A DNA stretch of 64,000 nt, from NCBI GenBank assembly GCA_026707585.1, contig JAPOWQ010000001.1, positions 1-64,000 of the forward strand, given 5' to 3'. Shown one piece after another: positions 1 to 64,000 of the stretch. This DNA is from Chloroflexota bacterium. Lineage in GTDB: Bacteria; Chloroflexota; UBA11872. The notes under the pieces were generated by a model that saw only the letters and a program-made list of their open reading frames with translations, made no database searches and had not been told where the DNA came from. How positions within the stretch are numbered: the first letter of the stretch is position 1; the number at the start of each line of letters is the position of its first letter. A program made the position numbers and the translations under genes.

Positions 1-112
1 TCACCCTCTCCGAGGGGAGAGGCAGAACCTGCCCCGGACTCGATCCGGGGTTCGGCGTACCCGCCGAAACCGGTGAGGGTCTTCCGGGCACCCATCTATA
101 GGATTACGCAAA
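1..112. repeat. Intergenic repeat-element copy (tcaccctctccgaggggagaggcag...ggtgagggtcttccgggcaccc...ggattacgcaaagg)
   Basis: Same string pattern recurs at 7281-7376, with partial copies at about 7131-7200 and 7385-7410. Confidence 0.6.
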
Positions 113-148
113 GGTTTATGCAGCGAGCCGACCTATGAAGCGCATGGC

Positions 149-330
149 CAAGCCCGCTGGCCGCAGGTACGTCGTCCTCGAAGACCCCCCATCCCTGAGC
201 CGAACGACGACGAGGTCCGTGTCATGGCGGTGCGCAGTCTCATCAGCCGCGGCTCGGAAGAAGGCTGGCGCTACGGCAGGCAAGAAGCCGTCGAGCCCCA
301 GATCAAGGGTGATTTCACGGTCGGCTTGGT
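149..330 (+). pseudogene. Truncated, frameshifted N-terminus of a zinc-type alcohol dehydrogenase-like gene
   Basis: MKRMAKPAGRRYVVLED then, after a frameshift, PEPNDDEVRVMAVRSLISRGSE; a second short copy at 1767. Confidence 0.4.
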
Positions 331-489
331 GGGCGCGCTCAGTCAGGGTGTGGAGCACCTCCTCGTTGACGATCGCGTGGAGGCCGGCGAGCCGGACGGC
401 GTCGGGTTCGCCGTCCGCGAGGTCACGTAGAGCGGCCGTTACTTCGTCAGTTCTCAGCCGGAGTCTCGTGGAAAAAGGCGCCCTCCTGG

Positions 490-840
490 ATGCTCGGCAA
501 CCTCGTCACCAACTCGCAGGACGTCCTCGGCTGGGGCCACCGTATGCGGGAGATCGGCTACACCGGCGGCGCCGGAAACCAGCCCCGCTGGCTCTTCCTG
601 CCCTACGGCATCGACTGCCTTAACTGGTTCCCCGCCGGCTGCGTCGCCCGCTGGCCCGACAGCGTTCAGCGCAGCTTCATGTATCCCAGCGCCGTCATCG
701 ACGCCCACGACCTCGTCATCCTCTCCCGCACCAGCCGCCACGCCGCCAACCAGCACGACGCCGACCTCTGCACCATCCACCGCATCCCCAACTTCCGCTC
801 CCTCGCCATGGAGCTCCACCAGGGCGGTCTGGCCCAATAG
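490..840 (+). pseudogene. C-terminal remnant of a sialidase/BNR-like protein
   Basis: SFMYPSAVIDAHDLVILSRTSRHAANQHDADLCTIHRIPNFRSLAMEL; related fragment at 8203-8340; no N-terminal portion present. Confidence 0.4.
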
Positions 841-908
841 CAATGTCGAGCTAAAGGGCTGGGTAGTCTGGAATCCAGGTGCCGCGCGACCCAATTCAGG
901 AGAATCAG

Positions 909-1298
909 ATGCTCACGAAAGCCACGTTCAAGATCCTCAGCTGGGACGAGGAACCCTTCGACGAACCCGAGAACGGGCCAAAGCTCACCCGCGCGCACAT
1001 CCGCAAGTCCTTCCACGGCGACCTGACCGGCACCGGCAACCTCATGTACCTGATGACGCACTTCGAGGATGGCAACGCCACGTTCATGGGTTTCGAGAAA
1101 GTCGTGGGCGCCCTGCACGGCCGCTCCGGCAGCTTCGTCCTCCAACACACCGGCTCCTACGACGGACAAACGGCCACCGCCGACTACGAGGTCGTCGCAG
1201 GCTCCGGCACCAACCATCTCACCGGCCTCTCCGGCGCCGGCGCCTTCTCCGCCGGCCACGCCGAACAACACGACATGACGTTGGACTACGAGCTGTAG
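909..1298 (+). CDS. DUF3224 domain-containing protein
   Basis: ORF MLTKATFKILSWDEEPFDEPE...GSFVLQHTGSYDG...GTNHLTGLSGAG, typical of DUF3224. Confidence 0.75.
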   Translation: MLTKATFKILSWDEEPFDEPENGPKLTRAHIRKSFHGDLTGTGNLMYLMTHFEDGNATFMGFEKVVGALHGRSGSFVLQHTGSYDGQTATADYEVVAGSGTNHLTGLSGAGAFSAGHAEQHDMTLDYEL

Positions 1299-1436
1299 TT
1301 CTCCCGGATGTTCGCTTACTCCTGGAATGGCTGGACAGACGCAGGAACCTACGCGAGTCAGCCAGCGTTCACCGGACGTCTTGATTGCGTCGCGGCGAAG
1401 TTTCGACAAGTCCCCCAAGTCCGCCGCAGCTCTTCG

Positions 1437-1637
1437 CTAGACCGTCTCGAACTCCACCGCCGACAGGTTCAAATCCGAAGACCGCTGCGAAATGTGCAGC
1501 AGTTCCACGCCAACGACTTCCTTCGCCTCGTTGTAGTCCAGCACGACCCCGGGAGAAACTTCCTCAGACTCCACGATCTCTGAGTCATCCAGGCGCAGGT
1601 ACAGCGCGTCGGCTTCCCGGTCCACGTTCAGCTTCAT
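1437..1637 (-). CDS. DUF2283 domain-containing small protein (copy 1)
   Basis: MKLNVDREADALYLRLDDSEIVESEEVSPGVVLDYNEAKEVVGVELLHIS matches the DUF2283 pattern; paralogue at 6725-6937. Confidence 0.75.
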   Translation of the reverse strand: MKLNVDREADALYLRLDDSEIVESEEVSPGVVLDYNEAKEVVGVELLHISQRSSDLNLSAVEFETV

Positions 1638-1735
1638 AGCTCACCTCGCAGGCCACGATCAGAGAATACGCCGAGAATTCACGACTCTCCGCACTTCCCG
1701 TGAACGCCCGGTTGGCCTGATGACGACACTTCACG
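1461..1735. repeat. Left copy of about 275 bp direct repeat (DUF2283 gene plus upstream region)
   Basis: Ungapped alignment to 6761-7035 at constant offset of 5300 nt; hand-counted about 86% identity over 1461-1710. Confidence 0.8.
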
Positions 1736-1766
1736 GACACGCGGTATCCCGACAAGGAGCCCACCC

Positions 1767-1855
1767 ATGAAACGCATGGCCAAACCCCCAGGCCGAGGCA
1801 ACGTCGTCCTCGAAGACGCCCCCATCCCCGGAACCCGGCTTCGGCGAAGTCAGCT
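1767..1855 (+). pseudogene. Second truncated ADH N-terminal fragment
   Basis: MKRMAKPPGRGNVVLEDAPIP, then (frameshift) EPGFGEV; homologous to 149-330; cut at the left edge of the lower-GC cassette. Confidence 0.4.
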
Positions 1856-1942
1856 ACAATCTCTTTCGTTGAGCCCGTCGGCAATGTTGTTCTGTCCGAT
1901 GGTGCAGACCCACACTACAGTCCTCAGTGCTGGTGAACTCGT

Positions 1943-4096
1943 GTGCACATGAATGAAACAAACGACTCAGACGAGCGACCGGATCTCCTAGGTCGGCTCG
2001 GCCCAGAGATCGAACGCGAAGAATCGTCTAGCCGCCTGACCGCTGCTGCTCAGGCGATCGCGGCTCTTCAGGATTCCGACTCTCAAGTCGGCGATCTCAT
2101 ACGGATGGACTTCCACGAGGCACACGTCTTGGTGCATGACGCCTTGCGGCAGCAGGTCGGTGGCGTTCCACATGGCTGCCTCCTATTGGCAGCGCGGACT
2201 CACGCAGTTGGAGATGCAGCACCAGATTCAGCCGATTCCATGCCATCACTCTTGCTACTGCGCGTTCTTGGCAACAGCCAACTGCCCAACGACATCGAGA
2301 TGCACCAGGCACGATTCCAGGCCGGCCAGAGGGCTTCGGATAGTCCCTACAATTGGGACGAACACCAAAACACAGATCAGTTTACGCTAAACCAAATGCG
2401 CTATGCGGGCCTTCGTTGCTCGATCCTGGGTACTTTTCGCATGACCATTGGGACTGATTCCGAGGAGTGGCAGCTGACATTTGGAAGCGATATTGACAAC
2501 TTCTATGCTGGACAGGGAATGAAGATCTACAAACCCGTAGAATCCGCTCTGGAACAGATTATCAACTTCACTCAGGATAGCGATTCCGATGCCAGTCGAG
2601 TTCGTATTGGCGAGATCAAGTACGCTTCGGCGCTGGATAGTGGCCGTCCCGAGTCCGTGCCTGTACTAATGACGACCCGCGATGTAGTTGCGCAACGTAC
2701 GGCGCTGTTTGGGATGACAAGAACCGGAAAATCAAACACGGTTAAGACGATATCCCGTGCAGTCTTTTCGTTGCGACTTGACGCTTCCAAACCGGAGCGA
2801 GTCGCACAGCTGATTATCGATCCTAATGGCGAGTATGCAAACGACAATCCACAGGATGCCGGCTGCCTAAGGAACGTAGGTCACCTTAGCGGTGCACGAC
2901 CGGATGACGTAGTGACCTATGGCCTGACTCCTCATCCCAACGATCCGGGACGAAGAATAACGAAGATGAACTTTTTTGGACCAGAGCTCCCAACCGCGCC
3001 GCCGCGCACCGCGGAAAGTATTCACGACGACTTGCAATCCCTCTATATGGGAAAGCAGATCATCGACGGCAGGCTTGATGAAGAGAGTGCTGGATATATA
3101 GCTGCATTCCGGGCCACTGACCTGACGGCTCCTCGTGGCGTAACAGACTGGAGCGAATACGTTCGCTACCGTCGGGCGGTGTTTGTGTATCGCTCGGTGC
3201 TAGCAGCCGCCGGGTTCGAATTGCCACGCGGCGAAGTCTCGGTCAGCAGACTTTTTAGTCGCGATGTTCGCGACGCCATGAATCGAGATGACGACCTATC
3301 CGGTTTTGTGCCTCAGCTAGACGATCGGCTACCTTGGGACGTTGCAGCCGAATTCTGCAAGCACTTTAGCGAGTGGTTCAGAAGCGGGGGCGGACGTGCT
3401 TTTGACCGTCAATACCAAATCGCCAACGATGGCCGGAACTGGAGCGACGACCGACTACTAAACCTATTGCGAATCTTCGAGAACACTAGAGGAGTTCAAG
3501 CCATTCGGGAATGCCGCGAGTGGCACGACCGGGATCGCAACACAGAGTACACTGAAGAAATCGTGGCTGACTTGGATGCAGGTAGGCTAGTAATCCTTGA
3601 CCAGGCTCTCGGCGACCCAAATATGAACGTCCAGGCCGCAGAACGCATCATGCGTGCAATCTTCGTTCGACAGCAACGGCGATTCACCAATCCGCTAGAG
3701 GGATCAGACGGATCGTATCTTCGGCCGAATCCTGTCATAATCTACGTTGAAGAGGCTCACACACTTCTTCCTCGCGGTAGTGAGGAGGATACGACCAACA
3801 TTTGGGCACGCACCGCAAAAGAAGGCGCTAAATTCAATATTGGACTCGTCTATTCTACGCAAGAACCTTCGTCAATCCAGCGCAACATCCTGCGGAATAC
3901 CGAGAACTGGTTCCTCTCTCATCTCAATAGCACAGGCGAAACCCGCGAGCTAGATCAGTACAACGACTTCGCAGATTTCTCCGGGAGTATCCGGCGTGTA
4001 AAGGAACCGGGTTTTTTGAAGGTGCGGATGATGTCGAATCCTTATACGCTGCCTGTCCAAATTGACCTTTTTACGGCGCCAGCGGCGCCGGAGTAA
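1943..4096 (+). CDS. HerA-like (DUF87) FtsK/HerA-superfamily ATPase
   Basis: Walker A GMTRTGKSNT, LIIDPNGEY, Walker B VIIYVEEAHTLLP, followed by STQEPSSIQRNILRNTENWFLSHL; GTG start 1943 or ATG 1949. Confidence 0.85.
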   Translation: MHMNETNDSDERPDLLGRLGPEIEREESSSRLTAAAQAIAALQDSDSQVGDLIRMDFHEAHVLVHDALRQQVGGVPHGCLLLAARTHAVGDAAPDSADSMPSLLLLRVLGNSQLPNDIEMHQARFQAGQRASDSPYNWDEHQNTDQFTLNQMRYAGLRCSILGTFRMTIGTDSEEWQLTFGSDIDNFYAGQGMKIYKPVESALEQIINFTQDSDSDASRVRIGEIKYASALDSGRPESVPVLMTTRDVVAQRTALFGMTRTGKSNTVKTISRAVFSLRLDASKPERVAQLIIDPNGEYANDNPQDAGCLRNVGHLSGARPDDVVTYGLTPHPNDPGRRITKMNFFGPELPTAPPRTAESIHDDLQSLYMGKQIIDGRLDEESAGYIAAFRATDLTAPRGVTDWSEYVRYRRAVFVYRSVLAAAGFELPRGEVSVSRLFSRDVRDAMNRDDDLSGFVPQLDDRLPWDVAAEFCKHFSEWFRSGGGRAFDRQYQIANDGRNWSDDRLLNLLRIFENTRGVQAIRECREWHDRDRNTEYTEEIVADLDAGRLVILDQALGDPNMNVQAAERIMRAIFVRQQRRFTNPLEGSDGSYLRPNPVIIYVEEAHTLLPRGSEEDTTNIWARTAKEGAKFNIGLVYSTQEPSSIQRNILRNTENWFLSHLNSTGETRELDQYNDFADFSGSIRRVKEPGFLKVRMMSNPYTLPVQIDLFTAPAAPE

Positions 4097-5424
4097 TGCC
4101 CTACGACAGCGAGTTTGCCAGCGGCGATTCACTTTGGCGGTTGGTCGAGAGTGAGAGCGTCAAGGAATTCCAGGGCGTTGTCCGCCACGGTGGACCGGAG
4201 CAAGTAGCTGATCCGCCTTCTACGCTCTCGCCACCGCGTGGCCTTGATCGAATCACACGAATAATCGTAATTGATGGCTCCACGGTCACCAGTGCGGTTC
4301 GCATAGGCTATCCCGGTGCTGAGGCAGCTCTTCTTCAGCTTGCCGCCGTCATCATTGACCTCGCGGCGCTAAGGGATATCCCACTTGCTTCCATCCCACG
4401 CCCCAGCACCATGAGGGGTATGGAGGACTGCAGGACACTTGATGCCGTGCTTCCAGGTCGAAACGTAGTTCGCCGAGATGTTGCTGACGACACGCCCGAA
4501 CGCTACTTCCGTTTCACGATTCACCAGATGCTGTCGGGCAGGAGAGTTGACCGCGATCACGAGACGCTCATTGAGACCATGCGCGCCATCACACCGCCGC
4601 GGCAGGGCTTTCGCTGTCCGGTGAGCGACTGCGAGAATTCAATCCCGGCTCTGGAGGGAGCCGGAGTGTGTCCCTGCGAAAGAAAGGAGCCAGTGTTTGA
4701 AACTGACAGTCTGCGGCTGCACGAGCGATTTGAGGATCACGGTTCGTCGGCACAGGCTTATACCGCGGCGCGGCAGGTCGTCGAGCACCTTGCCATGGTC
4801 AACATCATGCGGTTCTTCGAACGCTGCAATTGGTGGAGCGCTTTTCGCACAACCGCATTCGTGATGGACGGCCCGCTGGCGATTTTCGGTATGCCTGCAT
4901 GGCTGAAGCATCACGTTCAGGCAGAGGTCGGCCGTTTGCATGCGCAGGCATTGTCGCGGGGTGGCGACGGCGTGATGCTCTTTGGTGTGGAGAAGAGCGG
5001 CATGTTCCTTGAGCACCTGAAGGCACTTGACCAGAGCGACTTCGAAGGTCCCCGCGCTCGCCTTCGGCCCGGTCTTGCACTGGCTCCCGACCGCACGTAC
5101 ACCCACCGGCATATTGCCCTGCGTCCTCAAGACGCCAAACCCCACGGCGACGTCACCGACTACGGCCGCCGGGTGCTCTACAAGAACAGATTGGGGCAGC
5201 ACTCAGTCCTCATGACACCAATTGTGAACGACGAGGGCCAGGATCGAGACTGCATCGACGAAGCCGCTTTTCCCCGTCTGGGAGAGGCACTTGACGTCAT
5301 GGATGAGTTCTCCACCTACCTATACGAGGACGGCTTCGTTCCGCTGGTGCGCGCACATGCTCACGCCGCGATACCTCTCAAGGCCGGTATCGGGCTACTA
5401 ACAGAGCTCTTCGCGGACGAATGA
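4096..5424 (+). CDS. NurA-like nuclease with Cys-rich (zinc-ribbon-like) insertion
   Basis: IIVIDGS near the N-terminus, FVMDGPLAIFGMPAWLKHHV, GVEKSGMFLEHLK; insert RCPVSDCENS..GVCPCE; 1-nt overlap with the HerA stop. Confidence 0.65.
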   Translation: MPYDSEFASGDSLWRLVESESVKEFQGVVRHGGPEQVADPPSTLSPPRGLDRITRIIVIDGSTVTSAVRIGYPGAEAALLQLAAVIIDLAALRDIPLASIPRPSTMRGMEDCRTLDAVLPGRNVVRRDVADDTPERYFRFTIHQMLSGRRVDRDHETLIETMRAITPPRQGFRCPVSDCENSIPALEGAGVCPCERKEPVFETDSLRLHERFEDHGSSAQAYTAARQVVEHLAMVNIMRFFERCNWWSAFRTTAFVMDGPLAIFGMPAWLKHHVQAEVGRLHAQALSRGGDGVMLFGVEKSGMFLEHLKALDQSDFEGPRARLRPGLALAPDRTYTHRHIALRPQDAKPHGDVTDYGRRVLYKNRLGQHSVLMTPIVNDEGQDRDCIDEAAFPRLGEALDVMDEFSTYLYEDGFVPLVRAHAHAAIPLKAGIGLLTELFADE

Positions 5425-6626
5425 GCGCGACTAGTCTTCGAGAAGTCCCGGCCATGACCGGCTTCGGAACCGCCGAGAGCCGGTGGGCGCGACTGGGACC
5501 CTACTACGCGATGTTCCCCGTGGAATTCGCGCGGCAAGTCATAGCAGCCTTTAGCAAACGTGGCGACATCGTTCTCGACCCGTTTTGCGGACGTGGCACT
5601 GCACCTTACGTCGCCATGGTCTCCGGCCGCGGTGCCTTCGGCTGTGACATCAATCCCGTTGCGTGGCTGTACGCTGCCGCCAAGACGTGTCCCCATCAAT
5701 CACTGGCCGACGTGACTCGGCGCATTGACGAGGTTGCCGGCGCCATTCGTGCTCAAGATCGCCAGCCCGCCGACGAGTTTCAAGCGCTCGCGTTCGGTCC
5801 GCGAGCGCTCGGATTCATCAATAGTGCTCGCCGAGAACTGAGTTGGCGTGACTGCGTCCGGGATCGAACGGTCGCCGCACTGCTGCTCCACTACCTGCAC
5901 GCAAAGCTTGGGGGAGGTCTCTCAAACCAGTTGCGGCCGACACGGGCAATGTGCCCTGACTATTCCGTGCGTTGGTGGCGCAAGCGTGGGCTAGCGGCTC
6001 CGCCGGACATTGACGCAGCCGCGTTCTTGCGTGATCGCGCTGCTTGGCGTTTCGCGAAAGGAGTTCCGGCACGGTCTGGCCACGCCTGCATATCACTTGG
6101 CGATGCCTCCCACGCCTTGCCGCAAATGCATGCCCCCGCCGATCTGGTACTTACGTCGCCTCCTTACGTTGGAGTTACCAACTATCGGGCCGATAACTGG
6201 ATCAGGCTGTGGGCATTGGGAGAGGGTCCGCCGCGACCTGACTGGTCCACCGACCAGAAGTTTTGTAGTCCCAAGAAATACGAAGCCATGCTTCTAAGCG
6301 TGTTCGCGGAAACGCGCTCAAGGGCACGACCAACTGCGGTTTGGTGCCTCCGAGTGGATGCCAGGGAGCGGACGCTCGCGGTCGTTCGCCGAATCCTGGA
6401 TGGCCTGCTGCCGCAACACCGACGTTACGAGCGAGTGTCCCCGTCGCCAAAACGGACCCAAACGGCGCTGTATGGCGATCATCGAACAAAGCCGGGAGAC
6501 ATTGATCTCGTTTACCTTCCTTCACCCAAGTTGTCCGAACGTCTCAGCGGCCTTACCTCGGATGGCACCTCGACCTTTGACCGAGAGTTCCTAAGTCCTC
6601 TTGAGCCGGAACCGATGACCGCCTAA
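5421..6626 (+). CDS. SAM-dependent DNA methyltransferase (SPPY type)
   Basis: Motif I DPFCGRGTAPYVA...GCDINP; motif IV LVLTSPPYVGVTNYRADNW; 4-nt ATGA overlap with the upstream gene. Confidence 0.8.
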   Translation: MSATSLREVPAMTGFGTAESRWARLGPYYAMFPVEFARQVIAAFSKRGDIVLDPFCGRGTAPYVAMVSGRGAFGCDINPVAWLYAAAKTCPHQSLADVTRRIDEVAGAIRAQDRQPADEFQALAFGPRALGFINSARRELSWRDCVRDRTVAALLLHYLHAKLGGGLSNQLRPTRAMCPDYSVRWWRKRGLAAPPDIDAAAFLRDRAAWRFAKGVPARSGHACISLGDASHALPQMHAPADLVLTSPPYVGVTNYRADNWIRLWALGEGPPRPDWSTDQKFCSPKKYEAMLLSVFAETRSRARPTAVWCLRVDARERTLAVVRRILDGLLPQHRRYERVSPSPKRTQTALYGDHRTKPGDIDLVYLPSPKLSERLSGLTSDGTSTFDREFLSPLEPEPMTA

Positions 6627-6724
6627 CGAAGAAGAGCAGCCCTCGTCGGCCAATCGGCCCCTATGCCCAACCCCAACGTCACTCCCCGCGCCCAGGACTT
6701 CAGGTCGTTGCCCGCATTTCCGAC

Positions 6725-6937
6725 TCAAGCCTCGTCTTCTTCCGCCTCCGATTCCTGCACCGACAGGTTCAGATCCGAAGGCCTATTCGAGAGGCGCAGA
6801 AGTTCCACGCCGACGACTTCCTTCGCCTCGTTGCAGTCCAGTACGACCCCCGGCGAAACTTCTTCCGACTCAACAATCTCCGAGTCATCCAGGCGCAGGC
6901 ACAGCGCGTCGGCTTCCCGGTTTACCCTCAGCTTCAT
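6725..6937 (-). CDS. DUF2283 domain-containing small protein (copy 2)
   Basis: MKLRVNREADALCLRLDDSEIVESEEVSPGVVLDCNEAKEVVGVELL; paralogue of 1437-1637. Confidence 0.75.
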   Translation of the reverse strand: MKLRVNREADALCLRLDDSEIVESEEVSPGVVLDCNEAKEVVGVELLRLSNRPSDLNLSVQESEAEEDEA

Positions 6938-7035
6938 AGCCCACCTCGCCTTCCTCGATCAAAGAATACGCCGAGAAGTCACGACTCTCCGCACTTCGCG
7001 TGAATGCCCACACGGCATGCTGACGACGCCCCACC
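6761..7035. repeat. Right copy of about 275 bp direct repeat
   Basis: Constant +5300 offset from 1461-1735. Confidence 0.8.
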
Positions 7036-7083
7036 GACGCGCCGCAAACGGCACATCCCGGTCCTCCATCTCATCGCTGGATG

Positions 7084-7129
7084 TGTAAACCATGTCTCCG
7101 AACACGTGTAAATGATGTCTCCGGTCTGC
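7084..7129. repeat. Two tandem 23-bp units TGTAAAYSATGTCTCCG..., possible IS end relic
   Basis: TGTAAACCATGTCTCCGAACACG / TGTAAATGATGTCTCCGGTCTGC read directly; resembles IS21/IS481-type terminal repeats from memory; no transposase in window. Confidence 0.4.
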
Positions 7130-7280
7130 ACAGTGGGAGAGGGTTGGGGTGAGGGTCTTCCGAGCACCCGCTCTCGGGTTACTCAAAGGTCTCCTTGAGG
7201 TTGAGGGCTGGGGTGAGGGTGGCTGCCTCGGTGAACCTGCGAAGCCGAAGTCGAGCACCTTCCGCCGGGGCCGCCCCTCT

Positions 7281-7376
7281 TCACCCTCTCCAAGGGGAGA
7301 GGCAGACTCGGCCGTCTTCGGCCGAATTCGGTGAGGGGTCTTCCGGGCACCCACCCTCGGATTACGCAATGGTCTC
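7281..7376. repeat. Intergenic repeat-element copy matching window start
   Basis: tcaccctctccaaggggagaggcag...ggtgaggggtcttccgggcacccaccctcggattacgcaatgg. Confidence 0.6.
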
Positions 7377-7532
7377 CGATTGGATAGGGTTCGGGTGAGC
7401 GTCTTCCGTGCTACCGATCCTCGGGTCGCGAAGAATCATTCATAGACAGTGAAGAGGCGCAGGCGACAGGTAGTCGCAGGACCAGCCACTCCAAACGTCG
7501 GAACAACGGCGCAGACGCCCTGACTCGCCTGG

Positions 7533-7853
7533 CTATTGCGGCAAGTCGGGGGGCGTATCCGTGCGCCGAATGCGCTGAACGATATGCCGCCCGCCCTTGC
7601 CAATCCCACGCACTCCCCTGCCGATTCCCCGTCCCGCGATCGCGAAGGCGGGCAGGATGATCGGGAGGACTTTGAGAAGCGTGTCCAGGGCCGTCTTGAG
7701 AAGCTCCCACAAGACCTTGACCAGGCCGGCAGCCAGCTTGGCGACGGTCTTGGGCAACTCCCAAAGGACCTTGATCAGGTTGGCCGCGAGCTTGACGACC
7801 GCGTTAAGCAGCGCCCAGAGACCCAGAACGGGAAGTACCAGCGCCTTCATCAT
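7533..7853 (-). CDS. Small hydrophobic/amphipathic repeat protein, unknown function
   Basis: 106 aa; internal repeat KLAANLIKVLWELPKTVA / KLAAGLVKVLWELLKTAL; Gly/Arg-rich C-terminus. Confidence 0.45.
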   Translation of the reverse strand: MMKALVLPVLGLWALLNAVVKLAANLIKVLWELPKTVAKLAAGLVKVLWELLKTALDTLLKVLPIILPAFAIAGRGIGRGVRGIGKGGRHIVQRIRRTDTPPDLPQ

Positions 7854-8202
7854 GCAACAGTCGCGATTCGGGGCGGGCTCTCTATAACCTCGATGTCAAA
7901 CATGCGCAGCGACGAAAGTTCCACCCACAACTCGCGTCGCTCGATTTCTCCGGTTGCGAGCATCGAGTCGGGCCCCATTGACCGCGGCCCACTTTTAGCA
8001 CAGTGCCGGGACGCGGCCCTTATCCGGATTTGGGCCAATTGCTTGAATTCTTGAACAGGCCGAACACCTCCAATCTGAGTGGACAGAGAAGTGCCGGTGT
8101 CCACAAGTTGTCACACCATCTACGGTGCGCCGCCGACGCAATGGCACTCCCACCGCTCAGAGCATCGCGACGGCAGCCCCAGCCTCACTCGTTAGCGTCC
8201 AC

Positions 8203-8340
8203 CGCCGCTTCATACACCCCAGTGCCGTCATTGACGCCTACGACCTCGTCATCCTCTCCAGCACCAGCCGCAACGCCGCCAACCAGCACGACGCCGACCT
8301 CTGCACCATCCACCGCATCCCCAACCTCCGTGTCCTCCCC
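8203..8340 (+). pseudogene. Second sialidase/BNR-like C-terminal remnant
   Basis: RRFIHPSAVIDAYDLVILSSTSRNAANQHDADLCTIHRIPNLR; nucleotide similarity to 668-805. Confidence 0.45.
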
Positions 8341-8664
8341 TCCACCACGGCGGCCTGGCGGCCCGGACACGTCACCCTGTCGTCCCCAGGGACTCCAACC
8401 ACGGCCAACTGCCAATTGCCATCCGTCTACACCTAGTGTACAATAGGTCCAACGTCTTCGCAACCCCAACTTCGGATGCCTCGCTCCTCCCGCCGCCAAC
8501 GCCCGACGTGCCCACCCCGCCATTCGTCGTGCCCGCGCAAAATCTGCCCCGGACGCGTCCCACGGCTGAAGGCCTTGCGCCTGCCCCCGCACATCCGCTG
8601 CCCATCGCGCCAGGGCTCCCCGTTCGCACCCCAAATCCGCCAAAAATGCACCCCGCCGCGCCTC

Positions 8665-8688
8665 AAGAGTTTTTTAGAAAAAACTCTT
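8665..8688. repeat. Perfect AT-rich inverted repeat AAGAGTTTTTT-AG-AAAAAACTCTT
   Basis: 11-nt arms exactly complementary, read directly. Confidence 0.85.
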
Positions 8689-9480
8689 ATTGCGCGCGAG
8701 ACCGCCCGTTCCGCCGTCCACGCCTTCGTCCTCCTCGCCACCCTCCTCGCCGCCTGCGACCCCGCCCCCACCCGCGAACTCCACGTCTTCGCCGCCGCCT
8801 CCCTCCGCGGAGCCCTCACCCAAGCCGCTGATGCCTTTGAATCCCGCAATCCCGGCATCCGCATCGTCCCCAACTTCGCCGGCTCCCAGGTCCTCCGCCT
8901 CCAAATCGAATCCGGCGCCCGCGCCGACCTCTTCATCTCCGCCAACCCCGATCACCTTGATGCCCTCCAACCGGCCGGCCTCCTCGCGGCGCCCCCCACC
9001 GCCGTCGCCACCAACCAGCTCGTCATCGCCGTCCCCGGCGCCAACCCCGCCGGCATCACCGGCCTTCAGGACCTCACCCAACCCGAGCGCCGCGTCGTCA
9101 TGGCCGCCGAATCCGTCCCCGCCGGCACTTACGCCCGCCAGATGCTCGCCCGCCACGCCGCCGCCACTGGCCAACCCGGATTCGCCGACGCCGTCCTACA
9201 GCGCGTCATCTCCTTCGAGACCAACGTCCGCCAGGTCGCCGCCAAGCTCGAACTCGACGAAGCCGACGCCGGCTTCGTCTACCGCACCGACGTCCACGCC
9301 TCCCACGGCCGCCTGCATGTCATCGAAACCCCGCCCCAGGTCCAGGTCACCGCCCGCTACCCCGCCGCCATCCTCCGCGACGCCCCGAACCCCGAGCTGG
9401 CCCAGCGCTTCCTCACCTTCCTCGGCACCCCCCAGGCCCACGCCATCCTCACCCGCCACGGATTCGGTGCTCCCGCATGA
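8689..9480 (+). CDS. modA: Molybdate ABC transporter substrate-binding lipoprotein (start uncertain; possible ATT at 8689)
   Basis: Lipobox LLATLLAACD, ELHVFAAASLRGALTQAADAFESRNPGIRIVPNFAGSQVL typical of ModA; followed by modB and modC. Confidence 0.8.
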   Translation: MARETARSAVHAFVLLATLLAACDPAPTRELHVFAAASLRGALTQAADAFESRNPGIRIVPNFAGSQVLRLQIESGARADLFISANPDHLDALQPAGLLAAPPTAVATNQLVIAVPGANPAGITGLQDLTQPERRVVMAAESVPAGTYARQMLARHAAATGQPGFADAVLQRVISFETNVRQVAAKLELDEADAGFVYRTDVHASHGRLHVIETPPQVQVTARYPAAILRDAPNPELAQRFLTFLGTPQAHAILTRHGFGAPA

Positions 9481-9623
9481 CCCCGCCGGTGCGATGATTC
9501 GCCTCGCCGCCTTGAGAGGACCCTGACCTGACCCCGCCCCGCGCCGCTCCACTCGCCTGGAGCCAGCTCCTAGGCTGGCTCCTCGCGGCCCTCACCCTGG
9601 CCCTCGTCCTCGCCCCGGTCGGA

Positions 9624-10340
9624 GTGCTCATCGCCCGCGGCGTCACCCAGGCCGACATCGGCGCGGCCCTCGCCAGCCCCTTCGTCCGCGGTGCCGTTCA
9701 GCTCTCGCTCGTCACCTCCGCCATCGCCGTGCTGGCCATCGTGGCCCTTGGCACGCCAACGGCCTACCTCCTGGCCCGCCGCCACTTCCCCGGCCGCGCC
9801 CTGGTGGATGCAGTCATCGACCTGCCCATCGTCCTGCCCCCCGTCGTCGGCGGCCTGGCCCTGCTCCTGCTCCTGGGTCGCCAGGGACCCGTCGGCGGCC
9901 CGCTGGCCGGAGCCGGGGTTGATGTCGCCTTCACCACCGCCGCCGTTGTCCTGGCCCAGATGTTCGTCGCCGCCCCCTTCTACATCCGCGCCGCCCGCGC
10001 CGGGTTCGAGAGCGTCGACCAGCGTCTCGAAGCCGTCTCTGCCACCCTCGGCGCCCGCCCCTGGCGCACCTTTCGTCGCATCACCGTCCCGCTGGCTCTC
10101 CCCTCGCTGGCCGGCGGCGCCGTCATGGCCTGGGCCCGCGCCCTCGGCGAATTCGGCGCCACCATCATGTTTGCCGGCAACGTTGCCGGCCGCACCCAGA
10201 CCATGCCCCTCGCCATTCTCGAAGCCATGGAAGCCGACGCCAACGCCGCCATCGCCATCGCCGTCGTCCTGGCCGCCATTGCTCTCGCCGTCCTGATCAC
10301 CTTCCGAGGCCTCGCCCGCGCCGGAAGCCGCGCCTTGTGA
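9624..10340 (+). CDS. modB: Molybdate ABC transporter permease (true start probably slightly upstream)
   Basis: VVLPPVVGGLALLLLLG, LGARPWRTFRRITVPLALPSLAGGAVMAWARALGEFGATIMFAGN. Confidence 0.85.
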   Translation: MLIARGVTQADIGAALASPFVRGAVQLSLVTSAIAVLAIVALGTPTAYLLARRHFPGRALVDAVIDLPIVLPPVVGGLALLLLLGRQGPVGGPLAGAGVDVAFTTAAVVLAQMFVAAPFYIRAARAGFESVDQRLEAVSATLGARPWRTFRRITVPLALPSLAGGAVMAWARALGEFGATIMFAGNVAGRTQTMPLAILEAMEADANAAIAIAVVLAAIALAVLITFRGLARAGSRAL

Positions 10341-11419
10341 TCCACATCGACGTCGCCCTCACGCTCGGCGACTTCCGGCTCGCCCCCAGGCTTCAGGTCG
10401 GTCCCGGCATCACCGTCCTCTTCGGCCAGTCTGGCGCCGGCAAGACCCTCACCCTCGAAGCCATCGCCGGACTCCTCACCCCCGACCGCGGCCGCATCGC
10501 CATCCACGACCGCCCGGTTTTCGACGCCGCGGCCGGCCTCAACGTCCCGCCCTACGACCGCCGCCTCGGCTACGTCGTCCAGAGCTACGCCCTTTTCCCC
10601 CACCTCACCGTGGCCCAGAACGTCGCCTACGGCGTCTTCGATCTACCCCGCGCCGAGCGCCAGCAACGGGTCGACGACCTGCTCCGAACCCTGGGTATTC
10701 AGGACCTTGCCGACCGCCGTCCTGCCCAGATCTCCGGCGGCCAGGCCCAGCGCACCGCTCTGGCCCGAGCCCTGGTCCGCCGCCCCCAGGCCCTCCTGCT
10801 CGACGAACCGTTCGCTGCCCTCGACGAAGGCGTTGCCCTCACCCTGCGCCGCGAGCTCCGCCGCCTCGTTCGCGACCTGGGCCTCCCGGTCTTGATGGTC
10901 ACCCACGACCTCACCGAGGCCAGCCACATCGGCGATCGCATTGCCGTCATGGACGCCGGCCAGGTCCTCCAGGTCGGTGACCGTCCCGACGTACTTCAGC
11001 ACCCCCGTTCGGCCCGCGTCTCCCACCTCCTCGGCATCGCCAATGTGCTCCAGGGTGAAGTCGCCGGCTCTGAGAACGGCATTGCGGTCGTCACTCCAAT
11101 CGGCCCGCTACACACCGCCCAGACTGGCCTCACCGAAGGCCCCGTCCGGATCGCCATCCGCGCCGACCAGATCATCCTCACCCGCCCCGACCGACCACCC
11201 GACAACCGCCTAAACACACTGGACGTCGAGATCACCGACGAAGCCGACTTCGGCCACTCCCGCACCCTCTACGCCCGCCTCGCCAACGCAACTGAAGCCT
11301 CAGCCCCAACCCTCGAAATCCAAATCGCCCCCCATCCCTACCAGGTCATGGGCGTCGCCACCCGCCGCCACTGGCGCGTCCACATCCCCCCCGAAGCCGT
11401 CCACGTCATGCAGACCTGA
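10337..11419 (+). CDS. modC: Molybdate ABC transporter ATP-binding protein
   Basis: Walker A FGQSGAGKT, signature ISGGQAQRTALARAL, Walker B LLLDEPFAALDE, C-terminal TOBE-like region; GTG start. Confidence 0.85.
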   Translation: MIHIDVALTLGDFRLAPRLQVGPGITVLFGQSGAGKTLTLEAIAGLLTPDRGRIAIHDRPVFDAAAGLNVPPYDRRLGYVVQSYALFPHLTVAQNVAYGVFDLPRAERQQRVDDLLRTLGIQDLADRRPAQISGGQAQRTALARALVRRPQALLLDEPFAALDEGVALTLRRELRRLVRDLGLPVLMVTHDLTEASHIGDRIAVMDAGQVLQVGDRPDVLQHPRSARVSHLLGIANVLQGEVAGSENGIAVVTPIGPLHTAQTGLTEGPVRIAIRADQIILTRPDRPPDNRLNTLDVEITDEADFGHSRTLYARLANATEASAPTLEIQIAPHPYQVMGVATRRHWRVHIPPEAVHVMQT

Positions 11420-11452
11420 CATGCTTGCAGCAGACAGTCCCAACTTTCTGCC

Positions 11453-12274
11453 ATGACCTACACCGCCGAACTTGCCTTTGCCGTCGATATCGTCCGCCGC
11501 GCCGCCGGACCGGCCCTGGCGCTCTTTGAGCGTCCCGATCTTTCCGTCTTCGAAAAGCCTGACGGCACCATCGTCACCCAGGCTGACCTCGACGTTAATG
11601 ACGTCATCGTCGAAGCCATCGCCTCCGCCTTCCCCGACGACGCCATCCTCTCCGAGGAAGGTCTCGACGACCCGGATCGCCTGAGCAAGTCGCGCTGCTG
11701 GATCGTCGACCCCATCGACGGCACCTCCCACTTCGAACGCGGCGACCGCGACTGGTCGATCATGCTTGCGCTCGCGGTGGATGGTCAGGCCGTCGTTGGC
11801 GCCGTCAACCGTCCCGCGATGCGCGAACTTCGGTTGGGTGCTGTGGGAGTTGAACCGACTATGGAGCACCACGAACGAACGACCCAACTGAAGGCAACGC
11901 CGCTGGCTGGCTCATCGCTCTACGTCATGCACAGTCCAACCGCCGCGGCCATCGCCGAAGTGCCCGGAGGTGCCGGCGCGAGTTTCAAGGTCTTTTACCA
12001 CGGCCTAATGAGCATGACGACCATGCTCTCTGCCGGGATGCACGCGTACGTGACGCCCCGCACAACTGGCTACGAGTGGGACCTGGCGCCGCACGCCGCA
12101 ATTCTTGGAGCGGCCGGCGGCCTGGTAACCGACTTCCAAAGCCGCCCACACACCTTCAACTCGGCGGACCCGTTGATCCGTGGCGGCGTCATTGCAGCCG
12201 TGTCGCCCGAAGCGCATACCCGCGTACTCTCCCTGGTGCGCGAGGCCCGGCTCAAACCCTTTCAGGGCACCTAG
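11453..12274 (+). CDS. Inositol monophosphatase family protein
   Basis: DDAILSEEGLDDP, WIVDPIDGTSHFERG, YEWDLAPHAAILGAAGG. Confidence 0.85.
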   Translation: MTYTAELAFAVDIVRRAAGPALALFERPDLSVFEKPDGTIVTQADLDVNDVIVEAIASAFPDDAILSEEGLDDPDRLSKSRCWIVDPIDGTSHFERGDRDWSIMLALAVDGQAVVGAVNRPAMRELRLGAVGVEPTMEHHERTTQLKATPLAGSSLYVMHSPTAAAIAEVPGGAGASFKVFYHGLMSMTTMLSAGMHAYVTPRTTGYEWDLAPHAAILGAAGGLVTDFQSRPHTFNSADPLIRGGVIAAVSPEAHTRVLSLVREARLKPFQGT

Positions 12275-12323
12275 CGTTGCTGCGCCGCTACACTCCGCCC
12301 AATCCACGCCCCGGAGCCGCGTC

Positions 12324-13793
12324 ATGCGCATAGCCACCGGCAACATCGGGCACGAGTCCAGCACCTTCACGCCTATCGAAACGCCGTACGAGGCCTTTTC
12401 CGAAGCCTCCCGCGGCTTCCACCGCGGCCCCGAGCTCATCGAGGCCATGCGCGATACCAACACCGGCTGCGGCGGCTTTATCGATGCGGTGGCAACCCAC
12501 GGCTACGAGCTGGCCCCGCTCCTCTGGACCTTCGCCGAACCCTCCGGTCCGGTCCACTCGGACGCCTGGACCCGCCTCAAGGCCGAGTTCCTCGAACGCC
12601 TCGAAGCAGCCATGCCCGTCGACGGCGCCCTTCTGGACTTGCACGGCGCCATGGTCATTGAGGGCATCGACGACGGCGAGGGCGATCTCCTGCGCGGCGT
12701 CCGGGCCATCCTCGGACCCGACCGTCCGATCATCGTCACCCTCGACCTGCACGCCAACATCAGCGACACCATGGCCGAGCTGTCCGATGTCATCATTCCT
12801 TGCGACACCTATCCGCACGTCGACTTTCGCGAGCGCGGCCGCGAAGCCGCCGACCTCATCGTCCGCACGCTGCGCGGCGAGATTCGCCCCTCCATGGCGG
12901 TCAGGCTTCTGCCCCTGCTCTGGGCCGGCGGGAACGTCACCGGCTTCGAGCCTTTCGATGGCATCGTCGCCCGCGCCCACCAGCTCGAAGCCCAACCCGG
13001 CATCCTCAGCGCCTCCGTCAATCCGGGCTTCGCCTGGGCCGACATTCCCGAGGCCGGCACCTCCGTCGTCGTCGTGGCCGACGGCGATCCGGCCAGGGCC
13101 CGGCGCGAGGCTAGGGCCTACGCCGACTGGGTCTTCGGGCAACGCCACCAGTTCCTGGTCGACCTGGTCCGGTTCGACGACGCCTTCGCCGAAACCCGCT
13201 CGGCTGGACCCGGAACCATCGTCATCGCCGACGGCCAGGACAACCCCGGCGGCGGCGCCCCTGGCGACTCAACCGGCATGCTGCGCACCTTCATCCAGCA
13301 TGATCTCCAGGACGCGCTCGTCCTTACCATCTGTGACCCCGAAACCGTCCAACTCGCCCAGGCCGCCGGGCACGATGCCGAAGTCGAAGTCGCCATCGGC
13401 GGCAAGTCGCACCCCGACCAGGGTCCACCCCTGCACGCCCGCGCCACCGTCGAACGGCTCCTCAACCTCGAATTCGTCATTCGCGGACCGATGATGACGG
13501 GCCTGACCCAGAAGTTTGGACCTACCGCCCTGCTCCGCATTGGCGGCGTACGCGTCGCCGTAACCACCAACCGCCTGCAAATCTTCAGCCTGGAGTGCCC
13601 CCGCACCCTCGGCCTCGAGCCAACCGCCTTGCGTTGGATCGGCGTCAAGTCCTCAAACCACTTCCGCGCCGCCTACGGCCCCATCGCCACCCAGGTCCAC
13701 CGCGTCGCCTTCCCCGCCGTCCAATCCCACGACCCCCGCGACCTCACCTACCGTCGCCTCCGCCGCCCCATCTTCCCCCTCGACCCCATCTAG
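12324..13793 (+). CDS. M81 family metallopeptidase (MlrC-like)
   Basis: MRIATGNIGHESSTFTPIETPYEAF, ALLDLHGAMVIEGIDDGEGDLL, IPCDTYPHVDFRERGREAADLI, DNPGGGAPGDST. Confidence 0.85.
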   Translation: MRIATGNIGHESSTFTPIETPYEAFSEASRGFHRGPELIEAMRDTNTGCGGFIDAVATHGYELAPLLWTFAEPSGPVHSDAWTRLKAEFLERLEAAMPVDGALLDLHGAMVIEGIDDGEGDLLRGVRAILGPDRPIIVTLDLHANISDTMAELSDVIIPCDTYPHVDFRERGREAADLIVRTLRGEIRPSMAVRLLPLLWAGGNVTGFEPFDGIVARAHQLEAQPGILSASVNPGFAWADIPEAGTSVVVVADGDPARARREARAYADWVFGQRHQFLVDLVRFDDAFAETRSAGPGTIVIADGQDNPGGGAPGDSTGMLRTFIQHDLQDALVLTICDPETVQLAQAAGHDAEVEVAIGGKSHPDQGPPLHARATVERLLNLEFVIRGPMMTGLTQKFGPTALLRIGGVRVAVTTNRLQIFSLECPRTLGLEPTALRWIGVKSSNHFRAAYGPIATQVHRVAFPAVQSHDPRDLTYRRLRRPIFPLDPI

Positions 13794-13833
13794 CGCAGCG
13801 CATCAAACCAATTCCTGGCGACTCTTCAGTGCG

Positions 13834-14271
13834 CTAGATGCGCAGCGGATCCAGGACCTCAAGGAATGGAAACCGATGAAAGTCGGTGTCGCGAGTGCAG
13901 ATCCGACTGATCCCGTGCTCTCGCATCACGACCACGGTGTGAAGGTCGTGCATCAGGTTTCCACGAGCTTCCGGTACTTCGTCCAGGGTCTGCGCAAGCA
14001 CTGCCGCATGTCGCGTGGTTGCGGCTAGAACGGAAATGCCCGGCGAGGCCAGCAAGCTGTCAATGAATCCCCACGACTGCCGTGAACTCCACGGCTGAGG
14101 GAAGACGCGTGGATGCGTGCTGATACGGAGAAACTCGTAGCAGATGTTCCAGGTGAGGAACTCCGGAGACGGATCACGCCGCCAATCCTCAAGCCGCCGG
14201 TAGCAGGCTGAGTGAAACTCCGAACTCTCGTTCGCCGCGTACAGGAGCACGTTGGTGTCGAGGACGAGCAC
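13834..14271 (-). CDS. PIN-domain toxin (VapC-like)
   Basis: MLVLDTNVLLYAANESSEFH...NLMHDLHTVVVMREHGISRICTRDTDFHRF. Confidence 0.8.
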   Translation of the reverse strand: MLVLDTNVLLYAANESSEFHSACYRRLEDWRRDPSPEFLTWNICYEFLRISTHPRVFPQPWSSRQSWGFIDSLLASPGISVLAATTRHAAVLAQTLDEVPEARGNLMHDLHTVVVMREHGISRICTRDTDFHRFPFLEVLDPLRI

Positions 14272-14505
14272 TCATTCCTCATCCAACACGGCGGCGAGCT
14301 CCGCACGGCTGGCTACATCGACCCGCGCCTCGCCGCCTCGCCACCGGGGCAACTTCGGCAGGGGATCGACGGTGGTGGCGACATCGGGTTCGAGGACTCG
14401 CCGCAGACCGGCCTCAACAAGAGCCGAAATGGTTGTCTCGCGACGCGCCGCCTCCTCGCGCACGCGCCGCATGATGGTCGCGTCAATGTTAAGTGTCGTC
14501 TTCAT
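14272..14505 (-). CDS. Antitoxin, ribbon-helix-helix-like (VapB-like)
   Basis: MKTTLNIDATIMRRVREEAARRETTISALVEAGLRRVL; directly abuts the PIN gene. Confidence 0.75.
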   Translation of the reverse strand: MKTTLNIDATIMRRVREEAARRETTISALVEAGLRRVLEPDVATTVDPLPKLPRWRGGEARVDVASRAELAAVLDEE

Positions 14506-14520
14506 ATGGAAAACCATATG
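14503..14520. promoter_or_regulatory. Candidate autoregulatory operator CATATGG-AAAA-CCATATG
   Basis: Perfect 7-bp inverted repeat overlapping the antitoxin start codon; further ATGGCCAT at 14527-14534. Confidence 0.55.
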
Positions 14521-14625
14521 GAGGGGATGGCCATATTTCAAGATTCAGCACGTACGGAGCATCTCCGGGATCCGACAGTCGGGGCCTTAGAGCCTCACCG
14601 CGAGACCGCCGGGGCGATACACCGG

Positions 14626-16263
14626 TCAACTGCGCCGGCCCGTGCACCCAAGTGCGGACTCGATCTCAGTGTGTCCCCGTCGCCGCGCCCACTCCAGCGG
14701 TGTCGCCCAGGGCTCTCCTGAAATACTTGCATCCGCTCCGCGCGCCAGCAGCAACTCAACCATGTCAGCCAGCCCGTTCCGCGCCGCCCAGCCCAGCGGT
14801 GTCGACCGGTACTCCTCGTCCACGGCACTGATGTCGGCCCCAAACTCCAGGAATAGATCCAGCAGCTCATGCCGGTTCGGATCCGGCCGGCCGCGGCCAC
14901 CGCGGCTGCAGATGTCATGCAGCGGCGTCACCCGCTGCCAGTTCGGCAGATTCGGGTTCATGCCGTGCTCCAGCAGCACGCGTGTCATGTCGGGCGTGTT
15001 CCACAGGTAGGTGCGGCACCCGGTCACCACCTCGGGAACCCGTACTCCGCGGTCCAGCAGCGGCTGCAAGAGGTCGCGTCGCTTGAACGAGACGGCCATC
15101 GTGAAGATTCCGCCGCACCCGTGGGTACTCACGGCATCCGGGTCCTCGTCCGCCATCGCCAGCACCGCCTCGTCATTGCCGTCCAGCAAGTGCCCGCTCG
15201 CGTCCACGTATCCGCCGTGCTCTTCGAACACTCGACGCAGCCCGGGTTCCTTCGCCATCCACGCGGCGGTCCCCGAGGACTCGATGCCGGCGTTGGGGTC
15301 CGCGCCCGCCTCCAGCAGCAACCGGGCCATTGCGCCATCGCCGCGCTGCGCGGCGTGCCAAATCGCCGATCCATGCGGAGCATCCCGTCCCTCGCGCAGG
15401 TTCGGATCGACCCCGTGCGCAAGCAGTGTCCGGACCACACCGATGTGCCCTCGCCGCGCCGCCTCCCCCATCGGCCGCCCGCCCTCGTCGCCAAGAGCGC
15501 TCAGGGCAGTTAGGTCGGAATCCAGGATTCGCCCCACCTCGTCGTCGTCGCCCATCGCCGCCGCTACGTCAATCGTCAACTTGGCCCCACCGGCCAGCAG
15601 CTCGCGAACCATGTCGAAGTCATTGCGTTTCAGAGCCAGGTCGATCGGCCGCTGACCCGCCGGGCGGTACCAGGCGTCCGGCCGGTTCCCCCCGCCGCCG
15701 GACTGAAGGGCGTCTGGCGGCGCGCCGAGCTCGAGGAGCAGAGTTGCGCATTCAGCCTGCCCGGCTTCGACAGCCCGATGCAGCGGCGTGAAACCCTCGT
15801 CATCCCCGCCCTCCAACAGCGAGCGGTTCCTGTTGATCAGGGCTCGCAACCGACCTGCGTCCCCAGCCGAGGCGGCGGCGTGCACCTCGTGTGGCTCGAC
15901 GCCCAGCCCCAACGCCGCCCGCGCGTCCTCAATGATTCGAGCGATGCCCTCGTGTCCGCGGTCGCGTGCCACCATGGCCAGCGGCTCGTGGGCGTAACGG
16001 CGGTAGCTGGGGTCTGCACCCAGTGCCAGCAGCGTCCGCACAACCTCTGCGTGCCCCTCGCGAACCGCGAAGTGCAGCGGCTGCGTATACCAGTATTCCG
16101 CGCGTACGAGGTTTGGCTCGCCTCTGGTCAGGTCCCGCACTCGGTCGACGTCGCCCGTGAGCGCGGCGCGCAGCATCGACCAGATGTCAGCTGGCTCGCA
16201 GTCCCAGGTCCCTGGGTTGTCCCGCCAAAGCGGGTCCGATAACGCCGGCGCGATGAAATCCAC
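14626..16263 (-). CDS. Ankyrin-repeat protein
   Basis: Many ANK-like units, e.g. EGFTPLHRAVEAGQAECATLLLELGAPPDA, GSAIWHAAQRGDGAMARLLLEAGADPNA, STPLGWAARNGLADMVELLLARGADA. Confidence 0.9.
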   Translation of the reverse strand: MDFIAPALSDPLWRDNPGTWDCEPADIWSMLRAALTGDVDRVRDLTRGEPNLVRAEYWYTQPLHFAVREGHAEVVRTLLALGADPSYRRYAHEPLAMVARDRGHEGIARIIEDARAALGLGVEPHEVHAAASAGDAGRLRALINRNRSLLEGGDDEGFTPLHRAVEAGQAECATLLLELGAPPDALQSGGGGNRPDAWYRPAGQRPIDLALKRNDFDMVRELLAGGAKLTIDVAAAMGDDDEVGRILDSDLTALSALGDEGGRPMGEAARRGHIGVVRTLLAHGVDPNLREGRDAPHGSAIWHAAQRGDGAMARLLLEAGADPNAGIESSGTAAWMAKEPGLRRVFEEHGGYVDASGHLLDGNDEAVLAMADEDPDAVSTHGCGGIFTMAVSFKRRDLLQPLLDRGVRVPEVVTGCRTYLWNTPDMTRVLLEHGMNPNLPNWQRVTPLHDICSRGGRGRPDPNRHELLDLFLEFGADISAVDEEYRSTPLGWAARNGLADMVELLLARGADASISGEPWATPLEWARRRGHTEIESALGCTGRRS

Positions 16264-16312
16264 AACCCGCTCCTCTAATGCCTCGCGTCGGCTCCTCGTT
16301 CGGCGTGCCGAC

Positions 16313-17080
16313 CTAGAACGGCAGAAACGCGCGCCCCCCGCCGTCCACCGTAATCGCGCTCCCGGTCACATAGCGGCACTCGTCGCTGGCCAGGTACACG
16401 GCCGCCGCCGCCACGTCCTCCGGCATGCCGTAGGCGCCCTGCGGGATCACCCGTTCCCGTTTCGCCCGAATTTCGGGATCGCGTGCCCGCACCTCCGAGC
16501 GCTCCACTCGGATTGGTCCCGGTGCGATCAGGTTCACCGCAATACCGTACGGTGCCAGGTCCACCGCCATCGCCCTTGTCAGCAGCCACAACCCGCCCTT
16601 GCTGGCCGCGTATGGCGACGCGTTGGCCTCGGACGCAAACGAATCCACCGACCCCGTATTGACGATCCGGCCCTCGATGCCCGCCGCCACCATGTGGCGC
16701 GCCACCGCCTGCGCCACCACGAACGCGCCAGTCAGATTCGTATCGATGTAGCTGTGCCAGTCCTCCAGCGCGACCTCCAGGAACGGACCCACCTGCCCCG
16801 TGCGCGCCGCGTTGTTCATCAGGATCTCCAGCGACCCAACCCGCTCTAGTGCTTCGTCCACGATTGCCGAGGCGCCGGCCGGTGTGCCGACATCTCCCGG
16901 AAAGAATGTGACCGTGCCGCCGTCGGCCCGGATTCCATCCGCGGTCGCCTCCAGCAGGCGGACGTCACGCTGCGTCAGGATCACGTGCGCCCCTTCGGCG
17001 GCGAACCGACGCGCAATCCCGGCGCCAATCCCGCGACCGCCGCCGGTAATCAGCGCCCGTTTGCCCTCAAGTCGTCCCAT
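16313..17080 (-). CDS. SDR family oxidoreductase
   Basis: KRALITGGGRGIGAGIARRFA, NNAA, YAASKGGLWLLTRAMAVDLAPYGIAVNLIAPGPI. Confidence 0.9.
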   Translation of the reverse strand: MGRLEGKRALITGGGRGIGAGIARRFAAEGAHVILTQRDVRLLEATADGIRADGGTVTFFPGDVGTPAGASAIVDEALERVGSLEILMNNAARTGQVGPFLEVALEDWHSYIDTNLTGAFVVAQAVARHMVAAGIEGRIVNTGSVDSFASEANASPYAASKGGLWLLTRAMAVDLAPYGIAVNLIAPGPIRVERSEVRARDPEIRAKRERVIPQGAYGMPEDVAAAAVYLASDECRYVTGSAITVDGGGRAFLPF

Positions 17081-17204
17081 CGGCCGCTCCCCGCCAAGCT
17101 CGCGTGCCCGCCGAGTGTGCGCTGCACGGGTCGCGTATTCAATGCTGCCGGCTCGGCAACGCATCTCACGGTTCAACGGTCTTCCATGCCGTAAGGTTGA
17201 CCCT

Positions 17205-18764
17205 ATGCTACGAACGCTTGCCGCCCTCGTGCTGATTCTCCTGGCCGCTGCCTGCGAGCCGGCGTCGTCACCGCCGACTGAGTCGCAACCGGCGCCTGCA
17301 ACGCCACTTCCCGTCGTCGAGTCGTCACCCGCGCAGGCGACGACACCTGCAGCCGCGAGAGATCAGGCCCCACCGCCCCAGGCCGCCGAGGCGCCTGCCG
17401 CTTCGCGGGAGCCCGTACCGCCCTCCGCGCCCGCTCAGACCAGCCCTCAGGCAACGGCCGCGCCCACGCTCGTGGTACCAACCCCAACGCCCACGACCGC
17501 CGCTGAGCCGACACCCACGGCCGGCGTCGAAGTTGCCGCAACTCCGGCGGCCACCGGGTCTCCGGTTGCTACCGCGACGCCCGAGCCGACCCCTGAGCCG
17601 ACACCCGAGCCCACGCCGACACCGGCTCCGACTCCCGACGTCGTCGCCACCCCTCAGCCCGTGCCGTCTGGAGGCCTTGCTATTGACGTTCAGCTCGTGG
17701 CCGCAGGCTTCGATCGCCCCATCTTCGTCGGCCACGCCGGCGATGCCAGCGGCCGGCTATTCGTTGTGGAGAAACAAGGCCGGATCCTTGTCGTCCAGAA
17801 CGGCCAGGTCCGTAGCAATCCCTTCCTCGACATAACCGACCGCGTGCGCTCCGAGGCCTACGAACAGGGCCTCTTCAGCGTCGCTTTCCATCCCGGCTAT
17901 CCCACCAACGGTCGCATCTTCGTGGACTACACCGACCACAACGGCGACACCGTCGTTTCCGAATTCGCCGCCGATCCTGGACCAGCCACGGCCGACCCCC
18001 AGTCCGAACGCATCCTCCTGCAGATCGCGCAGCCCTACCAGAACCACAACGGCGGCATGATCGCCTTCGGCCCGCAGGACGGCTACCTCTACATCTCAGC
18101 CGGCGACGGTGGATCCGGGGGAGACCCACTACGGCACGGGCAAAACCCCGCCACGCTGCTCGGCTCGCTCCTCCGAATTGACGTCGACACCGATTCCGCC
18201 TACGCCATCCCCGTCGACAACCCCTTCGCCAGTCAGCCCGACAAGCGCGCCGAGATCTTCGCCTACGGCCTGCGCAACGTCTGGCGCTTCTCCTTTGACC
18301 GGGTCACCGGCGACCTCTGGCTTGCTGACGTTGGTCAGAACGACCTCGAGGAAGTCCACCTGGCCCTGGCGCCGTTGCGTGGAGGCCTCAATTTCGGCTG
18401 GAACATCATGGAAGGCAGCGCCTGCTTCCCGCCCATCATGCCCCGCTGCGCCACCGAGGGTCTCCAGATTCCAATTGCCGAGTACGGACGCGACTACGGC
18501 TGCTCGATCACCGGCGGCTACGTCTACCGCGGCCAGGCCTTCCCCGCCCTGGCCGGCGCCTACATCTTCGGCGACTACTGCAGCGGCCGCGTCTGGACGC
18601 TCCACCTGGACGACCAGGGCGCCTGGCAGATGGTCCAGCGAGCCGACTTCGACTTTCTGATCCCGACCTTCGGCGAGGGCGGCGACGGCGAGATCTACGT
18701 CACCGACGACGCCGGCGGCCGCTTGCTCCGGCTCATCGCCGTCAACGAACCGCCGTCGGGTTAG
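17205..18764 (+). CDS. PQQ-dependent sugar dehydrogenase (glucose/sorbosone-like), lipoprotein with Pro/Thr linker
   Basis: Signal LAALVLILLAAACEP; TPEPTPEPTPEPTPTPAPTPD linker; GRLFVVEKQGRILV, YLYISAGDGGSGGDP, GLRNVWRFSFD, LWLADVGQN. Confidence 0.85.
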   Translation: MLRTLAALVLILLAAACEPASSPPTESQPAPATPLPVVESSPAQATTPAAARDQAPPPQAAEAPAASREPVPPSAPAQTSPQATAAPTLVVPTPTPTTAAEPTPTAGVEVAATPAATGSPVATATPEPTPEPTPEPTPTPAPTPDVVATPQPVPSGGLAIDVQLVAAGFDRPIFVGHAGDASGRLFVVEKQGRILVVQNGQVRSNPFLDITDRVRSEAYEQGLFSVAFHPGYPTNGRIFVDYTDHNGDTVVSEFAADPGPATADPQSERILLQIAQPYQNHNGGMIAFGPQDGYLYISAGDGGSGGDPLRHGQNPATLLGSLLRIDVDTDSAYAIPVDNPFASQPDKRAEIFAYGLRNVWRFSFDRVTGDLWLADVGQNDLEEVHLALAPLRGGLNFGWNIMEGSACFPPIMPRCATEGLQIPIAEYGRDYGCSITGGYVYRGQAFPALAGAYIFGDYCSGRVWTLHLDDQGAWQMVQRADFDFLIPTFGEGGDGEIYVTDDAGGRLLRLIAVNEPPSG

Positions 18765-18818
18765 TCCGAAAGCCGCAGATCGACGCTTCGCAGCGCCAAT
18801 CTGCCGGCCCATGTCCGG

Positions 18819-19631
18819 TTAGAGGTCAAACACCTCGTCCGACACCGTCCCCGGAATCCGCTTGCCGCGAATGTGCACATAGCCCCGCACCGCCGGCGAT
18901 CCCGGGACTTCCTTGTCGTTGACTGAATTCGACCGCATGTAGTGCGTGGCGTAGCCGCGCCGCCGCGTGTCCGTCTCGTTCGGCCCGCTAGCGTGGTACG
19001 TCAGGCTGTGGTGAAAACTCACGCTGCCCGGCCGCAACGGCACCGGCACCGTCGGATAGTCCCCGCCGAACTGACCCTCGATCGTCGGCCGCGATGTCGG
19101 CGGAATGATCGCCCAGCGGTGACTGCCCGGAACCATCCACAGGCACCCGTTCTCGATCGTCACGTTGTCGATCGCCGTCCAGGCCGAAATCAGGTCCATC
19201 GGAAAGATGTTCTTGAACGACGCTGAGTCCTGGTGCCACTCCTTCGCCGACCCGTGCCGCGGCGGCTTCATGAACAGCTGGTCGCCGTACAGCGTGATGT
19301 CGTCCGTGTCCATCAGGTCCGCAATCACGTCCACGATCTTGGGATTGCGCGCGTGCGCCCGCAGCACCTCGTCTTCGGGGACGATGTGGGCCAGCTTGCG
19401 CGTCGCCATCACGCGGTCGTCGACCTCGTCCTCGGCCTCTCGGAACGGCTGTTCCAGCTGAATCGTGCCCTCAACGATGTGCTGCGCCTTACCCGACGCA
19501 ATCAGATCCGCCCGCTCGGCCAGGACCGCAATCTCGTCGGCGTCCAGCAGGTCTTCGACGACCGTGAACCCGTCGCGCAGAAACTGATCAACGTGTGCTT
19601 GCGTAAGCGTTCGGAGCGTGCTGACGGCCAT
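18819..19631 (-). CDS. Phytanoyl-CoA dioxygenase (PhyH) family protein
   Basis: FLRDGFTVVEDLLDADEI, EWHQDSASFKNIFPMDLISAWTAIDNVTIENGCLWMVPGSHRW, VSFHHSLTYHASGPN. Confidence 0.85.
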   Translation of the reverse strand: MAVSTLRTLTQAHVDQFLRDGFTVVEDLLDADEIAVLAERADLIASGKAQHIVEGTIQLEQPFREAEDEVDDRVMATRKLAHIVPEDEVLRAHARNPKIVDVIADLMDTDDITLYGDQLFMKPPRHGSAKEWHQDSASFKNIFPMDLISAWTAIDNVTIENGCLWMVPGSHRWAIIPPTSRPTIEGQFGGDYPTVPVPLRPGSVSFHHSLTYHASGPNETDTRRRGYATHYMRSNSVNDKEVPGSPAVRGYVHIRGKRIPGTVSDEVFDL

Positions 19632-19723
19632 GTCAAGCCTCCAAGCCAGCGAAAGGAACCTACGGTTCAGTACCGAAAGAATATACGACGCTGCTCCCCG
19701 CAGTGCGCAATCCATTCGCCCCG

Positions 19724-20326
19724 TCAGCCGCGTCTCGGCTCGTCGGCTTCCCTTTCCCAGCGCGCCTTCGCCGCCGGCCATTCGTCATCCAGGATGGTCA
19801 TGTGGACGGCATCCACCCACCGGTCGTCCACCTGGTAGCTGCGGCGAATCACGCCATCCGGTTGAAAGCCGGTCTTCTCGTAGGAGCGAATGGCGCGCCG
19901 ATTGGCCGGCTCAGGGCCGATCGTGACCCGGTTCACGCCTTTCACCTCGAACAGATGCTGCAGGAGCGTCCGCACAGCCTCGGTTCCCAACCCCCGGTTA
20001 CGGTCCCCGGGCTCTCCGATGAAGATGTCAATCCCCGCCGACCAGCGTTCGTTCAGGTAGGGGTGGTAGTACTGGATCTCGCCCACCGCACGGCCCTGCG
20101 CCTCGATGACAAAGCGCCAGCACGGCGCGTCCTCCGCCACCAGGTAGCTGTCGTGCGCCTCCGCCAGGGACTCAGGCGGCCGGCCATAGAACGCCTGTAC
20201 CTCCGGATCGGCCAGCCAGCGCAACAGCAGCGGCAGGTCGTCGGGCGTCAGCGGCCGCAGGCGAAGTCGCGGTCCTTCAATCGGCTCGTGATCCGTCGGA
20301 TCGGGGAGCTCGACCACTCGGGCCAT
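19724..20326 (-). CDS. GNAT family N-acetyltransferase
   Basis: LRLRPLTPDDLPLLLRW, VGEIQYYHPYLNERWSAGIDIFIGEPGDRNRGLGTEAVRTLLQHLF, NRRAIRSYEKTGFQPDG. Confidence 0.85.
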   Translation of the reverse strand: MARVVELPDPTDHEPIEGPRLRLRPLTPDDLPLLLRWLADPEVQAFYGRPPESLAEAHDSYLVAEDAPCWRFVIEAQGRAVGEIQYYHPYLNERWSAGIDIFIGEPGDRNRGLGTEAVRTLLQHLFEVKGVNRVTIGPEPANRRAIRSYEKTGFQPDGVIRRSYQVDDRWVDAVHMTILDDEWPAAKARWEREADEPRRG

Positions 20327-20447
20327 GCGGCGTCCTGGCGCGTGGACTCGGGGGGAGTGCGCTCCACCATACGCGCCCCGTCGCCACCTGGCCGGGTACT
20401 TCCGGGCACGAACGATTTCGCCAATCCCCTCGGGTAAAGTCAAAGCC

Positions 20448-20603
20448 CACCTGATCCAGCCAAACCCTGTGGCCGCCGCCCGTGCCATCTACGAAACCAA
20501 TGGCTGGACGTTCGACCGCTTTGCTGATTTTGATCTCCACGGCCCCCAACCAATGTCTACGCCAGCCATTCGCTACGTCCGTAATCTGAATGCAGCGCCA
20601 TGA
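20448..20603 (+). pseudogene. C-terminal remnant of a GNAT gene
   Basis: PVAAARAIYETNGWTFDRF...IRYVRNLNAAP resembles the ends of the GNATs at 21607 and 22224; no acetyl-CoA-binding region. Confidence 0.45.
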
Positions 20604-21661
20604 TCGGCCTGCCGAATCACACCTCTCGCGCACTCACTCGATGCGCCTGGGCCATCGTCGCGCTCGCGTTGATGCACACCCTGGCCGCATGCGGACCGCC
20701 TGCACCCGAAGACCCCTTGTCGGCGGCCTGCATGTCCGTTGGGCGGGAGCTTCGCCTGGGCTTTTACGCCTTCTTCGAGCCTGTCAGCTATAGCGCCGAC
20801 CCCGATCCGAACGCCCCCGGCTTTCAAGAACATCGCGGCTACGAAGCCGATCTGCTGACCGCTCTGGAAACGATGGACGGCGCTGGCCTGGCGTTTGCCC
20901 GCCACCCCATCCAACCCTGGGACGACATCTGGCTCACGCCGGCTGGTGACGACATCGACATGGTCGGCGGCGGTATCACCATCCTGGATTCGCGGACCCG
21001 CGACGCTACCGGTGCTCAGATCGTGCGCTTCACGTCCGGACACATCACGTTTCGCCAGTCGCTCTTGGTGCGCGCTGGCCAGGCCGACCAATTCTCCGGC
21101 TACGACCGCCTGACCAGCCGGCATCGAATCGGCGCCTTGGCCGGTACCACGGGAGAAGCGCGTCTGCTGGAACTGACGGGCCTGGTCGACTCGGCTGGCA
21201 TCTTGGCCGCGGAAACTCGTGTGCACACACGGTCAGGGACGGTGATCGCCGACGGCAGTGCGGCCTACGTCATCACGGCGGCCAGCGTTTCACCGGGCCT
21301 GGAGGGCCGTCAGCGCCTGGAGCCGCCGGGGCCGGACATGCCGCAGGTCGTCTACCTGGGCGAAGAGAGCGGCGAAACGGAATTGCTGCAGGCCCTGCGC
21401 GACGGCCGCATCGACGCCCTGGCGCGCGGCGAGATTGGCAATCGTGACGCAGTGCACGCATCGGGCGACGCATTCGAAATCGCGGCGCTCGACACCGAGG
21501 TGGAGTACGGCGGTTTCGCTCTCGCTGCGGACGCTGAGGAACTGGCCGCCTGCATTGACGCAAAAGTCAACTGGCTCACTGACAACCGGCGTATCGACTA
21601 CGCCGAGTGGCGAGACGACCCCACCGTCTTCCTTCGACGTGCCGAAACGTGGCGGCCATAG
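20600..21661 (+). CDS. Periplasmic substrate-binding lipoprotein (SBP_bac_3-like)
   Basis: Lipobox HTLAACG; LRLGFYAFFEPVSY...YEADLLTALE; GALAGTTGEARL; YAEWRDDP. Confidence 0.6.
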   Translation: MIGLPNHTSRALTRCAWAIVALALMHTLAACGPPAPEDPLSAACMSVGRELRLGFYAFFEPVSYSADPDPNAPGFQEHRGYEADLLTALETMDGAGLAFARHPIQPWDDIWLTPAGDDIDMVGGGITILDSRTRDATGAQIVRFTSGHITFRQSLLVRAGQADQFSGYDRLTSRHRIGALAGTTGEARLLELTGLVDSAGILAAETRVHTRSGTVIADGSAAYVITAASVSPGLEGRQRLEPPGPDMPQVVYLGEESGETELLQALRDGRIDALARGEIGNRDAVHASGDAFEIAALDTEVEYGGFALAADAEELAACIDAKVNWLTDNRRIDYAEWRDDPTVFLRRAETWRP

Positions 21662-21684
21662 GCCGTAAGGCGACGCGAAGAGCC

Positions 21685-22227
21685 GTGACCACCAACCCCA
21701 ATGAGCTCTGGGCAGTGCGGCCTTCCACCCCCGACGATGCCGAGGCCATCGAGAGCGTCCGTATCGCCACCTGGAAAGCCTGCTACCGCGGGATCGTTCC
21801 AGACGCGTATCTCGACGCACTCAGCGTCCAATCGTCCAGGGTCGACCGAATTCGAAAGGGCATCGACCGCGCTGACGCAGGCGGCAGCGTTGTGGCAGTC
21901 GCGGAATCCCAGGTCATCGGCATGGGCTTCGCCGGACCGCCCGAAGATGATCAGCTACCTGGGGGAACGGGCGAGGTCTTTGCTGTCTACGTGCTACCCG
22001 ACTGGCAAGGCCGTGGCGTCGGCCGTGCACTGCTTGAACGCCTGACCTCCGGCCTTCGCGCCCTCGGCTATCACAGCGCCATCCTCTGGACCCTCCGCGA
22101 CCGCCGCGCGACCCGCCGCTTCTACGAAGCCAATGGCTGGGAGTTGGACGGTGCGAAAGACAGCCTCGACCTGCAAGGCGCGGTCCACCTGGTCCGCTAC
22201 GCACGCAACCTGGGCGAATCGTCGTGA
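21685..22227 (+). CDS. GNAT family N-acetyltransferase
   Basis: WAVRPSTPDDAEAIESVRIATWKACYRGIVPD, VYVLPDWQGRGVGRALLERL, RRFYEANGW; start uncertain (GTG near 21685). Confidence 0.85.
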   Translation: MTTNPNELWAVRPSTPDDAEAIESVRIATWKACYRGIVPDAYLDALSVQSSRVDRIRKGIDRADAGGSVVAVAESQVIGMGFAGPPEDDQLPGGTGEVFAVYVLPDWQGRGVGRALLERLTSGLRALGYHSAILWTLRDRRATRRFYEANGWELDGAKDSLDLQGAVHLVRYARNLGESS

Positions 22228-22760
22228 CCCGCCCACTGCCCTGGACGGTCCGACCTGCCACCCTCGACGACATCGAGGCCTTCGAGGCCGTGCGCATCGC
22301 CACCTGGAAGGCCTGCTTCCGCGGGATCGTCTCGGACGAATTCCTCGATGGTCTCTCGCTCCCGCCGCACCGCATCCAGCGCTGCCGCGACGCGATCCGG
22401 GACGTCGAACGCTCGTCGGTGATGGTGGCCTGCGCCGGCGACGCGATCATCGGGATGGGCATGGCCGAGCCTGCGTGCGACGAGGACTTGACGGCCGACG
22501 CGGGTGAGATCCGCGCGCTCTTCGTTCATCCTGACTGGCAGGGACGCGGCGTGGGACGGTCGCTGCTCAATCCCTTGGTGACGGCGCTCGGCGCCTGCGG
22601 CTACCAGGCCGCCATTCTCTGGACCCTGCGTGACCTGCCGCCAACCCGCCGCTTCTACCAGGCCAACGGCTGGGCCTTCGACGGCGCCGAAGCAACCCAC
22701 GACTGGCATGGCCCGGTCCACCTGGTCCGCTACGCCCGCAACCTGGACGATCCGGCATGA
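22224..22760 (+). CDS. GNAT family N-acetyltransferase (tandem paralogue)
   Basis: WTVRPATLDDIEAFEAVRIATWKACFRGIVSDEFLD, LFVHPDWQGRGVGRSLL, RRFYQANGW. Confidence 0.85.
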   Translation: MTRPLPWTVRPATLDDIEAFEAVRIATWKACFRGIVSDEFLDGLSLPPHRIQRCRDAIRDVERSSVMVACAGDAIIGMGMAEPACDEDLTADAGEIRALFVHPDWQGRGVGRSLLNPLVTALGACGYQAAILWTLRDLPPTRRFYQANGWAFDGAEATHDWHGPVHLVRYARNLDDPA

Positions 22761-23320
22761 ACCGCCCCCGCTGCCCCTGGGCCGGCGACGACCCGCAGAT
22801 GCACGCCTACCACGACGAGGAATGGGGCGTCCCCCTCCACGACGACCGCGCCCTCTTCGAGCTCCTCACCCTGGAAGGCGCCCAGGCCGGCCTTTCCTGG
22901 CGCACCGTCCTCCACCGCCGCCGGGGCTATCGCGAGGTGTTCGATAACTTCGACCTTGAGCGCATCGCCGCCTACACCCCCGTCGACATCCAAGCCCGCC
23001 GAGCCGACGCCCGCATCATCCGCAACCGCGCCAAGATCCAGTCCACCGTCGGCAACGCCCGGGCGGCCCTACAGGCCATCGACGAACTCGGCTCGCTCGA
23101 CGCGCTCATCTGGTCCTTCGTCGACGGTCGCCCGCTGCGCAACGCCTTTCGCGCTATGGACGACATCCCCGCCGAAACCGACATCTCCCGCGCCATGAGC
23201 CGCGACCTTAAACGCCGCGGTTTCACGTTCGTCGGCCCCACCATCTGCTACGCCTTCATGCAGGCCGCCGGCCTCGTCAACGACCACCTTGTCACCTGCT
23301 TCCGTTACCGCGAGGTCTGA
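22757..23320 (+). CDS. tag: DNA-3-methyladenine glycosylase I
   Basis: RCPWAGDDPQMHAYHDEEWGVPLHDDRALFELLTLEGAQAGLSW, GFTFVGPTICYAFMQAAGLVNDH. Confidence 0.9.
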   Translation: MNRPRCPWAGDDPQMHAYHDEEWGVPLHDDRALFELLTLEGAQAGLSWRTVLHRRRGYREVFDNFDLERIAAYTPVDIQARRADARIIRNRAKIQSTVGNARAALQAIDELGSLDALIWSFVDGRPLRNAFRAMDDIPAETDISRAMSRDLKRRGFTFVGPTICYAFMQAAGLVNDHLVTCFRYREV

Positions 23321-23404
23321 CCAGGCCCCTGTCGAATCACCAGTTGTACGCTCTACTTGGAAGAGCCTTCGAAGCCGCCGCGTCGACGGCGGAGGAGCCC
23401 GGCC

Positions 23405-23791
23405 ATGACCACCGAACCACTCTTCAAAGCTGCCAACCCGTATCAGGACGACGTCCTGGCGCTCCCCGTCGAGGACCTCGATCAAGCCTCCCAGTGGTAC
23501 GCCAACGCCCTGGGCCTTACCGAGGTTGAACGCCGCGATGACCCCGTCCCAACCGTCATCATGCAGCGCGACGGCATCCAGATCGGCTTCGCCATCAACG
23601 GCGGCGACGCCAGCAACGACGGCGCCGCCATCCTCGTCACCGACATCGAGCGCGCCCGCCGCGAACTCGAAGCCAGCGGCCTCTCGCCCGGCGAATCACG
23701 CATCGACGACCACGGCGGCCAAAAGATGAGCGTCTTCTTCCTCATCGCCCCCGACGGCCTCTGCTTCTACTTCCACCAACCCATCGATTAG
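23405..23791 (+). CDS. VOC family protein (glyoxalase-like)
   Basis: ALPVEDLDQASQWYANALGLTEVER, VFFLIAPDGLCFYFHQP. Confidence 0.8.
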   Translation: MTTEPLFKAANPYQDDVLALPVEDLDQASQWYANALGLTEVERRDDPVPTVIMQRDGIQIGFAINGGDASNDGAAILVTDIERARRELEASGLSPGESRIDDHGGQKMSVFFLIAPDGLCFYFHQPID

Positions 23792-23847
23792 CCCGAGCCA
23801 TTCCCGCGCTACCGCGCTGAAGGCGGGCACATGAGTCGGCAGGTCAG

Positions 23848-25200
23848 CTACCGCTCGCCTGCCATCGATCGCAGCCGCGCCACAATCGACGCTACCTCCA
23901 CCTCCACCGCCCCTGCCGGTATCGGCTGATCCGCTGCCACCGCTTCCCGCACCCTCGCTCCGAACGACAGCCCCAGCGGCAATATCCCCTCGGCCGCAAG
24001 CACCTCGGCTTGGTCGATCAGCCCGTACACCAGCCGCCCGCCCGAACCGTCCAGCCTGTCCCCCGGCCGTAGGTCTCGCTTCGCATACGCCAGCACCTCG
24101 GAGGTCGGCGCTTCCTGCGGCATTCCGGAGGAGGACCCCAGCAGCGCTGCTTGCGCAATGCTCAGCGGCGTCTCGATCCCGCACAGGTGGTACTCCCGGA
24201 ACAGCGCCATCCGCCGCTCATCGCTCGAAACCCGCGTCCCGTGAATTCGCATGTCCTCCCGGATGTGCCCGTCCGCCGAGGTCACCACCGCCCACACCCC
24301 GTCCGCAATGTTCTCGGCGAGCTCCGACTCCCCGTCCGCTCCCACCCCGTTCGCCAGGTCCACCACGCCAGTGCTCTCCAACAGCCCGCCGGCCTCTACG
24401 TCGGCAAACAGGTCGGACAAGCCGTTCAGCCCCACCGACGGCTCATGCATCCCCCGCCGATCCGGCGGCAGCCCCGTCATGTTCGACACCGCGCACATCT
24501 CGATCTGAGCCTTCGACCCGTCGCGGAACGAGTTGTACATCTGCGCGTTCAGCCGCAGCCGCGCCGCCGCTTCGCTGTCGTAGCCCAGCCTCGCCAGCGC
24601 CCGCTCCGGGTCCCCGTGCCGGTCCGCCGGGTACCGCCGCGTACCGCGCCCGACCGCCACAATCTCCAGGCCCAGCGCCCTGGCCCAGTCGAACAGCTCC
24701 ATGATCGCCACCGGCTGATCGCCCGCCGCCAGCGTGTACACCACCCCCTGCCGCCGCGCCTCGCGCGCCAGCGCCCACCCGCAGCTCACGTCCGCTTCCA
24801 CCGTCACCATCACCACGTGACGCCCCTGCCGTAGGCCCCCCCACGCATTGCGGGCCGCCACCTCCGGAATCCCGGTTGCTTCCACCAGCACGTCGATGGG
24901 CGTGGACTCCAGCACCTCCGCGTCCGGCGCCAACACAGCCGCCCCGGCCTCGATGGCAGCGTGCGCCTCGCCCGCGCCCTCGCACCGCCGCCAATGCCCC
25001 TCCGCCCATCCGGCCGCCTTCAGCGCTTCAACCCCGTTGCCCGCGTTCGGATCCGCCACCGCCGCCAGCCGCAACCCGTCGATCTGCGCTATTTGCGCCG
25101 CGACGCTCGTCCCAAACCGCCCCGCCCCCGCCAGCGCCACCGTCACCGGCCGGCACGCTGCGGCCCGCGCTTCCAACCGTTCCAGCAACAACCGCAGCAT
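23848..25200 (-). CDS. NAD(P)-dependent oxidoreductase, homoserine-dehydrogenase-like with C-terminal SAF-like region
   Basis: [68 protein letters not shown]. Confidence 0.7.
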
Positions 25201-25340
25201 CTGATCGAACCCTGCTACCTGGCGGCTATTGCCCCAACCTTAGCCCTCTGATCGAACACACCCCGGCACACCCACCGCCGCCGAGCGTCCAGATACCCGC
25301 CGCCAACAGCCTCAAGCCCAATCGCTTAAGCTGGAGCGTT

Positions 25341-28268
<2,928 letters not shown>

Positions 28269-28306
28269 ACGACTTGTCGCACAGCCAGTAGAAGGGAGCC
28301 TGAAAG

Positions 28307-29272
28307 GTGGACGGTCTCGGCAGCGTCATCTCGGTAATCGCGGTTCCCGTCCTCTATTTTCTTCCATCGATCATCGTCGCCACCAAGGTGCATCCCGAAA
28401 AGACCCTGATCTTCGCGTTGAACCTGCTTCTTGGATGGACCGTAATCTGCTGGTTTATCGCCCTCTACATGTCGCTCTCCCAGAAGGGTGCGGAGGAAAT
28501 CGAAACTCGCCAGGCAGTCGCGGCCATGGCGCTAAAGGGCCAATACGAATCTGAGATCAAAGAGCTTCGGCGCAAGAACCGTGAGCTCTACAGCGCGCAA
28601 AGACCGCAACGGATGGCAGATACATCGCCGCCCGACACGGATCTCTCCAAGCGCGAAGCCGATCTCTCCAGGCGCGAAGCGGAACTGGACAGTCTGAAGT
28701 CGGAATACGAGGAAAGACTGCGCGCGCTCGCCGAAGAGCGCCGGCAAGCCGCCAGCCAGCCGGAGCCCGAAGTAATCGCGGCGCCCCAGCCCGAGGTCCA
28801 GCCGAGCCCGGCGCCGCAAGGTCCCCCGGTCCCGGCCGAGTACGAAGGCGAACCGCTTTACGTCGTCGTCCCCAGCCAGTTCGAGCGCGTCGTCGCCGAA
28901 ACCCTCAGCCGCCGCTTCAGCGATCACGAGGTCGAAGCCGCGGACGACGCCGGCAGCCGGGGCATCGACCTCAAGCTCTTCGAGTCCGGAGGTAGCCAGT
29001 CGCAGCCATCGGCCATCGTGCAGTGCAAGTTGCAAGCGCACGATCAGGCTGTCGACTACGGGGATGTGAGTGATCTCCGCGGCGCCATGTCGCTGGCCGG
29101 CGCGCGGCAGGCGTATCTGGTCACTACGGGTGACTTCTCGGACGATGCCCGCCGGATGATTGACAGCGGCCACCTTGAGGATCAGGTATTCCTCGTTGAC
29201 GGCATGACCTTCAACCAATGGCGCACCCAGGCCGGCCTCGCCCCCGTCCACTACCTCAGCCTGGCGGGCTGA
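28307..29272 (+). CDS. Superinfection-immunity (Imm-like) membrane domain - coiled coil - Mrr-like PD-(D/E)xK nuclease fusion (copy 1)
   Basis: N-term LYFLPSIIVATKVHPEKTLIFALNLLLGWTVICWFIALY; coiled coil; C-term RVVAETLSRRFSDHEVE..SRGIDLKLF..AIVQCKL..AYLVTTGDFSDDARRM; GTG start. Confidence 0.75.
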   Translation: MDGLGSVISVIAVPVLYFLPSIIVATKVHPEKTLIFALNLLLGWTVICWFIALYMSLSQKGAEEIETRQAVAAMALKGQYESEIKELRRKNRELYSAQRPQRMADTSPPDTDLSKREADLSRREAELDSLKSEYEERLRALAEERRQAASQPEPEVIAAPQPEVQPSPAPQGPPVPAEYEGEPLYVVVPSQFERVVAETLSRRFSDHEVEAADDAGSRGIDLKLFESGGSQSQPSAIVQCKLQAHDQAVDYGDVSDLRGAMSLAGARQAYLVTTGDFSDDARRMIDSGHLEDQVFLVDGMTFNQWRTQAGLAPVHYLSLAG

Positions 29273-29364
29273 TCTGCCGGCGACACCGACGCGCACGTTA
29301 CGCTGGACAACGCCTCAAAGCAGACGTCAAATCCGAAGTCTTGAGCAAGCCGGAAGGAAGATAA

Positions 29365-30288
29365 GTGCTGGAGCCTATCGGGGTCGTCTTCCAGATTGCC
29401 GCGTATATCTCCCTCTATTTCTTACCTACGATAATCGTGGCGACCAAGATTCATCGCGAAAAGACACCAATAATGTTGATAAATATCTTGCTCGGTTGGA
29501 CGCTGATTGGCTGGGTTGTCGCGCTGGTTATGGCGCTGTCTAGCGAGGGGACGTCGGAAGTATTCACCGACCATCAAATGGCGCTGCTGAACCTCCGTCG
29601 AAAGCACGAGCGCGACCTTGAGACGCTGAATCGCAGGCATGAACTGCGCATTGAAACGATTCGTTCGCACGCCGAAGGGCCGGGAAGTCACGTAGACGAA
29701 ATCGAGAGCCTGAAGTCGGAATACGAAGATCGAATCCGTCGAATCGAATCCGAACACCACCGCAAGCTCGGCGAGCTTCAGCACGGCTCCACGGGAAACT
29801 CGGAGCCTGCCAGCAACACGCGGCCACCGCCGGGAACTCAATCCGTTGAGACCGAATACACCGGTGAGCCCCTGTACGTCGTCATTCCAGGCCAGTTCGA
29901 ACGCGTCGTTGCCGAAACGCTTAGCCGGCGCTTCGCCGATGAACAGGTCGAAATCGCCAGCCAACCCCGCAGCAGGGGCATCGACCTCCGGCTATTCGAC
30001 TCCGGCGGAAGTCGGACCCAACCGTCGGCAATCGTGCAATGCAAGTTACAAGCGCACGACGATGCCATCGAGTACGGTGACGTGAGCGCCTTGCGCGCTT
30101 CCATGTCACTGCATGGGGCGCAGCGGGCCTATTTGATTACGACTGGCGGATTCTCGGACGATGCCCGCCAGCTGATCGCCGGCGGAAACCTCCAGGATCA
30201 GGTATTTCTCGTGGACGGCATGACCTTCAACCAATGGCGCACCCACGCCGGCCTCGCCCCCGTCCACTACCTCAGCCTGGCGGGCTGA
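29365..30288 (+). CDS. Imm-like membrane domain - coiled coil - Mrr-like nuclease fusion (copy 2)
   Basis: LYFLPTIIVATKIHREKTPIMLINILLGWTLIGWVVALVMA; SRGIDLRLF..AIVQCKLQAH..AYLITTGGFSDDARQL; GTG start. Confidence 0.75.
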   Translation: MLEPIGVVFQIAAYISLYFLPTIIVATKIHREKTPIMLINILLGWTLIGWVVALVMALSSEGTSEVFTDHQMALLNLRRKHERDLETLNRRHELRIETIRSHAEGPGSHVDEIESLKSEYEDRIRRIESEHHRKLGELQHGSTGNSEPASNTRPPPGTQSVETEYTGEPLYVVIPGQFERVVAETLSRRFADEQVEIASQPRSRGIDLRLFDSGGSRTQPSAIVQCKLQAHDDAIEYGDVSALRASMSLHGAQRAYLITTGGFSDDARQLIAGGNLQDQVFLVDGMTFNQWRTHAGLAPVHYLSLAG

Positions 30289-30421
30289 CCCAAACTCCCC
30301 GCGACTGCGCGACACGCATCGAAGTAAACGGAACTTCGCACGAAGCGCAGGTAAACACGAAAAGTGTTACTGTGCCGAACACATAGGACAATACACACCG
30401 CAGTCGCAGCGGAAATACAAC

Positions 30422-30928
30422 ATGCTGGGCCGACTGCTTCGATTGGCTGCGTGGACACATCAGAGGCGCACCGCAGGAAAGTCGGAAGAAATCTATGCTG
30501 GGATAGATCGAGACCGACGAAGTACGCTCAGGTCAATGTTCGGCAAGCTAACGGACGAGACAGAAGACCTTAGACGCGAGTTCAATATTGGCTATTCTGA
30601 GCTTGAGGAGTTTATAAAGCTTGACAAAGAAGAAATAGAGGAATTAAGAAAGATAAATGCCAAGTACAAGCAAGATGTGGAGTGGCTAGAGCTTGAGATC
30701 ATGGCAGAGTACGGACTCGAGAGTGGTGAATTCTATGATCACGGGATCAGTTGTCCAAGCTGTCAAGAAGATTTCGGTTCTGAGTGTGAATGTGAAGACG
30801 AGAATGACCGCTGGATGCGGGATCACGCGATGAGACTAGAGACAACAAATGATAGATATATTATAGAAATTGAATGGTATGGCGACGTGATTAAGGAGAT
30901 TTGGATGCGCTGCTGCATGGTCAAGTAG
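30422..30928 (+). CDS. Unknown AT-rich protein: acidic coiled coil with Cys cluster (start may be 30536)
   Basis: DLRREFNIGYSELEEFIKLDKEEIEELRKINAKYKQDVEWLE...CPSCQEDFGSECECED. Confidence 0.55.
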   Translation: MLGRLLRLAAWTHQRRTAGKSEEIYAGIDRDRRSTLRSMFGKLTDETEDLRREFNIGYSELEEFIKLDKEEIEELRKINAKYKQDVEWLELEIMAEYGLESGEFYDHGISCPSCQEDFGSECECEDENDRWMRDHAMRLETTNDRYIIEIEWYGDVIKEIWMRCCMVK

Positions 30929-31046
30929 CCCAAGTGAGTCAACAGTCGGACTTGCAAATCGTTGCATTAGAGGAGCTAAGCTACCTTGATCATCATGCGG
31001 ATAAGTGTGACTATCAAACTGCATGGCTGATCAGTAGCAGAAGTTG

Positions 31047-31892
31047 ATGACACTGAATCTGCGTTTCGCATCCCAGGCCGCTATTGTCACCGGCGGCGCC
31101 ACCGGCATCGGCGGCGCCATCGCCGAGCGCCTTGCCGCCGACGGCGCCTCCGTCCTCATTGCCGACATCAACGTGGAGGGCGCCAACGATCGCGCCGCCC
31201 GCATCCGGGACGACGGCGGCACTGCCGCCGCCCGCGCCACCAACGTCGGTGAGCTCGACCAGGTCCAGGCCATGATCCAAACCGCCGTCGACCGCTGGGG
31301 CCGCCTCGACATCATCGTCAACAACGCCTATCCGGCCATGGAAGCTATGACCGGCGGCGCCGAAGACATCCCGCCCGATGTCTACGACCGCGCCATGGCC
31401 GTCCTCGTCAAGGCCAGCTACCTGTCCGCCAAGTTCGGCGTGCCGCACCTGCGCAGCGCCGGCGGCGGCAGCATCGTCAACATCTCCAGCATTCATGGCC
31501 TGCTCGTGGCCCCCGGCGCCCTCGTCTACGAAACCGGCAAAGCCGCCCTCATCGCCGCGACCAGACAGATGGCCGTTGAGTACGGCCGCGACGGCATCCG
31601 CGTCAACGCCATCGCTCCCGGCCACATCGTCACCGAGAACATCCAGGCCGGCATCTGGGACGACAACCCCAGCGGCTTCGACTTCTTCACCGCCCAGTAC
31701 CCCGTCGGCCGCTGCGGCCGTCCCCAGGACATCGCCGCTGCCGTCGCCTTCCTCTGTTCCCAGGACGCCTCCTTCATCACCGGCCACACCCTCGTCGTCG
31801 ATGGCGGCCACTCCCTCCAGATCCAGGAAAACTTCGGCGTCGCCCAGGCCCGTTACATCCAGGACCACCCTGACACTCAGCTCCCCTACTGA
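31047..31892 (+). CDS. SDR family oxidoreductase
   Basis: AAIVTGGATGIGGAIAERLAADG, NNAYP, YETGKAALIAATRQMAVEYGRDGIRVNAIAPGHI. Confidence 0.9.
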   Translation: MTLNLRFASQAAIVTGGATGIGGAIAERLAADGASVLIADINVEGANDRAARIRDDGGTAAARATNVGELDQVQAMIQTAVDRWGRLDIIVNNAYPAMEAMTGGAEDIPPDVYDRAMAVLVKASYLSAKFGVPHLRSAGGGSIVNISSIHGLLVAPGALVYETGKAALIAATRQMAVEYGRDGIRVNAIAPGHIVTENIQAGIWDDNPSGFDFFTAQYPVGRCGRPQDIAAAVAFLCSQDASFITGHTLVVDGGHSLQIQENFGVAQARYIQDHPDTQLPY

Positions 31893-32096
31893 CATCCGCA
31901 ACCCCGTCTCGTCTTCCCCGGCGACTGTCAACGACTTGGAGTTCTTCCAGAGCATTGATCGCGGGCGAGAGGGTTTCCACTGCCATGCGTCCCTTCGGTC
32001 AGATCCAACGCGGGTCGGGTTATCCGGTCCTCATCGACTATCTTTGGCCAATCCGAATGTCGCGCAACGTGAACGGGGCCTCAGAAGACCAAAGGA

Positions 32097-33206
32097 CTAC
32101 CGCACAGCCGCCGCGCGGGCGATCTCGCGCCCTTGGGCGGTAAGGCGCAACTGCTCGTTATCCAGTCTTACCAGGCCGCGTTCGGTTGCGGTTTGAATGA
32201 CTTGGTCGGCGAATTCGGCTGGCCAGCGCATGTGGCGGTGCATGTGGTCGGGGCGGCTCTCGTCGGCCTCGGCCGCCGTACCCTCGTGGGTTGCAAGGTG
32301 GATCAGTAGCATCTGACTGGCGAAGGTCCAACGCTGGCGTCGCCGGCGGCGGACGCTTGCAACGAGTCCGCGTGGTGGCGCGAACAGAAGGATCAGCGTG
32401 AAGACGACTCCGACCACCGTGGCCATGGAGCCTGCGATGTTGGTGTCCAGCAAGCGGGCGAGCCAATAACCGCCGACGGCTGAAACGGCGCCGATGACTA
32501 CGCTGAGGCCGAGCATGCGGGGCAGCCGGTCCGTAAGCAGGTAGGCGGCGGCCGGCGGCCCGACCATGAGCGCCACGACCAGGATAGAGCCCACGGCGTC
32601 GAAGGCGCCGACGGCGGTGACCGATACCACGGCCATGAGACCGTAGTGGACGAGCGCCGGCGAGAAGCCAAGCGCGGCGGCCAGGGCGGGATCAAACGTT
32701 ACGAGCTTGAGCTCCTTGAAGAAGAGGGCGGTGCAGGCAAGGTTAACGACCAGGATGGTACCCATGACCCAAAGCGCCACGGGGCCCAGATCGAGGCCGA
32801 AGGGTGCAAATCGGTTGAAGGGTGCAAAGGCGATCTCGCCGAGCAAAACGGCGTCGCTGTCCAGGTGCACGTTGCCGGCGAGCCTGGAAATCAGGATCAC
32901 GGCAATCGAGAACAGGGCTGGGAACACGAGGCCGATGGCGGTGTCCTGACGGACTAGACCGGTGCGGCTCACCGCCTCAACCAGACCGACCGTCAGGAGC
33001 CCGACCAGGGCCGCGCCGATGATGAGGATCGGCGAGTTGAGGTCCGCAACGACAAAGAAGGCCAGCACGATGCCCAGGAGCACGGTGTGGCTGATGGCGT
33101 CGCTCATCATGGCCATGCGGCGCAGCACCAGGAAGGTGCCGGGAATCGCGCAGGCGGCGGCGACCACGACGGCGACCAAGAGGACGTCGACTTGGGCCGA
33201 GGTCAC
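32097..33206 (-). CDS. Metal (Zn/Mn) ABC transporter permease with C-terminal winged-helix-like extension
   Basis: ACAIPGTFLVLRRMAMMSDAISHTVLLGIVLAFFV, DAVGSILVVALMVGPPAAAYLL; tail FADQVIQTATERGLVRLDNEQLRLTAQGREIARAA. Confidence 0.85.
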   Translation of the reverse strand: MTSAQVDVLLVAVVVAAACAIPGTFLVLRRMAMMSDAISHTVLLGIVLAFFVVADLNSPILIIGAALVGLLTVGLVEAVSRTGLVRQDTAIGLVFPALFSIAVILISRLAGNVHLDSDAVLLGEIAFAPFNRFAPFGLDLGPVALWVMGTILVVNLACTALFFKELKLVTFDPALAAALGFSPALVHYGLMAVVSVTAVGAFDAVGSILVVALMVGPPAAAYLLTDRLPRMLGLSVVIGAVSAVGGYWLARLLDTNIAGSMATVVGVVFTLILLFAPPRGLVASVRRRRRQRWTFASQMLLIHLATHEGTAAEADESRPDHMHRHMRWPAEFADQVIQTATERGLVRLDNEQLRLTAQGREIARAAAVR

Positions 33207-34336
33207 GAGACCTCACCGGGCCCGCGCCGAAGCCGGGCCAGCCGGTCCGCTTCGGCGAGGCCGCGGGGGGTAAGCGACCAGCCGCCACTGTCGTGCCGCT
33301 GCGCCAGGCCGTCGGCGGCGAGTTCGCTGAGCGCGCGCTCGACGATTGCGCGACCGCGCACGGCATGCAGAGCGGCCACGTCATGCGGACGGGTGGCGTC
33401 CGTACTGTGCTGCGCGGCCAACGCCGCCAGGTCGGCCAGCACGGCTTCGAGCGCCAGCAAGCGGTGACTGCGCCAGGCGCGCAGACGGGCCCACACCAGT
33501 CCGCGCGCGGGCGCAACGAGCAGAGAGACGACAACCAGGCCGGTGGCGACTAACACAATGGTGGGACCGGTGGATGTTTCGGCGGTCGTGCTCAGCAGCG
33601 CGCCGAGCACACCGGCGGCAGCTCCGAAGAGCGCCGCAAGCGTAACCATGACCCCCAGGTGGTTCGTCCACTGCCGGGCGGCGGCGCCCGGGGCCACGAC
33701 CATCGCGCTCATCAGGACCACGCCGACAGTCTTGAGACCCACCACAATGGCAATCACGAGGAGGCTGGTCAGGAGCACGTCCAGGCGGCGGGTGGGCATG
33801 CCAAGCGTCGCGGCATAGTCCGGATCGAAGCTCAGCAGCTTGAACTCTTTCCAAAGAACGAGCACGCCCAGGAGTCCGAGCGCGCCGACCGACGCCATGG
33901 TTATGACGTCGATTTCGAGCATGGCAGCCGCCTGACCGAAGAGGAACTTGTCCAGGCCGGCCTTGCCGGCTGAGGGTTGGCGCTGGATAAACGTGAGTAC
34001 GACCAGCCCCCCGCCGAAGAAGACGCTGAGCATGAGCGCCATGGCGGTATCGGTCTTGACGCGGGAGGCGCGCACGATGCTGACGATGGCCACGGCGGCG
34101 AGCCAGCCGGTCACGGCCGCGCCGATCATCAGGACCAGCGGCGCGCGGCTGCCGGTGACCAGGAAGGCCAGGGCCACGCCAGGCAGCGCCGCGTGCGACA
34201 TCGCGTCGCCGAGCAGGGCCTGGCGCCGCAGCACGGCGAAGGCACCGAGGGCGCCGCTGACGATGCCCAGTGCGGCCGAGCCGAGTGCCACGGTTCGGAG
34301 CGTGTAATCCAGGAACAGGTCGCCCAGCACGTCCAT
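33203..34336 (-). CDS. Metal (Zn/Mn) ABC transporter permease with C-terminal winged-helix-like extension (paralogue)
   Basis: GALGAFAVLRRQALLGDAMSHAALPGVALAFLVTG, VGVVLMSAMVVAPGAAARQW; tail VERALSELAADGLAQRHDSGGWSLTPRGLAEADRL. Confidence 0.85.
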   Translation of the reverse strand: MDVLGDLFLDYTLRTVALGSAALGIVSGALGAFAVLRRQALLGDAMSHAALPGVALAFLVTGSRAPLVLMIGAAVTGWLAAVAIVSIVRASRVKTDTAMALMLSVFFGGGLVVLTFIQRQPSAGKAGLDKFLFGQAAAMLEIDVITMASVGALGLLGVLVLWKEFKLLSFDPDYAATLGMPTRRLDVLLTSLLVIAIVVGLKTVGVVLMSAMVVAPGAAARQWTNHLGVMVTLAALFGAAAGVLGALLSTTAETSTGPTIVLVATGLVVVSLLVAPARGLVWARLRAWRSHRLLALEAVLADLAALAAQHSTDATRPHDVAALHAVRGRAIVERALSELAADGLAQRHDSGGWSLTPRGLAEADRLARLRRGPGEVS

Positions 34337-34372
34337 TGGCAGTCGTCAGCTACCGGCAGTCCACTGGGCTGT

Positions 34373-35152
34373 TCACGGGAAGACTGCCGCGTCCGCGCCG
34401 TTGGTCTGTCCGCCGATGCCAGCGACTCGTCCGCCATAGGTGAGGCGCAAGTTCTCCTCGGTGAACACGCGTTCCACCGGCCCGGCGGCGATGCGGCGAA
34501 CATTAAGCAAGGTGACTTGGTCGAAGTATTCGGCGACGGTTTGCAGGTCGTGGTGGACGGCGACCACCGTTTTTCCGTCGGCGCGCAGCGCGCGGAGCAG
34601 GTCAACGATGGCGCGCTCCGTTGTGGCGTCGACGCCCTGGAACGGCTCGTCCATCAGGTAGACCTGCGCGTCCTGAACGAGCGCTCGCGCCAGAAAGACT
34701 CGCTGTTGCTGGCCGCCCGAGAGCTGGCTGATCTGGCGGTCGGCGTAGTTCTGCATGCCGACTTGGGCCAGGGCGTCGGTCGCGCGGGAGCGCTCGGAGG
34801 CGCCGGGGCGCTTCACCCAGCCCAGGCCGCCGTAGGTGCCCATCGTCACGATGTCCAACGCGGTCGTGGGAAAGTCCCAGTCCACACTGCCCCGCTGGGG
34901 GACGTACGCAATCAGCCCGCGTTGTTCGACATAGGGGCGGCCGAACACGAGAACTTCGCCGGCGGCCGGCCGCAGCAGACCGAGCACCGCTCGCAGGAGC
35001 GTGGTCTTGCCGGCGCCGTTCGGCCCTACGATTGCCATCAGCACGCCCCGCGGGACCTCCAGATCCACGTCCCACAGGACCGGGCGCTGCTGGTATGCCA
35101 GCGTGAGGTCCGTGGCCTGGACGGCCAGGGCGTTGCCGGTGCGAAGGCGCAC
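34373..35152 (-). CDS. Metal ABC transporter ATP-binding protein
   Basis: [54 protein letters not shown]. Confidence 0.9.
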
Positions 35153-35154
35153 GC

Positions 35155-36138
35155 TTAGGCCTTCCGCAGCGCCTCGACGATGGTGTCGATGTTGTGGCGG
35201 ATCATGCCGAGGTAGGTGCCTTCATCGGTGCCCTCCGCGCCCATGGCGTCGGAAAAGATCTCCCCGCCGATGATCACGGTGTGTCCGCGAGCGGCGGCGG
35301 CTTCGATAACCGCCTGGACGCCCTGGTCGGGCACGGACGACTCGATGAATATGGCCGGAATCTCGCGGTCGCTAATGAACTTCGCGAGCTTCTGCACGTC
35401 CGCAGTGCTGGCTTCGCCTTCGGTGCTGATGCCTTGGAGGCCGCGCACCTCCATCCCATAGCGGTTGGCGAAATAGTTGAAGGCGTCGTGAGCGGTAACG
35501 AGCACCCGCACGCGCTCCTCAATCTCAAGCGCCCTGGCCTTCACGTACACGTCGAGTTCCGCAATCTGAGCGATGTAGGCGGCGGCGTTGGCCCGATACA
35601 CACTGGCTCCGTCGGGGTCCATCTCAGTCAGCGCGTCGCGGATGGTTTCCACCACGATGGACCAGAGATCGAGGTCAAACCAGACATGGGGGTCGTAGGC
35701 GCCTTCGAACTCCGGCGGTGCCAGCAGGCCACCACGGTCGATGGCGTCGGTCACCCGAATCGAATGGACCCCGAGATCTCCAATCCGTTCGAGGACCTCG
35801 GAGATGCCGGCTTCCAGATGCAGGCCGTTCCAGAACACGGCGTCCGCCGTTTCGAGCCGCGTGATGTCGCTCTCGCTGGCGCGGTAAACATGCGGATCCA
35901 CGCCAGGTCCCATGAGGCCGTGGGTTACCACGCGAGTTCCACCGACCCGGCGCACGGTATCGGCTATTTGCCCAGTGGTCGCAACTACTCGGAGCGGTCG
36001 GCCTTCCTCGCGGGCAACCGGCGAGAGATTGGACGCCGCGCTCGTACTTGCACGGTCAAGGGTGGCGCCGCAGGCCGTGAGCACGAGAGCGCAGATGGCT
36101 GTGGCTCCCGCGACGGCCAGCACCCGCGGCGCACGCAT
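35155..36138 (-). CDS. Metal ABC transporter substrate-binding protein (ZnuA/TroA-like), lipoprotein
   Basis: VLTACG lipobox; [81 protein letters not shown]. Confidence 0.9.
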
Positions 36139-36209
36139 CAGGCTTCCTTTCGAGCATCGTGCCCGGTCGAGAGCCGGCAGGCCCGCACCTCAGGCGGCCT
36201 GCCGGCTCG

Positions 36210-36225
36210 TTTATGGTACCTAAAT
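36210..36225. promoter_or_regulatory. Candidate metalloregulator operator upstream of metal ABC operon
   Basis: tttatggtacctaaat, GGTACC-centred imperfect palindrome in an AT-rich tract about 75 nt upstream of 36138. Confidence 0.3.
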
Positions 36226-36438
36226 AAATGTTTTTGGTGAAGTCAAATCTACGAGCGTCGAACGCCGCTGACGCGATGCAAGGGATGGGCCCGTCCATAT
36301 GCCGTGCGCACAGGCGGTGTGCGCTTCTGCCAGGGCTAAGCGATGTCAGGCTTGGCCGGTCGCGTACGCACGCTGGATGGGGAGGTGCAGTTACCGGCAG
36401 CCGGGGCCCGCTGAGTCGCCGAGCGCTTCTGACAAGCA

Positions 36439-36472
36439 AACCGCCCCGCTGGCGAGGGCCGGCGGGGCGGTT
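36439..36472 (-). terminator. Hairpin downstream of groL
   Basis: aaccgccccgc...gcggggcggtt, 11-bp perfect stem just downstream of the groL stop on the minus strand; only a short T-rich tail. Confidence 0.6.
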
Positions 36473-36492
36473 GAGGGATCGGCCTGGTGGAC

Positions 36493-38121
<1,629 letters not shown>

Positions 38122-38269
38122 ACTGTCGTCCCTTTCGACCCGGCTGGACCGCCAGCAGGATGCTTCGGCCTTCGTGTGGGGGTCGTATCTGGTCCGCCAG
38201 TCAGACGCCGCGCACCGAGCTTTCCGGGACGCGCGCTGACGCGGATCGAATCATTCGCGTTAGCAGCCC

Positions 38270-38299
38270 ATTGTAAGGATCGGCCAAAACGAGCGTCAA
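38270..38299 (-). promoter_or_regulatory. Candidate sigma70-type promoter for groL (TTGACG-N18-TACAAT)
   Basis: Reverse complement reads TTGACG (38299-38294), 18-nt spacer, TACAAT (38275-38270), about 150 nt upstream of the ATG. Confidence 0.5.
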
Positions 38300-38345
38300 G
38301 AGATTCCGCCATTTGCGGCAGTGCTGTGCCGACGCGTATCTGGTG

Positions 38346-39608
38346 CTACGCATCGCCCGATTCGTCAGGTTTCGGCAGCTCGCGTAGCGACCGAATCGGC
38401 GACAGGAATAGCCAGAGCGCGACCGCCAGTTCAAGCCCGGCGGCGACAAAGAGCGTGGGCCGCATGCCAAATGCCTCCGCGACCACGCCACCGACAAGGG
38501 CGCCGAGCGGGACCAACCCAATCTCTAGGGTGTTCATGATGCCGTTCATGCGGCCCTGAAGCCGAAGCGGTGTGGTCGCCTGGCGCAGGCTGCCCTGGCA
38601 GACCCCGTAAACCGTGGCGCCGATGCCGAACAGAAACATCGAGGTGGTAAGCAACACAACGACGGCTGCAAGCGGCCCTCCCGCGAGAGGGGTCACCAGG
38701 TCGCTCACCGCCGCAATGACGACCGCAACGATCATGGCCGGTCCCGCGCCCAACCGGCGGATCAGCCGTTCCGCGACGAAGGCGCCGACCATGAATCCGA
38801 CGCTGCTGACCGCGAATAAGAAGCCGAAGGCGAGCGGTTCGACCTGGAGCTGCCTGTTGACATAGAGCAGCCACACGGCTTCAAACATGGCGTTGAAGAC
38901 GGCGATACCGCCGATGGCGACGGCGATGGGGAGCAGGATTCGATTCCGGCCGACGACGACCAGCCCTTCGCGGGCCTCCTTGAGGAAGCCGTCGCCGGTT
39001 GCCGACGTTGCCGGTTTAGCTTCCGCGAGGCGAATTCCTCGGAGGGCGAGCGCTGAGATCACGAAGGTCACGGCATCGACGACCAGGGCCACGGGCGCCG
39101 TGACCACGTGGATCAAGACACCGGCAACCCCCGGACCGGCGACCTGCGAAGCTGAGGTGCCGATGGCGAGCTTGCTGTTGGCTTCCACCAGCTTCTCCCG
39201 CGATACCAGCGACGGGAGAATCGACCTATTGGCGACGCCGAATAACATCCCCAGCGTGCCGGTGCCAAGGGCAACGGCATAGAGGTGTTCGATCCGCAGA
39301 ACCTGCAGCCAGGCGGCGATTGGGACGGAGAGCAGCAGCAGTGCGCGTCCGTAGTCCGCCACGATCATCGCCCGGCGCTTCCTGAGCCGATCGACCCAGA
39401 CGCCCACGCCGACGCCGAATGCGAGCGATGGGAGGCCGCCGATGGCCGCCAGGATGCCCATCTGCAGCGGCGAGGCATCCAGCACAAGTACCGCCGTGAG
39501 CGGCAGGGCCAGGAACGTAATCTGCGAGCCGAACGCTGAGACGGTGCCGCCAACCCACAGCTTCAGGAAGTTGGGGTGGCGCCAGAGACCCTGCGGACGA
39601 AAAGGCAT
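38346..39608 (-). CDS. MFS transporter
   Basis: LWVGGTVSAFGSQITFLALPLTAVLVL, GGLPSLAFGVGVGVWVDRLRKRRAMIVADYGRALLL; many TM segments. Confidence 0.85.
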   Translation of the reverse strand: MPFRPQGLWRHPNFLKLWVGGTVSAFGSQITFLALPLTAVLVLDASPLQMGILAAIGGLPSLAFGVGVGVWVDRLRKRRAMIVADYGRALLLLSVPIAAWLQVLRIEHLYAVALGTGTLGMLFGVANRSILPSLVSREKLVEANSKLAIGTSASQVAGPGVAGVLIHVVTAPVALVVDAVTFVISALALRGIRLAEAKPATSATGDGFLKEAREGLVVVGRNRILLPIAVAIGGIAVFNAMFEAVWLLYVNRQLQVEPLAFGFLFAVSSVGFMVGAFVAERLIRRLGAGPAMIVAVVIAAVSDLVTPLAGGPLAAVVVLLTTSMFLFGIGATVYGVCQGSLRQATTPLRLQGRMNGIMNTLEIGLVPLGALVGGVVAEAFGMRPTLFVAAGLELAVALWLFLSPIRSLRELPKPDESGDA

Positions 39609-39774
39609 AGGACACCGGTATCCTCTCCCGCCCGGGGTGCCGGTAATCACAGTGGTCTTGGCGGCTCTGTTCGCGCGCCGCACCGGCAAGCGCTGATCCT
39701 AGCGAGACTGGCCGAACTACGAAACACGCGGCCGACATCTCTCAGCGGCTGCCGCAATCCCTTATCTTTGCGCC

Positions 39775-40215
39775 ATGCCCTTCCACCTGACCCGTGCGCA
39801 GTACGACCATATCGTGGCCCAGGCCCGCGCCGAGGCTCCGCTGGAATGCTGCGGCCTGATTGGCGGGCAGGGCGAAACGGCACTGAAGATCTACCCTGCC
39901 CGGAACGCCGACCAGAGCCGCGTGCACTACACCATCGATCCGCGCGACATGCTCAACGCCACCCGCGACATCGAAGACGTGCACGGCTGGGACATCTCCG
40001 CCTTCTACCACTCGCACCCGCGTAGCGATGCCTACCCCTCGCCGACGGACGTGCGCGAGGCCGTTGAGTCCGGCTATTCCGAGTACAGCCGTTTCATTAT
40101 CGTTTCGCTCATGAATCCCGAACGGCCAGTGATGCGCTGCTTCTGGCTGCGAGGCGGGGCGATCAGCGAAGAGCCACTGCTCGTCATCGAGCCGGCGGAC
40201 GACGAAGGCACGTAG
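39775..40215 (+). CDS. M67 family (JAMM/MPN) metallopeptidase
   Basis: EAPLECCGLIGGQ and AFYHSHPRSDAYPSPTD (JAMM HxHx7SxxD). Confidence 0.85.
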   Translation: MPFHLTRAQYDHIVAQARAEAPLECCGLIGGQGETALKIYPARNADQSRVHYTIDPRDMLNATRDIEDVHGWDISAFYHSHPRSDAYPSPTDVREAVESGYSEYSRFIIVSLMNPERPVMRCFWLRGGAISEEPLLVIEPADDEGT

Positions 40216-40224
40216 GATTCGGGT

Positions 40225-41091
40225 ATGGCAACCGCCGTTTACCAGCCGTCCATTGACCTTGAGGCCTCGCTGGAGGCCAAGACGCAGTTTCTGCAGCGGA
40301 CGCTTGGCGGCTTGGAGAACGCGGTCGTGGCCTTTTCGGGCGGTGTTGACAGCACCTTCCTGGCAAAGATGGCGTTCGATGCCCTCGGCAACCGGGCGCT
40401 GGCCGTCACCGCCGTCTCTCCCAGCCTGGCCCAGGCCGAGCGGGACGATGCCGCCCGGTTCGCTGCCCAGATCGGCATTCGCCATGAGTTCATCGAAACG
40501 CGCGAACTGGATAACCCCGCCTACCGCGCCAACGACAGTTCCCGCTGCTTCCACTGCAAGGCGGAACTCTTCGACCGCCTGCGTGACTTCGTGGCCGAGC
40601 ATGACGTGCAGCACATGCTCTATGGGCCGGTTGTGGACGACCTGGGCGACTTTCGTCCCGGGATGGCCGCAAGCCGGGAACGGGGTGCTCGAGCGCCGCT
40701 GGTTGAAGCCGGCTTGCGCAAGGCCGAGGTCCGTGAGCTCTCGCGCAGGCTGGGCCTCCCCAGCTGGGACAAGCCGGCGGTAGCCTGCTTGTCGTCCCGG
40801 GTCGCCTACGGCAGCGAGGTCACCGTGGAGAAGCTGCGGCAGATCGAAGCCGGCGAGGCCCTGCTGCGCGCCGAAGGCTTCCGCGAGCTTCGCGTCCGCC
40901 ACCACGGCACGATTGCCCGAATCGAAGTCCCCGAGTCGGAGCTGGGTCGATTCACTCAGGACTCCGAGCGACGGCAGCGCATTCTTGACGGCCTGAAGTC
41001 GCTTGGTTTCACCTACGTGACCCTGGACCTGCAGGGATTCAGGTCCGGTGCCATGAACGAAGCCCTGCCGGTGATTTCGACCGACGAGTAG
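40225..41091 (+). CDS. larE: ATP-dependent sacrificial sulfur transferase LarE
   Basis: VVAFSGGVDSTFLAKMAFDALG (PP-loop), RCFHCKAELF, SWDKPAVACLSSRVAYG. Confidence 0.85.
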   Translation: MATAVYQPSIDLEASLEAKTQFLQRTLGGLENAVVAFSGGVDSTFLAKMAFDALGNRALAVTAVSPSLAQAERDDAARFAAQIGIRHEFIETRELDNPAYRANDSSRCFHCKAELFDRLRDFVAEHDVQHMLYGPVVDDLGDFRPGMAASRERGARAPLVEAGLRKAEVRELSRRLGLPSWDKPAVACLSSRVAYGSEVTVEKLRQIEAGEALLRAEGFRELRVRHHGTIARIEVPESELGRFTQDSERRQRILDGLKSLGFTYVTLDLQGFRSGAMNEALPVISTDE

Positions 41092-41145
41092 CGACCATCG
41101 CGGCGCGCGAGAACTGACGGTGCAGGTTCAGATCAAGGAGCGGCC

Positions 41146-42033
41146 ATGAACGTGGAGATTCGCGATGAGCGGTTTCGACTGGTGGTTGGCTACGACGCTC
41201 CGGTCGAGGAAGTGGCCGGCGGATTCGACTTCACGGAGGGCGCGGTCTGGAACCACGTTGAGGGCTACCTCATCTTCAGCGACATGCCCGGCAACGTCAT
41301 GCGTAAGTGGACGGCCGCGGACGGAATCCAGGTCTTTCGACAGCCCAGCAACATGGCCAACGGCAACACGTACGACGTGCAGGGACGACTGATCACCTGC
41401 GAACACGCCACCAGTCGAGTTACGCGCACGGAGCACGACGGCTCGATCACGGTCCTGGCCACGCACTACGACGGTAAGGAACTGAACAGCCCTAACGACG
41501 TGATCGTCAAGAGCGACGGCTCGATCTACTTCAGCGATCCATCGTTCGGACGGATGGAGTACTACGGGGTGCTGCGTGAACCTGAGCTCGACGTCCGCGG
41601 TGTGTACCGGCTCGATCCCGCGAACGGCGCGCTCAGCTTGCTGGTGGACGACTTCGACCAGCCCAACGGACTCACGTTCTCGCTGGACGAACAGCAGCTG
41701 TTCATCAACGACACGATGCGCGCCCACATCCGAGTGTTCGACGTGGATGCCGACGGCGGGCTCTCGAACGGCCGGATATGGGCCGAGTTGACCGGCGACC
41801 GCGACGGGCTGGCTGACGGCATGAAGATCGACACCCGAGGCAACCTGTACACGGCGGGCCCGGGCGGGGTGCAGGTATTCGCGCCGGATGCGACCTGCCT
41901 GGGCGTCATTCACGTTCCCCAGGGAGTGGCCAACTTCACCTGGGGCGACGCCGACCTGCGCAGCTTGTTCATTAATGCGGGCACAGCGCTCTATCGCACG
42001 CGAGTCAACGTCCCCGGTCGCACGTTGTTCTGA
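41146..42033 (+). CDS. SMP-30/gluconolactonase/LRE family protein
   Basis: FTEGAVWNHVEGYLIFSDMPGNVMRKW, LNSPNDVIVKSDGSIYFSDPSFG, DGMKIDTRGNLYTAGPGGVQVF. Confidence 0.85.
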   Translation: MNVEIRDERFRLVVGYDAPVEEVAGGFDFTEGAVWNHVEGYLIFSDMPGNVMRKWTAADGIQVFRQPSNMANGNTYDVQGRLITCEHATSRVTRTEHDGSITVLATHYDGKELNSPNDVIVKSDGSIYFSDPSFGRMEYYGVLREPELDVRGVYRLDPANGALSLLVDDFDQPNGLTFSLDEQQLFINDTMRAHIRVFDVDADGGLSNGRIWAELTGDRDGLADGMKIDTRGNLYTAGPGGVQVFAPDATCLGVIHVPQGVANFTWGDADLRSLFINAGTALYRTRVNVPGRTLF

Positions 42034-42166
42034 GGCAGAAACGACCTCAGGCATGTTGCTGACATCTCGGCCCCGGCGCTCTGGGTCGATACCGCTGAGG
42101 TCTAGCCGTTCGAGTGCGACTACGTGCACCAGGGCAGTGCGTGTCCTCGCGACGCTTCTATTCGCC

Positions 42167-43339
42167 ATGGTGTTCGCGACCTGCGGCGAGACTAGACACG
42201 ACCAGGCGTTGAAGCTCGGTTTGCTGACCTATATCAGCGAGGGTTCGGCGCAGAACGCGCAGGATCGGCAACGTGCGTTCCATCTGGCTATTGCCCACCT
42301 CAACCAGGCTGGCGGTGTGTTTGGCCGCACGGTCGAAGCTGTGGTTGCCGACACGGCACAGAACCCGGATCGGGCGGTGAGCGAAGCACGGCGCCTCGCG
42401 GAGGAGGAAGACGTGCACGCGATCGTGGGCCCCAGCACCAGCGTCAACGCGATTGCAGTGGCGGAGCGTGTGGCGGGGTCGGCCGGGATCCCCTTCATTA
42501 GTCCGGCGGCAGGCACCGCGCGCTTGACCGACGCTGCGGACAACGACTTCTTCTTCCGCGCCACCTTGTCCCACCGGGCGTATGGGCCGGCGCTGGCGCG
42601 ATTAGCGGGTGAGCGTGGCTTTGACAACGTCGGCGTGCTCTACCGCAACGATCTCTGGGGCCAGGGGCTGGCCCGGGCATTTGATCAGGCCTGGGACGGC
42701 GCGCTCCGGTCGGTAGCCGTGGAGATTGGCCAGGGCACTGTGGTCGATGCCCTGCGCGAGTCAGCCGCCGGCGGTGCCCAGGTGCTCGTCGCCCTCCTGT
42801 ATCCGGCCGAGGCTGTGATTGCAGCCCGCGAGGCGCTGGACCTTGGCCTCTATGATCAATTCTTGTGGAACGGCGCCCTGCGGAACCTTGATCTCATCGA
42901 AGCGATCGGCGCGGACGCGTTGGCCGACTCGTACGGCGTCGGAGCGTCCGCTACGGGCCAGCCTGCCCCGGCATGGGTGGAATCCTACGTCCAGACCTAC
43001 GGCGAGCCTCCGGTCGGCAGCTATGCCAGGGAGGTCTATGACTCCACCATCGCCCTTGCCCTGGCAGCCCAGGCGGGCAACAGCACAGACGGCACCGTCA
43101 TTCGCGACCATTTGCGCGCCGTTGTTTCAGGTCGTGGTGAGCCCGTCACCGCCGGACCGGACGGCGTGGCCCGCGCGCTCGAAGTGCTGGCCGATGGCGG
43201 TCAGATCGTCTACCAGGGCGCGTCGGGTCCGCTGGAGTGGGACGCCAACGGTGACTTGCGCCAGGGGTACGTGGGAGTCTGGCGCTACACCGCCGATGGT
43301 CGGATTGAACACGTCCGTCGAATCCTCTACGAGTCCTGA
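42167..43339 (+). CDS. Branched-chain amino-acid-type ABC substrate-binding protein (Peripla_BP_6-like); start uncertain
   Basis: LKLGLLTYISEGSAQNAQDRQRAFHLAIAHLNQAGGVFGRTVEAVVAD, IVGPSTSVNAIAVAE. Confidence 0.75.
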   Translation: MVFATCGETRHDQALKLGLLTYISEGSAQNAQDRQRAFHLAIAHLNQAGGVFGRTVEAVVADTAQNPDRAVSEARRLAEEEDVHAIVGPSTSVNAIAVAERVAGSAGIPFISPAAGTARLTDAADNDFFFRATLSHRAYGPALARLAGERGFDNVGVLYRNDLWGQGLARAFDQAWDGALRSVAVEIGQGTVVDALRESAAGGAQVLVALLYPAEAVIAAREALDLGLYDQFLWNGALRNLDLIEAIGADALADSYGVGASATGQPAPAWVESYVQTYGEPPVGSYAREVYDSTIALALAAQAGNSTDGTVIRDHLRAVVSGRGEPVTAGPDGVARALEVLADGGQIVYQGASGPLEWDANGDLRQGYVGVWRYTADGRIEHVRRILYES

Positions 43340-43461
43340 CATTCGTCAACGCGGGTGCCTCGCGCTCACCCTCTTGCGCCGCACGAATGCTGCCGGGTGG
43401 GAGCAATCGGCTATCTGCATACTCGTGACTGCGCCTTGAGACACTGCAAGAGGAGGCTGAC

Positions 43462-43599
43462 ATGGTGTCCTCTTCAGTGCCGCGGACCTCTCAGTGGGCC
43501 ACCATGCATCCCCACGCGGCGGCCTGGCTGAGCGTGATGCTCGACGATCCGGAGGTCGAATTAGTGGGCGTGTACCAGCCTGGGCGGAAGCTGTTCTAG
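43462..43599 (+). pseudogene. Truncated N-terminus of a Gfo/Idh gene (45-codon micro-ORF)
   Basis: MVSSSVPRTSQWATMHPHAAAWLSVMLDDPEVELVGVYQPGRKLF* versus PLRMVQWGTKHPHAAGWLSVMLDNPDVEVVGVYEDD at 45119. Confidence 0.7.
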
Positions 43600-44910
43600 T
43601 TGCGCAATGCCGTTGAAGCGTACGGACGGCAAGCCGATGCAAAGCCTGCGGTCGGCATGATTCGACTCGACCGCCGACATCCACGTGCGTCCAAAGCGGT
43701 CGCAAGCGTGCTGACGCTGGTGCTTCTTGTGGCCGGCCTGGGCGCCTGTGGCGAAGCGGCGCCGGCGGAGCCGCTGAAGCTCGGGCTGCTGACCTACATC
43801 AGCGCCGGGTCGCACCAGAATGCCCAGGACCGGCAGCGGGCGTTCCATCTGGCCGTCGCGCACCTTAACCAGGCGGGTGGAGTGTTCGGCCGGCCGGTTG
43901 AGACCGCCGTCGGCGACACCGCGCTCGATCCGGACACCGCGGTGGCCGAGGCTCGCCGCCTCATCGAGGACGAAGGCGTGCACGCGCTCGTCGGTCCCAG
44001 CACCAGCGCCAACGCACTGCCAGTAGCCGAGCAGGTGGCCGGACCGGCCCGCGTGCCCCTGATCAGCCCGTCTGCCACCTCGCCCCGCCTGACCGAAGCT
44101 GTGGACGACGATTTCTTCTTTCGCGCCGCCCTCTCCGACCTGGCGCAGGGGCCTGTGCTTGCCCGGATCGCCCGGCAACGTGGGTTCGACAACGTGGGCC
44201 TGATCTATCGGAACGACCTCTGGGGCCAGGGCCTGGCAGGAGCCTTCGAAGATGCCTGGGATGGCTCGCTTCGTTCGGTCGCCAGCGAACCGGGCCAGAC
44301 CAGCTTTGCCGAACCTCTGCGTGAGTCCGCGGCCGGAGGTGCCCAGGCCCTGGTTGTGATCCTGTTCCAGGCCGAGGCCATTGCCGCCGTTCGCGAGTCC
44401 CTTGACGGCGGCGTTTACGACCAGTTCGTACTTGGCGACGCCCTCAAGAACACCGAGTTGATCGAATCGATTGGGGCCGACGCGCTGGCTGGTACCTATG
44501 GCGCCGGTACGGCTATTCCGCCCGATAGCGAGTCCTCCGCCGCGTGGCTGGCGGCCTGGCTTGACGCGTATGGCGAGCCGCCCCGGGGCTCATACGTTCG
44601 CGAGGTCTACGACGCCACCATCGCCCTGGCGCTGGCCGCCCAGGCCGCGAACAGCACCGACGGCCTCGCTATCCGTGACCAGCTGCGCTCGATCGGCGTC
44701 GCTCCGGGCCAGTCGGTCGTCGCCGGCCCTGACGGAGTCGCCGAGGCGCTGGAGACGCTGGCCGACGGCGGTGAAGTCATCTACCAGGGCGCCTCCGGCA
44801 CGCTCGCCTGGAACGCGAACGGCGATCTCGCGCAGGGCCACGTCGGCATCTGGCGCTTCACGGCGGACGGACAGATCGAGGATGTGGAGGCCGTTCCGTA
44901 CCCGAGCTGA
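43600..44910 (+). CDS. Peripla_BP_6-like ABC substrate-binding protein (paralogue of 42167-43339)
   Basis: LKLGLLTYISAGSHQNAQDRQRAFHLAVAHLNQAGGVFGRPVETAVGD, LVGPSTSANALPVAEQV. Confidence 0.8.
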   Translation: MRNAVEAYGRQADAKPAVGMIRLDRRHPRASKAVASVLTLVLLVAGLGACGEAAPAEPLKLGLLTYISAGSHQNAQDRQRAFHLAVAHLNQAGGVFGRPVETAVGDTALDPDTAVAEARRLIEDEGVHALVGPSTSANALPVAEQVAGPARVPLISPSATSPRLTEAVDDDFFFRAALSDLAQGPVLARIARQRGFDNVGLIYRNDLWGQGLAGAFEDAWDGSLRSVASEPGQTSFAEPLRESAAGGAQALVVILFQAEAIAAVRESLDGGVYDQFVLGDALKNTELIESIGADALAGTYGAGTAIPPDSESSAAWLAAWLDAYGEPPRGSYVREVYDATIALALAAQAANSTDGLAIRDQLRSIGVAPGQSVVAGPDGVAEALETLADGGEVIYQGASGTLAWNANGDLAQGHVGIWRFTADGQIEDVEAVPYPS

Positions 44911-45118
44911 CAGCTCGAAATGGCCTGGGATTCCGTCCGGTACGGCTGGCGTCGGGGTCCGCCTTCAAGATGCATCCGGGCGCCCAGATCCGGCGACGAT
45001 TTGGTCGCGGCTCTGGCACGACAACCACGCGCATGGCGTCGGCAGCCGTTCGGCAAGCCAGCTAGGCTGAATCCCCGACGACGATCCAATCCGACGCCCC
45101 TGCAAGGAGCCGAGTCCC

Positions 45119-46111
45119 GTGACCCCTTCACCGTTGCGCATGGTTCAGTGGGGGACCAAGCATCCCCACGCCGCGGGCTGGCTGAGCGTGATGCTCGACA
45201 ATCCGGATGTCGAAGTCGTGGGCGTGTACGAGGACGACGCCGACCGCCGGCACGAGCTGGAAGCCGGCGGCGCCGCGCCCTGGAACCGGACGATCTGGCT
45301 CGACGACCTGGGCGACGTCCTGAAAGACGCCAGCATTGACGCGGTGGCTGCGGAGGGCGACAACTCTGAAAACCTCCAGCAGGGCGAGGCGGTTATTGCG
45401 GCCGGCCGCAACCTGCTCCTGGACAAACCCGCCGGACACGACCAGCCGAGATGGGAACGCGTGCTGGAGTCAGCGGCCGAGCAGGATTTGTACATCCAGC
45501 TCGGCTACATGTTTCGCCATCACGACGGCTACCAGCGCATCGCCAACTGGGCGCGGAGCGGCTTGCTGGGCGACGTCTTCGCCATCCGCGCCCACATGTC
45601 CACGTACGTCGAGCCGGCCACCCACTCGTTGCTGGCCAGCTTTGCTGGCGGCGTGTTCTACGACCTGTGCGGCCACGTGCTGGACCAGGTCGTCTGGACG
45701 CTGGGTCGGCCCGATCGAGTGACGCCGTTCATGCAGCGCGTGCGGCCCAACAGTGGCTTTGTTGACAACGGCGTGGCCGTGCTGGAGTACCCGGGAGCCC
45801 TGGCGATCGTGGACATCGCAGGCCTCGAGGTTGCGCCGCGCCCGCGGCGCTACGAGGTCTACGGTTCGCGCGGCTGGGCCATCATGGAACCCATGGAACC
45901 CGCCCAAACCGTGCGCCTATCGCTGGACAGCGCGCGCGATGGATTCCTGGAAGGTGAGCAGACAATGACGCTGGAGGCCCGGCCGCGCTACGTGGCCAGC
46001 CTGGAGGCGTTTGTCCGCACGCTTCGAGGCGAGCAGGCGCCGGAACGCTCACTTGAGCACGAACGCATCGTCCAAGAAACCGTCATGCGGGCAACCGGCG
46101 CCATCGCGTAG
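45119..46111 (+). CDS. Gfo/Idh/MocA family oxidoreductase
   Basis: HPHAAGWLSVMLDNPDVEVVGVYEDDADRR, AVIAAGRNLLLDKPAGHD. Confidence 0.8.
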   Translation: MTPSPLRMVQWGTKHPHAAGWLSVMLDNPDVEVVGVYEDDADRRHELEAGGAAPWNRTIWLDDLGDVLKDASIDAVAAEGDNSENLQQGEAVIAAGRNLLLDKPAGHDQPRWERVLESAAEQDLYIQLGYMFRHHDGYQRIANWARSGLLGDVFAIRAHMSTYVEPATHSLLASFAGGVFYDLCGHVLDQVVWTLGRPDRVTPFMQRVRPNSGFVDNGVAVLEYPGALAIVDIAGLEVAPRPRRYEVYGSRGWAIMEPMEPAQTVRLSLDSARDGFLEGEQTMTLEARPRYVASLEAFVRTLRGEQAPERSLEHERIVQETVMRATGAIA

Positions 46112-46133
46112 GCCGCTCAGGGGGTTGGCGGAC

Positions 46134-47075
46134 CTAGTTCCCTAGCCCCAGCGCCAGGCCGCCGAAGATCGACTGCAGCCGCGCTCGGTCCTCAGGCGGC
46201 AGCGGTCCCCGCGCCATGGCGGCCACATTGGCATCCAGGTGGTCGGGATTGGCAGTTCCCGTCAGCACGGTTGAGATGGCACTGGGCTCCAGCACAAAGC
46301 GATAGGCCGCTTCCGGTACCGATTCCACGTCGCCGTGGACTAGCCAGCCAAGCGGATCGTCATCCGGCAGCGCGTCGACCGCCAGGTGCCCGTCGGCCTT
46401 GAGTTCCGCAATCACTTCGCGAAGACGCTCAGGGTTTCCCAGTGCGCGGCGCACGGCGATCATCACGATCAGGCCGATGTCCGCGGCCTCGGCCGCTTCC
46501 AGTACGTCCTGCTCCGCCGTCTGGTGCAGCAGGTTGTAGCCGACCATGAACGTGTCGAAGTGTCCGTCCTCGGCCATGCGCCTAAAGGTCTCGTGGTGAA
46601 CGTCGGCGTGGGCCTGCTCGGTAACGCCCAGAAAGCCGACCTTGCCGGCGTGCTGAGCCTCACGCAGCACGGAAACGTGCTGCTCCACGACCGCGTCGTA
46701 CCGGTCCGGCATCAGGCCATGCACCTGGATCACGTCGATGTAGTCGAGCTGCAAGCGTTCCAGGCTTCGATCGATCGACGTCCCCACGTCCTCGGGACTC
46801 TTCAGTTCGCCGTCGGCAAGCGGGCTGTACTTCGTGGCCACCACGAACTCGTCGCGCGGAACCCCCGCCAGCCCATGCCCGAGCAGGATCTCGCTGTCGC
46901 CGTAGCTGGCCGCCGTGTCGAAGAAATTTATCCCGTGGTCCAGTGCCCGCCGCGTCAGGCGCCGGGCGTCATCCGGCGTGGTCCCGCGGTTCTGCCCCAT
47001 CTTGCTGGGGCCGCCCGTCCCCAGGCTGGCCAGCGACACGCGCAGGTCGGTGCGCCCTAGTCGGCGGTACTCCAT
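46134..47075 (-). CDS. Aldo/keto reductase
   Basis: MEYRRLGRTDLRVSLASLGTGG, HGINFFDTAASYGDSEILLGHGL, DYIDVIQVHGL. Confidence 0.9.
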   Translation of the reverse strand: MEYRRLGRTDLRVSLASLGTGGPSKMGQNRGTTPDDARRLTRRALDHGINFFDTAASYGDSEILLGHGLAGVPRDEFVVATKYSPLADGELKSPEDVGTSIDRSLERLQLDYIDVIQVHGLMPDRYDAVVEQHVSVLREAQHAGKVGFLGVTEQAHADVHHETFRRMAEDGHFDTFMVGYNLLHQTAEQDVLEAAEAADIGLIVMIAVRRALGNPERLREVIAELKADGHLAVDALPDDDPLGWLVHGDVESVPEAAYRFVLEPSAISTVLTGTANPDHLDANVAAMARGPLPPEDRARLQSIFGGLALGLGN

Positions 47076-47150
47076 CGCGATGACTCCAGATCTGATCGTG
47101 GGCTTGCAACATAGCGCGAGTGCGGCAATCGCGAAGGCTGCCGACGGGGT

Positions 47151-47178
47151 TTGGATCATGGCCAAGTGGGTGTATGAT
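47151..47178 (+). promoter_or_regulatory. Candidate csoR promoter (TTGGAT-N16-TATGAT)
   Basis: Read directly; ends about 10 nt before the GC-rich palindrome. Confidence 0.45.
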
Positions 47179-47187
47179 TGACTAGAC

Positions 47188-47203
47188 CACCCCACCTGGG
47201 GTG
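47188..47203. promoter_or_regulatory. Candidate CsoR operator CACCCCA-CC-TGGGGTG
   Basis: Perfect 7-bp inverted repeat in a GC-rich tract immediately upstream of csoR, of the type bound by CsoR-family repressors. Confidence 0.6.
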
Positions 47204-47235
47204 GGGTAAAGTAGCGCTCGCCGCCACGGAGACGC

Positions 47236-47613
47236 GTGATGGACCAGGAAACCCGCAGCCTCCTCAACCGCTGGAAGTCAATCCAGGGCCATGCCCGCGC
47301 GGTCGAGAAAATGCTTGAAAACGATGCCTACTGCGTGGACGTCCTCAAGCAGACCCTGGCTATCCAGGGCGCCATCGAGAAAGTCAACGCCGGCGTCCTG
47401 GAACGACATCTGAAGACCTGTGTCACGACCGCCATCGCCTCCGACGATCCCGCCGAGCGCGAGCAGGTGATCGCGGAGCTGATGGACGTGTTCAAGGGCA
47501 CCGGCCACTTGCGCCGCGTGAACTCCGCGGGCGAGGCCATCGAACGCGTCGCTGCCAGCCTCGAAAGTCGTGATGCGCCGCACCACGACCATGGAAACGG
47601 CCAGACCGCATGA
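47236..47613 (+). CDS. csoR: CsoR-family copper-sensing repressor
   Basis: [52 protein letters not shown] (Cys..His-x3-Cys fingerprint). Confidence 0.85.
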
Positions 47614-50093
47614 CCGCCGTGGCCGGACACGCGTTCACGTTGCCCGTCGCGGGCATGCACTGCGTCGCCTGCGTCGACCGGGTCCAGCAGGCCGTCGCGG
47701 AGGTGGCGGGAGTCCACGAGGCGTCGGTCAATCTCTCCGACGAAACCCTGGCTGTCCGCGCTGATCGAGGCCTCAAGGCCGCCGACGTCGCGGCCGCTGT
47801 CAAGTCGGCGGGCTTCGAGGTGCCAGCGGCCGAGCGCACGCTCCAGATCGAGGGCATGCACTGCGCCTCATGCGTGGGCCAGGTCGAGAAGGCCCTTGTG
47901 GAAGTTCCCGGAGTGCTTGACGCATCCGTGAATCTGGCCTCCGGCCAGGCCCTGGTTCGCCACGCCCTGGGCCATGCCGACGTCGGCGCGCTGCGGACGG
48001 GCGTCGAGCGCGCTGGCTTCAGCGTGCTCGAACCCGACACGCCCAACGAAACCTCCGAGGACGCTGCCGCTGCGGACGGAGGGCTTGAGGAGCGCCGCAG
48101 TCGCGAACGTCGCTGGCTCGGCATTCAGGCCGCCTTCGCTCTCGGCGTCGGGGCCCTGGCGATGTGGGGGGCGATGGAGGTCGTCGCGTGGGCGCCGGAT
48201 GTCCTTCGCAACCCCTGGGTCGTGATGGTCCTTGTAACGCCGGTTCAGTTCTGGTCCGGCTGGTCGTTCTACCGGGGCGCCTGGCTGGCGGCGCGACGCG
48301 CGAGCACGGACATGAACACGCTGGTAGCCATTGCCACCAGCGCCGCCTACGGCTACAGCCTCGTAGTCACCGTGTCGCCCGGGTTGCTGAGCGGCGTGGC
48401 CGGGGCCGACGTGCACTACTTCGAAGCATCCGCGGTCATCATCGGGCTGGTTCTGCTCGGCCGCTACTTCGAGATGGGCGCCCGAGCCCGGGTATCCGCC
48501 GCGATTCAGCGACTGCTGGACCTCAGGGCCAGGACGGCCCGGGTCGAGCGGAACGGACAGACCCTCGAGGTCGCGCTCGACGACGTACGGCATGACGATC
48601 TAGTCGTCGTGCGCCCGGGCGAGAAGGTCCCCGTGGACGGCCGGGTGCTCGAGGGCGCGTCGGCGCTGGACGAATCGATGATCACCGGTGAGAGCATTCC
48701 CGTGGACAAGGGCCCGGGCGACGAGGTGATCGGCGCCACGCTCAACACCACGGGCAGCCTGCGCGTTAACCCCACCCGCCTCGGCCGGGACTCGATGCTG
48801 GCGCAGATCATTGCTCTGGTGGAACGTGCCCAGACCTCCAGGGCGCCCGTGCAGCGGCTGGCGGACTGGGTGTCCGCCCGCTTCGTGCCCGCCGTGATCG
48901 TCATTAGCCTCCTGACCCTGGCTGTGTGGCTGGCGGTCGGACCCGATCCGCGGCTCACCTACGCGCTGGTCGCCATGGTTACCGTGCTGATCATCGCCTG
49001 CCCCTGCGCGCTCGGCATCGCCACGCCAACCGCCATCATGGTTGGCGTGGGCAAGGGCGCCGAACTGGGCGTCCTGGTACGCAGCGGCGAAGCACTGGAA
49101 ACGGCCGGGCGCGTCGACACCGTGGTGCTGGACAAGACGGGCACGATTACGAGCGGCCGGCCGGAGATCACGGACGTCATTCCGCTCAACGGCATGCCCG
49201 AGTCGGAAATCCTGCGCCTGATCGCCTCGGCTGAGCGCGACTCCGAGCATCCCATCGGCCAGGCCATCGTGCAGGGCGCGCGTGGCCGCGGTGTTGAACT
49301 GTCGCCGACTGGCCGGTTTCGATCGGTTACCGGCGGCGGCGTGCAGGCCCTGGTCGACGAGCGAGTGGTCCTGGTCGGCACGGCCGGCTTGCTGGCGGAC
49401 GCCGGAGTGCCGGTCGAATCCGCCGCGCGTCGCGGCGAGCAATTGGCCGCGCGGGGCCGCACGCCGGTCTACGCGGCGATCGACGGCGAATTGGCCGGCC
49501 TGCTGGGGCTGGCCGACACGCCGCGCCCCGAAGCCTCCAGCGCGATTGCGCAGCTCAGGGACTTGGGTCTGCGTGTGCTCATGGTCACGGGCGACCGCGA
49601 GGCCCCGGCCCGGGCCATCGCCCGCAAGGTCGGAGTCGACGAGGTCAGGGCGGAGGTGCGACCCGGCGACAAGGCCGCCATCGTGCGCGAATTGCAGACC
49701 GCCGGGCATCGCGTGGCCGTGGTCGGCGACGGAATTAACGACGCCCCGGCCCTGGCCCAGGCCGATCTGGGCATTGCCATGGGTTCGGGAGCCGACATCG
49801 CCATGGAAGCCGGTGACATCACCCTTGTGCGCGGCGATCTGGACGCTGCGGTCACGGCCATCCGGCTCAGCCGCTCCACGATGCGCACGATTCGGCAGAA
49901 CCTGTTCTGGGCATTCGCCTACAACGTGGCGTTGATCCCGGTCGCGGCCGGCGTCCTGTTTCCGGTCTGGGGCGTACAGCTCAACCCCATGCTGGCCGCC
50001 GCCGCCATGGCCTTCAGCGACCTGTCCGTCGTCGCCAACTCGCTGCGCCTGCGTCGCTTTGCTTCGTCGCCCAGGACGGCGCGGGCCGGCTGA
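47610..50093 (+). CDS. copA: Copper-translocating P-type ATPase with two N-terminal HMA domains
   Basis: [11 protein letters not shown] and [53 protein letters not shown]. Confidence 0.93.
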
Positions 50094-50139
50094 TAGTCAA
50101 GCGTGAATTGGCCGCCGGGCAGCCCGGCGCAGTCGAAGG

Positions 50140-51501
50140 CTAAGCCTCGCCCCGCAGACGACGTGCCAGCGTGCGCGCCGAACGGTCCAGCCGGTCGCTG
50201 ATCGATACCGGATACGGAGGATCGGCCCGGTCCAATCCGCGAATCCTCGCCGGCAGCGCCGCCAGCGACCGAGCCGCGTACCGTCGAACCTCTTCCAGCG
50301 ATCGACTGGCGCCCTGGATCCGCCGCCCGTTCGCCATCACCGTTTCCAGTAAGGGCCGACCCTCCAGCGATTCGCCGGCAGTTCCAATGACGTCACGGGT
50401 CGCGACTCCGTTTTTCTTTTCGCGAAAGACCTGCTTGCGTCCGGGCCATGTCTGCTTGGAGGCGGACAGCTTCATCCGCCCCCGCCCCGCGTACGCCGCC
50501 AGCTTGTAGGCCGTGTCCAGGTAAGGCGCGTCGGTCGACACCGCCAGCGCCGTTCCGACGCCGAATCCATCGATGGGCGCGTCCTCGGCGACCAGGTCCG
50601 CGATTGCCGGGGCGTCGAGTTCCCCGCTCACAATGATCCGAACCGAGACCAAACCGGCGTCGTCCAGCATTCGGCGTGCCAGCCGGGCACCAGCCCCAAG
50701 GTCGCCTGAGTCGATGCGGATGGCGGCCACATCGAATCGCTCGTCCTGTCGCCCCGCAAGGTCGATCACGCGCTGCACGCCGCCGATCAGGTCGTATGTA
50801 TCCACCAGCAAGGTGGTTCCGCGGTGCGTGGCCGTGAACGAGCCCAGCGCTGCCGACTCGCACTCGTGCGCCTGGATGTAGCTGTGCGCCATCGTGCCAC
50901 TGACCGGAATCCCAAAGCGACGTCCCGCGGCCACATTCGAGGTGCCCGCGAAGCCGGCGACGTAGGCCGCGCGTGCCGTGTCGACGCCGGCACTCGCGCC
51001 CTGCGCGTGCCGCATACCAAAGTCCACGACCGGCAAGCCGTCGGCCGCCGCCACCAGGCGGTACGCCGCTGAAGCCATCAGCGTCTGATGATGAATCGCG
51101 CTCAGCAGGTACGTCTCCGCAAGCTGGGCCTCGGGAAGCGAGGCAGTCACTTCCAGGATCGGCTCGTTGCCGAAAACCGGTGTCCCTTCCGGCACGGCCC
51201 GAACGTCGCCCCTGAACCTCAGCTGCTCCAGCCGGTTCAGAAAGTCCCGGGAAAAGCGATTGAGTGAGGCCAGGTATTCCAGGTCCGCCGACGTGACCGC
51301 CAGCCCTTCCAGGTAGTCCAGGGCCGTTTCCAGCCCACAGGCGACCAGCAGATTCCGATTCGGTGGCAACCGGCGGCAGATCAGGTCAAAGGTCGCGGTA
51401 TCCGTCAGACCGTGTTCCCAGTACGCCTGCAGCATGCTCAACTGATACAGATCGGTCAGCAGCGCGTCGGCGGGCGCGGACGGCTGCGCCCGGGGCGTCA
51501 T
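50140..51501 (-). CDS. pncB: Nicotinate phosphoribosyltransferase
   Basis: DLYQLSMLQAYWEHG, DFGMRHAQGASAG, AAIRIDSGDLGAGARLARRMLDDAG, KLSASKQTWPGRKQVFR. Confidence 0.85.
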   Translation of the reverse strand: MTPRAQPSAPADALLTDLYQLSMLQAYWEHGLTDTATFDLICRRLPPNRNLLVACGLETALDYLEGLAVTSADLEYLASLNRFSRDFLNRLEQLRFRGDVRAVPEGTPVFGNEPILEVTASLPEAQLAETYLLSAIHHQTLMASAAYRLVAAADGLPVVDFGMRHAQGASAGVDTARAAYVAGFAGTSNVAAGRRFGIPVSGTMAHSYIQAHECESAALGSFTATHRGTTLLVDTYDLIGGVQRVIDLAGRQDERFDVAAIRIDSGDLGAGARLARRMLDDAGLVSVRIIVSGELDAPAIADLVAEDAPIDGFGVGTALAVSTDAPYLDTAYKLAAYAGRGRMKLSASKQTWPGRKQVFREKKNGVATRDVIGTAGESLEGRPLLETVMANGRRIQGASRSLEEVRRYAARSLAALPARIRGLDRADPPYPVSISDRLDRSARTLARRLRGEA

Positions 51502-52079
51502 GCGGGCTCGGCGTGCTCCAGGATCGCGCCTGCCTTACGCATCTCGTTCAATGCCGCATCACCGTCGCCGGGCGCCACGTCGACGGCGCGTATGGCAGCG
51601 GTTAGTACGCGTACTTCCAGCCCCGGGACTTCAATCGCGTCAAGGACGCTCGCCTTCACGCAGTAGTCCGTGGCCAGGCCGCCCACCCAGAGACGCCGGA
51701 TGCCCGCCGCACGCAGTTTTTCGCCCAGCTCCCCACTGTCGAACGCTGAGTAGGCCTCGTGGTTGGGTTGTTCCGCTTTGGATACCACCGCCGCGTCGTC
51801 CGGCAACTCCAGATCGGGGTGAAACGCCGCGCCCGGCGTGTCCTGCACGCAGTGCGGCGGCCAGATACCGCCTTGCGCCGCGAAGCTCAGGTGGTCGATC
51901 GGATGCCAGTCGCGCGACGCGAATACGCGTGCCCCGCCTCGCTCCGCCGCCGCGACCCAGTCGTTCAACACCGGAACCACCGCGTCTCCTTCCGCCACGG
52001 CCAACGCGCCGCCCGGGCAAAAGTCGTTCTGCACGTCGACCAGCAGCAGTGCGTCGCTTGGTGTCAGCTCCGTCGCCAT
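51498..52079 (-). CDS. pncA: Nicotinamidase
   Basis: ALLLVDVQNDFCPGGALAV, FASRDWHPIDHLSF, GIRRLWVGGLATDYCVKASVLDAI. Confidence 0.9.
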   Translation of the reverse strand: MATELTPSDALLLVDVQNDFCPGGALAVAEGDAVVPVLNDWVAAAERGGARVFASRDWHPIDHLSFAAQGGIWPPHCVQDTPGAAFHPDLELPDDAAVVSKAEQPNHEAYSAFDSGELGEKLRAAGIRRLWVGGLATDYCVKASVLDAIEVPGLEVRVLTAAIRAVDVAPGDGDAALNEMRKAGAILEHAEPA

Positions 52080-52162
52080 CGGTCGCCTCGAGACGTGGGC
52101 TGACGCGCGCTGCCTGGCATCACGCGCTGCGCTTCCCACTGCCTTGATCGCTGCGGCGTACG

Positions 52163-52236
52163 TGGCTGGGGTAGATGGATTCGAACCACCGCTTCACGGT
52201 CCAGAGCCGCGCGTCCTACCACTAGACGATACCCCA
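52163..52236 (-). tRNA. tRNA-Gln (anticodon CTG), 3' CCA encoded
   Basis: Reverse complement TGGGGTATCGTCTAGTGGTAGGACGCGCGGCTCTGGACCGTGAAGCGGTGGTTCGAATCCATCTACCCCAGCCA folds as a cloverleaf by hand. Confidence 0.9.
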
Positions 52237-52371
52237 AGGACTGGCCGTCACCGGCCGGATTCAACCCTAACACCCGGACGACGCGCCTCTGCATCGCGAC
52301 ATCTTCACGTGGCGCCCCGAATGAAGCAGTCCGACTGGCCGCGAGCCAGCCCGAGTCTCGATAATCGCCCA

Positions 52372-53130
52372 ATGCACACCACGGCTGAATCCTCGCGACC
52401 GCTGCGCGGCCCCTACGACACCGTCTTCGTCGACATTGGCGAAACCGTCGTTCACATCCACCCGCCCTTCCTGGAAACCGTCCTGGCCATTGCCGCCGAC
52501 TTCGGCGTTAGGCACCCGCCGGACAATTTTGAGCAGCGGGCCACGGACATCTGGCGCCGGGACGTCACGGCCAGCCGCTCTCGCGGCCACTCCATCACCA
52601 CCTCGGCCTCCTCCCGCTACTGGCACACCCACTACGCCCGGTTGGGTGAAGCCCTGGGACTCCCGGACCCTCACGACTTCAGCCGCGCTCTTTATCAGCG
52701 CTTCAGCTCGTTCGAGGCCTACCAACCCATGCCAGGCGCCGTGGAGGCCCTGCGAGCGCTCAACCGGATGGGCTTGCGCGTCGTTGCCGCCTCCAACTGG
52801 GAAGGCTGGCTCGGCCGCCTGCTGGCCCTGCTAGACCTGGAACGGTTCTTCGCCGCCCAGGTGGTCAGCGCGGACATTGGCGCCGAGAAGCCAGACCGCC
52901 TCTTCTTTGAACGCGGCCTGGCCATTGCGCAAGCCGACCGTCCTTGTGTCCTCCACGTCGGCGACAGCCTGGACGCGGATGTCAACGGCGCGCTGAACGC
53001 CGGAATCGACGCCGTCTGGGTCAACCCCTCCGTGCCTGCCGACGCTCCCGTGCCGGTAATCGCCTCCATAGCGGAACTGCCCGACCTCATCCGGCCCCAC
53101 ATCGCGCCCGTGCCCTGGGCACTGCCGTAA
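52372..53130 (+). CDS. HAD family hydrolase
   Basis: YDTVFVDIGETVV, MPGAVEALRALNRMGLRVVAASNWEG, VLHVGDSLDADVNGALNAGIDAVWV. Confidence 0.85.
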   Translation: MHTTAESSRPLRGPYDTVFVDIGETVVHIHPPFLETVLAIAADFGVRHPPDNFEQRATDIWRRDVTASRSRGHSITTSASSRYWHTHYARLGEALGLPDPHDFSRALYQRFSSFEAYQPMPGAVEALRALNRMGLRVVAASNWEGWLGRLLALLDLERFFAAQVVSADIGAEKPDRLFFERGLAIAQADRPCVLHVGDSLDADVNGALNAGIDAVWVNPSVPADAPVPVIASIAELPDLIRPHIAPVPWALP

Positions 53131-53168
53131 CCTCTGCTGGTCGTTTGGCCGCCGCCTCGGAGAATCCA

Positions 53169-53714
53169 ATGAATCTCGAGTGGGACGTCATCGCGTCGAA
53201 GCTGGCCTGGCGAGGTCGCTTTCCCGTGGTGATCGACCGCCTGCGTGCCCGCGAAGACGGCCGCGAGATGGACTACACCTACCTCAAGCTGAGCGGCGGC
53301 GCGGTCACCGTGCTGGGACTCGACGACGAGAACCGGGCCATTTGCGTGCGGCAGTACCGTCATCCGACCGGCCAAGTCATGCTGGAACTGCCCGCCGGCC
53401 ACGTTGACCGCAACGAAACGCCCGCCGCCTGCGCGCACCGGGAGTTCGAGGAAGAGACCGGATTGCGCATCGGCGACCTGGAATCCCTCGGTTCCTTCGT
53501 GCCGGTGCCCGCCCTCAGCGGATTCCGCATGCACATGTTCATTGGGCGCCACCTGTCCCAGGGTGAGGCTTCGCTGGACGAGTCGGAGATCCTGGAAGTC
53601 GTCCGCGTTCCCCTTCGCGAGCTGCGCGAGCAGATCCTGGACGATCAATACGACCACGCCGGGATGATCAGCACCGTGCTGATCGCCTCGCAGCGAGGCC
53701 TGCTGCCCGAGTGA
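53169..53714 (+). CDS. NUDIX hydrolase (ADP-ribose pyrophosphatase-like)
   Basis: Nudix box GHVDRNETPAACAHREFEEETGLRIG. Confidence 0.88.
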   Translation: MNLEWDVIASKLAWRGRFPVVIDRLRAREDGREMDYTYLKLSGGAVTVLGLDDENRAICVRQYRHPTGQVMLELPAGHVDRNETPAACAHREFEEETGLRIGDLESLGSFVPVPALSGFRMHMFIGRHLSQGEASLDESEILEVVRVPLRELREQILDDQYDHAGMISTVLIASQRGLLPE

Positions 53715-54511
53715 TTACCCGTGCCCTGATTGTTCCAAGCCCCACGGATCAGGTGCGTCGTGCCGCCTACGAGCGGGTGCTTGGAACGGATTGCGTGGAC
53801 TGGTTGACCGACGGAGCGAGCCTGACTGACGACGTGGCCGTGGACCTGGCCGACCCAGATGACCTGCCGGATGGCCTACGCGAGCGGCTGCTGGCGTCCG
53901 ATGCGCTTATCGTTGCCGGTGCTCCGGTTGCGGGTGCTCCTGATGCCCGTTCGTTGGCGGCGTGGCCTGACCTGCTGGCGGGACCGGTTGTCGCCCTCGC
54001 GGCCGACCTGGACTCGCTGGGTCGCCGAACCATGTCGAAGTCCGTCGTGGTCGCGGAGGCGCCCGGCCTTGGCCCGGCCGCCTGGCGAGCCGTGCTTGGG
54101 CTCATCGCGCTCGGCGGCGGCCTGCGGCGCATCGCCGCCCGCGTTGAACCGCGCGGCCCCGGCTTCTCGGCGATCTACGGTGTCGGACGCTTTCGCGACG
54201 ACTCCGTCGCCTACGTCGAAGCCATGGCCGGAGCGCCGTCGGGTGCGGGACTCCTCAGCTACGAAGCCCTTGGCCGCGGTGGCATACGCGAATTCGACTC
54301 GCGCCGATCCATCAACCGCGTAATCAAGAGCGGTGTGGAAACCGGGCTGCCGGCTACGCAAGACGAGCCCTACGCACAGTTTGTCGCCAGTCTCTGTCGC
54401 CGCGACGGTACGAGGCCGCCTCCCGCGCTTGCCCCGACTCTGGCCGACGCCCACGCCGCCTACGCCGCGCTGCTACGGGCTTGTGAGTCCAAGCGAGCGA
54501 TCGCGCTATGA
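53711..54511 (+). CDS. Hypothetical protein, divergent Gfo/Idh-like
   Basis: ORF overlaps both neighbours by 4 nt; C-terminal half YVEAMAGAPSGAGLLSYEALGRGGIREFDSRRSINRVIKSG has Gfo/Idh flavour. Confidence 0.5.
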   Translation: MITRALIVPSPTDQVRRAAYERVLGTDCVDWLTDGASLTDDVAVDLADPDDLPDGLRERLLASDALIVAGAPVAGAPDARSLAAWPDLLAGPVVALAADLDSLGRRTMSKSVVVAEAPGLGPAAWRAVLGLIALGGGLRRIAARVEPRGPGFSAIYGVGRFRDDSVAYVEAMAGAPSGAGLLSYEALGRGGIREFDSRRSINRVIKSGVETGLPATQDEPYAQFVASLCRRDGTRPPPALAPTLADAHAAYAALLRACESKRAIAL

Positions 54512-55533
54512 ACAAGCCAGTGCGCATGGCCGCCGTCAGCTTCGACCACGGGCATCAGTACTCGTATCTGCGGGCCATGCTGCGGCTGCCCGAGATCGAA
54601 CTGGTCGCGATTTCCGAACCGGATCCCGACGAACGCGTCGTGGCCGAAGGCCTCCTGGCCGAGAGTGGCGGGGACTCGGTGCGCGTCCACGCCAATCACT
54701 CCGACGCAATCCAGGCGGACGATATTGACGCTGTCAGCATCTGTGCCGCCAACGCCGAACATCACGATCTGACACTGGCCGCCGCCGAGGCCGGGAAGCA
54801 TGTCCTTTGCGAGAAGCCCCTGGCCATTTCCATGGACGAAGCCACCGCGATGGTCCGCGGCTGCGCAGACCATGGCGTCACCCTCGCCACCGCCTATCCC
54901 GTCCGCCACGCACCCCAGGTCTGGGAGGCCAAGCGTCGTCTCGACAGCGGCGAACTGGGCCCGATTCGCGCCATGTCGCTGACCAACGTCCTGCGCGCCC
55001 AGCCAATCGGCTGGTTTGTTGATCCGGCGCGCTCAGGCGGCGGCGCCATTCGCGACCACATCGTGCACGCCACCGACCTGATGCGCTGGTTCATCGGAGG
55101 CGAAGTCCGGCAGATCTACTGCGAAGCCGACACCCTAGCCCGTGACATTCCGGTCGAGGACACCGGCGCCCTGATCGAGGTGTTCGACTCCGGTGTGATC
55201 GGCACCTGCGATCCCAGCTGGAACCGCCCGACGACCTGGCGCAAGTGGGGCGATGTGAGCGGCCGCATCGTCTGCGAGGGCGGCGTCATAGAGTTCGACA
55301 TTACCGATCACGTCGTTCGGGTCACGTCCGCCGATCCCGGCATCCCCTACCAGGAATCCGGGTTCTCCTCGGATATGAACGCGGCCCTGCTGCTGGACTT
55401 TGCCGACGCCGTGGCGACCGGGCGTCCGCCCTGCGCCGACGGCCACGACGGCTGGGCCGGTGTCGCCTGCACCGAAGCCGCCTACGCCTCGGCCCGTCGA
55501 CACGAATTCGTCGACGTGCCGCGTTTTCGTTAG
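54508..55533 (+). CDS. Gfo/Idh/MocA family oxidoreductase
   Basis: IELVAISEPDPDERV, DAVSICAANAEHHDLTLAAAEAGKHVLCEKPLAISMDEA. Confidence 0.9.
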   Translation: MNKPVRMAAVSFDHGHQYSYLRAMLRLPEIELVAISEPDPDERVVAEGLLAESGGDSVRVHANHSDAIQADDIDAVSICAANAEHHDLTLAAAEAGKHVLCEKPLAISMDEATAMVRGCADHGVTLATAYPVRHAPQVWEAKRRLDSGELGPIRAMSLTNVLRAQPIGWFVDPARSGGGAIRDHIVHATDLMRWFIGGEVRQIYCEADTLARDIPVEDTGALIEVFDSGVIGTCDPSWNRPTTWRKWGDVSGRIVCEGGVIEFDITDHVVRVTSADPGIPYQESGFSSDMNAALLLDFADAVATGRPPCADGHDGWAGVACTEAAYASARRHEFVDVPRFR

Positions 55534-55652
55534 GCGATTCGAAACCGGACGGTCGACTGATCGAATAGAAGGGCCATTGCGGGCTACCGCAATCGTGCGT
55601 CACGTGGCCTACGATGAAGCGCGCGTGGCATGAATGAACAAAGCGGGCGGCA

Positions 55653-56474
55653 ATGTCGGACCAGGCATCACAAGAACCCACCTACACCATGGGCTACAGC
55701 GACGACTTTCAGCAGATGCTCGCTCGTCGCAGCGTGCACACGCATGCCGCACATCTGGTGCCTCACCTCAAGCCCGGCCAGCGCGTACTCGACTTTGGCT
55801 GTGGTCCCGGAACCATCTCGGTCGGCCTGGCGCAGGTCGTCGATCCTGGTGAAGTGCACGGCATCGACATGGAAGCCTCGCAGATCGCAATGGCCAATGC
55901 CGCCGCCGAGGCTGGTGGCCACGCCAACGCGACCTTCCACGTCGGCGACGTCACCGACCTGCCGTTCGATGACCACTCATTCGAGGTCGCCCACTGCCAC
56001 GCCGTGCTGATGCACGTACCCGACACCCAGGCCACCCTGGCCGAGGTAAAGCGCGTCCTCAAGCCTGGCGGCCTCATCGCCAGTCGCGAGTCGATCATCT
56101 CCTCCTCGTTCCTGCATCCCGGCGACGAGGACACGGCCGAAGCCTGGGAAACGTTCGCCAGGCTCCTGGCCGGCAACGGCGGCCATCCGGAAATGGGGCT
56201 TGAGCTCAAGGCCAATCTCATGGCGGCCGGATTCACCGACATTCGGGCGTCCGGCTCCTTCGACTTCTTCGGATCGACTGAGGACGTGGCCTTCTTCCAC
56301 GGCTTCATCAACGACTGGTTCTACTCGCCCAAGGTCACGGCGGCCATCGTGCAATTCGGGTTGGCGTCCCAGGAGCAACTCGATGACTGGCAGGCCCGGA
56401 TCGATGAGTGGCGGGACAATCCCGGCTCGGTCGGCGCGATCGCCTTTGGCGAGGTCATCGCCTACAAGCCGTAG
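55653..56474 (+). CDS. Class I SAM-dependent methyltransferase
   Basis: VLDFGCGPGTISVGLAQVVDPGEVHGIDME, ATLAEVKRVLKPGGLIASRE. Confidence 0.88.
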   Translation: MSDQASQEPTYTMGYSDDFQQMLARRSVHTHAAHLVPHLKPGQRVLDFGCGPGTISVGLAQVVDPGEVHGIDMEASQIAMANAAAEAGGHANATFHVGDVTDLPFDDHSFEVAHCHAVLMHVPDTQATLAEVKRVLKPGGLIASRESIISSSFLHPGDEDTAEAWETFARLLAGNGGHPEMGLELKANLMAAGFTDIRASGSFDFFGSTEDVAFFHGFINDWFYSPKVTAAIVQFGLASQEQLDDWQARIDEWRDNPGSVGAIAFGEVIAYKP

Positions 56475-56549
56475 ACTCGGAATCGCACAAGTGTTGTTGG
56501 CAGTTGAAACACGCCTAACCCGGACTGCGAGTGTCTGCCAGACCTACCG

Positions 56550-57392
56550 ATGAACTCAACACCCCGTTTGCGTAAAGGCCTGCGCGATGGCTGCCTGGGC
56601 GGCGAGACGCCGGTTCCGGAAATCTTTCGCCTTGCCGGTCTCGGTGGCTTTGAGGGTGTGGAGCTTACCCTGCCGGCGGATGGGCCGTTCTCCTTGCGGG
56701 CCACGGACGCCGAACGACACGAACTGCGGCGACTGGCGACCGAGGGACCGCCGATCTTCAGTCTGAACGCCGGGCTGCCGTGGCAGTACTCCGCGTCGTC
56801 GCTGGACCAAGTAACTCGCACGGAGGGGCAGGCGCTGGTGCGGAGCAGCATCGACCTGGCGGCGGATCTGGGCGTGGACACGTTGCTGTACATCCCGGGC
56901 GTGGTCACGGATGACCAACCGTTCACCGAGGTCTGGGACGCCGCGCGCGCGGCCACCGAGGCACTGCTGCCTCAAGCCGAAGAGGCCGGGGTGACGCTGG
57001 CGGTGGAGAACGTATGGAATGCGCTGATCCTTAGCCCGCGCGACATGCTGGAGTTTGTGGACGGCTTTGCCAGTCCAAGCCTGCGGGTCTACTTCGACGT
57101 CGGCAACGTGATGCAGTTTGGACGTCCACAGCACTGGATCGAGGCGCTGGGCGCGGACCGGATCGCCCGAGTTCACGTCAAGGACTTCACGCTCAGACCC
57201 GGTGGATGGCTGGGATTCACGCAGTTGCTGCACGGGGACGTGGACTGGCCGGTGGTGATGCAGACGCTGCGGCGTGTGGGCTATAGCGGTTGGATTACGC
57301 CCGAGGTGAGTCCGAGCAGCGCGCCGCCCGAGAGCTGGGTTGCGGAACTCTCGGCAGCCATGGACACGATCATCGACTACTACGGATCGTGA
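56550..57392 (+). CDS. Sugar phosphate isomerase/epimerase (xylose-isomerase-like TIM barrel)
   Basis: FRLAGLGGFEGVELTLPADG, AEEAGVTLAVENVWN, VYFDVGNVMQFG, IARVHVKDFTL. Confidence 0.85.
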   Translation: MNSTPRLRKGLRDGCLGGETPVPEIFRLAGLGGFEGVELTLPADGPFSLRATDAERHELRRLATEGPPIFSLNAGLPWQYSASSLDQVTRTEGQALVRSSIDLAADLGVDTLLYIPGVVTDDQPFTEVWDAARAATEALLPQAEEAGVTLAVENVWNALILSPRDMLEFVDGFASPSLRVYFDVGNVMQFGRPQHWIEALGADRIARVHVKDFTLRPGGWLGFTQLLHGDVDWPVVMQTLRRVGYSGWITPEVSPSSAPPESWVAELSAAMDTIIDYYGS

Positions 57393-57440
57393 GCAGCCGC
57401 TCGCCACTGCGAGCAAGTTTCCGGTGAGATACTGCGCGCC

Positions 57441-58910
57441 ATGACTCAGCCAATCCGTGTACGCATGGCGCCGAGTCCCACGGGCGACCTGCACGTGGGC
57501 AACGCCCGCACGGCGCTATGCAACTACCTGATGGCCCGCCGCTTGGGCGGCGCGTTCATCCTGCGGGTTGAGGACACCGACGCCCAGCGCAGCGACGCGT
57601 CCCACGAAGAGGGGATCTACGAGGGATTGCGCTGGCTGGGCCTGGATTGGGACGAAGGCCCGAACGTCGGCGGACCGTTCGGGCCCTATCGGCAGAGTGA
57701 GCGGCAGGACATCCACGGGGAAGCCGTGCAGCAACTGCTGGCTACCGGGCGGGCCTATTACGACTACACGACGGCCGAGGAGCGGGCCGCCGAACGGGAG
57801 CAGCAGCGGGCGGAGGGCCAGCCGCAGCGCTATTCCGGCATGGGCCGTCATTTCACGGCCGCCGAGATCGCCGAGCGCAAGGCCGCCGGCGTCGTTCCGG
57901 CCGTGCGGTTTCGAGCCGACCCGAAACCAGTTCGATTCGACGACATCGTCCTGGGAACGATCCGCGCAGGTCCCGACGAAGTCGACGACTTCGTGATTGC
58001 GCGCGGCGACGGATCGGCGCTTTACAACATGGCGGTCGTGGTCGATGACGAGCACATGCGGATCAGCCACGTGGTCCGGGGGAAAGATCACGTGTCCAAT
58101 ACGTTTCGGCAGGTGCTCTTGTACGAAGCGCTGGGCTGGACACCACCCGCCTTCGCGCATTTGCCGCTGGTGGTCAACCGACGTCGCCAGAAGTTCTCAA
58201 GCCGGGACGGCGCGCAGTGGGTCGGGGAATACCGAACGCAAGGCTACCTGCCGGAGGCCCTGGTCAACTTCCTGATATTTCTCGGCTGGGCACCGGGTGA
58301 CGAGCGCGAGATTTTCAGCCTGGAGGAACTGGTGCAGGAGTTCCGGCTGGAGCGGGTTAACCGAGCCGATGCTGTGTTTGACCCGCAGCGGCTGGATCAC
58401 TTCAACGGCGTGTGGATTCGTCGGCTAGATCTCGACGATCTGGCGGAGCGCGCGTGGACCTACGCGTCGGCAGGGGGACTGGAGCTAAGGCCGGATCAGC
58501 GTGGCTATTTCAGGTCGGCGCTAGAGCTGGAGTACGAGCGTCTGTCGCACCTCAATCGGACGGCCGAGCTGATGGATTTCTTCTTCGACGACGATCTTGA
58601 TCCGGACATGGGGCAGGTGAGGTTCAGACGGCACACGGCGGCCGAGACGGCACGGGCTCTCGAATTGGTGGCGGCATTGGTTGATGAGACCGAGCCGTTT
58701 GACGACCCAACGCTGGAAGCTCGTATGCGCGCACTTGCCAGCGACCTGGGCTGGAAAGCCGGCGACCTGTTCATGCCCACTCGCATTGCAGTCACGGGGC
58801 GGAAGGCCACGCCGCCGCTGTTTGCCACGATGGAGGTCCTGGGCCGCCAGCGCTGCCGTGAGCGCTTGCAGCGCGCGCTGGCCGGTCTGGCAAAGCTCGC
58901 CACCGCCTGA
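57441..58910 (+). CDS. gltX: Glutamate--tRNA ligase
   Basis: RVRMAPSPTGDLHVGNARTALCNYL (HIGH-like), RVEDTDAQRS, QKFSSRDGAQWVGEYRTQGYLPEALVNFLIFLGW. Confidence 0.93.
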   Translation: MTQPIRVRMAPSPTGDLHVGNARTALCNYLMARRLGGAFILRVEDTDAQRSDASHEEGIYEGLRWLGLDWDEGPNVGGPFGPYRQSERQDIHGEAVQQLLATGRAYYDYTTAEERAAEREQQRAEGQPQRYSGMGRHFTAAEIAERKAAGVVPAVRFRADPKPVRFDDIVLGTIRAGPDEVDDFVIARGDGSALYNMAVVVDDEHMRISHVVRGKDHVSNTFRQVLLYEALGWTPPAFAHLPLVVNRRRQKFSSRDGAQWVGEYRTQGYLPEALVNFLIFLGWAPGDEREIFSLEELVQEFRLERVNRADAVFDPQRLDHFNGVWIRRLDLDDLAERAWTYASAGGLELRPDQRGYFRSALELEYERLSHLNRTAELMDFFFDDDLDPDMGQVRFRRHTAAETARALELVAALVDETEPFDDPTLEARMRALASDLGWKAGDLFMPTRIAVTGRKATPPLFATMEVLGRQRCRERLQRALAGLAKLATA

Positions 58911-58914
58911 GTCC

Positions 58915-60030
58915 GTGTACGACCGCATCATCAAGTTTCTTCCGCACGAACTCGGGCTGCCGTGGGAACAGGTGCGCGTAGAGGTCGACGGCGAGTTGGT
59001 CAGCTGGATGCAGACCTTCGCGGTTCCGCACCGACTGCGCGGCGTGACGCTGGAGAGCGCCGGGGTGGTGGGCGTGCACACGGCCGACGCGCACCAGATG
59101 CGGGGGCACATGCGCTTCATGCTGGAAACGGTGCTGGAACGGGCCGAGCGACGCGGCGTGCCGCTCTCCATGCTGTATGGCGGCGTGGCGGACGTGTATC
59201 ACCGCTGGGCGTACGCCACGGTGATGCCGGAGTTCAGGTTCAGCATTTCGACGCGGCGCGCCGAGGCGGTGCCGGGGAGTCACCGGATTCGCGCGGGCGA
59301 GCCCGCGGATCGACCCGCGATCGCTCGCCTGTACAACCGCGAAACGGCCGGGATGACCGGCGTGCGGGTGCGAGAGCCCGAACGCTGGCTCGGTCCTCGC
59401 CAGGGCCTCTATTTCGGCCGGCTGGATGCGTGGGTGCAGGTCGCGCTGAACGATGACGGCCGGATCGTCGGCTACTGCATCGGCGATCAAATCGAGGGCG
59501 ACGCGCAGCGGCTTGACATCGTGGACGCGCAGGCGACCAGTAGCGCTGTGGCGGGGTCCCTGATTCGGGCCATGGCGGAGGAAGCGATCGGACACCGGAT
59601 GGGAAGCCTGGACTTTCACGTGTATCCAACCGGCCGCGTGGGTCGGTATCTGCAGAATCTCGACGTGAGCATGACGACGGAGCGTCCGATCAACCGCGCG
59701 CAGATGGTCCGGCTGAGCCTGCCGGGCCAGGTGCTGGCGGCGCTGCAGCCTTACGCACGCGAGCAGGCCGAAGCGCTCGGTCCAGGTCGCCCCGGGCGTC
59801 TCACGATCGAGACGGAGTTGGGCTCGGGCGACCTGGCGCTTGGGGGCGAAGCGCCAGCGCGGAAGGTTCGGCTGCCGGCCGGCGATCTGTGCGAGCTTCT
59901 CTTCGGCTACCGATCAGCGGAGGAACTACGCGAGATCCACGGCGTACGCCTGGCCGAGCGTGACGTCGAACTCCTGGACGTCCTCTTCCCGCGTCTTGAC
60001 GCGTATTGCTATTGGCCTGACCGGTACTAG
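58915..60030 (+). CDS. GNAT family acetyltransferase, Eis/SCP2-like two-domain
   Basis: GVVGVHTADAHQMRGHMRFMLETVLERAERRGVPLSMLYG; IRAGEPADRPAIARLYNRE; GTG start inferred. Confidence 0.65.
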   Translation: MYDRIIKFLPHELGLPWEQVRVEVDGELVSWMQTFAVPHRLRGVTLESAGVVGVHTADAHQMRGHMRFMLETVLERAERRGVPLSMLYGGVADVYHRWAYATVMPEFRFSISTRRAEAVPGSHRIRAGEPADRPAIARLYNRETAGMTGVRVREPERWLGPRQGLYFGRLDAWVQVALNDDGRIVGYCIGDQIEGDAQRLDIVDAQATSSAVAGSLIRAMAEEAIGHRMGSLDFHVYPTGRVGRYLQNLDVSMTTERPINRAQMVRLSLPGQVLAALQPYAREQAEALGPGRPGRLTIETELGSGDLALGGEAPARKVRLPAGDLCELLFGYRSAEELREIHGVRLAERDVELLDVLFPRLDAYCYWPDRY

Positions 60031-60040
60031 GCGCTAAGCC

Positions 60041-60544
60041 TCAGCCGGTGGCCCGAGAGGCAGCCTCGGTGGGAATCTGACACTCGACGCAGCCGGCTCT
60101 CAACGACTGGACCCGGCGAAACAGCACGAATGCCATGAAGAGGGCTGTAAAGCCTCCGATAAACGGCCGGGCCGGGTCGAAGAAGTTCGCGGCCGCGCCC
60201 GTGCCGAAGGCAGCCACCAGCAATCCATTGCACAGCGGGCAGGAAATGGCGAAGGCCGAGAGGAACCCGCCCGCGTAGATAGGACCGCTGCCGAAGTCCT
60301 GGCGCCGGCGCAAGGCGAACATGCTCACGCCGGCCAGCGCGCCGACCAGCACGGCGTTGAGCGCCCAGATGGGGTAATCGATGGCATAGGCGGGCGTGGC
60401 CCGCTCGAGTATCGGCGTGTCGATGGCGCCGGTAATCACACCCACGCTCAGGCCAAACGCCGCGGCGGTCAACACGCCTACCACTACCGCCGCCGCGAGC
60501 GGCGAGCGAGTGGGAAATCGTTGCGCGCGGGCTTGCAGGGTCAT
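60041..60544 (-). CDS. Small multi-TM membrane protein with CPLCN and CVEC motifs, unknown
   Basis: About four hydrophobic segments; FAISCPLCNGLLVAAFGTGAAANFF. Confidence 0.6.
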   Translation of the reverse strand: MTLQARAQRFPTRSPLAAAVVVGVLTAAAFGLSVGVITGAIDTPILERATPAYAIDYPIWALNAVLVGALAGVSMFALRRRQDFGSGPIYAGGFLSAFAISCPLCNGLLVAAFGTGAAANFFDPARPFIGGFTALFMAFVLFRRVQSLRAGCVECQIPTEAASRATG

Positions 60545-60611
60545 GCGATCAGTCTAAGCCGTTCCCGCGCTCCCGGGGCCAGCCACGCAGATGGCGGCCG
60601 CAGGCACGGGT

Positions 60612-62306
60612 TCAGGCGGGCCGCGTGACGGAGACGTAGTACGCGCCGGCCAGCCTGGCGCCGTCAGCGTCAAGCCACCAGGTCTTGAGCCGCGTCGGAC
60701 CGGCACTGAGGTCAGCTGTGAAGGTTGCGCATCGATCCTGCGGCCGGACCTCAGCTTCCGCCTCGAATTCGCCAATCTTCAGCAAAGCCTTCGCGACCGA
60801 CAACGCCTCGCCCTCGGGCAACGACCCGTCAACGCCGTGCATTTCGGGGGCAGGCGCTGAAATCGGCAGGTCGGACTCCTCCGGCCAGCGATAGAGCGAG
60901 AACGTGTAGGACCCGGGACGTTCGACCTGGAGGTGCCAGGTGCCGCTGTCCATGACGCAGCCGCGGATGTTGCCGGGGTTGTCGCAGTAGACGTAGGCCC
61001 AGTCGCAGCTGCACAGACGGGTGGGGTTTTCGACGTCGGAGCCGATCGTGATGGGGTGATAGCTGTCGAGGTTTCCACCGAGTCGATCCCACCAGGCGTC
61101 GTACTCGGCTTGCATCGCGGATTGAATGTCCGGGAATTCGCCCGCCACGTCAGTCTGCTGTCCAGGGTCGCGCGAGAGATCGAAGAGCTTGTCGCCAACC
61201 AGGCGCCACCGGTTCCAGATCACGGCCGCATCGCCTCGGCCTGTCTCCCCGGTCCAGCCGTTGCTGGCGTGGCCGTATTGCACAAACAGCATCCGGTCGG
61301 CGATGGGCTCGTCGTTTTGAAGGGTCGCTGTCAGTGAATTCCCATCGAAGTCAGCGGGCGCTGGCCCCTCCAGATGGCACAGGTCAATGAGCGTCGGAAG
61401 AATGTCCTGGCACTGGGTTGGTTGATCGACCTGGCGTGGTCCAATCAGTCCTCCGGACGGCCAGCGGATGAAACAGGGGACCCGGTGGCCGCCCTCGTAC
61501 AGCGATCGCTTCTTGCCTCGCATTCCGGCGTTGAAAACGTTCTCGCCTGTGGCCGTGCCGTTGTCGCCCATGAAGATCAGGATGGTGTTGTCGCGGAGTC
61601 CGGACTTGGTGAGGTAGTCGTCCAGGCGGCCGACGTTCTCGTCGATGTTGGCGATCATCCCGAAGAAGCTGGCGACGTCGTAATTGACGTGATTGAGGTA
61701 CGGCTGCCGGTACCGGTCCGGTACCCAGTGGGGGCCGTGCGGGGTGTTTGTTGCCAGGTAGGCGAAGAACGGCGTGTCCCTGTCCTGACTGATCCACTCA
61801 ATCGTTTCGTCGAACCAGATGTCCGTGCAGTACCCCTCGAGTTGCTCGATAGCGTCGCCGCGCCTGGCGTGAGGGTCAAAGTAGTCGTTCTCGAAGTAGT
61901 CGGCCGCCGACGTGATGCCCCAGGACGGGTGGTGGATTGTCGTCTGAAACCCGCGGTCCTGCGGTCGGTAGGGGTAGTTGTCGCCCAGATGCCACTTGCC
62001 GAAGTGGCCCGTTCGGTAGCCGTTGGACGCGAATAGGTCGGCCATGGTGGGGAGCGCGGGATCCAGCAGCGATCTGCCCATGCATACAAACGTGGCGCCA
62101 TTTCGCAGCGCGTCTTGCCCCGTCAAGAGCTGGCTGCGGGTGGGCGTGCACATGGGCGCCACGTGAAAGTCTTCGAGTCGGACGCTTTCCGCGTGGAGCC
62201 GGTCCAGGTTGGGCGTGCGAAGCACTGGATTGCCGTGGCAGGAGAGGTCGCCGTAGCCCTGGTCGTCGGTCAGCAGAACGATGACGTTTGGTTTCGGGTT
62301 CGGCAT
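60612..62306 (-). CDS. Sulfatase (arylsulfatase-like, Cys-type)
   Basis: NVIVLLTDDQGYGDLSCHGNP, MCTPTRSQLLTG (CxPxR), GKWHLGDNYPY. Confidence 0.92.
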   Translation of the reverse strand: MPNPKPNVIVLLTDDQGYGDLSCHGNPVLRTPNLDRLHAESVRLEDFHVAPMCTPTRSQLLTGQDALRNGATFVCMGRSLLDPALPTMADLFASNGYRTGHFGKWHLGDNYPYRPQDRGFQTTIHHPSWGITSAADYFENDYFDPHARRGDAIEQLEGYCTDIWFDETIEWISQDRDTPFFAYLATNTPHGPHWVPDRYRQPYLNHVNYDVASFFGMIANIDENVGRLDDYLTKSGLRDNTILIFMGDNGTATGENVFNAGMRGKKRSLYEGGHRVPCFIRWPSGGLIGPRQVDQPTQCQDILPTLIDLCHLEGPAPADFDGNSLTATLQNDEPIADRMLFVQYGHASNGWTGETGRGDAAVIWNRWRLVGDKLFDLSRDPGQQTDVAGEFPDIQSAMQAEYDAWWDRLGGNLDSYHPITIGSDVENPTRLCSCDWAYVYCDNPGNIRGCVMDSGTWHLQVERPGSYTFSLYRWPEESDLPISAPAPEMHGVDGSLPEGEALSVAKALLKIGEFEAEAEVRPQDRCATFTADLSAGPTRLKTWWLDADGARLAGAYYVSVTRPA

Positions 62307-62380
62307 TGGGTCCCTTCCGAGCTGCAGGTTCTGCATGGCGGACGTAGAGGGCGCCCTGCTTTGGAGCCGCCGGAGGGAAT

Positions 62381-62908
62381 CTAGCCGGCGCGCGACGCCA
62401 CCGTCCGCCCGAGTTTGCCCTCGCGCACAAATGCCTCGAACTCAGCCAGGTCCACGAACACGCGGGTCGAGAGGAAGCGAATCGCCCAGTTGGTCGTCAT
62501 CGGCGACACCGTGAACACCAGCCGGCCGGCCGCGTAGGCCCGGTACATCTCAACGGCCGTGCCCATCGTGGCGACGGGCGCATAGGCCACCAGCACGTCG
62601 GTCTCCGCCGCCAGGTCCAGTTCTCCCATGAACGCCCGGCGCGCGGCTTCGTTGTCGTAGGCAACCGAGTCCGGGTTCAGTTCCGCGGGACAGACCACCT
62701 CGGCCTCGGGGTGCTCGGCGGTGATGATCTTGCGCAGTTGTTGTCGGTAGTCCTGGGCGTGGAGCGAATTGTCCGCGTGGGAACCCTGCATGACGCCGGA
62801 GAGGAAGACCGTAAAAGACGGCCGGCCGTCCATCGGTCCGTTTGAAAGCTCGCGGCGCACGGAAGCTGTCGCACTCTTCTCATCGCTCATGGCATCAATC
62901 GCACGCAT
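62381..62908 (-). CDS. Nucleoside 2-deoxyribosyltransferase-like protein
   Basis: FTVFLSGVMQGS...DLAAETDVLVAYAPVATMGTAVEMYRAYAAGRLVFTVSP. Confidence 0.55.
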   Translation of the reverse strand: MRAIDAMSDEKSATASVRRELSNGPMDGRPSFTVFLSGVMQGSHADNSLHAQDYRQQLRKIITAEHPEAEVVCPAELNPDSVAYDNEAARRAFMGELDLAAETDVLVAYAPVATMGTAVEMYRAYAAGRLVFTVSPMTTNWAIRFLSTRVFVDLAEFEAFVREGKLGRTVASRAG

Positions 62909-63348
62909 TAGGCCTCCTGAAGTGCCAGCCAGAATGGGTCGTCGCGTTTCAGTCGCAGTGGTCGTCCCGCCGCGTCGACATAGGCGTGCGTCGACGCGGC
63001 GGTCGCGGTCACCTGTTCACCGCGCAGGATCTCGTACGTCAGGTCAACCCGAGCGCGAGTCACCTCGTCCAGATTGAGATGCACGTCTACTCGCTCGCCC
63101 GCGTAGACGGGCGCCTGAAACGCGCAGCTACAGGCTGTGAGCGGCAAGAAGATTCCTCGCTCGGTCAGTTTCTCGTAGGGCTGTCCGATGGCTTCCAGCC
63201 ACCCGATCCTCGCCTCCTCCAGCCAGCGGAAGTAGTTGGAGTGGTGGACGATGCCCTGCGCGTCGGTGTCGGAATAGCGCACGCGCAGGGTCTCGACGTG
63301 ATCGCAGGCGTCACTCACCGATGTTGGCGAGGAAGGCGCCGATGGCAT
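62908..63348 (-). CDS. Acyl-CoA thioesterase (4HBT/YbgC-like)
   Basis: VRYSDTDAQGIVHHSNYFRWLEEARIGWLEAIG. Confidence 0.88.
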   Translation of the reverse strand: MPSAPSSPTSVSDACDHVETLRVRYSDTDAQGIVHHSNYFRWLEEARIGWLEAIGQPYEKLTERGIFLPLTACSCAFQAPVYAGERVDVHLNLDEVTRARVDLTYEILRGEQVTATAASTHAYVDAAGRPLRLKRDDPFWLALQEA

Positions 63349-64000
63349 CGGCGCCAGCCAGGACCGAGAGTTCGATGTCGAACTCGGTTGTTTCGCCCGG
63401 CTCCAGGATCTGCAGCGTTCCGTCGGCCCGGTTGACGGCGCGCCCGAGCACGGTGCAGTTGGCCGGCTCGATGCCGGTGACGTAGTTGCCCACGCCCAGG
63501 AATTTCCACTGGTTGAGGAACGGCAGTTGGGATTTCGGGTAGGTGAATCCCAGGCCGATCCCGTCGCCGAATGAGCGGTTCACCAACGCCGCGTGCACCA
63601 TTCCGTCGGCATCCGGCTCAACGTCGTGGATCCAGACGGTGTTCTGCCAGCCGGGCGTCGGTGGACCGTAGGTGTCCCAGCCGGCTTCCAGTGAGGCCGA
63701 GTGCTCGTCGTAGGGCCGTCTTGAACGGCTGCGTACGTGCAGTTTCGACCCGTCGTCTACCAGCGGATACCCGGGATTGAAGTGGAAGAGGATCATTGCC
63801 GGCTCGGGCTCGGATCCCAGGTTCGTGATCTCGTCGTGAATGCGAATGGAGGTCGATCCCAGCGAACTCGAGATGCGCCGCTTGAGTTCAAGGTTTTCGC
63901 CGAACAGGGCGGCCTGACGCACCCGGCCCTGGACCCACATCTCGTACTCGTCGCCTCGCCACTCACCATCAGCATGAACGTTGGAGGCGGCCAGGTTTGA
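63311..64000 (-). CDS. DUF4432 (aldose-1-epimerase-like) protein, runs off the window end
   Basis: HDEITNLGSEPEPAMILFHFNPGYPLVDDGS, PANCTVLGRAVNRADGTLQILEPGETTEFDIEL. Confidence 0.75.
   Translation of the reverse strand, partial: SNLAASNVHADGEWRGDEYEMWVQGRVRQAALFGENLELKRRISSSLGSTSIRIHDEITNLGSEPEPAMILFHFNPGYPLVDDGSKLHVRSRSRRPYDEHSASLEAGWDTYGPPTPGWQNTVWIHDVEPDADGMVHAALVNRSFGDGIGLGFTYPKSQLPFLNQWKFLGVGNYVTGIEPANCTVLGRAVNRADGTLQILEPGETTEFDIELSVLAGADAIGAFLANIGE

Follow-up and report, generated by a model that had tools for sequence, protein, structure and literature searches.

A HerA-NurA-methyltransferase operon of a Chloroflexota bacterium as a candidate restriction-modification-like defence system

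Three overlapping genes for a translocase, a nuclease and a methyltransferase

Three open reading frames lie on one strand of the window (the whole 64-kb stretch of Chloroflexota DNA that was analysed), at 1943-4096, 4096-5424 and 5421-6626, with overlaps of 1-4 bases. An earlier note on this DNA had read translational coupling from two stop/start overlaps, TAATG at 4094-4098 and ATGA at 5421-5424, and both are present in the window sequence. The ORF list for the window holds no fourth gene in the operon. The features are:

1442-1741, strand not given: left copy of a flanking repeat, holding a DUF2283-like reading frame
1943-4096, + strand: HerA-family hexameric DNA translocase/ATPase, 717 aa, GTG start (in-frame ATG at 1949 as an alternative start)
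2711-2737, + strand: HerA Walker A, GMTRTGKSN, aa 257-265; G257, K263 and S264 each kept by 97-98% of 81 relatives
3749-3760, + strand: HerA Walker B, EEAH, aa 603-606; E603, E604, A605 and H606 100% conserved in 81 relatives
4096-5424, + strand: NurA-family nuclease with a zinc-ribbon-like insert, 442 aa; from PF09376 matches of its family and AF2/Foldseek
4273-4275, + strand: predicted NurA catalytic Asp D60 in an IDGS motif, 100% conserved
4615-4677, + strand: candidate zinc ribbon within the nuclease (C174, C179, C192, C194), from the alignment of family members; C192 at 95%
4783-4869, + strand: NurA E230 to D258 (DGPL motif), both residues 100% conserved
5421-6626, + strand: DNA methyltransferase, 401 aa, motif I first and SPPY later; PF01555, invariant motifs
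5577-5600, + strand: methyltransferase motif I, DPFCGRGT, aa 53-60, from the relatives' alignment
6156-6167, + strand: methyltransferase motif IV, SPPY, aa 246-249, from the relatives' alignment
6742-7041, strand not given: flanking repeat, right copy, sharing 83% identity with the left one

Repeats and pseudogene-like sequence border the operon, and its DNA is 54-60% GC versus ~67% in most of the remaining window. The window locus itself lies outside any recognised defence island.

The first protein matched PF01935 (DUF87) at 1.6e-8 in Pfam, and its best match among PDB sequences was TdpA (8wet, chain 8wet_A; 5.7e-14), followed by T. kodakarensis HerA (9x1l). Along with the DUF87 match and a sensor Q, the protein carries the Walker A and B motifs that the earlier note had called intact, and their conservation among the relatives bears this out. 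Walker B has E in place of the usual D, and the EE pair is invariant in the 81 relatives. In Deinococcus HerA, residues 487/488 in Walker B are required (PMC9960219); by motif comparison, E603/E604 are likely their equivalents. Solved homologues suggest that the protein would form a hexamer capable of ATP-driven DNA translocation. Matches to models of known defence-associated HerA proteins were weak: <60 bits for the Sir2-HerA and HerA-DUF4297 models of PADLOC, only 44 bits for the HerA-like mad8, and 43.8 bits for HerA_antiphage of NCBIfam, far short of the cut-off of 800.

The middle protein was identified through family-level searches only, as searches with the single sequence found nothing in Pfam, PADLOC or NCBIfam profiles or among PDB sequences (phmmer), and PADLOC-DB 2023 lacks a model for this nuclease. 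Eight of the first 11 aligned family members matched PF09376 (NurA), with a best value of 1.5e-29, and all 11 share D60-G61, E230, D258-G-P-L and K300; D60, E230, D258 and K300 are present in every one of 81 relatives. Since the family profile (A2) matched TdpB alone among PDB sequences, at E 0.14, a comparison of structures was needed. An AF2 model built from 28 sequences reached pLDDT 87.5, and its top Foldseek match was TdpB (8wfd, 8wfd_G; E 1.1e-7, TM 0.50/0.60), with further matches to D. radiodurans HerA-NurA (7f6d), Sso NurA (2ygk), Pfu NurA (3taz) and 1zup. All PDB matches at E <0.001 belong to the NurA family: TdpB, Deinococcus HerA-NurA, Sulfolobus NurA, T. kodakarensis HerA-NurA and Pyrococcus NurA. 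Together, the family profiles, the model and the invariant residues establish the middle gene as a NurA nuclease with an RNase H-like fold and a conserved acidic active site. The NurA motifs claimed for it from the sequence were thus real, and the profiles place the family among nucleases. The D53A mutant of drNurA is nuclease-inactive (PMC9960219), and D60 of the window protein is likely the equivalent residue. A four-cysteine insert at aa 174-194 resembles a zinc ribbon; its cysteines are aligned in the family and absent in one member (L023).

For the third gene, a methyltransferase core with SPPY had been proposed, in agreement with a PF01555 match at 2e-13 and with DPFxGRGT (aa 53-60) and SPPY (aa 246-249) being invariant in 16 relatives of the protein. 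Profile matches included both N4-cytosine and N6-adenine methyltransferases (2zie, 8s9n, CcrM, PvuII), and a fold search returned generic class I methyltransferases only, Dam among them. The SPPY motif and the best profile matches suggest that the product is N4-methylcytosine or N6-methyladenine. The middle region of the protein is conserved and not hypervariable, unlike many R-M specificity domains. PD-Lambda-5_B is not among the best 25 PADLOC models listed for this protein.

Coupling of the HerA-NurA core to methyltransferases

A scan of GTDB genomes with the 11-member alignment A1 gave 80 loci, and scans of viruses and plasmids gave 3 and 4; a single peptide pattern accounts for most of the loci, and the sample is not random. 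Profile searches of the ORFs showed that HerA directly precedes NurA in nearly all loci. Among the 81 loci in which both genes are largely intact, the HerA-NurA core is coupled to a METHYLTRANSFERASE across >12 phyla. A methyltransferase gene was found ≤450 bp from the core in 70 of these 81 loci (69 counted, plus L080, where a broken HerA ORF masked the adjacency), compared to 6 methyltransferases in 685 kb of outer flank. Hosts of the window-type core are Gram-positive, Gram-negative and archaeal.

The partners fall into three classes by Pfam: the window type and a beta type, both PF01555, and a Dam-like type, PF02086. Beta-type genes are upstream of the core in 29 loci (30 with L080), divergent in 1 and downstream in 2, while Dam-like genes are upstream in 10 and downstream in 12 and window-type genes downstream in 9 and upstream in 6. 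The window's arrangement (HerA, NurA, methyltransferase of the window type) recurs at loci where HerA and NurA are both intact, nine of them with the window included, and this recurrence is better than chance. Cultured carriers include Streptomyces cyaneofuscatus NRRL B-2570 for the Dam-like class and Pedobacter alluvionis DSM 19624 and Roseateles depolymerans DSM 11813 for the beta type. On the 81-locus core tree, a quick tree with long branches for L014 and L024, 15 changes of the label for class and position are required. Within each class, similarity of the cores tracks that of the methyltransferases (Mantel r 0.93, 0.64 and 0.65, p = 0.001), showing that the two are co-inherited. In the window clade, the L033 methyltransferase forms a group with those of L027 and L029 (100/99), contradicting the HerA tree; one exchange of the methyltransferase is supported by the tests for both genes, HerA giving the weaker one. 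An intact core with no methyltransferase of the three classes nearby was seen in the cyanobacterial L015, L016, L059, L064 and L069, and also in L045 and L056. Type I R-M genes adjoin the core of L045.

We compared these loci with canonical NurA, which is found by PF09376 in 236 of 400 Chloroflexota genomes, as a rule at one copy per genome. Canonical HerA-NurA of archaea and Deinococcus-Thermus (7f6d, 9x1n, 2ygk) belongs to the same enzyme families and has the same conserved active-site residues. In contrast to the window family, none of 30 canonical Chloroflexota NurA loci had any of the three methyltransferase types within 1.5 kb, a count to which other methyltransferase classes would be invisible with the models used. 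The window nuclease family is sporadic, occurring in 12 of the 400 Chloroflexota genomes. In the class, 2 of 41 genomes have it; in the window's genus, the 12 other genomes all lack it, and canonical NurA is present in 0 of 13 genomes of that genus.

Mobility, neighbours and decay of the cassette

The operon is ~70% identical in DNA sequence over 4.5 kb (2062/2078 to 6517/6520) to an Acidobacteriota contig (L025) and to another Chloroflexota contig (L028), and the flanks of both alignments have no homology beyond the cassette. Homology confined in this way shows that the three genes move en bloc. A Halorarius plasmid bears the trio in the window's order, and in a Vibrio prophage (Vibrio cyclitrophicus 10N.286.55.C4) an integrase gene stands beside HerA and NurA, with a D12 methyltransferase convergent to them. 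This phage also carries genes annotated as Shedu SduA and Gabija GajB, with SduA confirmed, and its D12 methyltransferase matches the PADLOC model PD-Lambda-5_B at 398 bits. Dam-like methyltransferases of some relatives match that model, at 398 and 162 bits. Several relatives adjoin Septu genes, and Septu models match 7 neighbours. Overall, 176 PADLOC families were recorded among 102 neighbours (one per side) compared to 3 among 91 controls, a difference that is dominated by Septu and drawn against controls not matched for phylum.

We also noted damaged loci. In L032, inside a 1.17-Mb contig, HerA is gone and NurA has lost its catalytic half; NurA is frameshifted in L029, possibly by an assembly error; HerA is broken in L080 and split by an IS200/IS605 element in L115. 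The methyltransferase is kept in all four. In L034, HerA and NurA are both damaged and the methyltransferase is absent.

Candidate mechanism, known systems and competing explanations

Given these gene identities, catalytic residues, coupling to methyltransferases of three classes across phyla, movement of the cassette and neighbouring integrase and defence genes, and with the methyltransferase surviving at four loci whose nuclease side is damaged, the operon probably encodes an R-M-like defence: self DNA would carry the methyltransferase's mark, and HerA-NurA would degrade DNA without it. It has the R-M hallmark of an intact-motif DNA methyltransferase linked to a nuclease. As we envisage it, the methyltransferase would modify the host chromosome at its own recognition sites, and a HerA hexamer with a NurA dimer as its cap (HerA6-NurA2, as in solved homologues) would load on DNA and translocate using ATP, degrading unmarked DNA while methylation protects self. 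The weakest step is the source of site specificity. Because three methyltransferase classes serve one core, we favour the methyltransferase itself, or engagement of its sites, as the site-recognition partner over a HerA-NurA that reads one methylated base. The intact cores with no nearby methyltransferase, mainly cyanobacterial, would be dangerous under strict R-M logic, unless a methyltransferase acts in trans, and intact cores of this kind are the main evidence against that logic. Also counting against the reading are L034, where no methyltransferase survives beside the damaged HerA and NurA, the lack of hypervariability in the middle region of the methyltransferase, the position of the window locus outside recognised defence islands, and the reported donation role of a similar Thermus gene set (ICETh1).

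The nearest precedent for a modification-gated HerA-NurA is TdpABC, which the earlier note had not named, a phosphorothioation defence of thermophiles (An et al. 2025, Nat Chem Biol 21:1160, doi 10.1038/s41589-024-01832-w; PDB 8wet, 8wfd, 8y1k). Among solved structures, its TdpA and TdpB come closest to the window HerA and NurA. TdpAB reportedly degrades DNA that lacks phosphorothioate, and the mark is said to protect self. The window proteins are longer than TdpA and TdpB (717 versus 586 and 442 versus 375 aa), the nuclease differs in its zinc-ribbon-like insert, and a base methyltransferase (PF01555) takes the part of the modification gene. Filing the operon as Tdp was ruled out, given that it has no TdpC-type phosphorothioation enzyme.

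The earlier note had framed the locus as R-M-like or DISARM-like. Comparison of loci speaks strongly for the first description, in the identities of the genes, the methyltransferase in 70 of 81 loci, its three classes, the 0 of 30 among canonical loci and the integrase and Septu neighbours, with the activity itself predicted from sequence. The comparison with DISARM did not: this reading was rejected on composition, as the operon lacks DrmA, DrmB and DrmC and no drm profile is among the PADLOC matches listed for the three proteins. DISARM, BREX and MADS are likewise multi-gene, modification-linked restriction systems with an ATPase, but the window proteins also include no PglZ or BrxC. Sir2-HerA and HerA-DUF4297 pair a HerA ATPase with an effector for defence; there the effector is Sir2 or DUF4297 and no modification gene is present, whereas the window effector is of the NurA family. 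PD-lambda-5 is a tested anti-phage system of prophages, described as a compact R-M plus Abi version, and the description does not present it as HerA-NurA (PMC9519451); its B component is matched by the Dam-like methyltransferases of some relatives, and the window methyltransferase is of another class. A PADLOC scan, proposed in the earlier note as a check for an existing name, gave none for it in PADLOC-DB (2023), and literature searches of partial coverage found no paper on a HerA-NurA-methyltransferase defence system.

The strongest specific rival is a module of a mobile element for DNA donation or processing, like the tdtA operon of T. thermophilus ICETh1, which would export host DNA with the methylase as an accessory. 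That operon combines TthHB27I, a NurA-like nuclease (377 aa), the HerA-family TdtA and a 410-aa PF01555 methylase on a mobile element (PMC5365140). Transjugation requires NurA and TdtA (PMC5365140), the effect of the methylase is minor (PMC7767461), and window-type loci are mobile as well, one lying beside a phage integrase. Compared by description only, ICETh1 differs in gene order, in its shorter NurA and in having a type IIG R-M enzyme, which is absent from the window operon, and it might itself be a relative of the window type. We nevertheless consider donation an improbable function here: secretion or conjugation genes were not seen to recur among the loci inspected, the hosts range from Gram-positive and Gram-negative bacteria to archaea, the core is coupled to three methyltransferase classes that donation does not require, and defence genes are among the neighbours. 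The operon could also encode an anti-phage nuclease that is not R-M, acting abortively or by degrading ends, with a methylase that blocks phage modification or senses phage DNA. Bacterial HerA with Sir2 or DUF4297 effectors does defend with no methyltransferase (PMC11291478, PMC12977600), and the cyanobacterial cores mentioned above would fit, but retention of a methyltransferase beside the core in 70 of 81 loci and the invariance of the catalytic motifs in the window class make such a role unlikely too.

End resection is the classical assignment of HerA-NurA (PMC9960219), and a repair pair with a coincidental methyltransferase neighbour would be in line with the lack of canonical NurA in the window's genus; the sporadic accessory distribution, carriage by phage and methyltransferase coupling speak against it, as does canonical NurA, which, where present, is without the three methyltransferase types, and we regard this explanation as very unlikely. 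Equally hard to credit is a degenerate or non-expressed island remnant. The lower GC content, the flanking repeats and pseudogene-like sequence, and a promoter scan that found no sigma-70-like promoter upstream of the operon (a result we consider uninformative) would agree with decay, but the three frames are open and every catalytic residue is intact.

The coupling suggests how a HerA-NurA nuclease could tell self from non-self. More tentatively, HerA-NurA might be a general restriction engine of bacteria and archaea with interchangeable modification enzymes (phosphorothioation in Tdp, methyltransferases of three classes in the present loci), a generalisation that we find plausible but short of probable. 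It would then represent a new type of R-M-like system, with a processive, ring-shaped translocase-nuclease in place of the site-cutting endonuclease and the methyltransferase as the specificity module. Whether HerA-NurA serves repair or immunity is disputed, and adjacent, interchangeable methyltransferases make the question directly testable. A study in T. kodakarensis argues that the HerA-NurA cleavage mode is unfit for end resection and suggests antiviral degradation (PMC12977600). Defence catalogues would gain a phylum-spanning R-M-like family that is apparently uncatalogued and has cultured members.

Repeats shared by two modification cassettes

The HerA-NurA-methyltransferase operon is bracketed by two copies of a direct repeat, which contains a DUF2283-like frame. 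Outside the operon, further repeats were found in scrambled arrangement (125-195/1757-1828 and 661-833/8194-8359).

1442-1741 and 6742-7041: direct repeat, left and right copies, 83% identity between copies
879-1298: DUF3224 protein (7.5e-40)
13834-14271, minus strand: putative PIN-domain-like, toxin-looking ORF, judged by eye

The DUF3224 gene lies just 5´ of the operon and apparently has no relation to it.

Another copy of the bracketing repeat (94%) was detected at a second locus, L127 (G000:C30:209138-209370), near which there is also a 91% copy of window positions 486-841. The L127 repeat copies are close to a different methyltransferase gene (398 aa), with a convergent gene whose product, 206 aa long, resembles a PD-(D/E)XK nuclease. 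Two modification cassettes, the window operon and the L127 methyltransferase locus, lie among these repeats.

HerA-NurA pairs in other genomes

None of the 13 genomes searched from the window's genus matched canonical NurA (PF09376); within the same family, a second genus has six genomes that do.

No methyltransferase gene was found near the cyanobacterial HerA-NurA pairs L015, L016, L059 and L064, which may represent a separate functional branch. Upstream of each is a small gene (~82 aa), which in L015 and L016 carries the annotation of an XRE-like regulator.

Septu genes (PtuA and PtuB-like) are immediately 3´ of the Bacteroidota copies, the gene-by-gene evidence being from L079 alone (9302-12400); L081, L082, L084 and L093 carry genes of similar size. 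Downstream of the HerA-NurA core in L019, L056 and L060 are a UvrD-like helicase (~880 aa; Pfam evidence given for L019) and a protein of ~270-290 aa, perhaps additional subunits.

Follow-up and report, generated by a model that had tools for sequence, protein, structure and literature searches.

Two tandem genes in a Chloroflexota genome each join a phage-type membrane hairpin to an Mrr-fold domain. Do they encode nucleases that are held at the membrane and act on phage DNA as it enters the cell, as a first-pass annotation of this DNA had proposed? The genes are located in a stretch of 64,000 nucleotides (contig JAPOWQ010000001.1, referred to as the window), which was analyzed together with related genomes (G and L numbers denote genomes and loci).

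Organization of the gene pair

Both genes, designated IM1 and IM2, are open reading frames with a common layout of transmembrane (TM) hairpin, charged coil and Mrr-fold domain, and a ribosome-binding-like AAGGGAG sequence is present 5' of IM1. The locus contains the following features.

25335..28268, + strand, uvrA, conserved upstream flank (start approximate)
28307..29272, + strand, IM1 (first copy), 321 aa, GTG start
28352..28477, + strand, PF14373 (Imm_superinfect) two-TM hairpin of IM1 (Pfam)
28487..28846, + strand, charged coil and Pro/Glu-rich linker of IM1, the most variable segment
28871..29221, + strand, Mrr_cat domain (PD-(D/E)xK fold) of IM1 (Pfam, model)
28967..28969, + strand, Asp221 of IM1, at a catalytic position (replaced by Ala in G004)
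29021..29029, + strand, Gln239-Cys-Lys241 (QxK) of IM1 (Lys replaced by Gln in G005/G010 and by Ala in G012)
29365..30288, + strand, IM2 (second copy), 307 aa, GTG start
29413..29538, + strand, PF14373 (Imm_superinfect) two-TM hairpin of IM2 (Pfam)
29539..29847, + strand, charged coil/linker of IM2
29887..30237, + strand, Mrr_cat domain of IM2 (Pfam)
29983..29985, + strand, catalytic-position Asp207 of IM2
30037..30045, + strand, Gln225-Cys-Lys227 of IM2
30422..30928, + strand, coiled-coil ORF, 168 aa, CPSC motif (window genome and G012 only)
31044..31892, + strand, SDR oxidoreductase gene, conserved downstream flank

IM1 and IM2 are 55-57% identical, the linker having diverged most and the Mrr domain least. 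IM1 is the ortholog of the single-copy gene of the relatives, and no close counterpart of IM2 was found among the 12 other genomes of the genus. At their 3' ends (29197-29272 and 30213-30288), IM1 and IM2 share a DNA identity of 0.98; gene conversion between them is possible only, because the same end of the gene is well conserved between species as well (0.89-0.96). A small inverted repeat, CAGCC...GGCTG, closes both copies and is also found in several relatives.

Genomic context and distribution

The fusion gene is present in 8 of 13 genomes of the genus and is located between uvrA and the SDR gene. Seven relatives possess a single copy in this context (7/7 orthologous loci), and two copies are found in the window genome only; the tandem pair, first taken as the form in which the protein is deployed, is therefore not the family norm. 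In G003, G009 and G011, uvrA directly adjoins the SDR gene, with no fusion gene between them. The gene is thus an accessory one, present in 0, 1 or 2 copies at one fixed site with conserved flanks. Defence-gene neighbours were not found at the homologous loci, which contain uvrA, the SDR gene and other housekeeping genes instead; the site is no defence island.

The gene always follows uvrA directly on the same strand after a short gap, and this constancy between conserved flanks would suit a host housekeeping or DNA-repair accessory protein, co-expressed with uvrA and unrelated to phages; the PD-(D/E)xK superfamily does include repair nucleases. However, the three genomes named above lack the gene while their uvrA and SDR genes are intact and adjacent, and the gene is far more variable than uvrA, with divergence jumping from segment to segment (see below). 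We regard such a repair function as unlikely.

Within what was searched, the architecture is confined to one genus. Outside it, no protein matching both halves was detected in a sample of 399 Chloroflexota genomes, and narrow patterns run against 85,462 species genomes retrieved only Chloroflexota MAGs of this genus; the sensitive profile searches reached Chloroflexota genomes, and the restriction to the genus holds for that scope. Neither the two proteins nor the family alignment retrieved a relative from viral contigs. Plasmids gave three partial matches (two to the nuclease half, one to the hairpin) and phages 653 matches, none of which reaches 80% query coverage. The 40 phage matches listed (of the 653) all start in the hairpin, and many of them extend into the coil.

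The 168-aa ORF with the CPSC motif lies amid conserved DNA between the Mrr and SDR genes and is 89% shared with G012. It belongs to no Pfam family, and its PADLOC match, to LmuB, is weak (E 5e-6). In the window genome and G012, the 5' end of the SDR gene is unlike that in the remaining genomes.

The membrane hairpin and its topology

The N-terminal two-TM block of the Imm family that the first-pass annotation had recognized in both ORFs is well supported. PF14373 matches residues 16-57 of IM1 (E 1.5e-14) and 17-58 of IM2 (E 1.2e-14) with 54.0 and 54.4 bits, respectively (curated cut-off, 27.9), PHROG 1039 ("immunity to superinfection") matches both N-termini (E 3.5e-17 and 4e-19), and hydropathy reveals two hydrophobic stretches of 19 residues in each of the family copies.

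T4 Imm blocks the DNA entry of superinfecting phages. The likeness to this family consists in a two-helix hairpin that fits the profile and has phage relatives; phage Imm is a small stand-alone protein, whereas the hairpin is here one module of a chromosomal protein. Of the 41 genomes of the class, 25 carry PF14373, usually in a short ORF, and the domain is also joined to unrelated ones (fibronectin type III, DUF2510 regions). It is a promiscuous two-helix membrane module in Chloroflexota that phage Imm proteins use as well. As it is common outside phages, its presence is not evidence of action at the site of phage DNA entry; judged from this distribution, it would indicate membrane anchoring rather than exclusion of phage DNA. 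Examples of such fusions are L067 (1339-2364, - strand) and L025 (1471-2862), with the hairpin joined to DUF2510 (lipoprotein-like N-terminus ahead) and to fibronectin type III. Furthermore, an 87-aa frame with PF14373 as its sole domain (G000:C60:32174-32347; L003, L090) has counterparts in G007, G009, G011 and G012, three of which are without the fusion gene.

The protein would insert into the membrane, with its Mrr domain possibly in the cytoplasm. According to charge counts, the hairpin loop has two or three positive charges and one negative (net +1 to +2), while the N-terminus has a net charge of -1 and the 15 residues past helix 2 are neutral to -3, so that the positive-inside rule would put the loop on the cytoplasmic side and both termini outside. 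A DNA-binding or nuclease domain anchored at the cell surface, acting on DNA during uptake or on competitor or matrix DNA, would accord with this placement and with G384, in which the PF14373 hairpin comes after a lipoprotein-like N-terminus. Yet the placement is a weak one, drawn from short hairpins, the coil beyond the hairpin is rich in Lys and Arg overall (6-8 per 35 residues), and Mrr domains elsewhere are, to our knowledge, intracellular; we consider an extracytoplasmic role very unlikely.

The Mrr-fold domain and its catalytic residues

The description of a charged coil followed by a C-terminal Mrr-like domain agrees with the Pfam scan, the motifs and the fold. PF04471 (Mrr_cat) covers residues 189-305 of IM1 (E 5e-16) and 175-291 of IM2 (E 1e-15) with 58-59 bits (cut-off, 21), and the GID..., VQCK and VTTGxFSDDAR motifs are present in both copies. 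The C-terminal domain, folded with a 31-sequence alignment, was modelled with a pLDDT of 87, and the best Foldseek matches of this model are MspJI (E 9e-6, prob 1.00), AF1548, EcoT38I and AspBHI. A sequence profile search of the PDB also gives MspJI (4f0p, E 5e-11), the GVD/QAK of which is aligned opposite the GID/QCK of the IM proteins. A PD-(D/E)xK fold is thus supported by both profile and structure. The full-length AlphaFold model (pLDDT 50) was too poor for use. A PDB match of the full-length profile to IF2 was dismissed as chance, and NCBIfam matches (RNase Y, TraB and others) as coil or low-complexity noise.

The IM proteins share the PD-(D/E)xK fold, as well as D...QxK in both window copies, with the type IV enzymes of the Mrr/MspJI type. 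They differ from these in possessing a membrane hairpin instead of a modification-reading domain (Pfam and NCBIfam scans of IM1 and IM2 revealed no modified-base recognition domain) and in their active site. In 22 other Mrr_cat domains, compared with the 9 family copies, the positions corresponding to D217, D221 and K241 are occupied by these residues in 22/22 cases; Q239 is found throughout and E193 in nearly all domains. In the IM family, the first Asp of GDGG(I/V)D (D217) has given way to Ser or Arg in 9/9 copies, and the catalytic Asp or Lys is missing in 4/9, as follows.

L039, 8611-9573 (- strand), D to A
L034, 3079-4020, K to A
L035, 8788-9723 (- strand), K to Q
L040, 9421-10374, K to Q

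These losses (D221 to Ala in G004, K241 to Gln in G005 and G010, K241 to Ala in G012) probably represent three independent changes; they were read from MAG sequences, the G012 contig having ~13x coverage and its K-to-A replacement consisting of two base changes. The other five copies, including IM1 and IM2, keep D221, Q239 and K241. The K-to-Q form is still under constraint, as pN is 0.035 and pS 0.29 for the G005/G010 pair in the Mrr_a segment; catalytic loss has therefore recurred under purifying selection.

DNA cutting by the IM family appears uncertain from these residues, and catalysis throughout the family doubtful. Of the initial claim of a catalytic nuclease domain, the fold and the D221/Q239/K241 residues of the window copies stand, but the loss of D217 in all copies and of D221 or K241 in four weakens it. 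The Mrr domain might instead be mainly DNA-binding or regulatory, i.e., a pseudo-nuclease that tethers host or foreign DNA to the membrane without cutting. This would fit the replaced residues and the persisting constraint, and Q239, E193, PSAIVQC next to K241 and LQ are invariant within the family despite the catalytic losses; a Pfam match to NA-iREase1 (an "inactive restriction endonuclease" family), which is below the threshold, points in the same direction. Against it, the majority of the copies retain the three residues, and active-site residues can be relocated in other PD-(D/E)xK enzymes. On balance, we consider a pseudo-nuclease somewhat unlikely.

Divergence within the fusion gene

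Between species pairs, pS is 0.13-0.27 for uvrA and 0.18-0.32 for the SDR gene, while it ranges from 0.00 to 0.76 among the segments of the fusion gene. For G001 and G005, pS is 0.15 in the hairpin, 0.64 in the linker, 0.44 in the first half of the Mrr domain and 0.17 in its second half; the values for G000 and G008 in the same order are 0.43, 0.41, 0.21 and 0.12. The contrasts between linker+Mrr_a and TM+Mrr_b for G001/G005 (Fisher p 2.6e-5, codon counts) and between TM+linker and Mrr for G000/G008 (p 0.001, codon counts) are based on segment boundaries picked after inspection of the data, and their p-values serve as guides. No comparable jump was found in uvrA in 75-codon windows.

Topological incongruence of the segment trees is only partly supported. 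The hairpin (p 0.005) and the Mrr end (2e-5) reject a clade that lacks G005/G010, whereas linker+Mrr_a recovers it weakly; the alternative clade, lacking G000a/G008, is not rejected by linker+Mrr_a either (p-AU 0.22). As the trees are only partly consistent, the argument for exchange is based on the segment-specific synonymous divergence. The pS jumps inside the fusion gene between steady flanks indicate imported segments, for which unsampled relatives would be the source on the simplest reading. By analogy, we infer that this turnover resembles that of conflict genes. The patchy presence of the gene, its differing copy number and the exchange of its segments suit a conflict gene more than a repair gene; the uvrA neighbourhood and the missing defence neighbours do not help this view.

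Proposed function

Our preferred reading, held tentatively and at slightly below an even chance, is that IM is an accessory, rapidly reshuffled, membrane-anchored Mrr-fold protein of anti-phage interception. The two-helix anchor would place the protein in the inner membrane, where anchor and charged coil would hold the Mrr/MspJI-type domain. There, the domain would meet foreign DNA, most likely phage DNA, on entry and bind it, and the catalytically intact copies, perhaps IM1 and IM2 among them, may cut it. That the domain binds or cleaves DNA is a prediction, and so is the role against phages. The original proposal of a membrane-tethered nuclease at the site of phage DNA entry retains its anchor module and nuclease fold, but it is weakened by the promiscuity of PF14373 and the doubtful catalysis. 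Points against an anti-phage role are the lack of defence neighbours and of PADLOC matches beyond the nuclease part, the absence of copies from viral contigs and of plasmid or phage matches over 80% of the query, the lost Asp and Lys residues, the charge counts and the occurrence in one genus only. In biological terms, interception and DNA tethering overlap, the difference being cleavage. If interception is true, the coexistence of catalytically intact and dead alleles at a single syntenic site would be a natural experiment on the need for cutting.

Comparison with known systems

SNIPE, a nuclease anchored in the membrane, cleaves DNA while it is being injected and distinguishes phage DNA from that of the host by its location (PMC13190303). 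The first report of a membrane-anchored DUF4041 defence protein is PMC9519451. In Kiwa, KwaB binds injected DNA without cutting it, and membrane-localised binding suffices (PMC12904381). Nuclease action at the membrane against entering phage DNA therefore has a precedent and, as an idea, is not new.

Of the known systems, SNIPE comes closest to the mechanism proposed for the IM proteins. Each is a single protein with an N-terminal membrane anchor (predicted for the IM proteins), an intervening region and a C-terminal nuclease-type domain, and the likeness extends to domain order and proposed place of action. However, SNIPE possesses DUF4041, a GIY-YIG nuclease and one TM helix, whereas the IM proteins have Mrr_cat and two TM helices, DUF4041 is absent from IM1 and IM2 (Pfam, E<=1), and the catalytic residues are not conserved across the IM family. 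Kiwa (KwaA/KwaB) and Zorya resemble the IM proteins in membrane-localised defence acting on entering DNA, as proposed here, but they are multi-gene systems, and no PADLOC model of either matches IM1 or IM2. The PADLOC candidate PDC-S02 matches the Mrr part weakly (best E 8e-7); the N-terminal ~60% of its profile is unmatched by the IM proteins, and PDC-S02 is itself a candidate only.

PADLOC 2.0 thus contains no model matching over the full length, and the query gave matches to the nuclease part only and no system gene set. In line with the initial remark, no named defence system with such an architecture was found in PADLOC, NCBIfam or the literature searched, nor was the combination of Imm hairpin, coil and Mrr domain. 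If the interception reading is true, membrane-tethered DNA interception as in SNIPE and Kiwa would have arisen a further time, independently, by the joining of a phage-type superinfection-immunity hairpin to an Mrr fold. It is improbable, in our estimate, that all of its parts hold together, i.e., a new membrane-tethered DNA-interception protein with alleles built by inter-strain segment swaps and with dead forms selected because binding suffices.

Membrane-anchored Mrr proteins as such are an already known arrangement in sequence data. Proteins with hydrophobic N-terminal helices followed by Mrr_cat are encoded elsewhere in Chloroflexota (L082, L085, L031) and on plasmids (L120 and L121, with Zn_ribbon_Top1), but these have other TM segments without PF14373, a shorter linker, and the Asp and QxK intact. 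The plasmid genes (L120, 5719-6498, and L121, 5608-6558; Pseudomonas, Thauera) encode TM-Mrr_cat-Zn_ribbon_Top1 proteins with a partial match to PDC-S02, and the Pseudomonas gene is located ~3 kb from an Abi family gene.
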